Shown here: in pieces, positions 1 to 64,000 of the stretch | Position numbering within the stretch: position 1 is the first letter of the stretch | How the letters are laid out: every line of letters starts with the position of its first letter | NCBI RefSeq assembly: GCF_037076425.1 | Contig: NZ_AP028127.1 | Span: 1,270,001-1,334,000 of the forward strand | From: Turicibacter faecis | GTDB lineage: Bacteria; Bacillota_I; Bacilli_A; MOL361; Turicibacteraceae | Direction: 5' to 3' | Length of the DNA: 64,000 nt | Notes under the pieces: generated by a model | Told to the model about the DNA's origin: nothing | Databases searched by the model: none | What the model saw: the letters and a program-made list of their open reading frames with translations, nothing else | Translations under genes and position numbers: made by a program

Positions 1-880
<880 letters not shown>

Positions 881-881
881 T

Positions 882-920
882 AAAAAAGGTAAATAAACTA
901 AACTGGTTAGTTTACTTACC
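882..920 (-). terminator. Rho-independent terminator of the nup operon
   Basis: Inverted repeat with arms 888-901 and 907-920 (14 bp, one G-U pair, 5-nt loop). On the minus strand it is followed by six T at 882-887. It lies about 48 nt downstream of the nupQ stop. Confidence 0.85.
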
Positions 921-967
921 TACCATCCACCCACGATAATAAGCGAGGGGCTATCTTAATTATTAAA

Positions 968-1918
968 TTAACGTTTCCCTTTATCGTATGGTTCTCCAGC
1001 TGCTTTTGGTCCAACTATATTACGACTAAAGACCATTAGAGCAACTAATGTCATCACGTAAGGTAACGCGTTATAAAATTCCATCGGAATTTCAAATGAC
1101 TTTAATGTATCATTAATAATCGCTAACTGACCTAATGTTTTCATAAATCCAAAGAAAAAAGACGCAAATAAAACTCCCCATGGATTCCATTTACCAAAGA
1201 TAAGAGCTGCAAGAGCCAAGAATCCAAGCCCAGCTACTGAACCATTGTATTCATTCGATGTCGTTACAATAATAATCGCACCTCCAAGTCCTGCTAAGAA
1301 ACCAGAGGCTAACACACCGATATAACGCATTTTATAGACGTTAATCCCCATCGAATCTGCCGCTTGTGGATGCTCCCCACATGCACGTAATCGTAAGCCG
1401 AATGAAGTTTTAAATATAATATACCACGCTAGCACCACTAATCCTAAAACAATAAAGGTTGTCGCATACATTTTACTAAAGAATAGAGGACCAATAACCG
1501 GAATTTTAGATAAAATAGGAACATCTAAACGTGAAACACCTTTAACAATACTTATATTCTGACTTCCTGTCAGTGTTCGCGCTAGGAAAATAGTTAACGC
1601 GGGAGCCAATAAGTTAATAGCTGTTCCGGAAATAACTTGATCGGCTTTTAAATTAATACTTGCATAAGCATGGAGCAATGAAAAGGCACAACCAGCCAAT
1701 CCACCGAGTAAAATACCAATCCAAATCGTTGCATCGCTTCCTGCATAATATTGATTAATAAATAATGCTGTCGTAAACCCACCAACAATCATTAATCCTT
1801 CAAGGCCGATATTGACAACCCCACTACGCTCACTAAATAGACCACCTAAAGCTGTCACTAACATTGGCGCTGTAAAGGCAAAGGCATACGGCATCATTGA
1901 AACAATAAAATCCCACAT
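968..1918 (-). CDS. nupQ: Nucleoside ABC transporter permease NupQ
   Basis: One of the two inner-membrane permeases of a BMP-type nucleoside importer (Bacillus NupNOPQ takes up guanosine and other nucleosides). The 316-residue protein is almost wholly hydrophobic, with about eight membrane segments. It carries the family signature TALGGLFSERSGVVNIGLEG near residues 22-41. The nupP stop and this start overlap as TAATG at 1918, indicating translational coupling. It is the last gene of nupO-nupP-nupQ. The family is clear; the exact nucleoside specificity cannot be read from the sequence. Confidence 0.92.
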   Translation of the reverse strand: MWDFIVSMMPYAFAFTAPMLVTALGGLFSERSGVVNIGLEGLMIVGGFTTALFINQYYAGSDATIWIGILLGGLAGCAFSLLHAYASINLKADQVISGTAINLLAPALTIFLARTLTGSQNISIVKGVSRLDVPILSKIPVIGPLFFSKMYATTFIVLGLVVLAWYIIFKTSFGLRLRACGEHPQAADSMGINVYKMRYIGVLASGFLAGLGGAIIIVTTSNEYNGSVAGLGFLALAALIFGKWNPWGVLFASFFFGFMKTLGQLAIINDTLKSFEIPMEFYNALPYVMTLVALMVFSRNIVGPKAAGEPYDKGKR

Positions 1919-3015
1919 TATTTAGCACCTCCGTCTTTTTTCTTAGAAGCTATTTTTTTAAAGAAGCTTTGGAGTAATAATGAAATGGCTGAGAAGTATA
2001 TAATCGTTGAAATAATAATATCAATCAATTCACTCGGAATCTCAGTCATGGCTTGCATAAATGCTCCCCCAACTTTCATAAATCCAAATAAAGCTGCTGA
2101 TAAAAAGACCCCAATTGGTGTATTTAATCCAAGTAAGGCTACCGCAATTCCATCATACCCTTGCGTTGGTAACACCCCAACTTTGATATGATCCGTATAC
2201 CCGACATAAAACGTCGCTCCAGCAAGTCCAGCTAAAATCCCTGCAATGATCATTGAAAGAATTACGTTTCGTGTAGCCTTCATCCCTGCATATTCTGCTG
2301 CATGATGATTATATCCAACGGCCTTTAATTCATAACCAAAAGTTGTTTTTTCAAGGATAAACCAAATGATAAAGCAAGCAATAATCGCAAAGATTAATCC
2401 TAAATTTACAGCAGAACCACTAAAGAATTCAGTCATAGCAGCCATTTTTAAAGATGCTGTTTCTGCAATTGTTGCCGATTCTGTAGAATACTTTCCAGGA
2501 ATTAATGTTTTCACCGCATATTGCACGCTCCATAGCGCAATATAGTTCATCATAATTGAAGTTACTACTTCATGAATCTTAAATTTTGCTTTTAAAATTC
2601 CGGGAACAATTGCCCAAATACCACCGGCAATCATAGCCCCTAAAATTACAACAATCAAATGAATCATTCGTGGTAAATCAAGCGTTACCCCTAAGTAAAC
2701 AGCCATAAATCCACCAACTAACATCTGACCCGGAACTCCGATGTTAAACAGTCCCGTTCTAAATGCAAAGGCCACCGATAATCCTGTCAAAACTAATGGG
2801 GTCATCTGTAACAATCCATTTCCGAACTGTTTTAAATTACCTGATAAAATTCCTTTAAACCCACCTTGAAATAAATAAGTAAATCCTTCAAATGGATTAT
2901 ACCCAATCAAGAATAAAACGATAAACCCAACTAAAAATCCAAGAATAACTGAAGCAAACGGTGCTAATTTCTTCTGAACAGCATCATCCGACAAATTAAA
3001 CTTCATGTTCTTCAT
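1918..3015 (-). CDS. nupP: Nucleoside ABC transporter permease NupP
   Basis: Second permease of the nucleoside importer, 365 residues. It has an N-terminal cytoplasmic stretch of about 20 residues and about eight to nine hydrophobic helices, with the family motif FRTGLFNIGVPGQMLVGGF around residues 86-104. It pairs with NupQ to form the transport channel and is energised by NupO. Its ATG overlaps the nupO stop (TAATG at 3015), so the three genes are translationally coupled. Start chosen at the first ATG, with GAGGTGAACAGTA upstream. Confidence 0.92.
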   Translation of the reverse strand: MKNMKFNLSDDAVQKKLAPFASVILGFLVGFIVLFLIGYNPFEGFTYLFQGGFKGILSGNLKQFGNGLLQMTPLVLTGLSVAFAFRTGLFNIGVPGQMLVGGFMAVYLGVTLDLPRMIHLIVVILGAMIAGGIWAIVPGILKAKFKIHEVVTSIMMNYIALWSVQYAVKTLIPGKYSTESATIAETASLKMAAMTEFFSGSAVNLGLIFAIIACFIIWFILEKTTFGYELKAVGYNHHAAEYAGMKATRNVILSMIIAGILAGLAGATFYVGYTDHIKVGVLPTQGYDGIAVALLGLNTPIGVFLSAALFGFMKVGGAFMQAMTEIPSELIDIIISTIIYFSAISLLLQSFFKKIASKKKDGGAK

Positions 3016-4544
3016 TACTGTTCACCTCTTTCACGTCCGGCACCCGCCATTAATAATCCAATTTCTTGTTCATTCGTTTTTGCCGCATCTAAAATTCCTA
3101 CAATCTCACCTTCATAAATAACGGCAATTCGATCAGAAACATTTAAAATTTCGTCTAACTCCAGGGAAATTAACAGGACGCCACGTCCCTTATCACGCTC
3201 TTCAATTAATTCACGATGAACATACTCAATCGCACCGACATCAAGTCCACGTGTTGGTTGTGCCGCAATCAATAATTTTGGTGAACGAACAACTTCACGT
3301 CCAATAATTGCCTTTTGTTGATTTCCACCCGACATACTGCGCGTAATTGTCTGGCTTCCCTGTCCACTGCGGACATCAAAACGTTGAATCAGCATTTCCG
3401 ATTGCTCTCTAATTGCTTGACGATTTAAAATCCCACCTTTACTAAAAGGTTGTTGATAATACGTTTGCAAAATAAAGTTATCTTCTAGTGAATACTCTAA
3501 AACAAGCCCATGCTTATGGCGATCCTCAGGAATATGTCCAATACCAGCTTCTGTTCTTTTACGTACAGATAATCGACTGATATCCTCTCCACCTAACTTC
3601 ACCGTCCCTCGATCAGCTGGGCGTAATCCCGTAATCGCTTCGATGAGTTCTGTTTGACCATTTCCCTCAATTCCCGCAACTCCTAAAATCTCACCTTCGT
3701 ATACTGTTAAAGATAGCTGTTTTAAAGCATCTACACCACGGGCATTTTTCACACATAAATCATTAACTTCAAGAACTGGTGCACCCATTTTAGCTTCTTT
3801 CTTATCTAGTTTAAATGTCACTTTTCGTCCAACCATTAAATCAGCTAAATCTTGTTCTGTGACCTCATCAACGACAACCGTCCCAATTCCCTTTCCTTTA
3901 CGAATAATCGTACAATGTTTGGCAATCGTCTTAATTTCTTTCAACTTATGTGTAATGACAATAATCGACTTTCCTTCTGCCGTTAATTGTTTCATAATTT
4001 TCATTAAATGATCAATTTCTTGTGGAGTTAAGACAGCTGTCGGTTCATCAAAAATTAAAATATCTGCATTACGATAAAGCATTTTTAAAATTTCGACGCG
4101 TTGTTGCATCCCAACAGATATATCCTCAATTTTCGCATAAGGATCCACGTGTAAATTATAGCGTTTTGATAACTCAGCCACACGTTTCGCCGCCTTTTTA
4201 ATATCAACACATCCGCCAAATAACGTTGGTTCACTTCCTAGAATAATATTTTCTGTCACCGTAAAGTTATGAACGAGTTTAAAATGTTGATGAACCATTC
4301 CGATTCCAAGCTCTGTTGCAACATTCGGATTTGTAATTTTTACTTCCTTTCCTCGCACCTTAATACATCCGCCATCTGGCTTATACATTCCAAATAAAAC
4401 ACTCATTAAGGTTGATTTACCCGCTCCATTTTCCCCTAAAAGGGCATGGATTTCTCCTGGCTCTACTTGCAACGTAATATTATCATTTGCCTTAATTCCC
4501 GGAAACTCTTTTGTAATATTGAGCATTTCAATTACATATTCCAT
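3015..4544 (-). CDS. nupO: Nucleoside ABC transporter ATP-binding protein NupO
   Basis: Tandem ATPase of the nucleoside importer, 509 residues made of two fused ABC domains. The first has a canonical Walker A, GENGAGKST (residues 37-45), a degenerate signature ISVGMQQ and Walker B ILIFDEPT. The second has a degenerate Walker A (GIEGNGQTE, near 290) but an intact signature SGGNQQK near 405. This asymmetry is normal for sugar- and nucleoside-type twin ATPases. It is first in the operon nupO-P-Q, behind its own promoter and a leader of about 200 nt. The substrate-binding lipoproteins are encoded upstream. Confidence 0.94.
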   Translation of the reverse strand: MEYVIEMLNITKEFPGIKANDNITLQVEPGEIHALLGENGAGKSTLMSVLFGMYKPDGGCIKVRGKEVKITNPNVATELGIGMVHQHFKLVHNFTVTENIILGSEPTLFGGCVDIKKAAKRVAELSKRYNLHVDPYAKIEDISVGMQQRVEILKMLYRNADILIFDEPTAVLTPQEIDHLMKIMKQLTAEGKSIIVITHKLKEIKTIAKHCTIIRKGKGIGTVVVDEVTEQDLADLMVGRKVTFKLDKKEAKMGAPVLEVNDLCVKNARGVDALKQLSLTVYEGEILGVAGIEGNGQTELIEAITGLRPADRGTVKLGGEDISRLSVRKRTEAGIGHIPEDRHKHGLVLEYSLEDNFILQTYYQQPFSKGGILNRQAIREQSEMLIQRFDVRSGQGSQTITRSMSGGNQQKAIIGREVVRSPKLLIAAQPTRGLDVGAIEYVHRELIEERDKGRGVLLISLELDEILNVSDRIAVIYEGEIVGILDAAKTNEQEIGLLMAGAGRERGEQ

Positions 4545-4756
4545 CGCTTTACCCCTTTCTTTGTACTTTGTCCTGTCCTCGGTCGTACCCTTTATGTTCT
4601 AATCCAAGTCTTCTGATCCTACCTGGCAATTTTACCATAAAAGAAGATTGTCGCGATCTCCCTCAATAAAGATCCCTATTCAACCATCAAGCAAAACTGA
4701 GTCTATGAAACATTTAGGCTATAGGTGCCATCATCTAAAATCACCTATTCCTATTT

Positions 4757-4786
4757 ATTATAGAATAATTTAAATAGACTAATCAA
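4757..4786 (-). promoter_or_regulatory. Sigma-A-like promoter of nupOPQ
   Basis: On the minus strand, -35 TTGATT (4781-4786) and a perfect -10 TATAAT (4757-4762) are separated by 18 nt. Transcription would start near 4750, giving a leader of about 200 nt before nupO. Confidence 0.6.
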
Positions 4787-4799
4787 TAAAAAAATAGCG

Positions 4800-5267
4800 A
4801 ATCTTGTAAGTTTTTATCACCTTATTCCTCCTATTTACAATTAACTCTAATCTTAGTTACTTTTCCTTCTATTTTTTACCTTAGTGCATCGATCTCCTTC
4901 TTAAATGACCGATTTACTCCGTGGGAAATATTTCCTAATCACTAATCACATTCTCCAGATCGTCGTTTCTAACATAGTTGAACCAACTCAAATATCCCCT
5001 TGAGGAAGTTTCATTGCCCTTTACACCTAATACCTCCAAATCCCCCCTTAATTCTTTATCTATTTTCATTTCAATACTCATTTAATTCAGAAATAGTCAC
5101 CTTACATTTTCCCTTCTAGGTATCCCGAATTATAAATAAAACAATCCTAAGCTGCGAAAAAGAGCGTTTTTTCATAAATTTATAAACGTTCCCTCCGCCT
5201 CGAACATTGTAAGTAGGGGACCTGGGTAGTTTACACCTTTCACTTGTTCAACAAACTTAAACCTCTA
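4800..5267. other. Gap between BMP lipoprotein terminator and nupO promoter
   Basis: The plus strand is C-rich and G-poor. No gene is supported. One 48-codon minus-strand ORF (4935-5081) exists but has no ribosome-binding site. No purine-riboswitch core was recognised here or in the nupO leader. Confidence 0.4.
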
Positions 5268-5269
5268 AT

Positions 5270-5310
5270 AAAAAAGGAGCCCTAGTAATTTTTTCAAATT
5301 ACTAGGGCTC
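5270..5310 (-). terminator. Terminator after first BMP-family lipoprotein
   Basis: Near-perfect inverted repeat 5277-5310 (arms begin GAGCCCTAGTAATTT) followed on the minus strand by six T at about 5271-5276. It uncouples the lipoprotein gene from nupO. Confidence 0.88.
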
Positions 5311-5341
5311 TCCCAAAATTTTAACGTATTAATTTTAATTT

Positions 5342-6472
5342 TTATTTCCCTGATAAATTAAGTGATTCAAAGTTATATCCGTATTCAGCTAACTTATTCT
5401 CTACCTCGCTTAATTCATTTGGAAGAACTAAATCTCCAGACTTTAATGAAGCTAAAACTTCATTTAATTTTTCTTTTGAAGATTCTGATAAATTTGGATT
5501 TTCTTCTGGTAATCCAATTCCATCATTTTGAGCATTCATTGTAATGACTTTTCCACCTTCAAATGTCCCTTTAACTACTTCATCAATTTTTGTGTATGCA
5601 GCATTATCAATGCGTTTAATAGCTGACGTTAAAATAACTGAACTTCCATCTGATAAAAGACCATCTTCATATTGATCAACATCTACACCAATAACATGAA
5701 CATCTTTCCCAGCTTCTGCACGCTCTTTACCTTCAGCAATAACTCCGTTTCCGACTCCACCAGCCGCTACGAAAATAATATCGATTCCTTTATCGTACAT
5801 TCCACCTGCTTGAGCTTTTCCACCCGCTACGTCATCGAATGTCCCGTTATATAAATAATCTGCAATTTCAACATTTGTTCCTAAGTTTGCATTTGCGTAG
5901 GCAACCCCCATCGCAAATCCATATCCAAAGTTTTGCACACTTGGAATAACCATTCCACCGATAAATCCAACTTTATTTGTTTTTGTTTCTAATGCAGCTG
6001 CAACACCTGCTAAAAATCCGCCTTCTTGTTCTGCGAAGTAAATAGCTGCCGTATTTTCAGCAACTCCACCTGTTGGTTGTCCGTCAATGATTAAAAACTT
6101 TTTATCTGGGTTTTCAGCTTGTAATTGAGCAATTGCTTCCTCAAATTTAAATCCTGGTGCAATAATCATTTCATGACCAGATGCCAATAAATTATTTGCT
6201 GCCTCTAAGTAATCTTGAGTTGCTTCCCCAGAAGGTTTAATATATTTTGATACAATCGTTTTATTTTCCTCTTGGTAACGCTCAATTCCTTCCCACGTTC
6301 CTTGGTTAAACGATTTATCATCAATTGTTCCAGAATCTGTCATCATTCCCACTTTAAGTTTTGCGTCTGCTGACTCTCCTTGTGATGATTGATCAGCTGC
6401 CCCTTTACCGCAAGCAACTAAACCTAATGTTGCTGCAAGAGCAACTGTTAGCATAGAAAATTTCTTTTTCAT
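5342..6472 (-). CDS. BMP-family nucleoside-binding lipoprotein (copy 1)
   Basis: Substrate-binding lipoprotein of the PnrA/BmpA/NupN family, expected to be anchored outside the membrane and to feed nucleosides to NupOPQ. The 376-residue protein has a lipoprotein signal peptide (Lys-rich start, hydrophobic core, lipobox LVAC with Cys21) and the family core motif DSGTIDDKSFNQGTWEG near residues 46-62. It is a close paralogue of the next gene upstream. It has its own promoter and terminator, so the binding protein can be made in excess over the permease. SD GAGGAGG lies about 10 nt upstream of the ATG. Confidence 0.93.
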   Translation of the reverse strand: MKKKFSMLTVALAATLGLVACGKGAADQSSQGESADAKLKVGMMTDSGTIDDKSFNQGTWEGIERYQEENKTIVSKYIKPSGEATQDYLEAANNLLASGHEMIIAPGFKFEEAIAQLQAENPDKKFLIIDGQPTGGVAENTAAIYFAEQEGGFLAGVAAALETKTNKVGFIGGMVIPSVQNFGYGFAMGVAYANANLGTNVEIADYLYNGTFDDVAGGKAQAGGMYDKGIDIIFVAAGGVGNGVIAEGKERAEAGKDVHVIGVDVDQYEDGLLSDGSSVILTSAIKRIDNAAYTKIDEVVKGTFEGGKVITMNAQNDGIGLPEENPNLSESSKEKLNEVLASLKSGDLVLPNELSEVENKLAEYGYNFESLNLSGK

Positions 6473-6506
6473 TTTTGTATGGCCTCCTCATAAAAAATAC
6501 ACTATT

Positions 6507-6535
6507 AGTGTAACAAATTCTACTTTCATTGTAAA
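6507..6535 (-). promoter_or_regulatory. Promoter of BMP lipoprotein copy 1
   Basis: Minus-strand -35 TTTACA (6530-6535), 17-nt spacer, -10 TACACT (6507-6512). The same TTTACA plus 17-nt arrangement precedes copy 2. Confidence 0.6.
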
Positions 6536-6606
6536 TATATAACTGTATTTTTTTATAGAAAAAGACAATTTTCTCTATTTCTATTTACTTTCCCCAATAT
6601 ATAGCC

Positions 6607-6640
6607 AAAAAAAGCGATACCCAACATTTTAGGTATCACT
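6607..6640 (-). terminator. Terminator between the two BMP lipoprotein genes
   Basis: Stem AGTGATACC / GGTATCGCT (one G-U pair) on the minus strand, followed by seven T at 6607-6613. It lies just downstream of the copy 2 stop codon. Confidence 0.75.
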
Positions 6641-6655
6641 TTTTAAAGGTTTTAA

Positions 6656-7777
6656 TTATTTATAATTAATTGTACTTGCATCATATCCAACTTCAGATAA
6701 ATAAGATTCTAAAGCATCTGCAGTCGCTGGAACAATAATTTCTTCCGTTTTAATTTGCGCTAAAACTTGGTCTACTTTTTCTTGTGTTTCTGTACTTAAA
6801 TTAGGATTTTTTTCTGGTAATCCAATTCCATCTGTTTTAGCATCCATTGTGATGATTTGTCCACCAGGGAATTTTCCTTCACCATATGCTTTTAAAGCAT
6901 CATATACGGCAGTTCCGACCTGTTTAATTGCTGAAGTTAATACAACAGAGTGTCCGTCACTCATTAATCCTTCGTCATATTGATCAACGTCTACACCAAT
7001 AACATAAACATTTTCACCATTTTCTGTACGAGCCTTCGCCTCATTAATAACACCATTTCCAACTGCCGCTGCTGCTGAGAAGATGATATCAATTCCTTTA
7101 TCATACATTCCACCGGCCATCATTTGTCCACCTTGAACGTCGTGGAAAGTTCCTTGATATTGATAGTCAGCTACTTCAACATTTGTTCCAAATGTTGCAT
7201 TTGCATAAGCAACACCCGCTACATATCCCCAACCAAAACGTTCAACAGCTGGAATTTGCATCCCACCGATAAACCCTACTTTACCTGTTTGTGATTGTAA
7301 CGCTGCCGCTACTCCTGATAAAAATCCTGCTTCTTGCTCTGCGAAGAAAATAGATAATGTGTTTTCTCCAAGAGGTTTAGGTTCCCCTTCTAAAATAACA
7401 AAAGAAACATCTGGATTAGCGGTTTGAAGCTCTGTAATTGCCTCCTCGAATTTAAATCCAGGTGCAACGATGACATTATTTCCAGCCATCATTAAATTAT
7501 CTGCTGCACTTAAATAATCCGCTGTCGTTTCACCACTAGGTTGAACATGTTGTCCCTTAACCCCTTTATGGTCCTTCATATATGCCTTAATTCCTTCCCA
7601 AGTTCCTTGGTTAAATGACTTATCGTCAATCGTTCCTGAGTCAATCATCATCCCAACTTTAAACTTCTCTTGAGTTGTTTCCGTCGTTGAACCTGATTCC
7701 CCCTTATCTTTTTGGCAAGCTGTTAACATCGCTACAGCAACCATTATTATCACGAACATTGATGTAAATTTTCTCAT
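6656..7777 (-). CDS. BMP-family nucleoside-binding lipoprotein (copy 2)
   Basis: Tandem paralogue of the neighbouring lipoprotein: 373 residues, lipobox LTAC with Cys21, and the same core DSGTIDDKSFNQGTWEG. The two proteins align over their whole length with roughly half or more of residues identical by eye, and differ most in the linker after the lipid anchor and at the C-terminus. Each has its own promoter and terminator. A BMP lipoprotein after spoIIIE is a known arrangement in Firmicutes (tcsA in Listeria), which supports vertical inheritance followed by local duplication. A difference in ligand is possible but not shown. Confidence 0.92.
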   Translation of the reverse strand: MRKFTSMFVIIMVAVAMLTACQKDKGESGSTTETTQEKFKVGMMIDSGTIDDKSFNQGTWEGIKAYMKDHKGVKGQHVQPSGETTADYLSAADNLMMAGNNVIVAPGFKFEEAITELQTANPDVSFVILEGEPKPLGENTLSIFFAEQEAGFLSGVAAALQSQTGKVGFIGGMQIPAVERFGWGYVAGVAYANATFGTNVEVADYQYQGTFHDVQGGQMMAGGMYDKGIDIIFSAAAAVGNGVINEAKARTENGENVYVIGVDVDQYDEGLMSDGHSVVLTSAIKQVGTAVYDALKAYGEGKFPGGQIITMDAKTDGIGLPEKNPNLSTETQEKVDQVLAQIKTEEIIVPATADALESYLSEVGYDASTINYK

Positions 7778-7810
7778 AATGATCCTCCTAGTTCTAAAAT
7801 TCCTTGAATA

Positions 7811-7839
7811 AGTCTATCAAAAAGAGGAGATTTTGTAAA
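7811..7839 (-). promoter_or_regulatory. Promoter of BMP lipoprotein copy 2
   Basis: Minus-strand -35 TTTACA (7834-7839), 17-nt spacer, -10 TAGACT (7811-7816). The transcript would begin near 7803, leaving a short leader with SD AGGAGG. Confidence 0.5.
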
Positions 7840-7995
7840 TATTTATCGAATATTTACTTTTTTATTTTTCATTACTCTTATTGATTATTTATATTATTAG
7901 AAATTTTATTATTTTTTATAAGAAAATCAAATCAATTTTAAAAGAATTATTTCCTCGTTTGGACTTTAACAAATCCCTCTTCTTTGAATAATACA

Positions 7996-10263
7996 CTATA
8001 GATTTGTAATCATCTCGTGATATTGAGTTTCGGTCATTAAAACCTCCCGTGGCTTGCTTCCCTCACTCGGACCAATTAAACCACTCATCTCTAGATCTTC
8101 CACAATTCGTGCTGCCCGGTTATAACCAATCCTAAATCGCCGTTGAAGAAGTGAAGCAGATACCTTCTTCGTTTCAATAATATACGCTAAAACCTCTCGC
8201 ATCAACGGATCCTCTAAATTTTGAGCCTCATTTTGAATCTGTTCAATATTCTCTAAGAAATCTTGTTTTACCTCGTCTACAGCAACCTGTGACTTAATAA
8301 AATCAACAATGCGAATAACCTCTTCATCCGAAATAAATGCTCCTTGAACACGAGTCGGATTAGAGGCTCCCATCGGTAGAAATAACATATCCCCTTTCCC
8401 AAGTAATTTTTCAGCACCTGGCATATCGATAATGGTACGTGAATCAACTGCCGAGGACACTCCAAAAGCAATTCGAGAAGGAATATTAGCCTTGATAACC
8501 CCAGTAATAACATCAACCGATGGACGTTGTGTTGCAATGATTAAATGAATCCCAGCTGCACGCGCCATCTGTGTTAAACGCATGATGCATTCTTCAACCT
8601 CTTTTGACGCCACCATCATCAAATCAGCTAACTCATCAATAATAACAACAATAAATGGTAAAGGCACTTTAGTCCCACCTTCTCCCTCATTGTAACTTCT
8701 TACATATTCATTATAACTTTCGATATTACGTGTTCCGCTCTCGCTAAATAGCTCGTAACGATACTCCATCTCTGAAACAACCTTCTTAAGTGCAAGTGAG
8801 GCTAAGCGTGGGTCCGTAACAACAGGGGCTAATAAATGGGGAATCCCATTATAGCCATTTAACTCAACTTTCTTAGGATCAATCATTAACATCTTTGCCT
8901 CGTTAGGTGTAGAGCGCATCAGGATACTACAAATAATAGTATTGATGCAGACTGATTTTCCAGATCCCGTTGCTCCCGCAACCAGTAAGTGAGGCATTTT
9001 ATTTAATGGAGAATAAACAGTCTTTCCAGAAATATCTCTCCCAAGGACCATCAATAATTTTTCCTTTTGCTGTTTATGCGGAACCTCTTTAACAATTTCT
9101 TTGAATGTTACCAACGTTTGTTTAGGATTAGGAACTTCAATTCCAATCGCTGATTTTCCCGGTATCGGCGCTTCAATTCGAATACCTTTTGCGGCTAATG
9201 CAAGTGCAATATCATCCGTCAAATTTAAAATTTTACTAACTTTAACGCCAACATTAGGTAGAATTTCAAATCGTGTAACCGAAGGACCAATATGAACTTC
9301 CTGCACCTTAGCCTTTACGTCAAAATTTTTAAAAGTATCCTCTAGTTTTCTCGCCTGTGATTTAGCACTCACCAACAATCTTTGTGAATGATTAGTCTGT
9401 TGGTAATCAACAAGTAGATCCAAAGGAGGAAGAACATAATTCTCATCTTTTAACACTTGTATTTCCGTCTCAAGAATAGGTTCTTGTTCAACTAAAGGTT
9501 GGTGTTTATCAAACTCTTTAATTTTAAACTCTTCTTCCTCAATATGTTCCTCTTCGTCTGTTTCCTCAACTTCTAACAGTTCCTCCTCATCCACACTTTC
9601 ATTAAGTAGTGTCACTACAGGTTCGTGAGTCGTTGCATCTGTTTTCCTCACACGCTCTCTACTTGTTGTTGGCACACGCTTTTTATGTCGAACACTTTGA
9701 CGTTGCTTCATCTGATAATCGCGGGCCTTTTCATAAAAATCTTTCACTGTTAAATCAAAAATCAGTAATGTTCCATAGCAAAGAACAAATAACGATACAA
9801 TATACAGACCATTTGTTGTGACTAAAGGAACAAGTAATCCGTAAATAATCGCACCCGCCAATCCTCCTCCTGCCGTAAAAGAATTATTTAAAATATCATT
9901 TGAAAAATAGTATTTTAACATCCCTTCAAGAATGGGAATATTATGCGCCTTAAATTCACGGTATACCGGCAGATGACTAAAAACGATTAACGAAACGAAA
10001 ACTAATCCCCATCCTATTTGCTTCGAGTTAAACGGACCAGGGCTTTGTCGTTTTACAATAAAACGCCACCCATAAATTATCATCGCAATTGTAAGTACCC
10101 AAAAAAACTCTCCAACTAAAAATAATCCTAATTTTTTCAAAAAAGTCCCAATAATACCTAGTTGGCCAATCATTAAAATGGATAGTAAGACGAGTAATAT
10201 ACCAACTAATTCATACCCTATTCCTGTTAATTTAACTTTCTTTTTACGTTCTTTCCTTGCCAT
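7996..10263 (-). CDS. spoIIIE: DNA translocase FtsK/SpoIIIE family
   Basis: Septal DNA pump that moves the chromosome into the forespore or clears it from a closing septum. The 755-residue protein has about four N-terminal membrane helices (residues 15-170) and a Lys/Arg-rich then strongly acidic linker (about 180-250). The alpha/beta motor has Walker A GATGSGKS (430-437) and Walker [12 protein letters not shown] (about 540), and a C-terminal winged-helix gamma domain ends near [13 protein letters not shown]. Its position downstream of dapG-dapA-rnj matches Bacillus spoIIIE rather than the soluble sftA, and the membrane helices agree. SD GAGGTAAGAG precedes the ATG. Confidence 0.94.
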
Positions 10264-10351
10264 ACTCTTACCTCAATCATTTCATCTTTAAAAACTGCTT
10301 CTATTATCTCATAAAATTTAACTTTTTTCATGCTCATTCCATAACTATAAC

Positions 10352-10382
10352 AAAAAAACTACCTTTCTTATCGAAAGGTAGT
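10352..10382 (-). terminator. Terminator of the RNase J gene
   Basis: 10-bp stem ACTACCTTTC / GAAAGGTAGT with a 5-nt loop (10358-10382), followed on the minus strand by seven T at 10352-10358. Confidence 0.85.
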
Positions 10383-10387
10383 TTTCT

Positions 10388-12076
10388 CTATAGATTAAAC
10401 TCTTCCACAATTGGAATAATAATCGGTTTACGTTTCGTTTTATTGAAAAGTAACTTTCCTACTTTATCTCGTAGCTCCTGTCTTAACCCCTGCCAATTTA
10501 CATACTGTTCTGTCACAAACTGCCCAATAATCTGACGAACTAATTCGTCGAGTAATTTATAAAGTTCCTCGTTCCCTTTTTCATAAACAAATCCTTTGCT
10601 CACAATCTGAGGTCCCGCTACAATAGCCTTCGTATTTTTATTTAAATTCGCAATAACAACGATAATTCCATCATTCGCCATCAATTGACGATCGCGTAAG
10701 ACAACACTTCCAATGTCACCAACACCCAAGCCGTCTACCAACACCTGATCGATTTGAATATGCTCGGTATGATTGACCAATTCACGTTGTTGAAATTCAA
10801 CAACATCACCATTATCTAATAAAATAATATTTTCAGGACGATACCCCATTTGTTCTGCTACCTTAGCATGAGCAACTAAATTGCGATACTCACCAATAAC
10901 AGGCATCACATATTGCGGTTTTAATAAATTCATCATTAACTTCAAATCTTCACTACTTGCATGAGACGAAGGTAACAAATTCTTATTAACAACAAACACC
11001 TGTGCCCCTGTGCGATAAAGCATATCAATTGTTCGGGCAGCCTTTACTTCATTCCCCGGAATTGGAGGTGTAGCCACAATCACCATATCCGTTTTTTCAA
11101 TATGAATTAATCGATCTTGGTGTTTGGCCATTCTCGTTAATGAATTGAATGGCTCATGACGATTTCCTGTTGTTAACACCACTAAGTTTGAAAGATTATT
11201 ATCGTTTTTTTCATCAATATATAACAGGTTCATTAACATTGATTTTGGAATACGTAAATATCCTAATTTCACTGCAATATCGACGATACGCTGCATTTTA
11301 CGCCCAATAATAGCAATTTTACGTTTATATTGAACAGCTAAATCAATGACTAACTGAATGCGATAAAGGTCAGACGAATATAACGAACAAATAATACGTC
11401 CATTAGCACGTGAAAATGCCTCATCCAACTCATATTGAAGCGCCGATCCCGCTCCAGTATAACCTGATTTATCCGCATTAATACTCTCCGAAAGTAAACA
11501 TAAAACGCCTTCTTTTGAAATTTCAGAAATTTTAGCATAATTTGTTTGATAACGTCCTTTTGCATTTTGATCAAAAGTAAAATCAGAGGTATAAACAATG
11601 ACCCCATCCGTTGTATGAATACAAATAGCGACCGAATCAGGAATGCTATGAGTCGTTTTAAAGAAAGTAACTTTAATTTCCCCAAAGAACAGCTCATTAT
11701 TCTCACGAATTTTATAAAGCTTATATTGTTTATAGTCTAATCCATTTTCCGTTAATGCATCTTCTACTAATGACATCGTTAATCGAGTTCCGTAAACAGG
11801 AACGTTAATCACGCTTAAAAGTTGTGGAATAGCTCCTATGTGATCCTCATGACCATGTGATAAAAACACTCCTTGCACGCGAGATGCATTCTCTTTTAAA
11901 TAGGTAAAATCAGGAATAACTGCATCTACTCCTAATAAGTCCTCTGTTGGGTATTTTAAGCCTGCATCTAAAATGAAAATTTTATCATTTACTTCTACAA
12001 CGTATAAGTTTTTTCCGTTTTCATCAAGCCCACCTAATGCAAAAATTTTAATTTTTTGTTCTACTATTGATGCCAC
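10388..12076 (-). CDS. rnj: Ribonuclease J
   Basis: Metallo-beta-lactamase/beta-CASP exo- and endoribonuclease of mRNA decay and RNA maturation. The metal motif HGHEDH (residues 74-79 from this start) is intact, unlike many RNase J2 proteins, so the enzyme should be active. The C-terminal end (KTKRKPIIIPIVEEF) is typical. Start chosen at GTG 12076, which leaves ten residues before IFALGG as in both Bacillus RNase J proteins; the upstream in-frame TTG at 12106 has no SD. The gene order dapA-rnj-spoIIIE matches Bacillus rnjB. A small ORF with a strong SD overlaps this start, suggesting coupled translation. Confidence 0.9.
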   Translation of the reverse strand: MASIVEQKIKIFALGGLDENGKNLYVVEVNDKIFILDAGLKYPTEDLLGVDAVIPDFTYLKENASRVQGVFLSHGHEDHIGAIPQLLSVINVPVYGTRLTMSLVEDALTENGLDYKQYKLYKIRENNELFFGEIKVTFFKTTHSIPDSVAICIHTTDGVIVYTSDFTFDQNAKGRYQTNYAKISEISKEGVLCLLSESINADKSGYTGAGSALQYELDEAFSRANGRIICSLYSSDLYRIQLVIDLAVQYKRKIAIIGRKMQRIVDIAVKLGYLRIPKSMLMNLLYIDEKNDNNLSNLVVLTTGNRHEPFNSLTRMAKHQDRLIHIEKTDMVIVATPPIPGNEVKAARTIDMLYRTGAQVFVVNKNLLPSSHASSEDLKLMMNLLKPQYVMPVIGEYRNLVAHAKVAEQMGYRPENIILLDNGDVVEFQQRELVNHTEHIQIDQVLVDGLGVGDIGSVVLRDRQLMANDGIIVVIANLNKNTKAIVAGPQIVSKGFVYEKGNEELYKLLDELVRQIIGQFVTEQYVNWQGLRQELRDKVGKLLFNKTKRKPIIIPIVEEFNL

Positions 12077-12138
12077 ATTCTCATCGCTGTCAATGATATG
12101 AAACAACTTACTATTTCATAGGTTACCTCAGTTGACAA
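12064..12138 (-). CDS. Possible 24-codon upstream ORF overlapping the RNase J start
   Basis: TTG start at 12138, seven nt after the near-ideal SD AAAGGAGG (about 12146-12153); TAG stop at 12064-12066. It is out of frame with rnj and ends 12 nt past the proposed rnj GTG (12076). It resembles no protein known to me. It could be a leader peptide coupling translation to rnj, or mark a frameshift in the sequence. Confidence 0.35.
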   Translation of the reverse strand: MSTEVTYEIVSCFISLTAMRMWHQ

Positions 12139-12153
12139 CGACCCACCTCCTTT

Positions 12154-12694
12154 AATTTAAAATTCAACTAAAAACATCTACTGTAACCTCTTTTATTTAA
12201 TCATTGTAAACAATTCTATCATTTTCATATCCATGTAATAAAAGGGAAGTTTTCTCTCACTACGTCGCATAAACCTCATCTTTAATTAAACATTTTCATA
12301 TCTATTAGTTTTGAATTTTTCAGACCTTAAAACCAACAACTCTACTCTTAAAGTTATTGGCAAGAACGACTAGTTTTATTCTGTCTATCTTTATTTAGTA
12401 ATTAAGATCATACCGTCTCTTTTAACTTGCTCCATTTTTTAAAAAATAATGACGATTATTTCATCAACCATTACGAATTTGTAAAATTAAAAGTTTAAAT
12501 TAAGAATTCATTTAATTTATTAACGACATAAAAAAAAGATACACTATAACAATTTTTAATCTTAAAATAAAGACCCTGTCCCTCATTTATATCAAACCGA
12601 AAATGTTTATCTTCTACCTTTATTATAGTACATCCATTGAAAGACGACAAGTGTTAGAATATTTTTTTACCGAAAAACGGCAGCTAAATTAAAA
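12154..12694 (-). other. Long RNase J leader region
   Basis: About 540 bp without a supported gene. A sigma-A-like promoter at 12622-12650 would produce a leader of about 475 nt before the SD. No obvious terminator-like hairpin plus T-run was found within it. Confidence 0.5.
12622..12650 (-). promoter_or_regulatory. Sigma-A-like promoter upstream of RNase J
   Basis: Minus-strand -35 TTGTCG (12645-12650), 17-nt spacer, perfect -10 TATAAT (12622-12627). Confidence 0.6.
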
Positions 12695-12695
12695 G

Positions 12696-12727
12696 CAAAA
12701 AAACATCTGCTTTACTCAGATGTTTTT
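12696..12727 (-). terminator. Terminator of the spoVFA-asd-dapG-dapA operon
   Basis: Stem ACATCTG / CAGATGT (arms about 12703-12709 and 12717-12723) with T-runs on both sides; seven T follow on the minus strand. Confidence 0.85.
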
Positions 12728-12736
12728 TCTTAATGT

Positions 12737-13618
12737 CTATTCGTCGAACAGTGGACTTAGTTGCTCAAACAGTGCCTGGCTTTCAAACTGATTCATCTCA
12801 ACTAGTGGAAGTCGAAGCCCACCTACTTCCATACCAAGTTGATTTAACATGGCTTTAACCGGAATTGGATTGGTGGTCGTAAATAACCCCCGATAAAGGG
12901 GATCAAGTTTTTCATTCAACGCTTCCGCCTCCTCTTTTTGACCATTGTTATATAACTGATAAATTTTATTCATTTGTAATCCTGCAACATGAGAGGCAAC
13001 TGAAATAACACCATCGCACCCCAACTTCAAGGCATTTAAATAGTTCGAATCATCCCCGCTATATAATAGAAAATCTTCTGGTGCCTTTTCCTTTAATGCT
13101 TTTAGTAGTTCCAAATCACCACTCGAATCTTTAATTCCTACAATATTTTTTATTTCCGCTAACTCCAAAATTGTTTCTAGCGATAGACTAACTCCTGTTC
13201 GAGAGGGAATATTGTATAAGAAAATAGGTAAATCTGTTGATTCGGCAATTGCCTTAAAATGCGTTAAAAGACCTAGCTGATTTGGCTTATTATAATAGGG
13301 AGTCACAACTAATACAGCATCAGCCCCCACTTCCTCGGCTAACTTAACATTATGAATGGTTGTTTTTGTATTATTCGTTCCCACACCCACGATAATAGGG
13401 ATGGTTCCTCCCGCAAAATCAACGGCTGTTTCCCAAACCCGTAACCGTTCAATCGCTGTTAGTGTTGGGGCCTCTCCTGTTGTTCCTGTAACGACTAAGC
13501 TTGTTGATCCGTGTTTTAGAAGATGTAAAATTAACCGTCTTAAGCTACTAATATTTAGTTGATTATTTTCATTAAATGGGGTTACCATCGCAGTCATAAC
13601 TGGCCCAAAACTATTCAT
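12737..13618 (-). CDS. dapA: 4-hydroxy-tetrahydrodipicolinate synthase DapA
   Basis: Condenses pyruvate with aspartate semialdehyde to 4-hydroxy-tetrahydrodipicolinate. The 293-residue TIM-barrel protein has TGTTGE (44-49), the catalytic Tyr in FLYNIPSRTG (135) and the Schiff-base Lys in VGIKDSSG (163). Start chosen at ATG 13618 because SD AAGGA lies about 10 nt upstream; an in-frame GTG at 13627 almost abuts the SD. Last gene of the dipicolinate operon, about 20 nt after dapG. Known Bacillus orthologues serve both lysine/DAP and dipicolinate; the operon context suggests a spore role here. Confidence 0.94.
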   Translation of the reverse strand: MNSFGPVMTAMVTPFNENNQLNISSLRRLILHLLKHGSTSLVVTGTTGEAPTLTAIERLRVWETAVDFAGGTIPIIVGVGTNNTKTTIHNVKLAEEVGADAVLVVTPYYNKPNQLGLLTHFKAIAESTDLPIFLYNIPSRTGVSLSLETILELAEIKNIVGIKDSSGDLELLKALKEKAPEDFLLYSGDDSNYLNALKLGCDGVISVASHVAGLQMNKIYQLYNNGQKEEAEALNEKLDPLYRGLFTTTNPIPVKAMLNQLGMEVGGLRLPLVEMNQFESQALFEQLSPLFDE

Positions 13619-13637
13619 AACTCTCACATCCTTCTTT

Positions 13638-14675
13638 TTAAATTAAATTATAATGTAAAAAATTCAATGTCTCTTCAAGTTTTAATGCGTCAACATAAAA
13701 TGTTAGTTCCATAGGTGTTCTTTGCTGATTCATCCAACTTACCTGAACATAATTTCCATGCTTTTCGTACGAAAGCCCTTCGTCTTTTAAATACTTTTCA
13801 ACGGCTTCCTCATCATAGGTTTGTGCATACCAATACTCTCCGTGTTTAACTAGTTCATGACACTCAATAGGACGAACAACACCAAAAATTTCATATCTTG
13901 TATATCCAGCCTTATAAGTTAAACTTAGTGTTGTTACTTCCTCATCAACAACATATGTCCCAATATGATCTGCACTTGTCGAACGTAGCCGTAAGTTTAC
14001 ATGGTTCTTTTTCGCTAATTCAATTGCTTTTAAATGAATAACCTTTGCCCCCCGGGCAGCTAAAGCAATTAAGCTATCGTAACTTATTTTTTCCAAAACT
14101 CTCGCATTTTTTACTAACTTAGGATCCGCTGTCATGACTCCCTCAACGTCAGAATAAATATCAACGTAAGTTGCCTTTAAAGCCCCACCTAAAGCAACAG
14201 CCGATGTATCACTTCCTCCACGTCCTAGTGTTGTAATACTTCCATCCTCTGTTGTACCTAAAAAACCGGGAGCCACTAACACATCATAATCATTAAACAA
14301 ATCCATCATTTTATCTATCTCAACCGTAATGATGTTTGCATTAGTATAGTTAGTATCTGTTTTAATTCCAACCTCACTTGGGGCCAGCGAAGTCACCTTT
14401 AATCCTTGCTGTTGCAAAAAGTCCGACATGACAATGCTTGAAAGAATTTCTCCGCATGAAAGAAGTCGATCATACTCCCGTTTAGACACATGATAAGTCA
14501 CTAATTCTTTCAATGAATCCGTCGCATAGGGTTCGCCATGTCTTCCCATTGCTGATACAACAACAACGACTTTATACCCTGCACTCACTTCACGTCGAAT
14601 ATGTCTAAATGCTTGGTATCTCATTGCCTGATCTCTTACCGAAGTTCCACCGAATTTCATCACTACAATATCCAT
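13638..14675 (-). CDS. dapG: Aspartokinase (DapG-like, short regulatory region)
   Basis: Phosphorylates aspartate, the first step towards aspartate semialdehyde and dipicolinate. The kinase domain is complete: KFGGTS at residues 7-12, VVVVSAMGRHGEPYATD, GRGGSDTSA and SDVEGVMTADP. The protein is only 345 residues against about 400 for DapG, because the region after about residue 250 is roughly 95 residues rather than a full pair of ACT domains, so allosteric control is probably altered. Start chosen at ATG 14675 with SD AGGTGA, one nt after the asd stop; GTG 14684 is the alternative. The position between asd and dapA is the Bacillus arrangement. Confidence 0.92.
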   Translation of the reverse strand: MDIVVMKFGGTSVRDQAMRYQAFRHIRREVSAGYKVVVVVSAMGRHGEPYATDSLKELVTYHVSKREYDRLLSCGEILSSIVMSDFLQQQGLKVTSLAPSEVGIKTDTNYTNANIITVEIDKMMDLFNDYDVLVAPGFLGTTEDGSITTLGRGGSDTSAVALGGALKATYVDIYSDVEGVMTADPKLVKNARVLEKISYDSLIALAARGAKVIHLKAIELAKKNHVNLRLRSTSADHIGTYVVDEEVTTLSLTYKAGYTRYEIFGVVRPIECHELVKHGEYWYAQTYDEEAVEKYLKDEGLSYEKHGNYVQVSWMNQQRTPMELTFYVDALKLEETLNFLHYNLI

Positions 14676-14676
14676 T

Positions 14677-15714
14677 TTAATCACCTAACAATCCGTTCTG
14701 ATGCATATAATACGCAATCTGTACACTATTTAGGGCGGCTCCTTTAAGAATGTTATCCGCAACGATCCAAAAATGAATCACCTGCTCCTCGAACAAATCC
14801 TTTCGGATACGCCCTACAAATACCTCATCACGATGCTGTAAATATAAAGGCATTGGGTAGGTTTGATGTGAAATATCATCCCGTAAAACTACATCTTCAC
14901 ACTGTTCAAATAAATCAATAATTTCCATTCGCGTACTCACAGGTGACTTCAACTTAACCGTAGTTGAAATACTATGACCATAGCGAACTGGAACGCGAAC
15001 ACAGGTGGCATTTACCTTTATCCCATCATCGTTTAATATTTTTTGTGTTTCGTTAATCATCTTGATTTCCTCTTTCGTATAACCTGATTCCATAAACACA
15101 TCTATTTGCGGAATCACATTATGCGCAATTTTATAATAAATCTCATCTGAGCGAGTCGGTAAAATTTGTGGTAGATGATTCTCGTCTGTTAACTCTGCAT
15201 CATACTCATACAATGCCTTCGCTCCCGCTCCCGAAATAGCCTGATAGGTAGAAACATTCACTGACTCAATTCCGTATCTATCTCTTAACGGTTTTAATGC
15301 GACCACAAGTTGAATCGTCGAACAATTGGGATTAGCAATTAATCTTGTTTCCTTTGATAAAATATGAGCGTTCACTTCGGGTACAACTAAAGGAATCTCT
15401 GGGTCCATTCGAAAGGCACTCGTATTATCAATCACAACAGCACCTTTTGAGACAGCAATCGGAGCGTATTTTAACGATACACTTCCTCCGGCACTAAAAA
15501 AGGCAAGGTCAATATCATCAAACGAATTTTCCGTTAATTCCTCAATCACAACATTACTATTTCTGAAGGAATACACTTTTCCTGCTGAACGTTTAGACGC
15601 TAATAATCGCAAAGAAGAAACTGGGATAGGATAACGATCTAATGTCTCTATCATGTTGCGTCCTACCTCGCCGCTTGCCCCGACAATTGCAACACGATAT
15701 CCTCGTTGGTCCAT
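14677..15714 (-). CDS. asd: Aspartate-semialdehyde dehydrogenase
   Basis: Reduces aspartyl phosphate to aspartate semialdehyde with NADPH. The 345-residue protein has an N-terminal Rossmann motif GASGEVG (12-18), the catalytic Cys in NPNCST (Cys131) and a C-terminal catalytic His in RYGHS. The start ATG 15714 overlaps the spoVFA stop by one nt (TGATG), with GGGGG about 7 nt upstream, so the two genes are translationally coupled. It supplies the substrate of DapA, encoded two genes downstream. Confidence 0.95.
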   Translation of the reverse strand: MDQRGYRVAIVGASGEVGRNMIETLDRYPIPVSSLRLLASKRSAGKVYSFRNSNVVIEELTENSFDDIDLAFFSAGGSVSLKYAPIAVSKGAVVIDNTSAFRMDPEIPLVVPEVNAHILSKETRLIANPNCSTIQLVVALKPLRDRYGIESVNVSTYQAISGAGAKALYEYDAELTDENHLPQILPTRSDEIYYKIAHNVIPQIDVFMESGYTKEEIKMINETQKILNDDGIKVNATCVRVPVRYGHSISTTVKLKSPVSTRMEIIDLFEQCEDVVLRDDISHQTYPMPLYLQHRDEVFVGRIRKDLFEEQVIHFWIVADNILKGAALNSVQIAYYMHQNGLLGD

Positions 15715-16550
15715 CACAATCCCCCTTTCTTTTCACTTGAGGCAATGTAATCTCTAACAAAGCGGAATAAATAATAAGCTGCCGTCTTAGGCGCAATAAT
15801 ACTTGGTAAAGACAATGCTAATTCCGATTGGATTCCCAATTCTTCAGCTTTCTTAAAGTTAACACCTCCCGGCTTACTACTCACGTCTAGAACGTAGCAG
15901 TCGCGTCTCACTTGAGTTAAATCCTGCTCATCTAGCATCATAAAAGGAACTGTATTTACAATGACATCATAATGATGTAAATCACTTCTCATCAAATCAA
16001 TATGAATTGGATTTAATCCCATTTCAAATAATCGTGCCTCGTCTTTTTTCTTTCTAAAAGTCACGCTAACATATGCACCCAATGCCTTTAAGTCCCGTGC
16101 AATAGTCATCGCTATTCGCCCTGAACCAATAACTAAAATCTCTGCCTGATGAATCGTAATATCTGTGTTTTTTATAATATGATATATCACACCTTCCGCT
16201 GTTGGAATCGAATTATAAATTGCGACTTCATCATGGTCGAAAATCACTTCATATTTTCTTGGCACAACTTCTAGCAATTTCAATAATTTTGGATAGCGAA
16301 TGGGGGTTAAGATAACACAATCTTCAGGCAAATGCCGTAAAACATCCTCTGTTAAATATAAATGGGTATTCGCAATTCTACCATCCTCTGCAATGCCACC
16401 GAACGGTAAAATAAGATAATGTGTTTCTTTTAAAATATGAAAATCAAAGCTTGAAGAATCCAGATGATATTGAATCAAATCCATCCCGCTATCACGAATA
16501 TATTCAGATAAATAATTCATCCGTTTATCATTATTTATGATTAAAATCAT
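15714..16550 (-). CDS. spoVFA: Dipicolinate synthase subunit A (SpoVFA/DpaA)
   Basis: Oxidises the DapA product to dipicolinic acid, the spore-core calcium chelator, in the mother cell. The 278-residue protein has a divergent N-terminal half, the conserved segment VAIYNSIPTAEG, a Rossmann motif VIGSGRIAMTIARDLKALG, and SKPGG and APKTAAYY near the C-terminus, all typical of DpaA. Start chosen at ATG 16550 (SD AGGTG, 6 nt); GTG 16559 is the alternative. It is the first gene of the operon. The partner subunit spoVFB, normally next to it in bacilli, is absent from this position. A sigma-K-like promoter precedes it. Confidence 0.92.
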   Translation of the reverse strand: MILIINNDKRMNYLSEYIRDSGMDLIQYHLDSSSFDFHILKETHYLILPFGGIAEDGRIANTHLYLTEDVLRHLPEDCVILTPIRYPKLLKLLEVVPRKYEVIFDHDEVAIYNSIPTAEGVIYHIIKNTDITIHQAEILVIGSGRIAMTIARDLKALGAYVSVTFRKKKDEARLFEMGLNPIHIDLMRSDLHHYDVIVNTVPFMMLDEQDLTQVRRDCYVLDVSSKPGGVNFKKAEELGIQSELALSLPSIIAPKTAAYYLFRFVRDYIASSEKKGGL

Positions 16551-16582
16551 AATGATCACCTACCTTCTCTGTAGTTACATAG

Positions 16583-16611
16583 TATTTTATGACGGGAGAA
16601 ATCAAGTCGTG
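16583..16611 (-). promoter_or_regulatory. Sigma-K-like promoter of the dipicolinate operon
   Basis: Minus-strand -10 CATAAAATA (16583-16591) fits the sigma-K pattern CATANNNTA exactly, with CAC (16609-16611) 17 nt upstream matching the short sigma-K -35. Bacillus spoVF is a sigma-K operon, so site and gene agree. Confidence 0.6.
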
Positions 16612-16614
16612 ACA

Positions 16615-17160
16615 ATATTATCAACAATGTCTTAATAACTCGTTGACATTTGAGAACTCTTATATTACGTAGCGTTAGGTGGATTTTTCTCCCTCATCCA
16701 CTCTCCTTTAGTCTGTAAACAGGAGCCGATGATCGAGCTAATTTTTTCCTACGAAAACCTTTAATGAACTTATCTCTATCCCGCATTCCTACACTTAATT
16801 AACGAGAGTTCATATTTTTCAGCAAGATAAAACTCGTAGAAAAAGCGTCGAGATTGACTTTTTCTACGAGTTTTAATGTCTGATCAAAAGAACAACTCAA
16901 TACTAGCAAACAATAGCAGTTCTGATATACCTCCCTATCTATCCGGCATTTAGCACACCATGAAAAACTACCACATAACTTCCTAAACTAACAGTTGCAA
17001 CTTGGCTCCCCCTCACTATAAAGAACTCATTCATCACAAAAATAGATAATCTTAATTTCGTATCAGAGCGGCACGGAAAACTTATCTAAACAAAATAAGT
17101 ATTTATCACTTCACCCTATAAATTTGCCCTAGGACTTCGGCTTATTTAGTTAACTTTGTC
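16615..17160. other. Gap between ylxY and the dipicolinate operon
   Basis: No ORF of interest. It contains one long perfect inverted repeat (16829-16874), listed separately. The remainder is AT-rich and featureless to the eye. Confidence 0.45.
16829..16874. repeat. Isolated 17-bp inverted repeat
   Basis: Arms 16829-16845 and 16858-16874 are perfect complements (AAAACTCGTAGAAAAAG) around a 12-nt loop. Only four T follow on either strand. It may be a bidirectional terminator or a transcript-stabilising hairpin, but no gene ends here. Confidence 0.6.
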
Positions 17161-17162
17161 AT

Positions 17163-17204
17163 GACTAAAAAGGCTAATGCTTACTTGCATTAGCCTTTTT
17201 AGTC
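17163..17204. terminator. Terminator downstream of ylxY
   Basis: Perfect 18-bp inverted repeat, arms 17163-17180 and 17187-17204, loop of 6 nt. The AAAAAGGC / GCCTTTTT core puts the T-run inside the stem. It lies about 60 nt past the ylxY stop and could work in both directions. Confidence 0.7.
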
Positions 17205-17263
17205 ACCATATTCAAAAAATATTTACTATCATATATCAGGTTTTAAACCATGAATCTTACTTT

Positions 17264-18196
17264 CTATCGACATTCCGGACGGGTCCCCTCTACTATTTCA
17301 TCAATGGTTTTAAATTCATACCCTTTTTCTTTTAATTGATTAATCATCGGTTCTAAAGCAATAACCGTTTCAGGTTTAGGATGCATGAGAATAAGAGCAC
17401 CTGGTTGTAGTTTTTTCATAACCCGATTAATTAAAACATCGGCTGTTCCACCTTTCCAATCTATGGTATCTGCCGTCCACATAATCGAATACATTCCCTG
17501 ATCATAAGCCGCCTTTAATGTTCGATCATTAAATTCTCCTGCTGGAGGGGCAAAATAAGTAATGGGTTCATTAATAATTGACTTCAATACATCATTTGTT
17601 TTTTTTATTTCATCTACATATTGCTCATAAGTAAAACTACCCCAACGTGATGGATGTGAGTAGGAATGGTTACCGATAACATGCCCATCTTCGTGTATTT
17701 TTTGAACCTGATTTTTATGATTTTCAGCGTATCGTCCCTCAAAGAAAAAGGTTGCCCGAACACCTAAACGATCTAAGATGTTTAACATTTTATCTAACTC
17801 TTCCTCCCCCCAAGCCACATTTATCAAAAGAGAGACATAGTCTCCATTCTCATTCCCCTTATAAATTGGGGTCTCTCGAAACTCTTCAGGGCTTTTTTCA
17901 TAATTGATGGCACGACAAACTAATAACGACGGATCGAAACTTCCATTTAATAGCATATTATTATAAGATAACTCATAATCAATTTCTGATCCTTGTAGAC
18001 CGGGTACAAATCCCCACACACTATCAATACGTGGTTCACTCGGTTCGACGCGATGAGTTTCCATATAATGAACTAACTGTTGGTGAATGTCATCATTCAT
18101 ATTTGAAACTGGGTATGACTTGGGATAGAAGTTCATCCCAATTAAAAGCGTGATATAAGCAATAATCCCAAACACAGCTCCTACTTTTTGCTTCAC
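17264..18196 (-). CDS. ylxY: YlxY-type polysaccharide deacetylase-like protein
   Basis: NodB-homology protein of 310 residues with an N-terminal signal anchor (about residues 5-24), probably exported. Metal ligands are partly kept (GNHSYSHP, and APPAGEF in the next motif). The first motif, normally TFDDGP, reads LLINVAWG, so the catalytic Asp pair is missing, as I recall for Bacillus YlxY. True deacetylase activity is therefore doubtful. Position after pnp is the Bacillus arrangement. Start chosen at GTG 18196 because AGAGGTG lies 6 nt upstream; GTG 18205 is inside that SD. Confidence 0.85.
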   Translation of the reverse strand: MKQKVGAVFGIIAYITLLIGMNFYPKSYPVSNMNDDIHQQLVHYMETHRVEPSEPRIDSVWGFVPGLQGSEIDYELSYNNMLLNGSFDPSLLVCRAINYEKSPEEFRETPIYKGNENGDYVSLLINVAWGEEELDKMLNILDRLGVRATFFFEGRYAENHKNQVQKIHEDGHVIGNHSYSHPSRWGSFTYEQYVDEIKKTNDVLKSIINEPITYFAPPAGEFNDRTLKAAYDQGMYSIMWTADTIDWKGGTADVLINRVMKKLQPGALILMHPKPETVIALEPMINQLKEKGYEFKTIDEIVEGTRPECR

Positions 18197-18319
18197 AGCG
18201 GTCACCTCTACTCATACGATTTAATCCTTATCAGTTTGCCACACTCATGTATGATTTATACATTTTTTTAATAATTTCTACCATATATTCGTATTTTACA
18301 AAGTTGCTTTCCAGAAAAT

Positions 18320-18343
18320 AAAAAAACTCGCAAATATGCGAGT
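18320..18343 (-). terminator. Terminator of pnp
   Basis: Stem ACTCGCA / TGCGAGT (18326-18332, 18337-18343), followed on the minus strand by seven T. Confidence 0.85.
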
Positions 18344-18350
18344 CCTTTTA

Positions 18351-20450
18351 TTATTTTGCTTGTTGTTCTTTCATTGCTTCCTTACGTGATAAATTTACAC
18401 GACCACGATCATCTACCTCAGTCACTTTTACGTAAATTTGGTCCCCAATATTAACAACATCTTCTGTTTTCGCTACACGTTCTTCTGCTAATTGAGAAAT
18501 ATGAACCAGTCCATCTTGACCAGGGAATATTTCAACAAATGCTCCGAACTTTTCAATACGAACAACTTTACCTAAATAGATTTTTCCAATTTCAACTTCG
18601 CGGACAATATCTTCAATCATTGCCATCGCCTGATTAATGTTTTCCGTTTTATCGTGCAAGATATAAACTGTTCCATCTTGCTCAATATCAATCTTAACTC
18701 CTGTTTTATCGATAATCTCGTTAATTTGTTTTCCACCAGGTCCAATGACATCGCGAATTTTCTCAACCTTAATTGTCATTACCTTAATTTTTGGCGCATA
18801 AGCTGATAAGTCCTCACGTGTGCTTGAAATCGTACTTAACATATGATTTAAAATTTGCATGCGTCCTACTTTGGCCTGTTGTAGAGCCTCTTCTAAAATC
18901 TCACGACTTAACCCTTCAATCTTAATATCCATTTGTAAAGCCGTAACCCCCTGAGCTGTTCCGGCTACTTTGAAGTCCATATCTCCTAAATGATCTTCCA
19001 TCCCTTGAATATCTGTTAAAACCGTATAGTTATCGCCTTTTTTAACAAGTCCCATTGCAATTCCAGCAACAGGCGCCTTAATTGGAACTCCAGCTGCCAT
19101 TAATGCCATGGTCGATGCACAAATCGATGCTTGTGATGTTGATCCGTTTGATTCTAAAACCTCAGAAACTAAACGAACAGTATATGGGAAATCTTTTGCA
19201 GATGGCATCACTTGTTTAAGCGCACGCTCTCCAAGGGCCCCATGTCCAACTTCGCGACGTCCCGGTGCCCCATAACGCCCTGTCTCTCCAACAGAGAATG
19301 GTGGGAAATTATAATGGTGCATAAAGCGTTTAGTTTCTTCGACTTCTAGCCCATCTAACATTTGATGTTCATTTAATGCCCCAAGCGTACAGATTGATAA
19401 GGCCTGTGTTTGCCCACGTGTGAATAAAGCCGACCCATGTGTTCTTGGTAATAAATCAACGCGTGATGAAAGTGGACGAATTTCGTCAATTTGGCGTCCA
19501 TCAGGTCGTACTTTTTCATCTGTAATTAAACGACGCACTTCTTCCTTCACAATTTTATTTAAAACCTCTTTAACTTGTTTAAGTTCCTTTTCGGTTACCT
19601 CTTCTTGTTCAAATACATCGATGACACGCGCGTTTACGGCATCAATTGCTTCTTGACGAGCATGTTTTTCAACCACTTGAATCGCCTTTAACATATCAGC
19701 TTCAGCCATTTCATGAACACGTGTATTAATCGTTGGATCAATTTCGTATAAATTTAATTCCATCTTTTCTTTTCCAATTTCCGCAACAATTTGCTCTTGG
19801 AAACGAATGATTTCTTTGATCGCGTCATGCCCAAACATGATTGCTTCTAACATCACTTCTTCAGGAACCTCTTTTGCTCCTGCTTCCACCATGTTCACCG
19901 CATCTTTTGTTCCCGCTACCGTTAAATCAATATCCGATTGTTCTAATTGTTCAACCGTTGGATTTAATACGAACTCTCCATTAATACGTCCAACAACCAC
20001 TCCAGCGATAGGACCTTCAAATGGAATATCTGAAATAGATAAGGCCAATGATGATCCGATCATCGCTGCAATCTCTGGTGAGTTATCGTGATCAACACTC
20101 ATTACATAGTTAATGACTTGTACATCATTTCTAAATCCGTCTGGGAATAATGGACGAATTGGACGGTCAATTAAACGTCCCGCTAAAATTGCATGTTCAC
20201 TTGGACGTCCTTCACGCTTAATAAATCCGCCAGGAACTTTCCCAACTGCATAAAGACGTTCCTCATATCCAATTGTTAATGGAAAAAAATCAATATCTTT
20301 TGGTTCTTTTGATGCTACTGCTGCCGTTAATACAACTGTATCTCCATAACGAACTAAAACCGAAGCATTCGCCTGTTTTGCTAACTCACCCATTTCAAAT
20401 GTCAATGGACGTCCCGCTAATTCAAACGAATAAACGTGCTTTTCTGACAT
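18351..20450 (-). CDS. pnp: Polynucleotide phosphorylase
   Basis: Phosphorolytic 3'-to-5' exoribonuclease of mRNA turnover, and a ring-forming trimer in the family. The 699-residue protein has two RNase PH domains (about 1-220 and 310-540), with the conserved [31 protein letters not shown] and the [15 protein letters not shown] active-site region. A KH domain with VIGPGGKQI (about 560) and a C-terminal S1 domain (about 620-690) follow. It normally follows rpsO directly; here a restriction-modification system lies between them. Possible extended -10 promoter at 20495-20500. Confidence 0.97.
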
Positions 20451-20494
20451 ATATATTACTCCTTCATTTTCTACATTTGTATTTATTCTTTTCT

Positions 20495-20503
20495 ATCATA
20501 CCA
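20495..20503 (-). promoter_or_regulatory. Extended -10 promoter candidate for pnp
   Basis: Minus strand TGGTATGAT (20495-20503): a TGn extension plus -10 TATGAT (20495-20500), no clear -35. It lies about 45 nt upstream of the pnp ATG. An own promoter is expected because rpsO is no longer adjacent. Confidence 0.4.
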
Positions 20504-20519
20504 TAAGCAAATAATTTAA

Positions 20520-20880
20520 AGCACTAATTTTTTTCATATTCCTCCCTCATTTGGCAAAGAGAGAAGAAAATCTTCTATTATTTATAAAAATTTCATTTAT
20601 CCGCTGACTTCCCTTCAAATTCTTCACCACCTAAAAAAGAAAATAGACTTTTTATCTATCACGTACTTCATTGAGTATTCAAATCTAACTTCTCTTCCCC
20701 TATAGTTTAACCTTTTATTTTTAAATTCATTCCTGAATTTTTCACCATCAAAACAGTTTATTAGAGAAGTATCTAATTTTTAAATTTTTAAGTTAATTGT
20801 TTATAGAATTAATACTCTAAAAAAGTCGCATCAAATTTATCATAAAAGAAGAGGCTAATTTCAAAAAAATGGACAGATGA
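20520..20880. other. Gap between hsdR terminator and pnp
   Basis: AT-rich. It contains a 13-codon ORF with a good SD (ATG near 20537, minus strand) that overlaps the pnp promoter candidate; I see no evidence that it is a gene. Otherwise empty. Confidence 0.4.
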
Positions 20881-20883
20881 CCG

Positions 20884-20908
20884 AAAAAAAAGCGCCTTTT
20901 AAGGCGCT
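20884..20908 (-). terminator. Terminator of hsdR
   Basis: Stem AGCGCC / GGCGCT (20891-20896, 20903-20908), with eight T on the minus strand immediately after (20884-20891). It sits 3 nt past the hsdR stop. Confidence 0.88.
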
Positions 20909-20910
20909 TT

Positions 20911-23900
20911 TTAAGCCACATCAATGGTCGCTTTGATTTCATTTAAATGTGCAATAATTTTTTGAGCTTGACTAAAATCGAATAAATCAAGGATACTTCC
21001 CACACTCCTAAATGGATCTTCGGTTAATACTTGGTTATTTTCAACAAAACCATTGGCGGCGATATAATCGATCAGTAATTGAATAAACTTGAGTTGATTG
21101 ACATTGAGGGATTGATCACTTAAAAATTCAGAAAAAATTTCCTGGGCTGCTTCTTTATCCATCCCCACCAGTTGTCTAACTAACTTTGTCACAGGCGTTT
21201 GACCAAATTCTTTTTGGTACTCTTCCTTTGTTCCAAGTTGCGTCCACATAAGTGTCTCTAACGTTTGAATATCTTGAACCGTTAAAGATTTATTATGGCG
21301 TAACTTATAAATCGCAAGTTCATCTCGGTGTTCATGTAAATAATGTTCCACCTTTTTACGATAATTTTTCAAATCATTTCCCCCGTAAATCGGGCCTGTT
21401 TCCTCCATCTCAATAATTTCATCAGAAAAAGACGTCGTATAAATCACTTGTGTTTGCCGCTCAATTAACTTCACTAAATCTCTTAGCGCTTGTCGAACAT
21501 GCTCCAACTCAAAGATCGAGGCCTCATCCCAAAATTGTTCGGTTTGTAATCGTTCAATCATATCCTTATGCGCCACCACTTGTGCAATCGTTCCAAGTTT
21601 AGCTAACGATTCCGCCGTCTTGACAACGACCTGCACGGCTCGCGTTGGTTTTTGATGTTGTAAGTACGCCAATTCAATTAAATACATCGTATAATCAAAC
21701 TGTTTAGCAAGTTCATCTTCTTTTTTCGGCATAATTAACGGAGAAATATGCGATTTTATTTCATTGACAGCCACCGCCCCAAGATGTTGCCACGACGCTT
21801 CTTGTTTATATTTATCGACAAACGTTAACTTCATTTTTACCCGAAAACTGTCTTCATTTAATGATGAAATATCTTCTAAAACATCTGCAAGTAACGCTTG
21901 ACGATAGTTCATATAGGGAGCTTCTTGATATGCTAAATCTTGAAGTTCTTTCATGATCTCCATTTTTAAATTAAATGTTTTTTCCGTTAAAGACGCCGTA
22001 ATCTTTGTCTCCATTCCTTGAGGATTCAAACGGAAAAATTCAAAATTACGACAAAAATCAAAAATTAAAAACTCCTCCTTATCTTGATTTACGCCTAGTA
22101 AATCTTTGCACAGGCGCGTTCCTCGTCCAATCATTTGATGAAACTTCGATTTAGAACGCACCTTTTTAAAGAAGACAAGGTTTAAGACTTCTGGAATATC
22201 AATTCCCGTGTCTAACATATCAACGGAAACAGCAATTTGCGGATACTTTTTCGCCTCGCTAAAATCATCAATCAGCGTCTCAACATACTTCGTACTGTAA
22301 TCAATGACTCGGGCAAAATCACCACCATATTCAGGATAGAGCTGATTAAAGCGATTCACGATTTCCTTCGCATGCCGGGAACTTTTGGCAAAAATAATAC
22401 TTTTTCCAAGTTTGTCTCCCCCCTCGACACGCAATCCTTTTTCCATCAATTCCGTTAACACTAGATCAATGGTATCGGTATTAAAAATCCACTGATTGAC
22501 AGCCGAACTATCAATGGTGTCTTCAATCGTTTCATCCGCTTCAAATAGTTCATCAAACTGTTCCTTTTCTTCTTCCGATAGTTGATCATACGTGATCCCT
22601 TCTTCCATGACGGCTGATTTCATTTCATAGACGCGATAACTTACTAAATAACCACTTTCAACCGCCTCTTCAAGCTCGTAGGCAAACGTTGGTACCCCAT
22701 TTTCAAGATCAAAAATCGAATACGTATTTTTATCAATTTCATCTTTTGGCGTTGCCGTTAATCCAATTAAAAGCGCATCGAAATAATCAAAAATCGCTTG
22801 ATACTTTTTATAAATACTTCGATGGGATTCATCTACGATAATCAAATCAAAATGTCCGGGTGTAAATAACTTTTTCCCGTCCTTTCGTTTGGCCTCATCA
22901 ATCGCATTCATCATCGTCGGATACGTTGAAAAAATCATTCGAGCTTGCTCTGGATTTTCTTTTCGATCGAGGAGATTACATAAGGTTAAATGAGGGAGAA
23001 GTTGACTAAAATTCGTTTTCGCTTGTTTAACGAGTGCCGTACGATCGGCTAAAAATAAAATGTTCTTCACATAATGATGTTTCGTTAGCACATCCACCAT
23101 TGAAATCGCCGTTCGCGTTTTCCCTGTTCCTGTGGCCATCACGAGTAACATTTTTCGTTGTTTTTTATCAATCGCCTCACAGACACGTAAAACCGCCTCT
23201 TTTTGATACGGACGGTTCGTGATGTGATCTTGAATATCTGAACTTAAGACAGGCGTTATCGTTTGACGACGCTCAATCATTAATTGTAATTTTTCTTTTG
23301 TAAAAATCCCTGCCACTTTTCGTTCGGGATAGTTCACATCATCCCATAAATAAATCTCGTATCCGTTCGTAAAGAAAATAATCGGACGTTGCCCATATTG
23401 ACGTTCTAAACAATCCGCATAAAGTTTAGCTTGTTGTTGTCCCACTTTTGGATCAACCGTTGATTTCTTCGCTTCAACAACGGCCACAGGTTTTCCATTA
23501 TTTCCATAAAGGACATAGTCAACAAATCCCAACTGACTCGTTGTTGGCATCCCACTCACTTGAACTTCTTCTAAGGCATCGACACCTAGTTCAAAGCCTG
23601 CCAATTTAATCTCTAAATCAATATAACGTTTTCGTGTTTGTTCTTCTGATAAAGGATCCACCTCAAACGAATACGATTTAACGTGTTCTACTCGACGCTC
23701 CGTTAATTGTTGACGTAACGCCTCGTTCTCTTTAATCATTTCTTGTAACCGTTTATCTTTAGAACTTAGCGTCTCATAAAGGGTTTGTAATTCTTCCGGA
23801 CGTGTTCGCTTCTCTTTTCCCTCATACAAAATCGACTCATCAAACGGCGTGGCTGTATACTCTTTTGCATAGCAATAATCAATCCAAGAAATAAATTGAT

Positions 23901-24246
23901 GTAAGTTATGAAGTGAAAGAACGGCCTCTTCTCGTTTGATGCCGCTATTGGTATGCACCGCCACGTTTCCAAGTTTAATAATATATTTAATTAACGGGAA
24001 CAACTCTTCATCCATAATGTCCCGAAACGAATGTTCATGAATTAAACTCGATAGATTATCTTGATAGGGAACGCGTAAAGCTTCATCGAAGCTATACACC
24101 CACTTGACAGCAAGTTCCAATGCCCGACGGCTTAAAATCGCACAGTTAGCGGGACTCACGATAATCCCCTTTTCCGCCTCCAAACAGGCAGCAGCAAAAC
24201 TTTCAAACTCTGTCTTTCCCTCTAAAAACTTAAAATTACCACACAT
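20911..24246 (-). CDS. hsdR: Type I restriction enzyme, endonuclease/translocase subunit HsdR
   Basis: Motor and nuclease subunit of a type I restriction system; with HsdM and HsdS it cuts unmodified foreign DNA far from the recognition site. The 1111-residue protein starts with a DUF4145-like N-terminal region (FESFAAACLEAEKG). It then has the PD-(D/E)XK nuclease core (AVVEAKKS), SF2 helicase motif I ATGTGKT, a DESH motif II and QMIGRGTR motif VI. Start chosen at ATG 24246: family members begin M(C)GNFxFL, a promoter lies just upstream, and the longer ORF start (24402) falls inside a terminator hairpin. Confidence 0.94.
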   Translation of the reverse strand: MCGNFKFLEGKTEFESFAAACLEAEKGIIVSPANCAILSRRALELAVKWVYSFDEALRVPYQDNLSSLIHEHSFRDIMDEELFPLIKYIIKLGNVAVHTNSGIKREEAVLSLHNLHQFISWIDYCYAKEYTATPFDESILYEGKEKRTRPEELQTLYETLSSKDKRLQEMIKENEALRQQLTERRVEHVKSYSFEVDPLSEEQTRKRYIDLEIKLAGFELGVDALEEVQVSGMPTTSQLGFVDYVLYGNNGKPVAVVEAKKSTVDPKVGQQQAKLYADCLERQYGQRPIIFFTNGYEIYLWDDVNYPERKVAGIFTKEKLQLMIERRQTITPVLSSDIQDHITNRPYQKEAVLRVCEAIDKKQRKMLLVMATGTGKTRTAISMVDVLTKHHYVKNILFLADRTALVKQAKTNFSQLLPHLTLCNLLDRKENPEQARMIFSTYPTMMNAIDEAKRKDGKKLFTPGHFDLIIVDESHRSIYKKYQAIFDYFDALLIGLTATPKDEIDKNTYSIFDLENGVPTFAYELEEAVESGYLVSYRVYEMKSAVMEEGITYDQLSEEEKEQFDELFEADETIEDTIDSSAVNQWIFNTDTIDLVLTELMEKGLRVEGGDKLGKSIIFAKSSRHAKEIVNRFNQLYPEYGGDFARVIDYSTKYVETLIDDFSEAKKYPQIAVSVDMLDTGIDIPEVLNLVFFKKVRSKSKFHQMIGRGTRLCKDLLGVNQDKEEFLIFDFCRNFEFFRLNPQGMETKITASLTEKTFNLKMEIMKELQDLAYQEAPYMNYRQALLADVLEDISSLNEDSFRVKMKLTFVDKYKQEASWQHLGAVAVNEIKSHISPLIMPKKEDELAKQFDYTMYLIELAYLQHQKPTRAVQVVVKTAESLAKLGTIAQVVAHKDMIERLQTEQFWDEASIFELEHVRQALRDLVKLIERQTQVIYTTSFSDEIIEMEETGPIYGGNDLKNYRKKVEHYLHEHRDELAIYKLRHNKSLTVQDIQTLETLMWTQLGTKEEYQKEFGQTPVTKLVRQLVGMDKEAAQEIFSEFLSDQSLNVNQLKFIQLLIDYIAANGFVENNQVLTEDPFRSVGSILDLFDFSQAQKIIAHLNEIKATIDVA

Positions 24247-24318
24247 CAAACCCTCACTCCCTTCATCTTCACTTTTTACAGTCAAGTCCACCTTCAGGTA
24301 TTTTTTAATCTTTACTCT

Positions 24319-24324
24319 ATTATA
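24319..24324 (-). promoter_or_regulatory. -10 element of a separate hsdR promoter
   Basis: Minus strand TATAAT at 24319-24324, about 70 nt upstream of the chosen hsdR start and downstream of the hsdS terminator; the -35 is weak (TGGAAA, 18 nt spacer). Confidence 0.5.
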
Positions 24325-24384
24325 CCGTATTTTCGCAAAACATTTCCACCCGAAGAAATTGGAAGAGCGATGCCTTCTTTCACT

Positions 24385-24415
24385 AAAAAAAGACGCCCCC
24401 AAAAACGGGAACGCC
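24385..24415 (-). terminator. Terminator between hsdS and hsdR
   Basis: Hairpin GGCGTTCCC / GGGGGCGTC (with G-U pairs) at 24392-24415, followed on the minus strand by seven T at 24385-24391. It lies just after the hsdS stop (24421). Confidence 0.75.
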
Positions 24416-24420
24416 CTCCA

Positions 24421-25602
24421 TTACTCAGCGACTAATTCTCCACGAAACGCGCGTTGCATCAACGAATTAAAGTTTGTTTCTAATTCAGCCAAACTCTTGT
24501 TTAATAATTCTTTTTGCTTTTCAATATTCTCAACCATTTCAGCAAAATGATTTTGAAGTTCGATAGGAGGGATATAAACCTTAATACTTTTAAATTCCTC
24601 CGCATTTATATTGGCCATTCCAACAATATTCTTAGCCATATTAAATAGAAGAGATTTTATATATTTGGTATTCATATACGATGCAATAAATTGGCCATTG
24701 GCTCTATTGTTAGGAATAGCTTTAACTAAATATCCTGCGTATGCCATTGGCTCCTCCCTTTTATAGACAGCCGTTTTTCCAACTAATTCTTTGCTATTAG
24801 TTCGATTAAATAAAACTTCCCCTTTATAAACTAAATATTTTTTTCTATCCTTTTCATCTAAGTCAATATACTTTAGGGCTCTCAAATCCCAATTACCACG
24901 ATAAGTAATATTATTCATTCTCAATACTGCGTATTCACCTTCATTTTCATTAGCTTTAGTACTCGTTCCATATTGAGTTTTAACTATAATATCTGAAATT
25001 CTTCCACATTCCCATTCCTTACTATTTAACCCTGGGTCTCCAAACATGTCATAAAACACACTTTGAATTAAGTCATCAAGTAAAGCGATTTGTTCTTTTC
25101 GTTTATCGATTAACCTCCGCGCTTGATCTAGTATTTGAGCAATTTTAATTTGTGTTTCTAAAAGTGGTAAAAATATAATCATATCCTCAATCTCTTTAGG
25201 ACTAATATTGGGTTGTGCCACCCCCATAGCTCTCTGTAGAATAATGCTCCTTAATGTATTTAAATAGTAATATAAATATAAATTATTAATCAAATTAGAC
25301 GGGATAAGTTTTGCTACCCGTTGATTTAATAATGCCTCTGTATCCTCTTCATAGATACCAAATTTTCCAGTAGTTGCCCCCGATAAAGCAACCAATATAT
25401 CTCCCTTATGTATACTATATTTTTGAAGCATATCTTGACTAACACTATCGACAAAGACTGTTTTATCATCTAAAAGAACTGAATTGTCACTTATGTTACT
25501 AATTCTTATCACCGGAATACCCTGCTTTTGGAAATCTATACTTTTAAAAGCGTAGCCCCCTCTTACTTCGCAAATATCACCTAATTTTACTTTTTTTATC
25601 AT
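24421..25602 (-). CDS. hsdS: Type I restriction system specificity subunit HsdS
   Basis: Sets the DNA sequence recognised by the methylase and the restriction complex. The 393-residue protein has two target-recognition domains (about 1-150 and 195-350), each followed by a conserved helix (around 155-185 and 355-393, ending NSLMQRAFRGELVAE), the normal two-half layout. TRD1 begins KLGDICEVRGGYAF. Only three nt separate it from the hsdM stop, so the two are co-translated. Its TRDs are more AT-rich than hsdM, as is common for variable specificity modules. The target sequence cannot be predicted from this. Confidence 0.92.
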   Translation of the reverse strand: MIKKVKLGDICEVRGGYAFKSIDFQKQGIPVIRISNISDNSVLLDDKTVFVDSVSQDMLQKYSIHKGDILVALSGATTGKFGIYEEDTEALLNQRVAKLIPSNLINNLYLYYYLNTLRSIILQRAMGVAQPNISPKEIEDMIIFLPLLETQIKIAQILDQARRLIDKRKEQIALLDDLIQSVFYDMFGDPGLNSKEWECGRISDIIVKTQYGTSTKANENEGEYAVLRMNNITYRGNWDLRALKYIDLDEKDRKKYLVYKGEVLFNRTNSKELVGKTAVYKREEPMAYAGYLVKAIPNNRANGQFIASYMNTKYIKSLLFNMAKNIVGMANINAEEFKSIKVYIPPIELQNHFAEMVENIEKQKELLNKSLAELETNFNSLMQRAFRGELVAE

Positions 25603-25605
25603 CCT

Positions 25606-27060
25606 TTATTCTCCAATCATTTTTTCTAATTCTTTTAGCCCCTGTTGAATTTCTTCTTCGAGTGTTTGAATTTTCTTTAAAATGATGGATGGGGCTTCGT
25701 ACTGGACTTCTTCGTATTCGATTTCTTTATATTTATTGATGGATAAATCGTATCCTGTTTCGCGAATTTCATCCACTGATACGAAGAAGGATTGTTCTGT
25801 TTTCTGGCGTTCTACTTCATTTTCTAAATGACTAAAACGCTCAATGATGTCAGGGATATCATTATCCTGAATCGGTTGACGTTTATCATCAAGTGAATAC
25901 CCATCTGCTTTCATATCATAAAACCAAACGTGATCGGTTCCACCGACAGTTGTTTTCGTAAAGATTAAAATCGCTGTTGAAACTCCCGCATACGGTTTGA
26001 AGACTCCACTTGGAAGAGAGATGACCGCCTCTAACTTATGATTTTCAACGATTTCCTTTCGAATATCTTTATGAGCCTTTGAGCTACCGAATAAGACTCC
26101 ATCTGGAACAATTGAGGCACAACGTCCACCTGTTTTTAAAATCCGTAAAAATAACAATAAGAATAAAAGCTCCGTTTTCTTCGTTTTAGTCACTTTTAAT
26201 AAGTCAGCAGATACCGCTTCATAATCAAGTGACCCTTTAAACGGAGGATTCGCTAAAATTAAGGTATATGTATCCTCGTCTTTATTTTGTTCAGATAAAG
26301 AATCTTTATATTCAATATTCGGATTATCAACGCCGTGTAACATCATGTTCATCGCCCCAATCCGTAACATCGTACGGTCCATATCGAACCCATAAAACAT
26401 GTCATTATTGAAATGCTCTTTTAATCCTTGATTATGGAATAAATCGGCATGATTGTCTCTTAAATATTGCTGGGCTGACACTAAAAAACCTGCGGATCCC
26501 GCTGCCGGGTCAACGATCACATCTGAAGGTGTCGGTTTCATTAATTTCACCATCATATCAATGATATGACGTGGCGTTCTAAATTGACCATTCGTTCCCG
26601 CTGTTGCCACTTTAGAGAGTAAATACTCATATAAATCCCCTTTAGTATCCGGTGTTAAAGGCAAGACATCAATCATATCGACTAACTTCGTTAACATTTG
26701 AGGGGTTGGAATTTTAAAAATCGCATCCCCCATATATTTGGTATATGCTGAGTCTTGGTTGGCATGCAACGATTTAATAAATGGAAAAACTTCAGTCGCT
26801 ACTGTCTGATACATTTGCGTGGCTTCTTCATTTTTAAAACGGCTCCATCGTAATGCTTGACGATCGGCCGGAAACATTCCGGTATATGGGAACCCGAGCA
26901 ACAACGCTTCACTTTCTTTACGTGTCTCAATTTCATCTAAATTTTTAATAAATAACAAATAAGTAAACTGCTCAATGACCTCTAACGGGTTCGTAATTCC
27001 CCCCGTCCAAAAGGTCTCCCATATTTTATCGACTTTACTTTTCAATTCACCAGTTATCAT
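25606..27060 (-). CDS. hsdM: Type I restriction system DNA methyltransferase HsdM
   Basis: N6-adenine methyltransferase subunit of the type I system. The 484-residue protein has a helical N-terminal domain, SAM-binding motif I DPAAGSAGF (about 184-192) and catalytic motif IV NPPF (271-274), the gamma-type amino-methylase arrangement. It is the first gene of hsdM-hsdS. Start ATG 27060 with GGGAGGAACG upstream. It begins 105 nt past the rpsO terminator, so the module appears inserted between two complete transcription units without damaging either. Confidence 0.95.
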   Translation of the reverse strand: MITGELKSKVDKIWETFWTGGITNPLEVIEQFTYLLFIKNLDEIETRKESEALLLGFPYTGMFPADRQALRWSRFKNEEATQMYQTVATEVFPFIKSLHANQDSAYTKYMGDAIFKIPTPQMLTKLVDMIDVLPLTPDTKGDLYEYLLSKVATAGTNGQFRTPRHIIDMMVKLMKPTPSDVIVDPAAGSAGFLVSAQQYLRDNHADLFHNQGLKEHFNNDMFYGFDMDRTMLRIGAMNMMLHGVDNPNIEYKDSLSEQNKDEDTYTLILANPPFKGSLDYEAVSADLLKVTKTKKTELLFLLLFLRILKTGGRCASIVPDGVLFGSSKAHKDIRKEIVENHKLEAVISLPSGVFKPYAGVSTAILIFTKTTVGGTDHVWFYDMKADGYSLDDKRQPIQDNDIPDIIERFSHLENEVERQKTEQSFFVSVDEIRETGYDLSINKYKEIEYEEVQYEAPSIILKKIQTLEEEIQQGLKELEKMIGE

Positions 27061-27166
27061 GATACGTTCCTCCCTTTTCTATGTCAAAGACGCTTTATTA
27101 TCTAAACTCATTAGTTAAAGGCCTGCCCATTTAGTATGAAAATAGGACAGATTCTTTATACACGTT

Positions 27167-27195
27167 AAAAAAGAGCCTTCTTAGAAGGCTCTTTT
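27167..27195 (-). terminator. Terminator of rpsO
   Basis: Stem AAAGAGCCTTC / GAAGGCTCTTT around TTA (27170-27194), with six T following on the minus strand. Confidence 0.9.
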
Positions 27196-27199
27196 AAAA

Positions 27200-27469
27200 T
27201 TATCGACGTAATCCTAAACGCTCGATTAAAGTAGCGTAACGGTTGATATCTTTGTTACGTAAGTAAGCTAATAAGTTACGACGTTTACCAACCATGCGTA
27301 ATAATCCACGACGTGAATGATGATCGTGTTTGTGTTGTTTTAAGTGGTCGTTTAAGCGATTGATTTCAGCTGTTAAAACAGCGATTTGAACTTCTGGAGA
27401 ACCTGTATCTCCTTCGTGTACTGCGTAAGCTTTAATAATTTCTTGTTTTTCTACTTTTGAAATAGCCAT
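27200..27469 (-). CDS. rpsO: 30S ribosomal protein S15
   Basis: Primary 16S rRNA-binding protein of the small-subunit platform, 89 residues, the usual length. Conserved features: [17 protein letters not shown] (about 20-36), the [28 protein letters not shown] core and the LGLRR end. SD AGGAGG precedes the ATG. It has its own promoter at the ribF 3' end and a leader of about 80 nt; S15 often represses its own mRNA through such leaders. Downstream neighbour should be pnp but is hsdM here. Confidence 0.97.
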
Positions 27470-27557
27470 AACTATTACCTCCTACATTTCTTTTAAATAC
27501 GCCTCAATCCAAGCTATTCGCTGGAGGAGCTAAAAGCATAGAATAAGGACATTTCTA

Positions 27558-27585
27558 ATTCTATCATACTTTTTCATTATTGCAA
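27558..27585 (-). promoter_or_regulatory. Promoter of rpsO
   Basis: Minus-strand -35 TTGCAA (27580-27585), 16-nt spacer, -10 TAGAAT (27558-27563). The -35 overlaps the ribF stop region. The rpsT promoter has nearly the same hexamers. Confidence 0.65.
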
Positions 27586-28503
27586 GTCTAATTTAAAATA
27601 ACTTCGCACTAATTGTCGATCAAAGGCTAACTGTTCCATTAACTTTTCAATCGATGAAAATCGTTGTTCGTCCCTTAAATAGGCACAAAAGTCTAAAATT
27701 AGCTCTTCCCCATAAATGTCAGCATCAAAATCTAAAATATACGTTTCAATACAAATTTGATGATTAAAATTAAAGGTCGGGTTATGCCCAATGTTACACA
27801 TTCCAACGTAGTGGCGTCCACGCACTTCAACCTTTACCGCATAAACCCCACACTTCGGAATAACATAATCTTCGCTTAACTTCAAGTTTGCCGTCGGAAA
27901 TCCAATTTGTCGTCCTCGTTGTTTTCCGCTAACAACGACTCCACGTAATCGATAAGGGCGTCCGAGCATCTGTGTAACCTTTTCTAAATTACCTTCAGCT
28001 AAATAGGATTTAATTTCAGTCGCTCCAATTTTTTCCTCGTTCAACTCACATTTAGGCGTTACATTTAAACTAAAATGCTTCGAATAATTTGCCAACAATG
28101 TTACTTCTCCTTCCCCTCTATATCCAAATCGAAAATCAAACCCTGTTGATACATGAGCAATGGACGGTTCAATTAAATAACGTTGGATAAAGTCGGTCGC
28201 TCGCATCTTCGCAAGCTCCTCATTAAACGGTAAAATAATAAGTTCGTCGACTCCTAACTCTTTTAACACCCGAATTTTTTCTTGATGGGGTGTTAAAAGA
28301 TGAGGACTGTTCAATTTATTTAAAAATTGATTGGGATTCGGTGAAAAAGTCATCACAGCACTTCTAATTTGATGCTTTTTCGCATAATCCACGACTTCTT
28401 TAATGACTGCTTGGTGTCCTAAATGTAGACCATCAAAATAACCGAGAGCCACAGCTAGCGGTTGATCCATCTTTTTCGTTAAATTTAATTCAATCACTTT
28501 CAT
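27577..28503 (-). CDS. ribF: Bifunctional riboflavin kinase / FAD synthetase
   Basis: Converts riboflavin to FMN and FMN to FAD. The 308-residue protein has an N-terminal adenylyltransferase domain with GYFDGLHLGH (21-30) and the STGFDFRFGYRGEG segment, then a riboflavin kinase domain with GKQRGRQIGFPTANL (about 192-206) and a conserved C-terminal helix. It follows truB by about 12 nt in the usual truB-ribF-rpsO order. SD AGGAA lies before the ATG. Confidence 0.96.
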   Translation of the reverse strand: MKVIELNLTKKMDQPLAVALGYFDGLHLGHQAVIKEVVDYAKKHQIRSAVMTFSPNPNQFLNKLNSPHLLTPHQEKIRVLKELGVDELIILPFNEELAKMRATDFIQRYLIEPSIAHVSTGFDFRFGYRGEGEVTLLANYSKHFSLNVTPKCELNEEKIGATEIKSYLAEGNLEKVTQMLGRPYRLRGVVVSGKQRGRQIGFPTANLKLSEDYVIPKCGVYAVKVEVRGRHYVGMCNIGHNPTFNFNHQICIETYILDFDADIYGEELILDFCAYLRDEQRFSSIEKLMEQLAFDRQLVRSYFKLDLQ

Positions 28504-28515
28504 CGTTATTCCTTC

Positions 28516-29415
28516 CTAAAAGAATCCACGTACCGAACGATAAACCTCACGTGTCGGATGTTTTTCATAAACGGCTAAACACTTCCCATCACGGCTAAAC
28601 AAGGCGACCGGCGAGTACGCTGTTTGTTTTACTTGCTCATGATGAAGTTGAACACCATTACGAACCAACTTTTCAACCCAAGCATCTACCGTGACCGATG
28701 GAAAGGCAGACATGGCCTCTTCGACGGACATCAATGTTAACGTTCCTTGTTCAGCTCGTTGTTTAAACTCTTCCATTGTTAAACAACTTTCAATTTTAAA
28801 AGAGCCCGATGCGACTCGTCTTAAATAAGACATATGCGCGGGATAACCTAATTTTTCACCAATAGTCACTGCAACGGTTCGGACAAACAACCCCTTACTT
28901 CCTCGAACACGAAAACTGAATTTCACAAGCCCGTCATCTGTTTTCGTAATCTGACTTGTTAATTCAAGATTTTCGATCGTCACCTCGCGCTTAGGACGTT
29001 CGACCTCAATTCCCGCTCGTGCATACTCATATAACTTTTTCCCATTAACTTTGACAGCCGAGTACATCGGCGGAACTTGAATACTTGGCCCCATCATTTC
29101 GTTGAAAACAGATTTTACATCCTCCTCTGTGATTTCCCCTTCAACGAATTGACGATCGACCATCTCTCCGTCAGCGTCTTCAGTCGTTGTCGAAAAACCT
29201 AAGGTCACTTCCCCTAAATACTCCTTTTCATTCGCCGTTAAAAACTGAGAAATTTTTGTTGCCCGACCTATGCACAACGGTAGGACGCCCGTTACATTAG
29301 GATCAAGTGTCCCCGTATGTCCCACTTTCTTCGTTTTCAATACTTTTCGCGCAATATTTACACAATCATGGGACGTCATCCCTGCTGGCTTATCTAATAA
29401 TAAGACTCCATCCAT
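28516..29415 (-). CDS. truB: tRNA pseudouridine(55) synthase TruB
   Basis: Makes pseudouridine 55 in the T-loop of tRNAs. The 299-residue protein has the N-terminal motif LLLDKPAGMTSH and the catalytic Asp38 in GTLDP (35-39), then the MYSAVKVNGKKLYEYAR and GLFVRTVAVTIGEKLG segments, and a C-terminal PUA-like domain. It lies between hemW and ribF with short gaps, suggesting one transcript. Confidence 0.96.
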   Translation of the reverse strand: MDGVLLLDKPAGMTSHDCVNIARKVLKTKKVGHTGTLDPNVTGVLPLCIGRATKISQFLTANEKEYLGEVTLGFSTTTEDADGEMVDRQFVEGEITEEDVKSVFNEMMGPSIQVPPMYSAVKVNGKKLYEYARAGIEVERPKREVTIENLELTSQITKTDDGLVKFSFRVRGSKGLFVRTVAVTIGEKLGYPAHMSYLRRVASGSFKIESCLTMEEFKQRAEQGTLTLMSVEEAMSAFPSVTVDAWVEKLVRNGVQLHHEQVKQTAYSPVALFSRDGKCLAVYEKHPTREVYRSVRGFF

Positions 29416-29435
29416 TCGTTACCGTCACCCTTTCC

Positions 29436-30572
29436 TTAAATAGATAATAAAAATTGTTCAAATACATCATTGGCCATCAAAAGACCTCGCCGTGTTAACT
29501 TAATTCGATTATTTTGACGAATTAAATATCCCTCTTTTATTAATTGTTGAAGGGCTGTTCGATATAAAGACTCAACATCTCGTTCATAGTGAGCTGAGAT
29601 TTCCGATAAATCGACCCCCTCTTGTAAACGTAAACCTAAAAACATCTCCTCTTCTAGATGTTCTTCTACTGTTAAAGTGCGCGACTCAATAATTGGTAGC
29701 TCTCCTTTGTTCAACTTTTCGATATAGGCATTAATCGAGCGTGTATTTTGATAACGAACACCCTCAATATAACCATGCGCCCCGAGTCCTACGCCAAAAT
29801 ATGTCTTATTTTTCCAATACCATTGGTTATGAATACTCGGCCGAGATGTTGAAAAATTGCTGATTTCATAGTGATGATACCCGTTCTTTTCTAACGTATT
29901 AATCACTAACTCATACATATGGGCTTCTAGTTCGTTATCCGTTAAGGTCACCTGGTCTTTCATATAAGCTAGATAGAGTGGCGTATGCTCCTCTACAATT
30001 AATGAATAGGCGGATATGTGTTCAACACCAAGTGAAATAGCCTCCTCTACATCCCGCTGAACTTGCTCGAGCGTCTGCGTTGGAATGGAGTAAATTAAAT
30101 CAATATTTATATTCGTGATACCTTTTGATCGAAGCAGCGAAACCGCCCGATGCACTTCTTGACGTCGATGCTTTCGTCCAATTATTTTTAACAACTGCTC
30201 ATCAAACGTTTGAACACCTAAACTAAATCGGGAAACATGATTCGCGATAAAATAGTTCACTTTTTCTTCAGTTAAGTTTTCAGGATTAGCCTCTAAACTA
30301 AATTCAACTAACTGATCAAGGGGAAGGGCTTGCGCTAGGTAATCAAATAAAGGACGGATTTGCTCAATACTTAGGGCCGTTGGCGTTCCGCCCCCTATGT
30401 AAACCGTCTGAACCTCATCAAACCCTACTTGCTGTTCGTAATATCGAAGTTCACGAATCAAAGACTCCACATAGGCCTCGTGACGCTGACCCTTCGTTAA
30501 TAACTTAGGAAAATCGCAATAGGTACAAATATGGTCACAAAAAGGAATATGAATATATAACCCTTTAGGCAT
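29436..30572 (-). CDS. hemW: HemW-type radical SAM protein (heme chaperone)
   Basis: Coproporphyrinogen-oxidase-like radical SAM protein; HemW members handle heme rather than oxidise coproporphyrinogen. The 378-residue protein has the iron-sulfur motif CxxxCxxC at Cys12, Cys16 and Cys19, the GGGTPT SAM motif and a C-terminal HemN-type helical domain. The extra N-terminal segment of genuine HemN is missing. In Bacillus it sits between lepA and hrcA; here it lies between a PHP phosphatase and truB. Function by family only. Confidence 0.9.
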   Translation of the reverse strand: MPKGLYIHIPFCDHICTYCDFPKLLTKGQRHEAYVESLIRELRYYEQQVGFDEVQTVYIGGGTPTALSIEQIRPLFDYLAQALPLDQLVEFSLEANPENLTEEKVNYFIANHVSRFSLGVQTFDEQLLKIIGRKHRRQEVHRAVSLLRSKGITNINIDLIYSIPTQTLEQVQRDVEEAISLGVEHISAYSLIVEEHTPLYLAYMKDQVTLTDNELEAHMYELVINTLEKNGYHHYEISNFSTSRPSIHNQWYWKNKTYFGVGLGAHGYIEGVRYQNTRSINAYIEKLNKGELPIIESRTLTVEEHLEEEMFLGLRLQEGVDLSEISAHYERDVESLYRTALQQLIKEGYLIRQNNRIKLTRRGLLMANDVFEQFLLSI

Positions 30573-30581
30573 AAAAACCTC

Positions 30582-31358
30582 CTATAAATGCGTAATGACA
30601 TTTAACTTTAGCCGTTTCGCAAAGTCACGCGCCATTTGCATATATTCATCATTTAAATAAGCAGGATCATGACAATCAGAATTCACCATCACCTTAACTT
30701 CTTTAAACTCCGTGGCGATAATTTTCCAAAACTTCTCCGATGGATAAGGATAGCGAACACCATCTTCATATTTTTGTTCTCCTCGACGTAATCCATTTGC
30801 ATTCACTTCTAAAATCACATCGTACTTAAGTGCAGCTCTTGCGATTTGTCGAGTTACTTTTTCACAGGCTTCATCCCATTTAGGATAAGTCGTCATGAAA
30901 ACATCTGGATGAGCCAAAATTTTAAAAAATCCTGTTGCCATTCCCTCTTCAATACCCGCCGCATAAAGCTCTAACTGACGAGGTTCTGTGAAATGAAACG
31001 CATCTTTAAATTTTCCATCAATCTGAATATAATGTTGCGCTAAAATTAAATAATCCGTTTGCTTACTTAATGCCTTAATATCTTCAAAAAGAATAGGAAA
31101 ATATTCACACTCAAGTGCTTTTAAAACGCGGATCTGGGGATACTTTTCTTGAGCTTGTTCAATATCATTAAAATAATCTGATAGTTCATCATAACTCATT
31201 CGACGCGTTCCTAGTTGTTTAAAGTTGCGATGCGGCGTATGACAACTCATTCCAATTTCGTCATAATGATGTAAAACAGCCTCACGTACGTAAGCCTCGA
31301 CACCACCCTTAGCATGTTTGCAACGGTCATGATGTGTATGATAATTTGTTAACTTCAT
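30582..31358 (-). CDS. PHP-domain histidinol-phosphatase-like protein
   Basis: Metal-dependent phosphoesterase of the PHP (HisJ/HisK) class, 258 residues. Metal-binding motifs are visible: NYHTHHDRCKHA at residues 4-15, an ECEYFP segment, ILAHPD near 159 and the C-terminal NSDCHDP near 230. Sequence and length fit histidinol-phosphatase, but no other histidine genes are in the window, so the substrate is uncertain. It precedes hemW by 9 nt and is probably co-transcribed with it. SD GAGGTGG precedes the ATG. Confidence 0.8.
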   Translation of the reverse strand: MKLTNYHTHHDRCKHAKGGVEAYVREAVLHHYDEIGMSCHTPHRNFKQLGTRRMSYDELSDYFNDIEQAQEKYPQIRVLKALECEYFPILFEDIKALSKQTDYLILAQHYIQIDGKFKDAFHFTEPRQLELYAAGIEEGMATGFFKILAHPDVFMTTYPKWDEACEKVTRQIARAALKYDVILEVNANGLRRGEQKYEDGVRYPYPSEKFWKIIATEFKEVKVMVNSDCHDPAYLNDEYMQMARDFAKRLKLNVITHL

Positions 31359-31369
31359 CGTTCCACCTC

Positions 31370-31819
31370 TTTTAATGTTTTTCTTTCTTATTCCTCCCGC
31401 TTATAAAGCCAAAGGGACAAGCTTTCATCCTATCACATTCACTTCATAAAATAGAAGCTTTTTTTATCCTATTATTACCTATACATCCAATCCTATTTTC
31501 ATCTTCATAAAGTTAGCTAAACAGGCGCCAATTTGCTATTTCATCTAAGAGAGAAATACTCCCCCTAATAGAGACGTTAAATTATTTTCAGGAATAGGTC
31601 ACTTATTGCCACCTCTAATGATTAGGACTACCTTTTTCATCTTTCCTATCAAAAATTAGCATACTGCAATGACGCAGCAAATGAATTAACCGCCATTAGG
31701 AACCCTCCCTTATTGCTCAACTTTAAACATTTATTTTACGAAAAACTTATCTGGACTTATCTATAGTTTACCTTATATTTTAAAAAACATCATTCATTAG
31801 CTGTTTTTTTTATCTATAG
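31370..31819. other. Gap between lepA terminator and PHP phosphatase gene
   Basis: About 450 bp with no supported ORF, RNA or repeat. The promoter for the phosphatase-hemW-truB-ribF run is presumably in here, but no hexamer pair stands out. Confidence 0.4.
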
Positions 31820-31846
31820 AAAAAGAGAGGGCGCCTCCTCTCTTAA
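31815..31846 (-). terminator. Terminator of lepA
   Basis: Stem AAGAGAGG / CCTCTCTT with a 6-nt loop (about 31823-31844), overlapping the lepA stop codon; five T, then a mixed T-rich stretch, follow on the minus strand. Confidence 0.7.
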
Positions 31847-33684
31847 TCTTCGTCCATTGATAAGACCGCCATAAATGCCTCTTGTGGAACTTCAACCGAT
31901 CCAACAGACTTCATACGTTTCTTACCTTCTTTTTGTTTTTCAAGTAACTTACGTTTACGTGAAATATCTCCACCGTAACACTTCGCAAGAACGTTTTTGC
32001 GTAATGCTTTAATCGTTGAACGAGCAATAATTTTACCACCGATGGCTGCCTGAATAGGAACCTCAAATTGTTGTCTTGGAATAATTTCTTTTAATTTTTC
32101 CGTAATAACTTTCCCTCGTGAATACGCAAAATCTTTATGAACAATTAAGCTTAGTGCATCAACAATCTCTCCATTTAATAAAATGTCCATTTTCACTAGT
32201 TTAGATGGCTTGTATCCAATTAACTCGTAATCAAATGAAGCATATCCTTTAGTCGAAGATTTTAATTGATCAAAGAAATCATAGACAATTTCACCTAACG
32301 GAATTTCATAATTCACATGAACGCGTGTCTCATCTAAATATTGCATATCAATAAATACACCACGTTTTTTCTGACATAATTCCATAATCGGTCCTACATA
32401 ATCATTCGGTGTCATGATTGACGCTTTAACGTAAGGTTCTTCAATCGATTTAATGGTTTGTGGCTCTGGCATCTGAGAAGGGTTGTCAACAACCAACTTT
32501 GTTCCATCCGTTAAATAAACATGATAGATAACAGACGGCGCTGTTGCAATTAAATCAATATTAAACTCACGTTCAATACGTTCTTGAATAACATCCATAT
32601 GAAGTAATCCTAAAAACCCTGTACGGAATCCAAATCCAAGAGCTTGTGAAGTTTCCGGTTCAAATTGTAAAGAAGAATCGTTTAATACTAATTTTTCTAA
32701 TGCATCACGTAAATCATTATAGCGAGCGGCATCGATTGGGTATAACCCACAGAATACCATTGGATTTAATTTACGATAACCTGGTAAAGGTTCTTCAGCT
32801 GGCTTTGCAACCGATGTAATCGTATCCCCTACGCGTACCGTCTTCACATCTTTAATCGATGCGGTAACAAAGCCTACATCTCCAACACTTAAATAATCAA
32901 CGACTTTTTCATGAGGGGTATGCACACCAACTTCGACTACCTCATATTCGGCTCCAGTTGCCATCATTCGAATCATTTGCCCTTTTTTAATAGTTCCATT
33001 AACGACACGAATAGACGCGATGATTCCTCGATATTGGTCATAAACAGAGTCGAAAATTAACGCTTGTAATGGGGCATCCGGATCACCTGTCGGGGCAGGA
33101 ACCTTCTCAACAACCTGTTCTAAAATCTCTTCAATTCCGATTCCAGCTTTTGCCGAAGCTAATACCGCGTCATCCGCAGGAAGACCAATGATATCCTCAA
33201 CCTCTTGTTTGACACGCTCCGGATCCGCACTCGGTAAATCAATTTTATTTACTAATGGTAAAATTTCTAAATCATTATCTAATGCTAAATAAACGTTCGC
33301 AAGCGTTTGCGCCTCAATTCCTTGAGCAGCGTCAACAACCAATACCGCTCCCTCACATGCAGCTAATGAACGTGACACCTCATATGTAAAATCGACGTGT
33401 CCTGGCGTATCAATTAAATGTAAGATATACTCATTTCCATCTTTCGCTTTATATGTTAACTGCACGGCATTTAACTTAATTGTAATTCCGCGCTCACGCT
33501 CAAGTTCCATTGAATCTAATAGCTGATTTTTCATCTCACGTTTTTCCAATGCGTTCGTTCGCTCTAAAATACGATCCGAAAGCGTTGTTTTTCCATGATC
33601 GATGTGGGCTATAATTGAAAAGTTGCGAATTCGTTTTTGTCGCTCTTTAATTTGTTCACTATTAATCGCACTCACAAAGCTCAC
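31843..33684 (-). CDS. lepA: Elongation factor 4 (LepA)
   Basis: Ribosome-associated translational GTPase. The 613-residue protein has G1 AHIDHGKTT (about 26-34), switch region RERGITIK, G3 DTPGHVD and G4 NKID, then the LepA-specific C-terminal domain ([34 protein letters not shown] region). The family's usual length is about 600. It belongs to the conserved cluster gpr-spoIIP-yqxA-lepA. Confidence 0.97.
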
Positions 33685-33795
33685 TCCATTCCAGTTTAAT
33701 ATCCATTTTATTTTACTTTAAAATGGCCTGTCTCACAAGAAAAATTTGTTGAATCGTTTGTTTTTATCAAGATTCCAAAAAATTCAGCCCTCGGC

Positions 33796-33842
33796 GTAGG
33801 AAAAAAACCTTCTTCACCAAATAGAAGAAGGTTTTTTCCTAC
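33796..33842 (-). terminator. Terminator of spoIIP-yqxA
   Basis: Long near-perfect inverted repeat, arms about 33796-33815 and 33824-33842, covering the yqxA stop codon. The minus-strand 3' arm contains seven T. Confidence 0.8.
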
Positions 33843-34237
33843 GATTCACTAATCACACGATCAAAAAAACGAACTGTCGTTCTTAACACCTCGCGAACGA
33901 CCGTTTTTAATAGATTTCCAATATCCTGTCCAGCCTTTGAAATATTATTATGGCCAATTCCCCTCATTTGATTTGAATAATCGGTTAAATTTCCCTGCTT
34001 TTCAAGAGTTGAGGAGTTTTGTTGTACACTCTTTCCTTCCTGTACCACCTGACTATACGGAACAAATGTATGGTCCTCATCGTCTAAGCTCTCCTCATAT
34101 TGTTCGATTTGGTCCTCTAGAAAAGTTGAATCAGGGATAGGCGCCGATTGAATCTTGATCGTCTGTCCCCTTAAACTATACAGGAGCCCAATCATAAAAC
34201 ATGTCACGCCTAATGTTACTGCTCCCCCTCTTTTCAT
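33839..34237 (-). CDS. yqxA: YqxA-like sporulation-locus protein
   Basis: Small protein of 132 residues with one N-terminal hydrophobic segment (about 7-24), then an acidic, low-complexity middle and a C-terminal amphipathic stretch (VVREVLRTTVRFFDRVI). It occupies the position of Bacillus yqxA (DUF3679) between spoIIP and lepA, and that position plus the layout are the basis for the name; sequence similarity could not be measured. Start chosen at ATG 34237 (SD GAGAGGGGG); the GTG at 34252 lies beside the spoIIP stop. Function unknown, possibly a membrane protein of engulfment. Confidence 0.7.
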   Translation of the reverse strand: MKRGGAVTLGVTCFMIGLLYSLRGQTIKIQSAPIPDSTFLEDQIEQYEESLDDEDHTFVPYSQVVQEGKSVQQNSSTLEKQGNLTDYSNQMRGIGHNNISKAGQDIGNLLKTVVREVLRTTVRFFDRVISES

Positions 34238-34251
34238 AGCTCCCCCTCTCA

Positions 34252-35316
34252 CTAATTTCCTGTGACGTAATCTGCTAAAACATCTGCAACAGCTTGGGCT
34301 GAGTTGTATACCTCTTCATACGTATTATACTCTCCGCCGACTTCAATCAGTAACATCGTCGTTGCAAAGTCTTGATTGTAAACACCATTATATCCCGCGC
34401 CCCCATTCGGTCGAATTCCTCGAGAAAGACCCGGGTATTTTTCGTTAAGTTTAGCATCTAACTCTTTAATAATTTGATGATTTTCCTCATGTCGGTCGTT
34501 ATCAGTCCCAAGAACAAACATAATTTTGGCGTACGGTTTTCCGTCAATCGTAATCGCAGAGTTAGCATAACTTACCGAATCGCGATGGAAATCAATAAAA
34601 TATTTCAATGTCTCATGTTGACTTGCCGTATCCTCTAAATACACACGTGAAGCTTTATATGAAGACGCATAATTCCAACTATTCTTACTCACATACTCTG
34701 CAACTGATCGCGATTCGACTAACGCATTTATATTTTTTCCTTGGAGGGCCTGTGCCACCATATACGAAAGATCGACGACACTTAACGGGCGACCAAGCGA
34801 ATCATTAACAGCTCCATCCTCATATAATTCCCCGTCATGTGAGTTAAAAATATAGACCAGTGGATTTTCCGTATAGGTCGTGGCGCCCGTCTCTGAGGCC
34901 TGATCTGGCACTGCCTCAGCGGCTTTACTTTTATAGGTGTAGCGATAGCCCTCTGCCGACGGAATGGCCGCCGTTGCATTTTGAGAGGGTGATTTCATGT
35001 TGATAAAAGCAAATCCGTCATTAATGAAAGAATATAATTGATTTAAGTCAAGTGACGTCATAACCGCCTTAAAATATTCTTGTAAGTTGAACACAACATC
35101 AATAATATCGCCTGCTGTTGAAAAATCAAAAATACTTGATAAAATCGGCTCCTGTTGACGATGCTCATCATTAGCATTCCGTTGATTCAGATAAAATAAC
35201 TGAAAAAATTGGGTGAAAAATAGCGTAAGAACAAATCCAACTCCAACAAGGTATGGCGTTAATTTATTCAGCTTCTTTTTTAATCTTTTTCTTCGTAAAC
35301 GTTGTTTTCGATTCAA
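34252..35316 (-). CDS. spoIIP: Stage II sporulation protein P
   Basis: Peptidoglycan amidase/endopeptidase that works with SpoIID and SpoIIM to thin the septal wall and drive engulfment. The 354-residue protein has a Lys/Arg-rich N-terminus and one membrane anchor (about 20-42). A long variable linker leads to the amidase domain: FNSHDGELY with the first metal His, the IDFHRDS motif with the second, and a C-terminal LLIEVGGEYNTYEE with a conserved Glu. The first motif is looser than the usual YHTHxxE. TTG start at 35316 with GGGAGG close by. It follows gpr as in Bacillus. Confidence 0.92.
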   Translation of the reverse strand: MNRKQRLRRKRLKKKLNKLTPYLVGVGFVLTLFFTQFFQLFYLNQRNANDEHRQQEPILSSIFDFSTAGDIIDVVFNLQEYFKAVMTSLDLNQLYSFINDGFAFINMKSPSQNATAAIPSAEGYRYTYKSKAAEAVPDQASETGATTYTENPLVYIFNSHDGELYEDGAVNDSLGRPLSVVDLSYMVAQALQGKNINALVESRSVAEYVSKNSWNYASSYKASRVYLEDTASQHETLKYFIDFHRDSVSYANSAITIDGKPYAKIMFVLGTDNDRHEENHQIIKELDAKLNEKYPGLSRGIRPNGGAGYNGVYNQDFATTMLLIEVGGEYNTYEEVYNSAQAVADVLADYVTGN

Positions 35317-35439
35317 GTCCTCCCGCCCCCTAAAACTCTATTTTCAAAAAGACTCTCTTTTTGTTCATCCCTTTATAAAAATATATAGTCCATTATACAG
35401 AAGCGGGAGTGTTAATTCTTGTTGTTTTATGGATACGAT

Positions 35440-36507
35440 TTAGCTAAATTGTACGTTTGTATGAAGAGCCCGATTAATTCCATTGGAAATTAATGTCGCT
35501 AATTCTTCCATATCCGTATCAATTTCCTTAGGGGTCACAATCAAATTATATCCATTAGGGGTCAATACTTCAGAGATTAACTGGCGCTTTTCCTCTTCCT
35601 CAAGCACGCCTACCTGCCCCATAAATTGCTGGCGAAGTTCGGTTGAAGGTAAATCATCATCCGTATAAGTTTGACGCACCGTCGAAAACGGCACCAGTTT
35701 TTTATATGAACGTTTTTCCTCTTTTAATGATTTACCTATATGTTTCAATAGCAAGTCAATCGTATCACTTGTAATTGAAACTGCATCAACTACTGTCGGA
35801 ACCCCAATTGCAAATACCGGGATCCCTAACGATTCCTCATCAATCGCCTTTCTTTTATTACCAACGCCACTTCCTGGAGCAATTCCTGTATCCGTCATTT
35901 GAATCATCTTATTCACCCGTTCAATTGATCGTGAAGCGAGGGCATCAACGACAACCAAAAATTGAGGTTTCACTTTTTGAACCAATGACTCGATGATATC
36001 GTAGGTTTCTATTCCGGTCATCCCCATAACCCCTGGAGCAAGCGCACAAACTTCCCGATAACTGCGGTCCACTTCATCGGGGCGTAACTCATATAAGTGT
36101 CTTGTCACAATAACTTCGTCAACTACCATCGGTCCTAAGGCATCCGGTGTAATATGATCATTTCCTAGCCCAATCACTAAACACGTATCTGTTTCCTTAA
36201 TTCCACGATGAGCTAATAATTTTGAAAATTGGTCGGCAAAAACCTCCATTGCCACTGTTAATTGGTCGTGATCATGAGTTAGTACGGAAGAGGTATCTAA
36301 TGTCATATATCGCCCCGCTTTTTTCCCAACACGCTCAACTGCCTCTTTAGCTACATCAATACACGTTACCTTCAATCCGCGAATTCGATCTTCCTCATAA
36401 ACGACACCTTCCTCATTCGGCTCATCCACCTCACCAACCATTTGTTCAACAGCCTCTAAAGCCAAATCTGACCGACACTGCCACTTCTTCATTTCCTGTT
36501 CATTCAT
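35440..36507 (-). CDS. gpr: Germination protease Gpr
   Basis: Protease that degrades small acid-soluble spore proteins at germination. It is made as a zymogen in the forespore. The 355-residue protein includes the acidic N-terminal propeptide region and the core GLGNDHITPDALGPMVVDEV, with APGVMGMTGIET and DALASRS further on, all typical of the A25 family. Start chosen at ATG 36507 (SD GAGGTGA, 6 nt); GTG 36516 is an alternative. It is upstream of spoIIP. A forespore (sigma-F/G) promoter is expected but no clear match was found. Confidence 0.95.
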   Translation of the reverse strand: MNEQEMKKWQCRSDLALEAVEQMVGEVDEPNEEGVVYEEDRIRGLKVTCIDVAKEAVERVGKKAGRYMTLDTSSVLTHDHDQLTVAMEVFADQFSKLLAHRGIKETDTCLVIGLGNDHITPDALGPMVVDEVIVTRHLYELRPDEVDRSYREVCALAPGVMGMTGIETYDIIESLVQKVKPQFLVVVDALASRSIERVNKMIQMTDTGIAPGSGVGNKRKAIDEESLGIPVFAIGVPTVVDAVSITSDTIDLLLKHIGKSLKEEKRSYKKLVPFSTVRQTYTDDDLPSTELRQQFMGQVGVLEEEEKRQLISEVLTPNGYNLIVTPKEIDTDMEELATLISNGINRALHTNVQFS

Positions 36508-36618
36508 TCTAATCACCTCAAAATTAGTGTGAACCAGTTTTCATCATTTCATGAAAAATTATTTGAAAATATTTTATATACCGCCTCAATCCCTCTACCT
36601 GCTTCATTTATTGCCTAT

Positions 36619-36650
36619 AAAAAAAGCCCATCTTCAACTGAAGATAGGCT
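36619..36650 (-). terminator. Terminator of pepD
   Basis: Stem AGCCTATCTTC / GAAGATGGGCT (one wobble) around AGTT on the minus strand (36625-36650), then seven T at 36619-36625. Confidence 0.85.
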
Positions 36651-36661
36651 GTTGTAGGTTA

Positions 36662-38119
36662 TTATTTGATGCTTTTTAAAACTTCACATAAGAATTGATA
36701 AACGCGTTCTGTTGATGAAATTGATAACGATTCTTTCGGCGTATGTGCTCCTGTAATATCAGGACCAATTGAAATCATATCAACATTTCCTAATTTTTGA
36801 GATAAGAATCCGCACTCTAATCCTGCATGAATCGCTGAAATTTGCAATTCTTTCCCGTACATTTGTTGATAAACCTCTTTCATCACTTCACGTACTTTTG
36901 ATTCCGGAGCAAACTGCCATTCTGGGTAATCCGCAATTAATTCTACCGATGCACCCGTTAACTGAGCGATAGCTTGGATTCGTTGATTAATTTCTGCTTT
37001 TAAAGAACTAACCGAACTACGAATAGCGCTGTCGATCGCAATTTCGTTCTCTAACATCTCAACAACCCCTGGATTCGTTGAGCTTTCTACTAATCCTTCA
37101 ATAGCTGCACTCATTGTTTGCGGACCATAAGGAATTAATTTTAAAATGTATTCTAAATTTGTCGCCATTTTTTCAGTGAAGACTTTCGTTACTAGTTCCC
37201 TTTCACTCATCGTCACAACAACCCCAGGATCCGTCACAGAAAATTCAATACGGACCATTTCTTCGAATGCTTGAACTTTTTCTTTTAACTGATTAACCTG
37301 ATTAGCAGGGAGTGTATAGGTTAATTGTGCACGTTTTGAAATAGCATTCATCTTTTCTCCACCGAATAGTTGTGAAATATATCCCCCTAATCCGTGAAGT
37401 TCTGTTAGTAAACGTCCCATTAATTTATTTGCATTTGCACGCCCTTTATTGATTTCAATTCCAGAGTGTCCACCTTTTAACCCGCTAATCACAAGGTCAT
37501 AAGTTACCATTCCATCTCCTTCAACAGACGTCCATTCAATTGGTAATTTTAATGAATTTCGCACCCCTCCGGCACATGAAGTCAAGGCAAATCCTTCTTC
37601 TTCTGAATCAATGTTAATTAAAATATCTCCTGGTACGTTTGCTGGATCAAGTGCCATGACTCCATCCATTCCTGTTTCTTCTTCTGTTGTCACTAAAACA
37701 GTTAACGCTGGGTGCTCAAGCGTATCGTCTGCTAAAATAGCAAGTGACATAGCTACCGCAATCCCATTGTCCGCACCAAGTGTCGTTCCCTTTGCACGTA
37801 ACCAATCACCATCAACATAAATTGGTAAAGCATCTGTTTCGAAGTTAAAATCCAACTCATCTTCTTTCACACATACCATGTCCATGTGTCCTTGTAAAAT
37901 CACTCGTGGCGCTGATTCGTACCCTTTTGTTGCTGGCTTTTTAATGATAACGTTTTTACAAGGTTCTTGGATATATTCTAATTGATGAGTTTTAGCAAAA
38001 TTCACTAAATAATCACTAATTGCTGCCTCGTTTCCTGATTCGTGTGGGATCTTTGTCATTTCTTCAAAGTAATGAAAAACCTGTTTGGGGTTTAAATTTC
38101 CTAATATTTCTGCCATCAT
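36662..38119 (-). CDS. pepD: Aminoacyl-histidine dipeptidase PepD (M20 family)
   Basis: Cytosolic zinc peptidase that splits Xaa-His and other dipeptides. The 485-residue protein has metal motif GHMDMVC (about 76-82), LGADNGI with the bridging Asp, the catalytic/metal pair in TTEEETGMDG (about 141-150), and a C-terminal HAGLECG motif. Length fits PepD. It has SD GGAGG and a terminator, so it is monocistronic. It is not part of the Bacillus gpr cluster and appears to be a lineage-specific insertion there. Confidence 0.93.
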   Translation of the reverse strand: MMAEILGNLNPKQVFHYFEEMTKIPHESGNEAAISDYLVNFAKTHQLEYIQEPCKNVIIKKPATKGYESAPRVILQGHMDMVCVKEDELDFNFETDALPIYVDGDWLRAKGTTLGADNGIAVAMSLAILADDTLEHPALTVLVTTEEETGMDGVMALDPANVPGDILINIDSEEEGFALTSCAGGVRNSLKLPIEWTSVEGDGMVTYDLVISGLKGGHSGIEINKGRANANKLMGRLLTELHGLGGYISQLFGGEKMNAISKRAQLTYTLPANQVNQLKEKVQAFEEMVRIEFSVTDPGVVVTMSERELVTKVFTEKMATNLEYILKLIPYGPQTMSAAIEGLVESSTNPGVVEMLENEIAIDSAIRSSVSSLKAEINQRIQAIAQLTGASVELIADYPEWQFAPESKVREVMKEVYQQMYGKELQISAIHAGLECGFLSQKLGNVDMISIGPDITGAHTPKESLSISSTERVYQFLCEVLKSIK

Positions 38120-38236
38120 GATGACCTCCTTTTTTCTTTATTCTACCATATTTTTGTGTTGAAACAACTGACAGTACCAATCATTTCTTGCAATGACTTT
38201 TATGACTATCTGGTCATTCCTATCATTACGTCAGCC

Positions 38237-38512
38237 TTATTTATCCGAATCTTTCACTTTATATTCCGTCGAATCAAAGACTGTCTTTTTTTGTTGTTCC
38301 TCTTTTTGTTGACGTTTAACCGTTAATTGATCCGGAATAATAAAAATACATGCAATGTATAAAATAAAACCTGTTCCGAAAGAAAAAATTGTAATCATCG
38401 CCCAAAGTAAACGAACAACCGTTGCATCCATGTTTAAATAATTCGCAATTCCTTGGCAAACTCCCGCAATCATTGCGCCTTCACGGACTTTATATAACCG
38501 TTTATTCGACAT
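38237..38512 (-). CDS. PspC-domain small membrane protein
   Basis: 91-residue protein with an N-terminal PspC domain: RLYKVREGAMIAGVCQGIANYLNMD followed by one or two membrane segments (about 35-62), then a charged Lys/Gln-rich tail. PspC proteins act in envelope-stress responses in other bacteria; the role here is not known. Start chosen at ATG 38512 with SD AAGGGTGA; GTG 38521 is an alternative. It stands alone between pepD and the divergent pncA-pncB pair. Confidence 0.85.
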   Translation of the reverse strand: MSNKRLYKVREGAMIAGVCQGIANYLNMDATVVRLLWAMITIFSFGTGFILYIACIFIIPDQLTVKRQQKEEQQKKTVFDSTEYKVKDSDK

Positions 38513-38637
38513 TTTAATCACCCTTTCTTAACGTAATTACCGTTATTATAGCGTAGTTTGGAAACGACTGACAACTTATTTCAAGATATTTTATAGAATC
38601 CTAACGAAAATGTTGGTGATAATCTTTGAATATACTA

Positions 38638-38643
38638 TATAAT
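38638..38643 (+). promoter_or_regulatory. -10 element upstream of pncA
   Basis: Perfect TATAAT at 38638-38643, 55 nt before the pncA ATG. The -35 is weak (TTGGTG at 38613, 19-nt spacer). Confidence 0.4.
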
Positions 38644-38697
38644 AGAAATATCTTGCCGATAGATAGAAAAAAAGAGAAAAATTGGAGGTTGTCTTAT

Positions 38698-39369
38698 ATG
38701 TCTTATGAAATTTCTAAGCTACTTCAAGCAAGCGAAGTAACCTTAAAAGAAATACTACGCCTAATAGAAGAGTCACCTAGTCTTTCGCTTAAATCATTCA
38801 ATCCAAACCAAACAGCAATCGTTGTGATCGATATGGTCAATGGATTTGTGAAAGAGGGACCCATGTCTTCTCCAAGAATTCAAACCATTATTCCACCTAT
38901 TGCTCACTTGATGAAGGCCGCAAAAGAAGGGGCTTTTCAGTTGGTTGCTTTTGCTGATTCACATGAAGAATCATCGGTTGAATTTTTATCTTATCCGCCC
39001 CACTGTTTATGCGGAACAGCTGAGAGCGAAATCGTCGATGAACTAAAAGAAATTGGGGGCTATCAATTAATCCATAAAGCTTCAACAAACGGCTTTTTAG
39101 AAGCTGAGTTTCATGCCTGGCTTCAAGAGCATCAAATGGTTGAAAACTTTATCCTCGTGGGTGACTGTACGGATATTTGTGTCGAACAATTTGCCATCAC
39201 CTTAAAAACTTACTTTAATACGATTAACCGCCAAAGCCGAATTATCGTTCCGGTTAATGCGACAGAAACTTACGACCTTGGTGCGCATCACGGAGATCTG
39301 ATGCACCTGTTGGCGCTTTATAAAATGCAAATGAACGGAATTGAACTCGTTCAAGAAATTAATGACTAG
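38698..39369 (+). CDS. pncA: Nicotinamidase-like isochorismatase-family hydrolase
   Basis: Cysteine hydrolase, 223 residues, with the family triad in place: Asp45 in VVIDMVNGF, a Lys at about 127 in LIHKAST and the nucleophile Cys161 in GDCTDICVEQ. Nicotinamidase (nicotinamide to nicotinate) is inferred because the next gene, 15 nt downstream, is nicotinate phosphoribosyltransferase, which uses the product. Start chosen at ATG 38698 because GGAGG lies 9 nt upstream; the longer ORF starts within the promoter region. Runs opposite to most genes here. Confidence 0.85.
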   Translation: MSYEISKLLQASEVTLKEILRLIEESPSLSLKSFNPNQTAIVVIDMVNGFVKEGPMSSPRIQTIIPPIAHLMKAAKEGAFQLVAFADSHEESSVEFLSYPPHCLCGTAESEIVDELKEIGGYQLIHKASTNGFLEAEFHAWLQEHQMVENFILVGDCTDICVEQFAITLKTYFNTINRQSRIIVPVNATETYDLGAHHGDLMHLLALYKMQMNGIELVQEIND

Positions 39370-39384
39370 AAAGAGGCTTTTAAC

Positions 39385-40830
39385 ATGAACTTAAAATCAG
39401 TCAATTTAACAATGCTCGTTGATTTTTACGAGTTAACAATGGCACATGGTTATTTTGAAAACGGAATGGAAGATCAAATCGCTTATTTTGATATGTTTTT
39501 CCGTCGTGTTCCCGATGAGGGCGGATTTGCTATTATGGCAGGTCTAGAACAACTTATTGAATACTTAAAAAACCTAAAGTTTACAGACGATGATATTGAT
39601 TACCTACGAAGTAAAAATATTTTTTCAGAAGCTTTTTTAACCTATCTTAAAAACTTCAAGTTTTCGTGCGATATTTATGCGATTGCTGAAGGTACCCCTA
39701 TCTTCCCAAATGAACCTATCCTAACCGTTCGTGGGCCTATTATTCAAGCGCAATTTATTGAGACGATGATCTTACTTAGTATCAATCATCAATCATTAAT
39801 CGCAACGAAATCTAACCGTATTGTCCGCGCCGCTAATGGGCGTCCCGTTCTTGAATTAGGAGCACGCCGTGCCCAAGGAGCTGATGGAGCTATTTTAGGG
39901 GCACGCGCTGCTTATATTGGAGGATGCATGGGAACGGCATGCACGATATCAGATCGTGACTTTAATGTACCAGCGCTTGGAACAATGGCACATAGTTGGG
40001 TACAAACCTTTGACACAGAATATGAAGCATTCAAAAAATATGCTGAACTTTATCCGCAAAACTGTACCCTCCTCGTCGATACTTACAATACGTTAAAGTC
40101 AGGAATTCCAAATGCTATTAAAGTCTTTAAAGAAGTCCTTATTCCGAAAGGATACGCCCCTGGAGCTATTCGTATTGATAGTGGGGACGCCGCATATTTA
40201 GCTAAAAAGGCTCGCAAGTTACTTGATGAGGCCGGACTCTTCGACACAAAAATTGTGATTTCAAATTCTTTGGATGAATATATTATCAAAGATTTACTCA
40301 TCCAAAAGGCACCGATTGATTCTTTTGGCGTCGGTGAACGTCTAATTACCTCAAAAACAGAACCGGTTTTTGGAGGCGTTTATAAAATTGTAGCGGTTGA
40401 AAAGGAAGGAAAAATGATTCCTAAAATTAAAATTAGTAATAATATTGAAAAAATTACTAACCCTGGGGCTAAACAAGTCTATCGTTTATACGATCGTGAA
40501 ACGAAAAAGGCCATTGCTGATGTGATTACCCTCGCTCATGAAAAAATTGACGAAACGCAACCTTATACGATTTTCGATCCTGAACATACGTGGAAACGTA
40601 AAGAAATTACTAATTTTATTGCCCGTCCTCTTCTTACACCGATTTTCATTAAGGGTAAACTGGTTTATCAATCCCCTACTCTTGAAGAGATTGTCGCTTA
40701 TTCTAAAGAACAAATAAATACACTTTGGGAAGAAGTCTTACGTTTTGAAAAACCTCATACTTATTATGTCGATCTTTCAAATGAGCTATGGACGTTAAAA
40801 ACGAATCTATTAGAAAAATATTCTAAATAA
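39385..40830 (+). CDS. pncB: Nicotinate phosphoribosyltransferase
   Basis: Makes nicotinate mononucleotide from nicotinate and PRPP in NAD salvage. The 481-residue protein has the N-terminal LTMLVDFYELTMAHGYFENG, FDMFFRRVPDEGGFAIMAGLE, GARRAQGADGAI and the phosphate-binding AIRIDSGDAAYLAKKAR and FGVGERLITS segments, all typical of the long Firmicute PncB form. It follows pncA by 15 nt, so the pair forms a two-step salvage operon. SD GAGG lies 8 nt upstream. Confidence 0.95.
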   Translation: MNLKSVNLTMLVDFYELTMAHGYFENGMEDQIAYFDMFFRRVPDEGGFAIMAGLEQLIEYLKNLKFTDDDIDYLRSKNIFSEAFLTYLKNFKFSCDIYAIAEGTPIFPNEPILTVRGPIIQAQFIETMILLSINHQSLIATKSNRIVRAANGRPVLELGARRAQGADGAILGARAAYIGGCMGTACTISDRDFNVPALGTMAHSWVQTFDTEYEAFKKYAELYPQNCTLLVDTYNTLKSGIPNAIKVFKEVLIPKGYAPGAIRIDSGDAAYLAKKARKLLDEAGLFDTKIVISNSLDEYIIKDLLIQKAPIDSFGVGERLITSKTEPVFGGVYKIVAVEKEGKMIPKIKISNNIEKITNPGAKQVYRLYDRETKKAIADVITLAHEKIDETQPYTIFDPEHTWKRKEITNFIARPLLTPIFIKGKLVYQSPTLEEIVAYSKEQINTLWEEVLRFEKPHTYYVDLSNELWTLKTNLLEKYSK

Positions 40831-40915
40831 CAATAGAATTTTAAAAAAATTATTCGCTTTTCAATTAAGATTCTAACATTTTTCTTACCATTTACTGAAA
40901 TTTTGTAATTTATTC

Positions 40916-40944
40916 TTGCATTTTAGACTTTGGTCTGATAGAAT
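40916..40944 (+). promoter_or_regulatory. Promoter of rpsT
   Basis: TTGCAT (40916-40921), 17-nt spacer, TAGAAT (40939-40944). Leader of about 28 nt to the rpsT ATG. Confidence 0.7.
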
Positions 40945-40978
40945 GATTTTGTTGTATTTTCAATGGAGGTGAACTAGA

Positions 40979-41242
40979 ATGCCAAATATTAAATCACAAA
41001 TTAAACGTGTGAAAACAAACGAAAAACGTCGTCAATTCAATGCTTCTTACAAAGCATCTATGCGTACTGCAATCAAAAACGTTGAGGTTGCTATCGAAAC
41101 TAAAAACGTTGAGGCTGCAAAAGAAGCTTACAATACAGCTAACAAAAAATTAGACAAAGCTGTTGCAAAAGGAATTTGCCACAAAAACTTCGCAGCTCGT
41201 CAAAAATCACGTTTAAGCAAAAAAATCAACGCTTTAGGATAA
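40979..41242 (+). CDS. rpsT: 30S ribosomal protein S20
   Basis: Primary 16S rRNA-binding protein, 87 residues, rich in Lys and Ala. Typical sequence: [18 protein letters not shown] at the start, then KASMRTAIK and [30 protein letters not shown] lies 8 nt before the ATG. It has its own consensus-like promoter and terminator. In Bacillus rpsT is close to gpr and spoIIP, in the same neighbourhood as here. Confidence 0.97.
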
Positions 41243-41287
41243 TTGTTAATCGGTTGAAAAACCGATTCATTATCACTTAAACATGGT

Positions 41288-41334
41288 AAAAAAAGACCTT
41301 ATTTGTTCTCTGGCCAAATTGGGTCTTTTTTTTT
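41288..41334 (+). terminator. Terminator of rpsT
   Basis: Stem AAAAAAGACC...TTTG / CAAA...GGTCTTTTTT with a small internal mismatch; nine T follow on the plus strand. Confidence 0.85.
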
Positions 41335-41348
41335 ATGTCTTTACCACC

Positions 41349-41394
41349 AAAAAAAGAACCTTTACTGTTTTGAAAACAAGTGAAGGTTCTTTTT
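41349..41394 (-). terminator. Terminator of the spoIIIA operon
   Basis: Stem AAAAAGAACCTT.ACT / AGTGAAGGTTCTTTTT, near-perfect, with seven T following on the minus strand. It faces the rpsT terminator between convergent genes. Confidence 0.8.
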
Positions 41395-41462
41395 AGCATA
41401 TCTAAGAGTCCTTAGTTATTTTTAACGGTTAAGGTTTTCAAATCACCTACCATTAACGATAC

Positions 41463-42071
41463 CTATTTAATTGATTTGAACTGTACGTGTACATCTGGGT
41501 TTGTTGCAAATTCAGTTTTTGCCATCATGATGATTTCATTTGTTTGCTCTAATGTTGGCTCCTCTGTCCCCTCTAAGAAAACTTGAACTGTTTCTTCATT
41601 TGTACGAACTAAAACATCATCATATCCTTTAGCTTTAATTAAAGATTCAAGTACCGTTTGATGTTGCGTATCTTTTGTAATTTTGTCTAAATCATCTTTA
41701 GCTTCGCTTTTTTCTGTTGCATCAGAGTCTTTGCTTGCAATGATTGATTTTAATTGTGCAACTAATTCACTCTCTGCCTTTTTAACTTCTGAGCGTTGAA
41801 TTTGAATTGAGCTTGTTTTTTCATCCTTTTTCTCTTCTTTTGTTCCTTTTGCTTCTTTTGTTTCTTTTACTTCTTTTCCATCTTCTTTTGCTGTTAACTC
41901 TTCTGCTGATTGAGCGTCTGTTTCTTTCATTTCTAAATTTGCTTGCGGAACAGCTGATGTTGATCCTACTTTTGCATCATTTTCTGTTCCATCCCCAATG
42001 CTTACGTAGAAAACTGTTAATAATACGAAAACCACGAATAATGCTGCTGTTACATATGAATTTTTGTTCAT
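41463..42071 (-). CDS. spoIIIAH: Stage III sporulation protein AH
   Basis: Mother-cell component of the SpoIIIA-SpoIIQ channel, whose extracellular domain binds forespore SpoIIQ. The 202-residue protein has an N-terminal membrane helix (about 7-25), a Lys/Glu-rich linker (about 55-90: repeats of KE and KK) and a C-terminal YscJ/FliF-like ring domain (about 95-202, ending TEFATNPDVHVQFKSIK). Last gene of the operon, 12 nt after spoIIIAG. SD GGGGG before the ATG. Confidence 0.92.
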   Translation of the reverse strand: MNKNSYVTAALFVVFVLLTVFYVSIGDGTENDAKVGSTSAVPQANLEMKETDAQSAEELTAKEDGKEVKETKEAKGTKEEKKDEKTSSIQIQRSEVKKAESELVAQLKSIIASKDSDATEKSEAKDDLDKITKDTQHQTVLESLIKAKGYDDVLVRTNEETVQVFLEGTEEPTLEQTNEIIMMAKTEFATNPDVHVQFKSIK

Positions 42072-42083
42072 TTTAATTTCCCC

Positions 42084-42536
42084 CTATAGTTCAGATGCTT
42101 TTAATAATGTAATTTGATGAATTGGAACGTCAAGCAATAAGCTGATGGCATGTGTTACATCATATGGTGCCTTTATCGTTCCTTGATAGACGATCACCAC
42201 GCCATTTGAAACCGTCTCTTGACTACTTGAAAAGAGAGCTGAAGAAGTGTCTGCGACTGACTTATATGAGATATTAATACTATCTACCGTTACTCCTTCT
42301 ATTGATTCAAATAAAGCTGTGATCTGTTCTTTGTGTTTTACTTCGACGGATGTTTGTGCCGAAGATTCTTGATTGTTAGCCAGAGAACCCAATGATCCCA
42401 TATCATCTTTGAGTAAAGACGTCACCACAAATGCGGCGCCAAGAAACATGATGATTCCCAGTGGTCCAACGTCAGCCATGATTTTTTTTAACCCCGAGCT
42501 TATGCGGCCCGGTTTAGTTGATGGCTTCCCTTCCAC
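42084..42536 (-). CDS. spoIIIAG: Stage III sporulation protein AG
   Basis: Ring-forming component of the feeding-channel complex. The 150-residue protein has one membrane segment (about 24-42) followed by a ring-building domain with IEGVTVDSINISYKS and a C-terminal VTHAISLLLDVPIHQITLLKASEL, the normal end of SpoIIIAG. It is shorter than the Bacillus protein (about 230), mainly in the linker and ring insertion. Start GTG 42536 with AGGAGG eight nt upstream. Lies between spoIIIAF and spoIIIAH. Confidence 0.88.
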   Translation of the reverse strand: MEGKPSTKPGRISSGLKKIMADVGPLGIIMFLGAAFVVTSLLKDDMGSLGSLANNQESSAQTSVEVKHKEQITALFESIEGVTVDSINISYKSVADTSSALFSSSQETVSNGVVIVYQGTIKAPYDVTHAISLLLDVPIHQITLLKASEL

Positions 42537-42591
42537 TTCTTTTACCTCCTATCTTCGGAACTCCTTCCCTCATATTGTCGCTTCTTTTCCA

Positions 42592-43044
42592 TCAATCCCC
42601 TCCTTTAAAGATAACATCCTCTTGCTTCAGACCAAGCTGATTGAGCATACACGTTTTAGACTCTGAATCAGTCTTGGCCATCTCTAGTGTGAGTACATCA
42701 CCAAATTCAAACCCTAAGATTTGAATTCCACACTTTTCACCTGAGGATTCAACCCGCGCCTCCATCTCACTCAATGTCATTTGAGATAAATCAGTTTCAA
42801 TCAATCCTTGATAATACTGAATGGATTCATCAAACTTCCCTTCATCAAGAAAGGAAACTGAATCGATGAGTGACGTCACCTCATTATTCATTATACTAAT
42901 CACCGGCTTTAAAATGATAACAATGATAAAAAAGTGAAGATAAAACGTAATTATTTTTTTGTACGAAGCCGGAATCACCAATAAATTGACAATAGCTATC
43001 AAGAAAAACATGGCGATAATCTGTTTTGCATATTCATATAGCAT
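42592..43044 (-). CDS. spoIIIAF: Stage III sporulation protein AF
   Basis: Membrane component of the spoIIIA complex. The 150-residue protein has two N-terminal membrane helices (about 5-23 and 28-46, with the conserved YKKIITFYLHFFIIVIILKPV segment) and a soluble C-terminal domain. Start chosen at ATG 43044 because homologues begin close to the first helix; ATG 43056 is also in frame but abuts the SD GAGGAG. Position after spoIIIAE fits. Confidence 0.85.
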   Translation of the reverse strand: MLYEYAKQIIAMFFLIAIVNLLVIPASYKKIITFYLHFFIIVIILKPVISIMNNEVTSLIDSVSFLDEGKFDESIQYYQGLIETDLSQMTLSEMEARVESSGEKCGIQILGFEFGDVLTLEMAKTDSESKTCMLNQLGLKQEDVIFKGGD

Positions 43045-43080
43045 ATCTTTTCCCATCTCCTCAAAACTTGTCGCATAGAA

Positions 43081-44139
43081 TTAGTTCGTTAATAGCATCA
43101 TATTTGAGCTGTATAAAATAATGAAGAACGTGAAAATAAACATGACCCCGATAATGATCATAATGACTAACAAGTTCATAAGACCCGTATTAAAGACATC
43201 TAAAATTTTAATATAGTCTTTACTTACAATTGGTTGAATGACTCCAGTTAGCAATCGAAAAAGAATCAGACTGACTCCTACTTTAATGATCGGAAAACTA
43301 ACAACGACCACTAGTGTAATAACACCCAAAAGCCCCACGCTATTTCTTAAGATAGATAGCGTTGATACAACTGAAACGATTGTATCTGTAAAGCGTGTTC
43401 CAATGACTGGAATATGATTCATTAAATTTTGCGTGGTTCTAAAGAACAATCCGTCTGCAAAACTTAGTGTCATATTCTGAATAGACATCAGCGCCAAGAA
43501 AAAGGCGAAATACCCACCTAATGTCCACAAAGCTACTTTATTAACAAAACTTATTAATCGACCGTATAAATCCTCTACATTAATCTGATTAATAAACCCA
43601 AAGATCGTTCCAATAACTGTGAGTGGAAGACTAATGGCATTAATAAAAAAGTACGATGCATTGATTAAAAATACCACCGCAGGTTTAAATAACGTCTGAT
43701 TCCAAAGCGCCCCCGTAATGGTAATCAATGAGAGCAGCATCGGGAAAATAGCGACCACAATGTTCATATATCTCGTTAAAATATCTAAGACGTAATCATG
43801 ATAAAAAATGAAGAGTTGAAATAATTGAACCATTAAGATCAGTTTTAAAACAATATTCGTTACTTTCTCATACTTTGTTGAAAAAGTAGATTGAATATTT
43901 TGAAAAAGGGCGATGACGATTAAAAAAATTAAAATACTTTTAAACTGGGTAAATCCGGTTGTTAATTCATGCAACGCGTAGTCACCTAACGATTGAAAAA
44001 AACCAACCAAATTAAAATTTTCAACTTTTAATAAATTTGTTTTATCTAAATAATCGGCATCCATCAACCAATCATACTGTTGATAGATTTCAGACCATAT
44101 ATTTTCAAATGTCGATAGATCAAATTCTGCTGCATCCAT
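43081..44139 (-). CDS. spoIIIAE: Stage III sporulation protein AE
   Basis: Polytopic membrane protein of the feeding channel, 352 residues. A soluble N-terminal region (about 1-70) is followed by about seven to eight hydrophobic segments, with the conserved PLTVIGTIFGFINQINVEDLYGRLI and FFRTTQNLMNHIPVIGTRFTDTI regions. Start chosen at ATG 44139 because GGAGG lies 7 nt upstream; a longer ORF begins at 44193 inside spoIIIAD. Fourth component of the operon in canonical order. Confidence 0.92.
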   Translation of the reverse strand: MDAAEFDLSTFENIWSEIYQQYDWLMDADYLDKTNLLKVENFNLVGFFQSLGDYALHELTTGFTQFKSILIFLIVIALFQNIQSTFSTKYEKVTNIVLKLILMVQLFQLFIFYHDYVLDILTRYMNIVVAIFPMLLSLITITGALWNQTLFKPAVVFLINASYFFINAISLPLTVIGTIFGFINQINVEDLYGRLISFVNKVALWTLGGYFAFFLALMSIQNMTLSFADGLFFRTTQNLMNHIPVIGTRFTDTIVSVVSTLSILRNSVGLLGVITLVVVVSFPIIKVGVSLILFRLLTGVIQPIVSKDYIKILDVFNTGLMNLLVIMIIIGVMFIFTFFIILYSSNMMLLTN

Positions 44140-44167
44140 TACTCCCCCTCCTAGTCCATCTATTTTA

Positions 44168-44551
44168 CTAGACAACCGATAAAATAAGCTCAAATAACTT
44201 AATAATCATCGGTAAACTGTATCCTATTAAATAAAGTTTCACGATATACTCAAACATTTTTCCGACATTTCCAAGGCTCGTTTCTGCAAGCAAAAAACTT
44301 ACAAACTCCGCATAATAAACAATTCCGATTAACCGAATAATAATCGTAACGTATTGCTGCCCTATATTAAAGTCAAGAAAGACATTTGTAATTTGACCAA
44401 TAATACTTGATAAAAGTTGCAAGGCCATCATAAAAAAATACGTCAATAGAACTAAACTAAAACACTTGGCGTATTTAGAACTAACTTCATTTAACAATAA
44501 ATACATAATGGCGCATCCAATAACAAGTGTGAGTACTTTAACAATGTCAAT
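44168..44551 (-). CDS. spoIIIAD: Stage III sporulation protein AD, apparent ATT start
   Basis: Small multi-helix membrane protein of the feeding channel, 127 residues from the proposed start. Between an in-frame TGA upstream and ATG 44506 there is no ATG, GTG or TTG codon. The 15 codons before that ATG encode IDIVKVLTLVIGCAI, which matches the start of Bacillus SpoIIIAD (IDIVQIVG) and completes its first helix. ATT at 44549-44551 lies 8 nt after a strong AAAGGAGG. Initiation at ATT is therefore the best reading. Starting at 44506 would lose helix 1 and has no SD. Confidence 0.8.
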   Translation of the reverse strand: MDIVKVLTLVIGCAIMYLLLNEVSSKYAKCFSLVLLTYFFMMALQLLSSIIGQITNVFLDFNIGQQYVTIIIRLIGIVYYAEFVSFLLAETSLGNVGKMFEYIVKLYLIGYSLPMIIKLFELILSVV

Positions 44552-44565
44552 GACGGCCCCCTCCT

Positions 44566-44778
44566 TTACAACATAAAGATTGTTCGTAAGCTCGTCATTA
44601 AAACTTCAATTAACTGGACGATAAAAACGAGCATATACACGTATCCGGCCAACATTACCAAATCGCTAATCTCTTTCCCCACATCAAATTTTTTGAAAAA
44701 TAACGCAACAAATCCAAGCAGAAAAGCCACTCCTGCAAACCTTAGTAATCCTGTAACATCAACCATTGGCATGTTCAT
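44566..44778 (-). CDS. spoIIIAC: Stage III sporulation protein AC
   Basis: Small membrane protein of the channel, 70 residues with two hydrophobic helices (about 9-27 and 37-58). The GVAFLLGFVALFFKKFDVGKEISDLVMLAGYVYML layout is typical of SpoIIIAC. It is the first gene of the operon here: spoIIIAA and spoIIIAB, which precede it in Bacillus, are not present. SD AAAGGA lies 8 nt before the ATG; a sigma-E-like promoter is about 40 nt upstream. Confidence 0.9.
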   Translation of the reverse strand: MNMPMVDVTGLLRFAGVAFLLGFVALFFKKFDVGKEISDLVMLAGYVYMLVFIVQLIEVLMTSLRTIFML

Positions 44779-44811
44779 TACACCTATCCTTTCGTGAGAA
44801 TTTGCTAGTTA

Positions 44812-44840
44812 ACTTTATGCAGCATCCCCTTAAAAAATGA
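44812..44840 (-). promoter_or_regulatory. Sigma-E-like promoter of the spoIIIAC-AH operon
   Basis: Minus-strand -35 TCATTTT (44834-44840; pattern TCATATT), 14-nt spacer, -10 CATAAAGT (44812-44819; pattern CATACANT). The spoIIIA operon is sigma-E dependent in Bacillus. Confidence 0.55.
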
Positions 44841-44844
44841 AACT

Positions 44845-45245
44845 TTCTACCGATAAAACACATTTTCTTTTCCTACTTCTCTTCAATATTTATCCACCAA
44901 GTCAGAAAAAGACAAGAAAACTTACCTACTTCCCATGTAATGTCGAGAAAATACGACTACCGCTTGGTCCCCCTAAAGCGGTAGTTAACAAATAATCCGG
45001 CCCCTTCTTCTTTAATTCAACAACTTAATTATTCCCGTACTTCAAAATCGCCTCCCCAGATCATCATAAAAGTCTCTCCCTGTAAAAAAACCGATCCAAC
45101 AAACCGACCGATGAGATCATCCATTTATGGTAAACAAAAAAATAAAAGCAATCCTATCCACTCATAAGATTTTTATTTTGATTAGCCTCGCTAAACTGAA
45201 CGTACATAAATTAAACGCGACTAGCAATACTACTAGTGTAAGAGG
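44845..45245. other. Gap upstream of the spoIIIA operon
   Basis: No spoIIIAA or spoIIIAB sequence is recognisable. It contains a perfect 10-bp inverted repeat (44956-44965 / 44976-44985, ACTACCGCTT) without a T-run. Otherwise no feature. Confidence 0.45.
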
Positions 45246-45248
45246 CGT

Positions 45249-45473
45249 TTGTTTAAGAGGAATGAAACAATAGCAAACGTTATGAGTCAATCTCTTATCT
45301 CTCAAGAGAAAAGTTTTACTAATCCACTCATTTGGTTCGATCTAACATTAGAAATTATAAATTTCCTTCACACCCAAGAGGTTAAAATATGTATTTCTAT
45401 TCATTCGACTGATTGGCGGCTTTCAGTATTTATACTTTCATTACTGCTGCTCTATTTCGTCATTACAAATTAA
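45249..45473 (+). pseudogene. Degenerate copy of a small membrane-protein ORF
   Basis: 74-codon reading frame from a TTG without a usable SD. Its last 25 residues (VFILSLLLLYFVITN end) are the same as the membrane helix encoded in the second duplicate at about 45597-45668, but one T is missing near 45414, so the upstream part is frameshifted relative to that copy. Probably the damaged first copy. Confidence 0.45.
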
Positions 45474-45747
45474 AGGAGGTGCACCGTTTTGGAGAAAAAA
45501 ACGAATGAGTCACCATTAAAAGCGATAAAAAAAGGGGATGAGGCCAACCGCGACCAAACCGACTCCCCCACCCTGTTAAGTTGTTTATATGCATTTATTC
45601 GACTGATTTGGTGGCTTTTGGTGTTTATCCTTTCATTACTGCTACTCTATTTCGTCATTACAAATTAAGGAGGTGTACCGTTTTGGAGAAAAAAACGAGT
45701 GAGTCACAATTAAAAGCGATAAAAAAATGGAATGAGGCCAACCGCGA
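45403..45747 (+). repeat. 151-bp tandem duplication (two copies, offset 194 bp)
   Basis: Copy 1 is 45403-45553 and copy 2 is 45597-45747. They share ATTCGACTGATT at the left end and GAGGCCAACCGCGA at the right end, with scattered substitutions and two 1-nt indels between. Each copy holds the end of a small membrane ORF, an SD (GGAGGTG) and the first codons of the next small ORF. Confidence 0.9.
45489..45668 (+). CDS. 59-residue fusion of two small duplicated ORFs
   Basis: TTG start with SD GGAGGTG about 8 nt upstream. The first 20 or so residues (MEKKTNESPLKAIKK) match the start of the 61-residue ORF that follows; the last 30 form one membrane helix (WWLLVFILSLLLLYFVIT). It looks like a fusion created when the tandem duplication deleted the rest of the first small gene. 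It may still be translated as a small membrane protein. No function is known to me. Confidence 0.45.
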   Translation: MEKKTNESPLKAIKKGDEANRDQTDSPTLLSCLYAFIRLIWWLLVFILSLLLLYFVITN

Positions 45748-45868
45748 GAAGGCGAATTACACCCGAGGTAAATCTGCAGCTAAAAGCTTCATTAAGAATA
45801 AGGCAACATTAGAAGATTTAGAGATGTTAGAGGAAGTTATCCACGAGCGACGCCAGTCATTAAAATAA
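45683..45868 (+). CDS. Small charged helical protein (61 residues)
   Basis: TTG start with AAGGAGGTG 7 nt upstream. The protein is rich in Lys, Glu and Arg and is predicted helical: KAIKKWNEANREKANYTRG, then AAKSFIKNKATLEDLEMLEEVIHERR. Its pattern (W/K-rich start, SFI(K/R)NxAT, E/L-rich helix) resembles small proteins I associate with mobile elements of Firmicutes; that is recollection, not a search result. Its stop is followed by a third, damaged relative. The family is not named. Confidence 0.65.
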   Translation: MEKKTSESQLKAIKKWNEANREKANYTRGKSAAKSFIKNKATLEDLEMLEEVIHERRQSLK

Positions 45869-45959
45869 AAACAAATCCCTACGGCATTTTACATCGCTAC
45901 TTCATTAAACCGCCTATTTTCAAAAAAAACAAAAAGGAGCTAACAAACGCTAGGAACTC

Positions 45960-46199
45960 AAAGATAAAGAGTATTCAAATGATTTAAAGCAACGATTGGA
46001 CACACGATTATTTATTAAAAATAATGCATCTCAAGAAGATATTGAAGAATTTAAACAGCTTTTAGCGGCCCACGAACAAAATTTTATAACCCAACATAAA
46101 AAAACACAACGTAGCATCCACCTAGCCGAACCATCAATAAAAAATAGCCCCCTTTTGTTTCGTAAAAGTAGCCGGTGTCACTTATTAAACACGCTATAA
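45960..46199 (+). pseudogene. Third, damaged relative of the small helical protein
   Basis: The frame downstream of a TAG at about 45951 reads ELKDKEYSNDLKQRLDTRLFIKNNASQEDIEEFKQLL, similar in layout to the intact 61-residue protein (xxFIKNxAxxEDxExxxxLL). There is no ATG, GTG or TTG before the conserved part; the first possible start (TTG 45996) is inside it. Start apparently lost. Confidence 0.5.
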
Positions 46200-46760
46200 T
46201 TAATATCGTTTAGGATTTCAATAAGAAATAACTCCTGTTTTATGTCCGTAAATCAGTTATTTTACCTTTCTTGTTGGAATCCTTTTTTGTCTCTTGATAT
46301 CGATAAGGTTTTGAAACCTTCATCAACACTAGATGTGAACGGAAAGTAAATCCATTTATGAAAGCGGGTCCCACCCCTTCATTTTCAAATAACTCGGCCC
46401 ATAAAAAAACTAAATGTGTTGTGGACATGATACGACCATTTTCTGAATGATTTAAAATGACCTGAAAGACTAACGCTTAGTAATGAAAGGGCACTATTAA
46501 ATCAGATGATTCCTTGCTAATAAATAACACTGCTTTAACTAAACTTTTATCTCCTTACAGGACCCTTCCCGCTAAACGTCGTCCACTCATTCTGTCGCTA
46601 GGTTAACGGCCATCTAAAAGCGGGAATGATTCTCCCTTATCGTTTACCGTATTAACTACAAAAATAATCGATTCAGGAATTGAAAAAATTCACCCCTTAA
46701 AATTATGGCTAATAAAATAATTTGATTGGGATACATGCGGGGTAAAAGTGCAAATATGCA
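46200..46760. other. Gap between small-ORF cassette and efp terminator
   Basis: No supported gene. A 62-codon minus-strand ORF (46240-46428) has no SD and no recognisable similarity. The region looks like decayed sequence. Confidence 0.4.
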
Positions 46761-46761
46761 T

Positions 46762-46800
46762 AAAAAAAAGACTTTAAGGGCTTAGATCCTTAAAGTCTTT
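46762..46800 (-). terminator. Terminator of efp
   Basis: 13-bp stem AAAGACTTTAAGG / CCTTAAAGTCTTT with an 8-nt loop; eight T follow on the minus strand. Confidence 0.85.
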
Positions 46801-46872
46801 AAATGTTGTAATTTCAATGGTTTCATCCCTTACCAGCGTATACGAGACGACTGACAGAGAAAAAAGCATTAA

Positions 46873-47430
46873 TTACCCACGAGAAACGTAACGTCCATCG
46901 TTTGTATTGATGATTAATTTATCCCCAACTTCAACGAATAATGGAACTTGTAATGAGTATCCTGTTGAAACTGTTGCACTTTTTGTTGCATTAGAAGCTG
47001 TGTTTCCTTTAACACCTGGTTCACATTCAACAACTTCTAAAGTTACTTTTTCAGGTACATCTACCCCTAAAATTTCATTATTGAATGTATTGATTTTAAC
47101 TTCCATTCCTTCAACTAAGAAGTTTTTCTCTTTTTCTAATTGTGCAACTGGAATTTCTAATTGCTCATATGTTTCATTATTCATGAAAACATACTCGTCA
47201 CCCATTGAGTATAAGAATTGCATAGTTGCTTTTTCGATATGCGCACGTTTTACTTTTTCACCGGCATTAAATGTATTATCGATGACAGCCCCTGTACGTA
47301 AGTTACGTAATTTTGAACGTACGAATGCTTGTCCTTTACCAGGTTTAACGTGTTGGAACTCGATAACTTGGAATAAGTTTCCTTCATAATCAATCGTCAT
47401 TCCTGTTTTAAAATCGTTTGTTGAAATCAT
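46873..47430 (-). CDS. efp: Elongation factor P
   Basis: Relieves ribosome stalling at polyproline. The 185-residue protein has three beta-barrel domains. The loop that reaches the peptidyl centre reads VKPGKGQAF, with Lys32 at the position modified in other species. The [19 protein letters not shown] segment and the [19 protein letters not shown] end are conserved. SD AAGGAGG and its own promoter are upstream. Position upstream of the spoIIIA operon matches Bacillus. Confidence 0.97.
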
Positions 47431-47492
47431 AAAAATCCTCCTTGCACACGATACAAATTACATCTACTTTTAGAATTGACATTTCCTTTTTA

Positions 47493-47520
47493 ATTATAAC
47501 ATTTATCAAAAAATTGTCTA
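47493..47520 (-). promoter_or_regulatory. Promoter of efp
   Basis: Minus-strand -35 TAGACA (47515-47520), 16-nt spacer, -10 TATAAT (47493-47498). Confidence 0.6.
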
Positions 47521-47524
47521 TGCT

Positions 47525-47775
47525 ATGCTCCCCTTTTTCCCCCTAATTACCCTTCTTTTTTTAAAAGATTCCTACTCTTCTCAACAAATAAGAGACTTTC
47601 TTCATATCATGATCATTTTAAGATCAAATTCCACCCATTTAGAAGACGTTGTCGGCGTCTTTTTTAACGATAACACGCGCAAATCGCTTCTCAAAATAAC
47701 TGGGTAAAAAAGAGCTTTATTTTTAATAAAAAATTCTGTAAAATATTATTATAGATTAAAAGATAAGGAGGTTTG
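47525..47775 (+). other. Gap upstream of the rhodanese gene, with a small hairpin
   Basis: A 6-bp hairpin AAGACG / CGTCTT followed by six T (about 47643-47665) reads as a weak plus-strand terminator before the rhodanese gene. A possible promoter (TTTATT, 17 nt, TAAAAT, about 47714-47742) follows it. No gene. Confidence 0.35.
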
Positions 47776-47779
47776 GATC

Positions 47780-48172
47780 ATGAATTGGAGTTTAATTATT
47801 GTTGCGATTCTTTTAGGTATTGCTTTAGGATTATGGATTATGTTACGCCGCGAATCAAAAAAAGCCGTAACCCTTCTATCAGAAAAAGAGTTTGTAGAAA
47901 ATATGCGTAAAGGACAACTCGTTGATTTACGCAAAAAAGAAGAATTTGATGCTGGACATATCAATGGGGCTCGTAATATTCCATTCGTTAATTTAACACG
48001 TAACCCTGGAAAATTACGTCGCGATTTACCTATTTACTTATACTGCGAAAAAGGAAAAGTTTGTAAACGTGCCGCTCTTGTCCTTTATGGTAAAGGATAT
48101 GAAAACATTTATCAACTTCAAGGCGGATTAACAAATTGGACAGGACCTTTAAAAAAGACCACAAAAAAATAA
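47780..48172 (+). CDS. Membrane-anchored rhodanese-domain protein (YqhL-like)
   Basis: 130-residue protein with an N-terminal membrane helix (about 4-21) and a cytosolic rhodanese domain: LVDLRKKEEFDAGHINGARNIPF, and the active-site Cys89 in YLYCEKGKVCKRAA. Rhodaneses carry sulfur on this Cys. The anchor plus single domain resembles Bacillus YqhL. SD AAGGAGG lies 9 nt before the ATG. It is divergent from efp and has its own terminator. Substrate unknown. Confidence 0.85.
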   Translation: MNWSLIIVAILLGIALGLWIMLRRESKKAVTLLSEKEFVENMRKGQLVDLRKKEEFDAGHINGARNIPFVNLTRNPGKLRRDLPIYLYCEKGKVCKRAALVLYGKGYENIYQLQGGLTNWTGPLKKTTKK

Positions 48173-48190
48173 AATCTCCTTTTAAACATC

Positions 48191-48222
48191 AAAAAGATGC
48201 TCCCTCTGAAGCATCTTTTTTT
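48191..48222 (+). terminator. Terminator of the rhodanese gene
   Basis: 10-bp stem AAAAAGATGC / GCATCTTTTT with a 10-nt loop, then further T. Confidence 0.85.
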
Positions 48223-48314
48223 ATTTTCCATTGTAACCGATCATTTTGATTAATCCCCCACACGCTCAAGTAATGCCCCCACTGAAGCCAAGCGAGATGG
48301 CCATCTAAACAAAA

Positions 48315-48479
48315 ATTTAACTCCTACTCTAGTTAAATGATAAACCATGAACTCAATATCTCGGTCGTGCATTACTGTAAAATTTAGATTCTACTATAGT
48401 TAAACGATAAACGCCACAAACTTCTAAAAGCAACGACATTCTAAAAGCATTTAGATTCTACTATAGTTAAACGATAAAC
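48315..48479 (-). CRISPR. Orphan mini CRISPR array, 3 repeats and 2 spacers
   Basis: Two identical 31-bp repeats at 48382-48412 and 48449-48479, plus a degenerate one at 48315-48345 (26 of 31 identical). All are spaced exactly 67 bp start to start, with two unrelated 36-bp spacers (48346-48381 and 48413-48448). Read on the minus strand the repeat begins GTTTATCG and ends CTAAAT. The degenerate copy is then the last one, as is usual at the end away from the leader. Repeat length, 36-nt spacers and the ends look like clostridial type I-B arrays; this subtype is inference. No cas genes in the window. Confidence 0.8.
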
Positions 48480-48592
48480 CCGTTAAACGGGACTAATATT
48501 GTTATTTTATACCTCATCAACCTATTTTATTCGTTCGTTTTATGAAAATAATAACAATAATAAGCTTATCTTCGCTTCGATTGCTTCATTTT

Positions 48593-48638
48593 ATCTGTCG
48601 TTCCCCCGAGGTTTTTACCTCAAAGGAAGTCGACAGAT
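48593..48638. repeat. Long interrupted hairpin of unknown role
   Basis: Outer arms ATCTGTCG / CGACAGAT (48593-48600, 48631-48638), inner TTCC / GGAA and a GAGGT-TTTT-ACCTC tip (48608-48621). An extra CTTCGA / TCGAAG pair may extend it outward. No T-run on either side. Confidence 0.6.
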
Positions 48639-48801
48639 TCGAAGGCAAACGTCTATGAACCAAAAAGAACAGAATTGAGAGTAGTCCCTATTATATGAAC
48701 AAAAGTTGATTGATCCATAACAATTAATCTAACGAGCATAAAACATCATCAATAATTATAATTTAAAAATCATCTACTCCCTTATAAGAGGTAATCAAAA
48801 C

Positions 48802-49269
48802 TCAATTTGTTGCCTTATACAACTTTTGCATCGATGAATCATTTTGTATGAATTGATCAAAGTCTTCAAACTCTCCAACCAATTCATGACGACTAAACGA
48901 AATAACATTATGATCCTCAAGATCAAAGTGTATAGCATCCACATTTTCAATAAGCGAAAATAACACAACTGCATTTCCTTTTAAAACGGTCTCTTGTGAA
49001 ACTTGTTTTTCCTCTTTCTTACCGATTTTAACATCTGTGTACTGAAAATCTTTATACGCAATTGTTATTTCATATGGAGGCTGATTTGTCTTTAAAGAAA
49101 ACCCCGTTAAATACTCATTAGCAGGCAATTTATTAAGGATGGTACCGACTGCTGAATTGTTTCCAACATAAGTCCCTTTATAATCAGCCCATGAAAACTC
49201 TCTAGGTAAACGAGAGCAACCAGTAAATAAAGCGAAAAACATCACTAATATTAAAATTCGTTTTTTCAT
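48802..49269 (-). CDS. DUF4825-like lipoprotein
   Basis: 155-residue protein with a lipoprotein signal (MKKRILILVMFFALFTGC, Cys18). The mature part starts with YKGTYVGNNSAVGTILNKLP and PYEITIAYKDF, the pattern I associate with DUF4825 domains, which are often found on sporulation- or envelope-related lipoproteins. No function is known. It is downstream of yqeY but separated by a terminator. SD GGAGAA before the ATG. Confidence 0.75.
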   Translation of the reverse strand: MKKRILILVMFFALFTGCSRLPREFSWADYKGTYVGNNSAVGTILNKLPANEYLTGFSLKTNQPPYEITIAYKDFQYTDVKIGKKEEKQVSQETVLKGNAVVLFSLIENVDAIHFDLEDHNVISFSRHELVGEFEDFDQFIQNDSSMQKLYKATN

Positions 49270-49288
49270 CGTTATTCTCCTTTAATAT

Positions 49289-49316
49289 AAAAAAAACACA
49301 CAAAGATGTGTGTTTT
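49289..49316 (-). terminator. Terminator of rpsU-yqeY
   Basis: Stem AAACACACA / TGTGTGTTT (49294-49315), followed on the minus strand by eight T; it touches the yqeY stop. Confidence 0.8.
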
Positions 49317-49767
49317 ATTTTTGGTTTAAGTAAGCTTTCACTAATGTACTTACTAGGGCACCATCTGCACGTCCTTTTGTTTGAGGAACGATTGCACCCA
49401 TCAACTTACCCATGTCAGATGGATTGATTGCGTTAATCTTTTTAGCTGTTTCAGATATAATTTGTTTGATTTCTTCCTCAGTAAGTTGCGCTGGTAAATA
49501 AGCGTTTAAGTACACTAACTCTTGCTCGATTTTCTCTGCTAAATCTTCACGATCAGCCGCCTTAAATTCTTTTAAAGAATCTCGACGTTGCTTCACTTCA
49601 CGTGATAGAACAGTTAACTCTTGTTCTTCATTCAATCCAGCTACCCCTAGGTGAATAGCTTCGTTTTGTAAAGATGCCTTTAACATACGAATGACTGATA
49701 AGCGATCCTTTTGTTTCGCCTTCATAGCCTCTTTCATATCAGCATTTAATTGATCGAGTAATGCCAC
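49315..49767 (-). CDS. yqeY: GatB/YqeY-domain protein
   Basis: 150-residue helical protein similar to the tRNA-binding tail of GatB. Conserved features: LLDQLNADMKEAMK at the start, LSVIRMLKASLQNEAI, and the end MGKLMGAIVPQTKGRADG. Start chosen at GTG 49767 with AGGTG 6 nt upstream; this gives MALLDQL, like Bacillus YqeY; GTG 49776 is the alternative. It follows rpsU by about 20 nt as in Bacillus. Exact role not established. Confidence 0.9.
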   Translation of the reverse strand: MALLDQLNADMKEAMKAKQKDRLSVIRMLKASLQNEAIHLGVAGLNEEQELTVLSREVKQRRDSLKEFKAADREDLAEKIEQELVYLNAYLPAQLTEEEIKQIISETAKKINAINPSDMGKLMGAIVPQTKGRADGALVSTLVKAYLNQK

Positions 49768-49787
49768 TGAAATCACCTATTTAAATA

Positions 49788-49976
49788 TTAGTATTTGTTA
49801 CGCTTATTAGCTGTTTTACGAGCTGCTTCAGATTTTTGTTTACGTTTGATACTCGGTTTAACGTAATATTCACGTTTACGAGCTTCAGTAAGGGTACCTA
49901 CTTTAGATACTTCTCTCTTAAAACGACGTAATGCATCATCTAATGATTCGTTTTTTCGAACTACAGTTTTAGCCAC
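49788..49976 (-). CDS. rpsU: 30S ribosomal protein S21
   Basis: 62-residue basic protein, [25 protein letters not shown] and the [19 protein letters not shown] tail, the usual Firmicute S21. Start chosen at GTG 49976 (7 nt from GGAGG), which gives the family start MAKT; GTG 49979 is the alternative. It is first in rpsU-yqeY. Confidence 0.95.
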
Positions 49977-50015
49977 CACTAACCCTCCTTCCGCTTCGCT
50001 ACGATTAACAGTAAT

Positions 50016-50044
50016 ATTATACTACATATATCGTCGTCTGTAAA
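50016..50044 (-). promoter_or_regulatory. Promoter of rpsU
   Basis: Minus-strand -35 TTTACA (50039-50044), 17-nt spacer, perfect -10 TATAAT (50016-50021). Confidence 0.7.
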
Positions 50045-50158
50045 CAAAACAAAATAAATTCATTAAAATGATTTTATCTATTTTATGTTATAATAATTAC
50101 TGACAATTATAGTAAACTAATTACTAGTAAACAATTAAACTATTAAAGGTGGAGTTTT

Positions 50159-51472
50159 ATGAAATTTATAACGAATATACCGGCTGATCGTTTCAATGCA
50201 TTTGCTGCTAAACATCAAAAAAATCATTTTTTACAAAGTTACGAATGGGGAGTTTTTAAATCAAAGTCACCCGATTGGTCTTTCGATACCGTTGGACTAG
50301 AAGACGAGAATGGTCAACTAGTTGCTGGGGCCCTTGTTTTACTTCGACAACTTCCTCTCATTAAGCGTCCATTTATCTACATTCCCCGAGGATACTTAAT
50401 CGACTTCAGTCAAAAACAACTTGTAGAAACTTTTACCAAATCCATGAAACAGTATGCTCAACAGAAAAAAGCTATTTTCATTAAAATTGATCCTGATATT
50501 AAATATATTGACCGTACGGTTGATGGTGAAAAGATCCAAGGTGGACTCGATAATCAGCAACTTGTTCAACATCTCATTGATTTAGGATACCGTCATCTTG
50601 GATTTACACAAGACTTTGATTCAAGTATACAACCTAGATACACCTTTCGATTAGACTTAACACCCTCAACAAAAGATCTTCTAAAAGGGTGTCAATCAAA
50701 AACACGTTATAATATCAAAGTGGCCCAGAAAAAAGGAATTGAAATTATTGAGGGGACACGCGAAGATTTAAAAACATTTGAATCCATCATGCGCGTTACA
50801 GGTGAACGAGACGGATTCTTAACACGTCCTCTTACTTACTTTGAAGATATGTACGATACGCTTGCCCCAAGCGGAATGTGTAAACTTTATTTAGCTAAAC
50901 TAAATACTGAACAAGCTCTAACGAGTATTAAACAAGAGTTAAATCTCACAGAGAAATCGATTCAAAATTTGCAGGTTCAATTAGATAACGAAGAATTAAC
51001 AGAAAAGAAGCGAATTAAACTTCAAAATAAACTTGAACCTGAATTAAATAAACAAAAAAACCTCATTCAACAACAGGAAGAATTAAAGAAATTATACGAT
51101 CAACATCCAGAAGGTATCACCATGTCGGGAATTATTACAACCTATTTTGGTAATAAATCATGGTACTTATACGGCGCAAGTGATAATGTTTATCGCGAGT
51201 TTATGCCAAACTACGATATTCAATGGGTTGCTTTCACCGAAGCTAAAGAGGCTGGATATGAAATTTATGACTTTTTTGGTATTAGTGGTAAGACAGATGA
51301 GTCTGATCCCTTATATGGACTTTACCGATTTAAAAAGGGATTTGGTGGGGAGTTTACCGAATTCATCGGCGAGTTTGACTACGTTATTTCACCATTAGGG
51401 TATTGGATTTGGACTAAACTCCTTCCAGAATTCAAAAAATTCAAGAAAAAATTACGTAATAAAAAACATTAA
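50159..51472 (+). CDS. FemAB-family peptidoglycan bridge aminoacyltransferase
   Basis: 437-residue tRNA-dependent ligase that adds amino acids to the stem-peptide side chain of the cell-wall precursor (FemX/FemA/MurM family). It has two GNAT-like halves: FLQSYEWGVFKSKSPDW near the start, PFIYIPRGYLID, RYTFRLDLTPS, and DFFGISGKTDESDPLYGLYRFKKGFGGEF in the second half. A helical coiled-coil arm (about 255-320, rich in Lys, Glu and Gln) is typical of Fem proteins. It is convergent with murE and shares a terminator. The amino acid used is not evident. Confidence 0.9.
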   Translation: MKFITNIPADRFNAFAAKHQKNHFLQSYEWGVFKSKSPDWSFDTVGLEDENGQLVAGALVLLRQLPLIKRPFIYIPRGYLIDFSQKQLVETFTKSMKQYAQQKKAIFIKIDPDIKYIDRTVDGEKIQGGLDNQQLVQHLIDLGYRHLGFTQDFDSSIQPRYTFRLDLTPSTKDLLKGCQSKTRYNIKVAQKKGIEIIEGTREDLKTFESIMRVTGERDGFLTRPLTYFEDMYDTLAPSGMCKLYLAKLNTEQALTSIKQELNLTEKSIQNLQVQLDNEELTEKKRIKLQNKLEPELNKQKNLIQQQEELKKLYDQHPEGITMSGIITTYFGNKSWYLYGASDNVYREFMPNYDIQWVAFTEAKEAGYEIYDFFGISGKTDESDPLYGLYRFKKGFGGEFTEFIGEFDYVISPLGYWIWTKLLPEFKKFKKKLRNKKH

Positions 51473-51476
51473 TTCT

Positions 51477-51510
51477 AAAAAAAGACCTACTAACGTGTAG
51501 GTCTTTTTTT
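51477..51510. terminator. Bidirectional terminator between femAB-like gene and murE
   Basis: 10-bp stem AAAGACCTAC / GTAGGTCTTT (51481-51490, 51497-51506) with A/T runs outside both arms. Confidence 0.85.
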
Positions 51511-52953
51511 CTATCCGATATTTAATCGTTTGCGTAAAATTGTTTTAGCTACTTCTCGATCATCAAGTTCAATATTCCCGCTTTTCCAGTACTGTAACTT
51601 TTCATGTCCACGACCCGCAATTAAAACAATATCATTTTTCTTCGCTTTATTAATTGCAGCCTCAATTGCTTTTATTCGATCAACAATAACCTCATAGGTT
51701 TGTTGATCTATTCCCTCAGTCATCTCATTTAAAATATCGACAGGATTTTCCGAATGAGGATCATCGGTCGTAAAAATAACATCATCTGCATAATCTACTG
51801 ATAACTTAGCGATAACAGGGCGCTTTGTTCGATCACGATCTCCTGGACAACCAATGACGACTTTCACTGAATTTTTCTTAATATCATTCACAAATTCTAA
51901 TACCTTCTCAACTCCATCAGGCGTATGTGCATAATCAACGATAACTGTAAAATCCTGACCCTCATTAATCAATTCCATTCGTCCATCGACTGGAGTTAAC
52001 GTTGCTATTAAATCAACCACCTGCTGTAGTGGCATTCCCGCTGAATATGCAGATGCCATGGCCCCTAACACATTATGCACGTTAAATATACCAAGTAATG
52101 GTGTCTTCACCGGGTACGTTCCCTCAGGAGTAGCTAAGGTAAACGTCGTACCTGAAGTTGTCATCTTAACATCTAATGCCCTGAAATCTGCCTCCGTATT
52201 AATCGCAAATGTATAGTAAGAGATTCCATCCTTTTCAAGACGTTCCACTATTTTTTTCCCGTAAACATCATCTATATTAATAATCCCATATCCATCCCGT
52301 TTTAACATCGTAAATAATTTATATTTTGCTTCAAAGTACTCATCCATTGTCGGGTGAAAATCTAAGTGTTCCGGCGTTAAATTAGTGAACAGAGCGACTT
52401 TAAATTGACAATAGTCAACGCGATGGAGCTCCAATGCATGCGACGAAACTTCAATCGCAACATTTCTTACCCCTGCCTCTACCATGTCATAAAATGTTCG
52501 CTGTAAACTTAATGGTTCTGGTGTCGTATTCTTCGGTTCTAAAAAGGTATCTGCATAACGGATTCCATTTGTTCCGATATAGCCAACATGCCCTTCAAAT
52601 CCAGTTAATAAATGCTCTAAAATATAGGCTGATGTTGTTTTCCCGTTTGTTCCGGTTAAACCAAATAATTCGAGTTTCTCTGTAGGCTTTCCAAACATTA
52701 AGTGAGCCAAACGTGGTAATTCTACTTTTGTATCTTTCACAATAATTTGGGGAATCGTTACCCCTTCTACTAAATGTTCACCTACAATCGCCACTGCTCC
52801 AGCATCTTCTGCCGCCTTAGCAAATTGATGACCATCGACTGTATACCCTTTAATACATACGAATAAATCGCCTGCCTTAACTCGTCGATTATCAGTCTCG
52901 ATTCCCATTATCTCTAAATCATAGTCTACATCAAATAATAATTTAATATTCAT
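51511..52953 (-). CDS. murE: UDP-MurNAc-tripeptide synthetase MurE (third-residue ligase)
   Basis: Adds the third amino acid of the peptidoglycan stem. The 480-residue protein has ATP loop GLTGTNGKTT (about 98-107), substrate motif KNTTPEPLS, VDYAHTPDGVEKVL and GRGHEK. The amino-acid specificity motif, DNPR in meso-DAP enzymes, reads DDPH at about 397-400, so meso-DAP is doubtful and Lys or another diamino acid is more likely. Start chosen at ATG 52953 (SD GGGGTGA); the longer frame starts inside mtaB. It directly follows the mtaB stop. Confidence 0.93.
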   Translation of the reverse strand: MNIKLLFDVDYDLEIMGIETDNRRVKAGDLFVCIKGYTVDGHQFAKAAEDAGAVAIVGEHLVEGVTIPQIIVKDTKVELPRLAHLMFGKPTEKLELFGLTGTNGKTTSAYILEHLLTGFEGHVGYIGTNGIRYADTFLEPKNTTPEPLSLQRTFYDMVEAGVRNVAIEVSSHALELHRVDYCQFKVALFTNLTPEHLDFHPTMDEYFEAKYKLFTMLKRDGYGIINIDDVYGKKIVERLEKDGISYYTFAINTEADFRALDVKMTTSGTTFTLATPEGTYPVKTPLLGIFNVHNVLGAMASAYSAGMPLQQVVDLIATLTPVDGRMELINEGQDFTVIVDYAHTPDGVEKVLEFVNDIKKNSVKVVIGCPGDRDRTKRPVIAKLSVDYADDVIFTTDDPHSENPVDILNEMTEGIDQQTYEVIVDRIKAIEAAINKAKKNDIVLIAGRGHEKLQYWKSGNIELDDREVAKTILRKRLNIG

Positions 52954-52957
52954 ATGT

Positions 52958-54271
52958 TCACCCCTCATTAACAACTATTTCACCCTGACAGATCGGATAA
53001 TCCGCTTTCACAACTTTAACAGGGACAACCTCCCCAATTAAATGAGTTTCTCCCTTAAACTCTACTTTTACATAATTACTTGCATGTCCAACCAAATATC
53101 CCTCTTTTGTATGCGACTTTTCTTCTGGAATGACTTGTAATACTTCTCCTTCACACGAACTAGCATACTCTTTAGCTAATTGTTCACTTAAAGCTAATAA
53201 TTGATTAACACGCATTGATTTAACTAACTCAGGCACCTGATTTTCCATACGTGCAGCAGGTGTTCCATTACGCACAGAATAAGGAAAGACGTGTAGCTCT
53301 GAGAAACCAATACGTTTAATTGTTTCTAATGTTTCATTAAATAATTCTTCTGTTTCACCTGGGAAACCAACGATAACATCCGTCGTAATAGCTAAATTAT
53401 CAAATAACTCTCTTAATTCCGCCACTTTTTCTTCAAACTCAGCTAATGTATACGGGCGTTTCATCCCTTTTAAAATTTCATTTGAGCCCGCTTGAATTGG
53501 CATGTGAAGATGGTTAACAATTTTATCCGATTTTTTCATCGCTTCAATGACATCATCGGTTACTTCTGAAGCCTCAATCGAAGAAATACGAATACGTTTA
53601 AGTCCTTCAATTTCTACGAGATCCATTAATAGTTGACCAAAACTATAATCTTCTAAGTCTTCCCCGTACGCTGCGGTATGAATTCCCGTTAACACAACCT
53701 CGCAGTGTCCATGATCAACAAGTTGTTTCACTTGATCAATAACCACTTCCGGTTTTTGTGAACGAACCGTTCCACGCGCCCACGGGATAATACAATATGT
53801 ACAAAAGTTATTACATCCATCTTGAATCTTTAAGGTCGCACGTGTACGATCTGAGAACTGTGTAACATTTAATGTTTCAAAACCATCGACTTTAAACACA
53901 TTTTGAATATGTGAAATTGGCTGACGTTCCTCACGGTATTTTTGTACAAGGGCTGGGATTTGATCACGGCCATGAGTACCAATGACGATATCTACACCAT
54001 CAATATCCATAATTTCTTTAGGTTTGGTCTGCGCATAGCACCCCATAACGCACATAACAGCTTCAGGGTTGCGGCGGATAGCGCGTCGGATCACTTGACG
54101 ACTCTTTTTATCCCCAGTATTAGTAACCGTACATGTATTAATAATATAAACATCTGCTACTTCTTTAAAATCTACCTTCTCATATCCCTCGTTTTTAAAT
54201 AATTCCCAAACAGCTTCTGTTTCATAATGGTTTACTTTACATCCTAACGTATGAAATGCTACAGTTGGCAT
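52958..54271 (-). CDS. mtaB: tRNA t6A37 methylthiotransferase MtaB
   Basis: Radical SAM enzyme that adds a methylthio group to t6A37 of tRNA. The 437-residue protein has an N-terminal UPF0004 domain with HTLGCKVN (Cys11) and INTCTVTN, the radical SAM cluster Cys153/157/160 in GCNNFCTYC, and a C-terminal TRAM domain. Start chosen at ATG 54271 because homologues begin MxTVAFHTLGCKVN and AAGGA is 9 nt upstream. It continues the conserved dnaJ-prmA-rsmE-mtaB order. Confidence 0.95.
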   Translation of the reverse strand: MPTVAFHTLGCKVNHYETEAVWELFKNEGYEKVDFKEVADVYIINTCTVTNTGDKKSRQVIRRAIRRNPEAVMCVMGCYAQTKPKEIMDIDGVDIVIGTHGRDQIPALVQKYREERQPISHIQNVFKVDGFETLNVTQFSDRTRATLKIQDGCNNFCTYCIIPWARGTVRSQKPEVVIDQVKQLVDHGHCEVVLTGIHTAAYGEDLEDYSFGQLLMDLVEIEGLKRIRISSIEASEVTDDVIEAMKKSDKIVNHLHMPIQAGSNEILKGMKRPYTLAEFEEKVAELRELFDNLAITTDVIVGFPGETEELFNETLETIKRIGFSELHVFPYSVRNGTPAARMENQVPELVKSMRVNQLLALSEQLAKEYASSCEGEVLQVIPEEKSHTKEGYLVGHASNYVKVEFKGETHLIGEVVPVKVVKADYPICQGEIVVNEG

Positions 54272-54304
54272 CCACATCAATCCTTTCTCTTCTCTTGTTG
54301 TTAA

Positions 54305-55051
54305 TTAAAGTTCTAATGCATAAGAGATAGCACTCATCACATAGATAGGAGCTGTTTCAGTCCTTAAGATACGTGCTCCTAATGCACAAGGTTTAAATCC
54401 GGACTCAATGAGCAATCGCTCTTCGCTTTCACTAATTCCACCTTCTGGCCCTATAATGACTAACATTTTTTCACCTGGTGAAATTTCGGTTAATGACTGT
54501 TTTAATTGCGATAAACGTCCCTGTTTAGCAATTTCTTCATAGGCAAACAGACAAACATCATACTCCGAGGCTTTCGCAATTAATTGTTTTAATGAATGAA
54601 GAGGAAATACTTCAGGCACCATCTGTCGGTGCGATTGTTCGGCCGCTTCTTTCGCAATTTTATTCCAACGCTCTAGTCTCTTCAGTGACTTTTTCTCATC
54701 CAATTTCACCACTGAGCGATCCATGATCAGAGGAATAAACGCAAAAGCACCACACTCGGTAGCCTTTTGGATAACCCATTCAAACTTATCACCTTTTGGC
54801 AACCCCTGAGCAATAGTAACATCAATGGGTAATTCTGTTTCCGATGCTACCTTTGAGTCTAATTTAACTTTAATTTCTTGTCCATCCATTTGCTCTATTG
54901 TCGATAAATAACAGACTTTGTCCTCATTACAAATAATAACTTGATCTGATAACCCCATTCTCATAACTCTAGAAATGTGGTGCGCATCATCGCCTGTAAT
55001 AACCGCCATTTGATCATGAAATTGATGATTTTTTAAAAAATAACGTTGCAT
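54305..55051 (-). CDS. rsmE: 16S rRNA (uracil1498-N3)-methyltransferase RsmE
   Basis: SPOUT-class methyltransferase for U1498 in helix 44. The 248-residue protein has an N-terminal PUA-like domain (DDAHHISRVMRMG) and the SPOUT knot with LVIIGPEGGISESEERLL (about 196-213) and LGARILRTETAPI near the end. It lies about 34 nt after prmA, probably in the same transcript. Confidence 0.95.
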   Translation of the reverse strand: MQRYFLKNHQFHDQMAVITGDDAHHISRVMRMGLSDQVIICNEDKVCYLSTIEQMDGQEIKVKLDSKVASETELPIDVTIAQGLPKGDKFEWVIQKATECGAFAFIPLIMDRSVVKLDEKKSLKRLERWNKIAKEAAEQSHRQMVPEVFPLHSLKQLIAKASEYDVCLFAYEEIAKQGRLSQLKQSLTEISPGEKMLVIIGPEGGISESEERLLIESGFKPCALGARILRTETAPIYVMSAISYALEL

Positions 55052-55084
55052 CTTACATCCTCCAACAGCTAATTTTTTATAATT

Positions 55085-56017
55085 TTAGGCTGATTGAGGC
55101 ATAGCCACAATCGCTATCCAACCATTTTTTTCTTTAATTTGACAAATCTTAAATTGATGATGATTTAATGCTTCAACCACCAATTCCTTCTCATGTTCAA
55201 CGATTCCCGAACAAATAAAAGGACGATTAGATGGTAAAACTTTTTTGACATCAGCTAACATTCCAATGATAATTGGCGCTAAGATATTAGCCACCATAAG
55301 CGTCGGTTTTTCATCTAGTGCATTTACACCATCAATTAAATTATTTTTTTCAACACATATATTTTGACAGTGATTTAATGCAACATTTTCTTTCGCTCGA
55401 ATAACAGCCATCGCATCCAAATCCACCGCATACACTGATTTTGCACCTAATTTAGAAGCTGCAATCGCCAAAATTCCTGATCCGGTTCCAACATCTACGA
55501 CCACTTGATTTTGATCAACATACTCTTCAATTAACTCTAAACAAAGCTGTGTAGTTTCGTGGGTTCCAGAACCAAAAGCCATACCTGGATCTAACATAAT
55601 TTCAACTACATTAGGATCAGTTGTTGGTTCTAACCATGACGGTTTAATCACTAAACGCTCCGTAATTTCGATAGGTTGATAATGTTTTTTCCAACTATTG
55701 GCCCAGTCCTCCTCATCTAACTGACGAATTTGAAGGAGTTGTTGCGATTCATTTAAATTTAATAATTGCGTCCTTACATATTCTAATTGATGCTCGATAT
55801 CAGGAGTTACGGCAAGATATCCCTTTATAACAACCCCTTCTTTCGGATAATCATCGGGATTAAGACGATAAATCTCACCAAATTGATCTTCATGCGCCTC
55901 TGTTAATGTATGAGAGTCCTCAACTAGAACCCCTTTTGAACCAGCTTCAATAAAAATATTGCTGACTAAATCGTAAGATTCATGACTCGTATGAAAACTT
56001 AATTCCAACCAGTTCAT
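55085..56017 (-). CDS. prmA: Ribosomal protein L11 methyltransferase PrmA
   Basis: Trimethylates ribosomal protein L11. The 310-residue protein has an N-terminal substrate-recognition domain (about 1-90), the ELDEEDWANSWKKHY region, and a class I SAM domain with DPGMAFGSGTHETT, VVDVGTGSGILAIAASKLGA and NILAPII. It follows dnaJ after a terminator, so readthrough or its own promoter drives it. Confidence 0.95.
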   Translation of the reverse strand: MNWLELSFHTSHESYDLVSNIFIEAGSKGVLVEDSHTLTEAHEDQFGEIYRLNPDDYPKEGVVIKGYLAVTPDIEHQLEYVRTQLLNLNESQQLLQIRQLDEEDWANSWKKHYQPIEITERLVIKPSWLEPTTDPNVVEIMLDPGMAFGSGTHETTQLCLELIEEYVDQNQVVVDVGTGSGILAIAASKLGAKSVYAVDLDAMAVIRAKENVALNHCQNICVEKNNLIDGVNALDEKPTLMVANILAPIIIGMLADVKKVLPSNRPFICSGIVEHEKELVVEALNHHQFKICQIKEKNGWIAIVAMPQSA

Positions 56018-56146
56018 TACTTCACCTCTATTTCAAATTATTGAGCTAGTATCACTTACAATCATTTTATAACATTCTAGCCACTTTTTATATTTTTTTA
56101 TTATATCATAAAATAATCTAAACATAAAATTTTGTCATTCATCGCT

Positions 56147-56185
56147 TAAAAAAGAGGTTGCAAGATCATTATCTCACAACCCCTT
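56147..56185 (-). terminator. Terminator of dnaJ
   Basis: Imperfect stem GGGTTG.GAGAT / ATCT.GCAACCT on the minus strand (about 56152-56185), followed by six T (with interruption). Confidence 0.7.
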
Positions 56186-56188
56186 CAC

Positions 56189-57331
56189 TTATTTAAAAGC
56201 TTTTTTTAATCGATCCCAAATTGACCCTGTTTTATCCTCTAACTGATCAAATTCATTCAATAGTTCTCTTTGACGATGATTTAATTTCTTTGGAACAACA
56301 AGTTTTACTTTAACGTAAAGATCACCTGTCATCTCACGGTTAATGTATTTAATTCCCTTATTACGTACCCTAAATTCTGTTCCTGGTTGTGTTCCTTCTG
56401 GAATTTTCAACGCGACCTTACCGTTTAAGGTTGGTACTTCAACCTCGGCACCTAGGGCTGCTTGAGAGAATGAAATTGGAATTTCACATCGAAGGTCATA
56501 GCCATCTCTGACAAAGAAGTCATGTGGTAAAACACGGAATGCAACATATAAATCTCCGCTTGGACCACCATTTCTACCTGCCTCTCCTTGACCACTTAGG
56601 CGAATTTGTTGTCCATCATCAATTCCCGCAGGAACCTTAACCTCAATTGTTTTTGTTTTATTGACTGTTCCACGTCCGTGACAAGCATCACAACGGTGTT
56701 TAATTTTCTTACCATCTCCGTGACAATCCGGACAAACACTTTGTGTTTGAACTCGTCCTAAAATAGTATTTTGGACTTCTGTTACACGTCCGCTACCGTT
56801 ACATCTTGTACATGTTTCAATATCATCTTTTGAGCGAGCACCACTTCCACCACATTTTGTACACTCTTCTTCACGTGTCACTGAAATTTCTTTTGTTGCA
56901 CCAAAGGCTGCCTCTTCAAAAGAAATAGTAATCGATTGTTGTAAATCATTTCCTCGTTGTGGAGCATTCGGATTTCGGCGGCCGGCTCCGCCACCAAATC
57001 CTCCGAAGCCTCCTCCAAACATACTTTCAAAAATATCCCCGATATCCTCGAAGCCTCCGGCTCCACCGAATCCGCCAAATCCTCCGAAGCCACCGGCTCC
57101 ACCGAATCCTTCAGCTCCAGCGTGTCCAAATTGATCATAAGCCGCACGTTTTTGTTCGTCACTTAAAACATCATAGGCTTCCTGTACTTCTTTAAATTTT
57201 TCTTCCGCATTTTCCTCTTTCGAAACGTCCGGATGGTATTGTTTTGCCAATTTACGATATGCACGTTTAATTTCGATATCACTTGCCGTTTTTGAAACCC
57301 CAAGGATTTCATAATAATCACGTTTTGCCAC
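56189..57331 (-). CDS. dnaJ: Chaperone DnaJ
   Basis: Co-chaperone that delivers substrates to DnaK and stimulates its ATPase. The 380-residue protein has the J domain with HPD (about 33-35), a long Gly/Phe-rich region (about 75-120), four CxxCxGxG zinc motifs (about 158-218) and the C-terminal substrate-binding domain, the type I DnaJ layout. It follows dnaK past a terminator-like hairpin. Confidence 0.97.
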
Positions 57332-57372
57332 GTCTTTACCCTCCTCTTCTTCTACTTTCCTAACTATATCAT

Positions 57373-57409
57373 AAAAAAAGTCAAAGTCATAGTAGACTTT
57401 GACTTTTCA
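57373..57409 (-). terminator. Terminator-like hairpin between dnaK and dnaJ
   Basis: 11-bp stem AAGTCAAAGTC / GACTTTGACTT (57378-57405) followed on the minus strand by seven T. It would attenuate dnaJ relative to dnaK. Confidence 0.8.
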
Positions 57410-57417
57410 CTTTTTTA

Positions 57418-59232
<1,815 letters not shown>

Positions 59233-59251
59233 TCATCCTCCTAATCTATTT

Positions 59252-59809
59252 TTATTCGCTTACTTTCACCATCGACGGGCGAATCACGCGATCTTTTAAC
59301 TTATATCCTTTTTGTAACTCTTGTAAAACAATACCTGAAGCTACACCTTCAACAGACTCCTGCATCACCGCTTGGTGAACAGTTGGATCGAAAGCCACAC
59401 CTTCTGCTTCGATGACTTCAACGCCTTCTTGTTTTAACGCCTCTACAAGTTGAGCGTGAATCATCTTAAAGCCTGTTAAAAATGTTTTTGTACTTTCATC
59501 TTCAACGGTTGTCGCTAAAGCGCGCTCAAAGTTATCAATCGCTGGAATAATGCTTGTTACGATTGATTGGGAACGATACTTCATTTCACGTGTACGTTCT
59601 TCATTCATTCGACGTTTAAAGTTTTCAAGCTCAGCAGCATTTCTTAATAATTGATCTTTTAAATCTTCAATTTGTTGCTTTAAACTTTCTGTTTCCGAAA
59701 CTTCTTCAACAACTTCTGTTGTCTCTTCATTTTCTTGACAACACGTTGATTCATTTTCTTCGATAGTTGTTTCGTCTAATTCCTCAACTGATTGGGCTTC
59801 CTTATTCAA
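59252..59809 (-). CDS. grpE: Nucleotide exchange factor GrpE
   Basis: Releases ADP from DnaK. The 185-residue protein has an acidic, unstructured N-terminus (with two adjacent Cys), a long helix (about 45-90), and the conserved ALATTVEDES...VAFDPTVHQAVMQESVEGVASG and YKLKDRVIRPSMVKVSE end. Start chosen at TTG 59809, eight nt from AGGAGG; GTG 59818 lies within the SD. It follows hrcA by 12 nt. Confidence 0.94.
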   Translation of the reverse strand: MNKEAQSVEELDETTIEENESTCCQENEETTEVVEEVSETESLKQQIEDLKDQLLRNAAELENFKRRMNEERTREMKYRSQSIVTSIIPAIDNFERALATTVEDESTKTFLTGFKMIHAQLVEALKQEGVEVIEAEGVAFDPTVHQAVMQESVEGVASGIVLQELQKGYKLKDRVIRPSMVKVSE

Positions 59810-59821
59810 TCGTCCCACCTC

Positions 59822-60844
59822 CTATTTATATAAATCAGACATAATGCGAGCGACCTGTTCTAACAGAGGAATAATCTTGCGATATTCCATTCGAGTGGGT
59901 CCCAAAACGGCAATCTTACCAAATTCATAATCATTAATTTGATAAGGAACTGTAATGAGTGTACAATCCTCCATCGCCTTAATCTCATTTTCCTGTCCAA
60001 TTTTGACCGTTAATTGGTGGCTATCTTCATCGGCCTCTATCACTTTAACAATTTCGTCGGCTTCTATCATATTAAATAAATGATAAGCTTTATCTAAATC
60101 GTTAAATTCGGGTTGCTTCAGTATATTTGATTTTCCACTTAAAATATAGTTATGTTGATTTAATGACTGAGTCAAAAGTTGTAACATGGCATACATAATC
60201 TCTTCCTTATAAGAAATGAAATCATGCAGTTGATTTTCAAAACTCTCAGTCAATTTTTCTTGAACCCGACCGATGTATTCACCGACTAATAATTCATCGA
60301 GCGCCTTAATAATAGTCTCCATTCGTGCAATGTCCATATCTTCAGGTAATGTAACTGTTCGGCTTTCAACATGCCCTTGATCCGTAATTAAAACAAATAC
60401 CGCTTGGCGTGCAGAAATTGGAACAAACTGAATTTTTTTCACCCGACTGTAATCCCTAGAGGGACCAAGTAAAATAGACGTATAATTTGTTAAGCTTGAT
60501 AGGAGACGCACCGCTTCTTTAATTGTGGTTTCGCGCTCAAATTGTTTTTGTTCTAACAATTGTTTAAATATTCCTACCTCTGGTGTCGTTTCTATTGGTT
60601 CTTGATTGATGATAAAATCTACATAATAACGATAACCCTTTTGACTAGGAACACGTCCACTTGATGTATGAGTTTTTTCAATAAATCCTAAATCCTCTAA
60701 ATCAGCCATATCATTACGGATAGTAGCCGCGGAGAAATTCAAATCCTCCTTTTTAGAAAGGACCCTAGAACCAACAGGTTGTGCAGTCTGTATGAACTCT
60801 TCTACAATTGCCTTTAAAACTAATATCTGCCGTTCTGTTAGCAA
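59822..60844 (-). CDS. hrcA: Heat-inducible transcription repressor HrcA
   Basis: Represses class I heat-shock genes by binding CIRCE. The 340-residue protein has an N-terminal winged helix (SAATIRNDMADLEDLGFIEKTHTSSGRVPSQKGYRYYVD) and a C-terminal GAF-like dimerisation domain ending ARIMSDLYK. Start chosen at TTG 60844: it gives MLTERQ as in Bacillus (MLTNRQ) and sits 6 nt after GAGGTG; an upstream GTG overlaps CIRCE. It is first in hrcA-grpE-dnaK-dnaJ and so represses itself. Confidence 0.95.
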   Translation of the reverse strand: MLTERQILVLKAIVEEFIQTAQPVGSRVLSKKEDLNFSAATIRNDMADLEDLGFIEKTHTSSGRVPSQKGYRYYVDFIINQEPIETTPEVGIFKQLLEQKQFERETTIKEAVRLLSSLTNYTSILLGPSRDYSRVKKIQFVPISARQAVFVLITDQGHVESRTVTLPEDMDIARMETIIKALDELLVGEYIGRVQEKLTESFENQLHDFISYKEEIMYAMLQLLTQSLNQHNYILSGKSNILKQPEFNDLDKAYHLFNMIEADEIVKVIEADEDSHQLTVKIGQENEIKAMEDCTLITVPYQINDYEFGKIAVLGPTRMEYRKIIPLLEQVARIMSDLYK

Positions 60845-60858
60845 TGTAAACACCTCTT

Positions 60859-60885
60859 TTAGCACTCCTCATCATCAAGTGCTAA
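60859..60885 (-). promoter_or_regulatory. CIRCE operator 1 (downstream of the start of transcription)
   Basis: TTAGCACTC, 9-nt spacer, AAGTGCTAA; consensus is TTAGCACTC-N9-GAGTGCTAA, one mismatch. Confidence 0.95.
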
Positions 60886-60889
60886 TACA

Positions 60890-60918
60890 ATTATATATCT
60901 TCCTATTAGCACTGTCAA
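60890..60918 (-). promoter_or_regulatory. Sigma-A promoter of the hrcA-dnaK operon
   Basis: Perfect minus-strand -35 TTGACA (60913-60918), 17-nt spacer, perfect -10 TATAAT (60890-60895). The -35 lies inside CIRCE 2. Confidence 0.92.
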
Positions 60919-60932
60919 CAATTAAGTGCTAA
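60906..60932 (-). promoter_or_regulatory. CIRCE operator 2 (overlapping the -35)
   Basis: TTAGCACTG, 9-nt spacer, AAGTGCTAA; two mismatches to the consensus, one in each arm. Confidence 0.9.
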
Positions 60933-60987
60933 TTTTTTTATTTTCTATTTCATTTTATTCTTTTACCCTATCCCCTCTGTTTAAACA

Positions 60988-61027
60988 TAAAAAAAGAGGC
61001 TACTTCTTCAGTATATCCTCTTTTTTC
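60988..61027 (-). terminator. Terminator of trxA
   Basis: Stem AAAAAAGAGG / CCTCTTTTTT with a 17-nt loop, just after the trxA stop region; seven T follow on the minus strand. Confidence 0.7.
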
Positions 61028-61034
61028 TTTTTTA

Positions 61035-61349
61035 TTATTTATTTGTTTCAATTAATGATAATAATGAAGCTTTTGGTTGGAAACCTACCGTTTGTTGAAT
61101 AGCTTGACCATCTTTAAACAAAATTAATGTTGGAATTGACATGACTTGATATTCTGCTGCCACTTCTTTACAATGATCAACGTTAACTTTTACAACCTTC
61201 GCTGTTTTTTCAACTTCCTGTGCTAATTCGTCTAAAACAGGAGCGATCATTTTACAAGGCCCACACCAATCGGCATAAAAATCAACTAATACTAATCCAT
61301 CTGCAATTTCATTTGCAAATGACTCTTCTGTCGCATGAATAACTGACAT
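61035..61349 (-). CDS. trxA: Thioredoxin
   Basis: Cytosolic disulfide reductase, 104 residues. The active site WCGPCK (Cys29, Cys32) and the cis-Pro in MSIPT are intact, with the FKDGQ turn. Promoter candidate at 61385-61412 and SD GAGGAGG. In Bacillus it neighbours mutS2; here a GNAT gene lies between them on the opposite strand. Confidence 0.97.
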   Translation of the reverse strand: MSVIHATEESFANEIADGLVLVDFYADWCGPCKMIAPVLDELAQEVEKTAKVVKVNVDHCKEVAAEYQVMSIPTLILFKDGQAIQQTVGFQPKASLLSLIETNK

Positions 61350-61384
61350 CTATATTCCTCCTCTTATCTTTCTTTCTAAAATTA

Positions 61385-61412
61385 AGTATAACATATTCCC
61401 ATGAAATTACAA
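61385..61412 (-). promoter_or_regulatory. Promoter of trxA
   Basis: Minus-strand -35 TTGTAA (61407-61412), 16-nt spacer, -10 TATACT (61385-61390). Confidence 0.55.
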
Positions 61413-61589
61413 ATACCTTGCACTTTCTTTCCTATTATCTCACAATATTTTAAATCTATCCTCATTCATTAGATGAAATGTAAATCCTACAGCTTTAGAT
61501 TGATATTGCTTCGCCTTCTCTTTAATTCTTTAATTTAAGATACAGGCAATGGTTCCTCACCCTCAAATACTTATCATTTTCTTCTATAC

Positions 61590-61619
61590 TTGACAAGATT
61601 CCTCAGCGGTTTTTATAAT
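61590..61619 (+). promoter_or_regulatory. Promoter of GNAT gene
   Basis: Perfect TTGACA (61590-61595) and perfect TATAAT (61614-61619), spacer 18 nt. Confidence 0.7.
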
Positions 61620-61648
61620 AATTTTAATAAGTAAAAGGAGGAATACGT

Positions 61649-62089
61649 ATGTTGACATTTACCGAAATAACACCCCAAGATATTAAGGAATTAGCCCAAC
61701 TCTTTATTGAGACATTTAATAGTAGTCCATGGAATGAGCAATGGACGACGGAGACCGCCGAAAAAAGATTATCTCAAATGATTCATGTGGAATCCTTTTA
61801 CGGTTTGAAAGCTTTTTTTGATGGGGAGCTATGCGGCTTAATTTTAGGTTGTATGGAACAGTACGATCATCATATTAATTTTTATCTACGAGAATTTTGC
61901 ATTAAAAACTCTTTACAGGGGAAAGGAATTGGAACACTTATTTTAAAAACCTTTGAGGAAAAACTGATTCAAAATGATGTTAAAGAACTTTACTTATGTA
62001 CAGCTAGAAACAGTACTGCTGAACTCTTTTATCACAAAAATAAATATGAGGAAGATAAAAAGTTGTTACTTCTCTCTAAGCAACTCTAA
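61649..62089 (+). CDS. GNAT-family N-acetyltransferase
   Basis: 146-residue acetyltransferase fold. The acetyl-CoA loop reads LQGKGIGTLIL (about 91-101), preceded by the beta strand LREFCI and followed by TARNSTAELFYHKNKYEE, the usual motif A/B order. Length fits single-domain GNATs. SD AGGAGG lies 7 nt before the ATG, with a consensus promoter. The substrate cannot be told. It separates trxA from mutS2. Confidence 0.85.
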   Translation: MLTFTEITPQDIKELAQLFIETFNSSPWNEQWTTETAEKRLSQMIHVESFYGLKAFFDGELCGLILGCMEQYDHHINFYLREFCIKNSLQGKGIGTLILKTFEEKLIQNDVKELYLCTARNSTAELFYHKNKYEEDKKLLLLSKQL

Positions 62090-62115
62090 TCCCGATTTTC
62101 TCTCGATCTTATTCA

Positions 62116-62152
62116 AAAAGCTGACTTCAACAATGGGTTGAAGTCAGCTTTT
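62116..62152. terminator. Bidirectional terminator between GNAT gene and mutS2
   Basis: Perfect 16-bp stem AAAAGCTGACTTCAAC / GTTGAAGTCAGCTTTT (62116-62131, 62137-62152), 5-nt loop, T-rich outside both arms. Confidence 0.9.
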
Positions 62153-62157
62153 CATTT

Positions 62158-64000
62158 TTACTTTAACTCGACAACCGTCGCACCAGTTCCACCTTCACCA
62201 GCACCACCAAATCTGAATGAGGCCACATGTTTATTTTGTTTTAAATATTTATGAACACCTTGACGGAGAGCCCCTGTTCCGTGCCCATGGATAATTGTCA
62301 CCGTTTGATATCCCGCTAACAATACTTCATCCATATATTTATCTAAACGTAACATGGCGTCTTCATAACGTTCACCTCGTAAGTCAAGTTGAATCCCTAT
62401 GTCTGTTCGACGCTTATGAATCATTTTACCTTTAGCCGTATCCTTTTTCTTTACAGATTTACGTAAATACTCTAGGTCATCCGCCTTAATATTTACCTTC
62501 ATCATGCCAAGCTGAACCATCCATTCTCCATTTTTAGTTTGTTCAATTAATTCCCCTTGACGATTGAGTGAAAGTACCATAACTTCATCTCCCGGCTTCA
62601 ATGGAGCCTTGTTACGGGCCTTACGTTTAAACTGCTCGGCTTGCTTTGCCTCTGAGGCCTTTAAAGCAGTTAACTTCTCTGTTAATTCATGATCCTTTAT
62701 CGTCAAGTCTGCCGCCTTTTTGGCTTGGCGTAAATCAGCGACAATTTGTTCTGCCTCTTCCTTAGCCTGGCGAATATTTTCAAATGCCTCTTTTTTTATT
62801 TGCTCTAATAATTTTTCTCGCTCCGCCTCAAATTTAGCAATTTTTCGCTCATAGTCTAAGCGCATTTGTTCAACTTCCTGATTTTGCTGTTGAAGACCTT
62901 GAATTTCTCGATCAAGTTCTAATCCTCGATCCTCTAACTTAGTAATTAAATCCGTTAACTCTGTCTTAGTTGTTTCAACTCGCGTACGAGCTGCCTCTAA
63001 AATTGCCTCTTTTAAGCCAAGACGTTTGGAAATCTCAAAGGCATTTGAACGTCCCGGAACGCCAACTAACAGACGATAGGTAGGTGATAAAGTTTCAATA
63101 TCAAATTCAACAGAAGCATTAATTACATCATCACATTCATAAGCATAAGCCTTCAACTCAGGATAATGGGACGTTGCAATAGTCCTTGCTCCTCTGACCT
63201 TTACATAGTCTAAAATAGAAATGGCTAGCGAGGCCCCCTCTTTCGGATCTGTTCCCGCTCCTAATTCGTCAAAAAGAATTAAGCTATTCACCGTCAAGCG
63301 CTCCATAATACGAACAATATTAGTCATATGAGAAGAAAAGGTTGATAAACTCTGTTCGATACTTTGTTCATCACCAATATCAGCAAAAACATGGTCAAAA
63401 ATAGCTAACTGTGAAGAAGCATGCGCAGGAATCAAAAGTCCAGACTGCGCCATCAACGTCAGTAAACCTACCGTTTTTAATGTGACCGTTTTTCCTCCGG
63501 TATTAGGACCGGTAATCACAATTGTTGTGTATTCATCACCAATTTCAATGTCATTTGCGACCACTGTACGCGCATCAATCAACGGGTGTCTTGCCCCGAC
63601 AAGACGTATAATCCCCTTTTGGTTCATCTTTGGACGTATTCCGTGAATAAGGCGGGCATATTTCCCCTTAGCAAACATAAAGTCAATTTCACTTAAAACG
63701 TCGACATTAACAGATAATTCGTCCACAAACTTTTTAACCTCTTCTGTTAATGCCCTTAAAATACGCTCAATTTCGCGACGTTCTTCCACATGGTATTCTT
63801 GTAACTTATTATTTAAATCCACCACTTCTTTTGGTTCAATAAAATACGTATTTCCCGAAGACGACTGATCATGTACGGTTCCACCAAATGTATTTTTAGC
63901 TTCCGCACGCACGGGAACAACGTATCGCTCATTTCGAATCGTTACAATTCCATCGGTTAATTTATTTCGACGTTCAGCCACAACCTGATTTAACTTCTCT
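62158..64000 (-). CDS. mutS2: Endonuclease MutS2, 5' end cut off by window edge
   Basis: MutS-family ATPase with a nuclease tail, implicated in recombination control and ribosome rescue. The frame is open through the right edge (EKLNQVVAERRNKL), so the apparent ATG/GTG at 63981 is internal and about 170 N-terminal residues are missing. Visible parts: IVTIRNERYVVPV, Walker A TGPNTGGKT, Walker B LILFDELGAGTDP, the ATSHYPELK motif, a long coiled coil, and the C-terminal SMR nuclease domain with LDLRGERYEDA and IIHGHGTGALR. Confidence 0.96.
   Translation of the reverse strand, partial: EKLNQVVAERRNKLTDGIVTIRNERYVVPVRAEAKNTFGGTVHDQSSSGNTYFIEPKEVVDLNNKLQEYHVEERREIERILRALTEEVKKFVDELSVNVDVLSEIDFMFAKGKYARLIHGIRPKMNQKGIIRLVGARHPLIDARTVVANDIEIGDEYTTIVITGPNTGGKTVTLKTVGLLTLMAQSGLLIPAHASSQLAIFDHVFADIGDEQSIEQSLSTFSSHMTNIVRIMERLTVNSLILFDELGAGTDPKEGASLAISILDYVKVRGARTIATSHYPELKAYAYECDDVINASVEFDIETLSPTYRLLVGVPGRSNAFEISKRLGLKEAILEAARTRVETTKTELTDLITKLEDRGLELDREIQGLQQQNQEVEQMRLDYERKIAKFEAEREKLLEQIKKEAFENIRQAKEEAEQIVADLRQAKKAADLTIKDHELTEKLTALKASEAKQAEQFKRKARNKAPLKPGDEVMVLSLNRQGELIEQTKNGEWMVQLGMMKVNIKADDLEYLRKSVKKKDTAKGKMIHKRRTDIGIQLDLRGERYEDAMLRLDKYMDEVLLAGYQTVTIIHGHGTGALRQGVHKYLKQNKHVASFRFGGAGEGGTGATVVELK

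Follow-up and report, generated by a model that had tools for sequence, protein, structure and literature searches.

Between two chromosomal genes of Turicibacter faecis lies a short run of near-identical repeats, which raises the question of whether this is a genuine CRISPR array and, if so, what kind of machinery built it and whether anything in the cell still uses it. The stretch of DNA that we analyzed, here called the window, comprises 64,000 nucleotides of the single contig (2.43 Mb) that makes up the genome, and its features are listed in Table 1. A 31-nt unit occurs there three times, beginning at 48315, 48382, and 48449, with 67 bp from one start to the next in both cases. An earlier note on this DNA had described three such repeats separated by two unrelated 36-bp spacers, with one terminal repeat degenerate; its coordinates were exact, and the degenerate copy, R3, lies at the trailer end when the array is read in the type I-B orientation. 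The identity between R1 and R2 ends sharply at both repeat borders, and the similarity between the two spacers is at chance level. The locus accordingly has the near-identical, regularly spaced direct repeats of a CRISPR (31 nt, with a 67-bp period) and its unrelated spacers of similar length (36 and 36 nt). Among exact repeats no more than 300 bp apart, none in the window is longer than the 31-nt match of R1 and R2, the runner-up being 24 nt; in 20 random 64-kb sequences generated from a first-order Markov model, with matching dinucleotide composition, the longest local exact repeat was 12 to 16 nt. Elsewhere in the window, positions 45435-45750 contain a duplicated stretch, with exact blocks of 14 to 24 nt about 195 bp apart, that runs across short overlapping ORFs, and an 18-bp tandem repeat, CGAAGCCTCCAGCTCCAC, is present in about four copies at 57049-57119.

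Table 1. Features of the array and its surroundings (positions in the window)
Feature	Positions	Strand	Remarks
R1, leader-side repeat	48449..48479	-	GTTTATCGTTTAACTATAGTAGAATCTAAAT; identical to R2
S1, 36-nt spacer	48413..48448	-	GCTTTTAGAATGTCGTTGCTTTTAGAAGTTTGTGGC; 8/36 identity to S2
R2	48382..48412	-	Identical to R1
S2, 36-nt spacer	48346..48381	-	TTTACAGTAATGCACGACCGAGATATTGAGTTCATG
R3, degenerate trailer-end repeat	48315..48345	-	26/31 match, 5/31 mismatches
Leader-end octamer	48480..48487	-	TTTAACGG; directly before R1
13-bp palindrome	48479..48491	.	CCCGTTAAACGGG (+) / CCCGTTTAACGGG (-); contains octamer and first base of R1
Putative leader	48480..48580	-	Placed by position and composition (71% A+T; window, 63%); length guessed
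Lineage-specific stretch with array	48233..48810	.	About 578 bp; not found in relatives
Flanking rhodanese-domain gene	47780..48172	+	Pfam PF00581; present in 8/8 family genomes
Flanking DUF4825 gene	48802..49269	-	Pfam PF16107; presence at site variable

Within the genome, the unit was found in this array only. Across the whole sequence, a search allowing up to 3 mismatches found the repeat in the two array copies only, and the 661-bp region around the array has no second match there. A dispersed element was therefore rejected, and single copies scattered over the genome, the outcome that the earlier note had named as speaking against a CRISPR, were not seen. A tandem repeat was likewise rejected, as the array was not reported by Tandem Repeats Finder (TRF). 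Beyond this genome, the repeat was not found in genomes of the family or in 394 relatives of the class (up to 3 mismatches), nor, with the patterns tried, in viral and genome collections, except for one match in another genome (L035), which we discarded as a single copy outside any array. No near-identical repeat adjoining cas genes was found anywhere searched, and the literature, searched by the letters of the repeat, gave no match.

To what type of system does such a repeat belong? Reference I-B loci were sought in the class by means of Cas7 of the DevR family, for which 3 of 395 genomes were positive. L049 is a full I-B locus when read gene by gene (Cas6b, Cas8b, Cas7b, Cas5b, Cas3b, and Cas1b), with the array repeat GTTTTAATTCGACCATATTGGAATGTAAAT; the arrays L050 and L051 lie no more than 20 kb from a Cas7/DevR match and are called I-B-type by that Cas7 match alone; and L052 is a viral contig, its 29-nt repeat, which we take to be the Clostridioides difficile I-B repeat, being present as arrays in viral contigs. 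Compared with four I-B-type repeats, the T. faecis repeat gave z values of 3.8 to 5.2 over shuffles, and none of 1,000 shuffles reached its score, whereas control comparisons with the I-C-type and II-A-type repeats found in the family of T. faecis gave z values of 0.7 to 1.3. For the 29-nt repeat of L052, 2 of 16,747 sampled window positions reached the score, as expected for R1 and R2 themselves. The array shares with those of L049 and the 29-nt repeat a GTTT start, an AACTATA-like middle, and a GAATNTAAAT end, as well as a repeat of about 30 nt and a period of 65 to 70 bp. It differs from type I-B arrays in that its 31-nt repeat was seen nowhere else, it has two spacers only, and no I-B cas genes were found with it. 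Measured against arrays located close to I-B cas genes, it is a type I-B-like repeat.

In the I-B orientation, the leader would be expected on the high-coordinate side of the array and the trailer at 48315, the position of the degenerate copy. The leader junction resembles those of two Cas7-linked I-B-type arrays: the octamer TTTAACGG also directly precedes the first L050 repeat (8/8, the L050 repeat border being uncertain by one base), and the first repeat of L049 is preceded by TTTAATGG, which matches the array octamer at 7/8 positions, so that a leader end of the form TTTAA[C/T]GG is shared with two members of the class. In a comparison for which 16 leader-by-shift combinations were tried, no sampled window position gave a full match to the L050 octamer and a fraction of 0.0008 gave a match at the L049 level; the octamer is not common in register to L051 or L052. 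The palindrome at the junction had been noted before as an additional oddity. It is real, but it is no mere extra, as its first base lies within the repeat and one of its halves is the leader-end motif; on the minus strand it is terminator-like, with a weak T-run. The putative leader contains no sigma-70 promoter by consensus.

A search of the whole genome with models for Cas1, Cas3, Cas6, and DevR-type Cas7 found no cas gene inside the window. The absence of cas genes from the window, as first noted, thus held for these four models, but the genome does carry a type II-A CRISPR-Cas system. The only Cas1 of the genome sits in this locus, at approximately 33 to 39 kb of the contig and about 1.28 Mb from the array, together with Cas9 (1118 aa), Csn2, and Cas2, the last being our reading of a 107-aa ORF. 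These genes are followed by a 36-nt repeat, GTTTTAGTACCCTTAAGATTTTAGCTACTGTAAAAC, with 29 copies among the matches listed, which is unrelated to the 31-nt array repeat in either orientation (z 0.96 to 1.24). Two rRNA-like duplicated regions (L004 495-1439 and 15299-15529) flank the II-A locus, which is preceded by what we read as an ORF for an IS30-like transposase and followed by three promoter-like repeats. Neither DevR-type Cas7 nor Cas6 was found in the genome, with models that gave a match in just 2 of the 14 control genomes, and no Cas3 exceeded the curated cut-off (best score, 47 bits versus 102); weak Cas3 matches also occurred in all control genomes, as expected of general helicases. 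A complete type I-B set was thus not found by an effector search that covered Cas3, Cas6, and DevR-type Cas7, and the only Cas1 is that of a type II system. In the rest of the family, only two genomes have Cas1, which is Cas1c beside I-C-type repeats in one (G006) and lies by II-A-type repeats in the other (G005). Because Cas1 in the family is all of I-C or II-A type and no qualifying Cas3, Cas6, or DevR-type Cas7 was found in the genome, the array has no visible partner in this genome or its family.

Comparison with relatives, one genome per species, places the array in DNA peculiar to its lineage. In G001, G002, and G004, all of the same genus, the rhodanese gene is directly followed by the gene that lies beyond the DUF4825 gene here, which we read as YqeY-like, and the site lacks the array. 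G003 is the closest genome, with a rhodanese protein that is 96% identical and with DUF4825 present; homology ends at 48232 and restarts at approximately 48811, and the array was not found at this site, which is broken there by contig ends and N runs. This break in homology, together with the direct adjacency of the genes in relatives, indicates that the array lies within the lineage-specific stretch, in a slot whose DNA differs from one lineage to another. The slot of G003 (L033 3050-3970) contains repeated elements with terminator-like inverted repeats, N runs, and assembly gaps. Relatives and phages gave weak matches to the region; these lay in A+T-rich parts beyond the array and were judged to be due to chance. 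The lineage-specific stretch also contains a strong hairpin beside the array (48587-48645; z of a 91-nt fold, -4.1 on the plus strand and -5.9 on the minus strand), for which no Rfam family and no match in relatives were found. The trailer (48225-48312, minus strand) can also be read as a peptide-like sequence, an interpretation that was dropped because neither Pfam nor NCBIfam gave a match.

CRISPR origin would be proved most directly by a protospacer match. No credible protospacer was found for S1 or S2 in phages, plasmids, or viral contigs (18-nt seeds), in this genome, or in 59 relatives, the plasmid search and one phage search having used the whole array as the query. A viral match for S1 (L034; 22/36) consisted of the seed only, approximately what chance gives for an 18-mer, and the best phage BLAST match of the spacers had an E value of 0.4, the matches being to unrelated hosts; neither was retained. 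A structural RNA was rejected as well: Rfam gave no credible match, the repeat forms no fold of its own, and conservation of the 36-bp intervals across distant strains as part of such an RNA, which the earlier note had raised as evidence against an array, was looked for and not seen. A weak match to rliB in Rfam at 49214-49315 (E value, 0.37) falls below the cut-off and does not overlap the array.

We consider it likely, with a probability of roughly 0.8, that the locus is a true CRISPR array, orphaned and of type I-B descent, on the minus strand, its machinery lost or never brought, and that it is probably inert. This reading draws on what is directly observed, namely, the architecture, the I-B-like repeat and leader junction, the lack of a qualifying Cas3, Cas6, or DevR-type Cas7, the unrelated II-A repeat, and the lineage-specific site; against it stand the presence of two spacers only, neither with a protospacer, and the lack of a near-identical cas-linked repeat. 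Read on the minus strand, the array would run from a leader (48480 upward) through R1, S1, R2, and S2 to R3, the degenerate copy. Spacers would formerly have been inserted beside R1 by a type I-B integrase (Cas1-Cas2, plus Cas4 in systems that have it), at the leader end that still bears the octamer. The cas genes may then have been deleted, leaving the array behind as a stub, or a short array may have arrived without them; loss and transfer of a bare array are indistinguishable here, and we infer an origin by one or the other. Since type I-B machinery was not found in the genome, we think it most likely that the array is an inert remnant of an immune system since lost or once borrowed, and since the II-A repeat is unrelated, the resident Cas9 is not expected to use it, so that the array is probably idle today. 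The two origins first proposed for it fare differently: descent as a relic from an I-B-like locus since lost fits the I-B-like repeat, the leader motif, the undispersed unit, and a locus not found in relatives, whereas service by cas genes located elsewhere finds no support in a genome where the sole cas locus found is II-A, with an unrelated repeat, and where no qualifying Cas3, Cas6, or DevR-type Cas7 was found.

How firmly can inactivity be asserted? RliB of Listeria is a cas-less array whose transcript is processed by PNPase and which can serve a type I system in trans; its repeats do not differ from one another, the locus is conserved throughout the genus, and one-third of the spacers have matches in phages or prophages (PMC3886909). 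Like RliB-CRISPR, the T. faecis array is a small cas-less array between chromosomal genes in Bacilli, and because of this precedent for expression and use in trans, its present inactivity is put as probable only. A similarly cas-independent orphan array, whose transcript would be processed by PNPase or other host RNases, could act as a small RNA or as a store of guides for type I effectors met by transfer, and the two intact repeats and leader-end motif would suit such a role. In contrast to RliB, however, the array here is lineage specific rather than kept at the same locus across the genus, one repeat is degenerate, and no spacer match was found; with no promoter by consensus and a repeat that does not fold, we regard an RliB-like role as unlikely. 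A narrower form of this idea, a mini-array still transcribed beside the II-A system, with a regulatory or guide-storage function in which the palindrome is a working part, seems to us quite improbable.

The remaining alternatives concern the nature of the repeats and the identity of their user. Short duplicated elements that only resemble CRISPRs make up about one-quarter of raw predictions (PMC5294841), and an element of this kind, evenly spaced by chance, would account for two spacers only, neither with a protospacer, and for the lack of cas genes nearby. It would not be expected to combine spacers of equal length but unrelated sequence with sharp repeat borders, degeneracy at the correct end, an I-B-like repeat, and a leader-end motif common to other arrays, in a unit neither dispersed nor reported by TRF, and this explanation is very unlikely. 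As for the user, the complete-looking II-A locus invites the thought that its Cas9 serves the locus in trans as a second array. Type II systems require pairing of a tracrRNA with the repeat, and the 36-nt II-A repeat is unrelated to the 31-nt unit in either orientation, which makes service by Cas9 extremely improbable. Streptococcus pyogenes provides a comparable case, an isolated CRISPR with a repeat distinct from those of its resident systems, which was judged to be an orphan with lost function (PMC5294841). The orphan I-B-like array of T. faecis is likewise isolated and has a repeat unlike that of the resident system; in S. pyogenes, however, spacers were compared across strains, whereas here the species is represented by one genome.

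Orphan arrays are thus a known kind, to which the present one adds a case that may be set beside Listeria RliB. That its leader-end octamer is common to arrays of different families yields a testable prediction about the sites at which I-B integrases insert spacers in Bacilli. The locus also offers an example of CRISPR-Cas turnover, in which a genome with a II-A system keeps, or has acquired, a two-spacer I-B stub.
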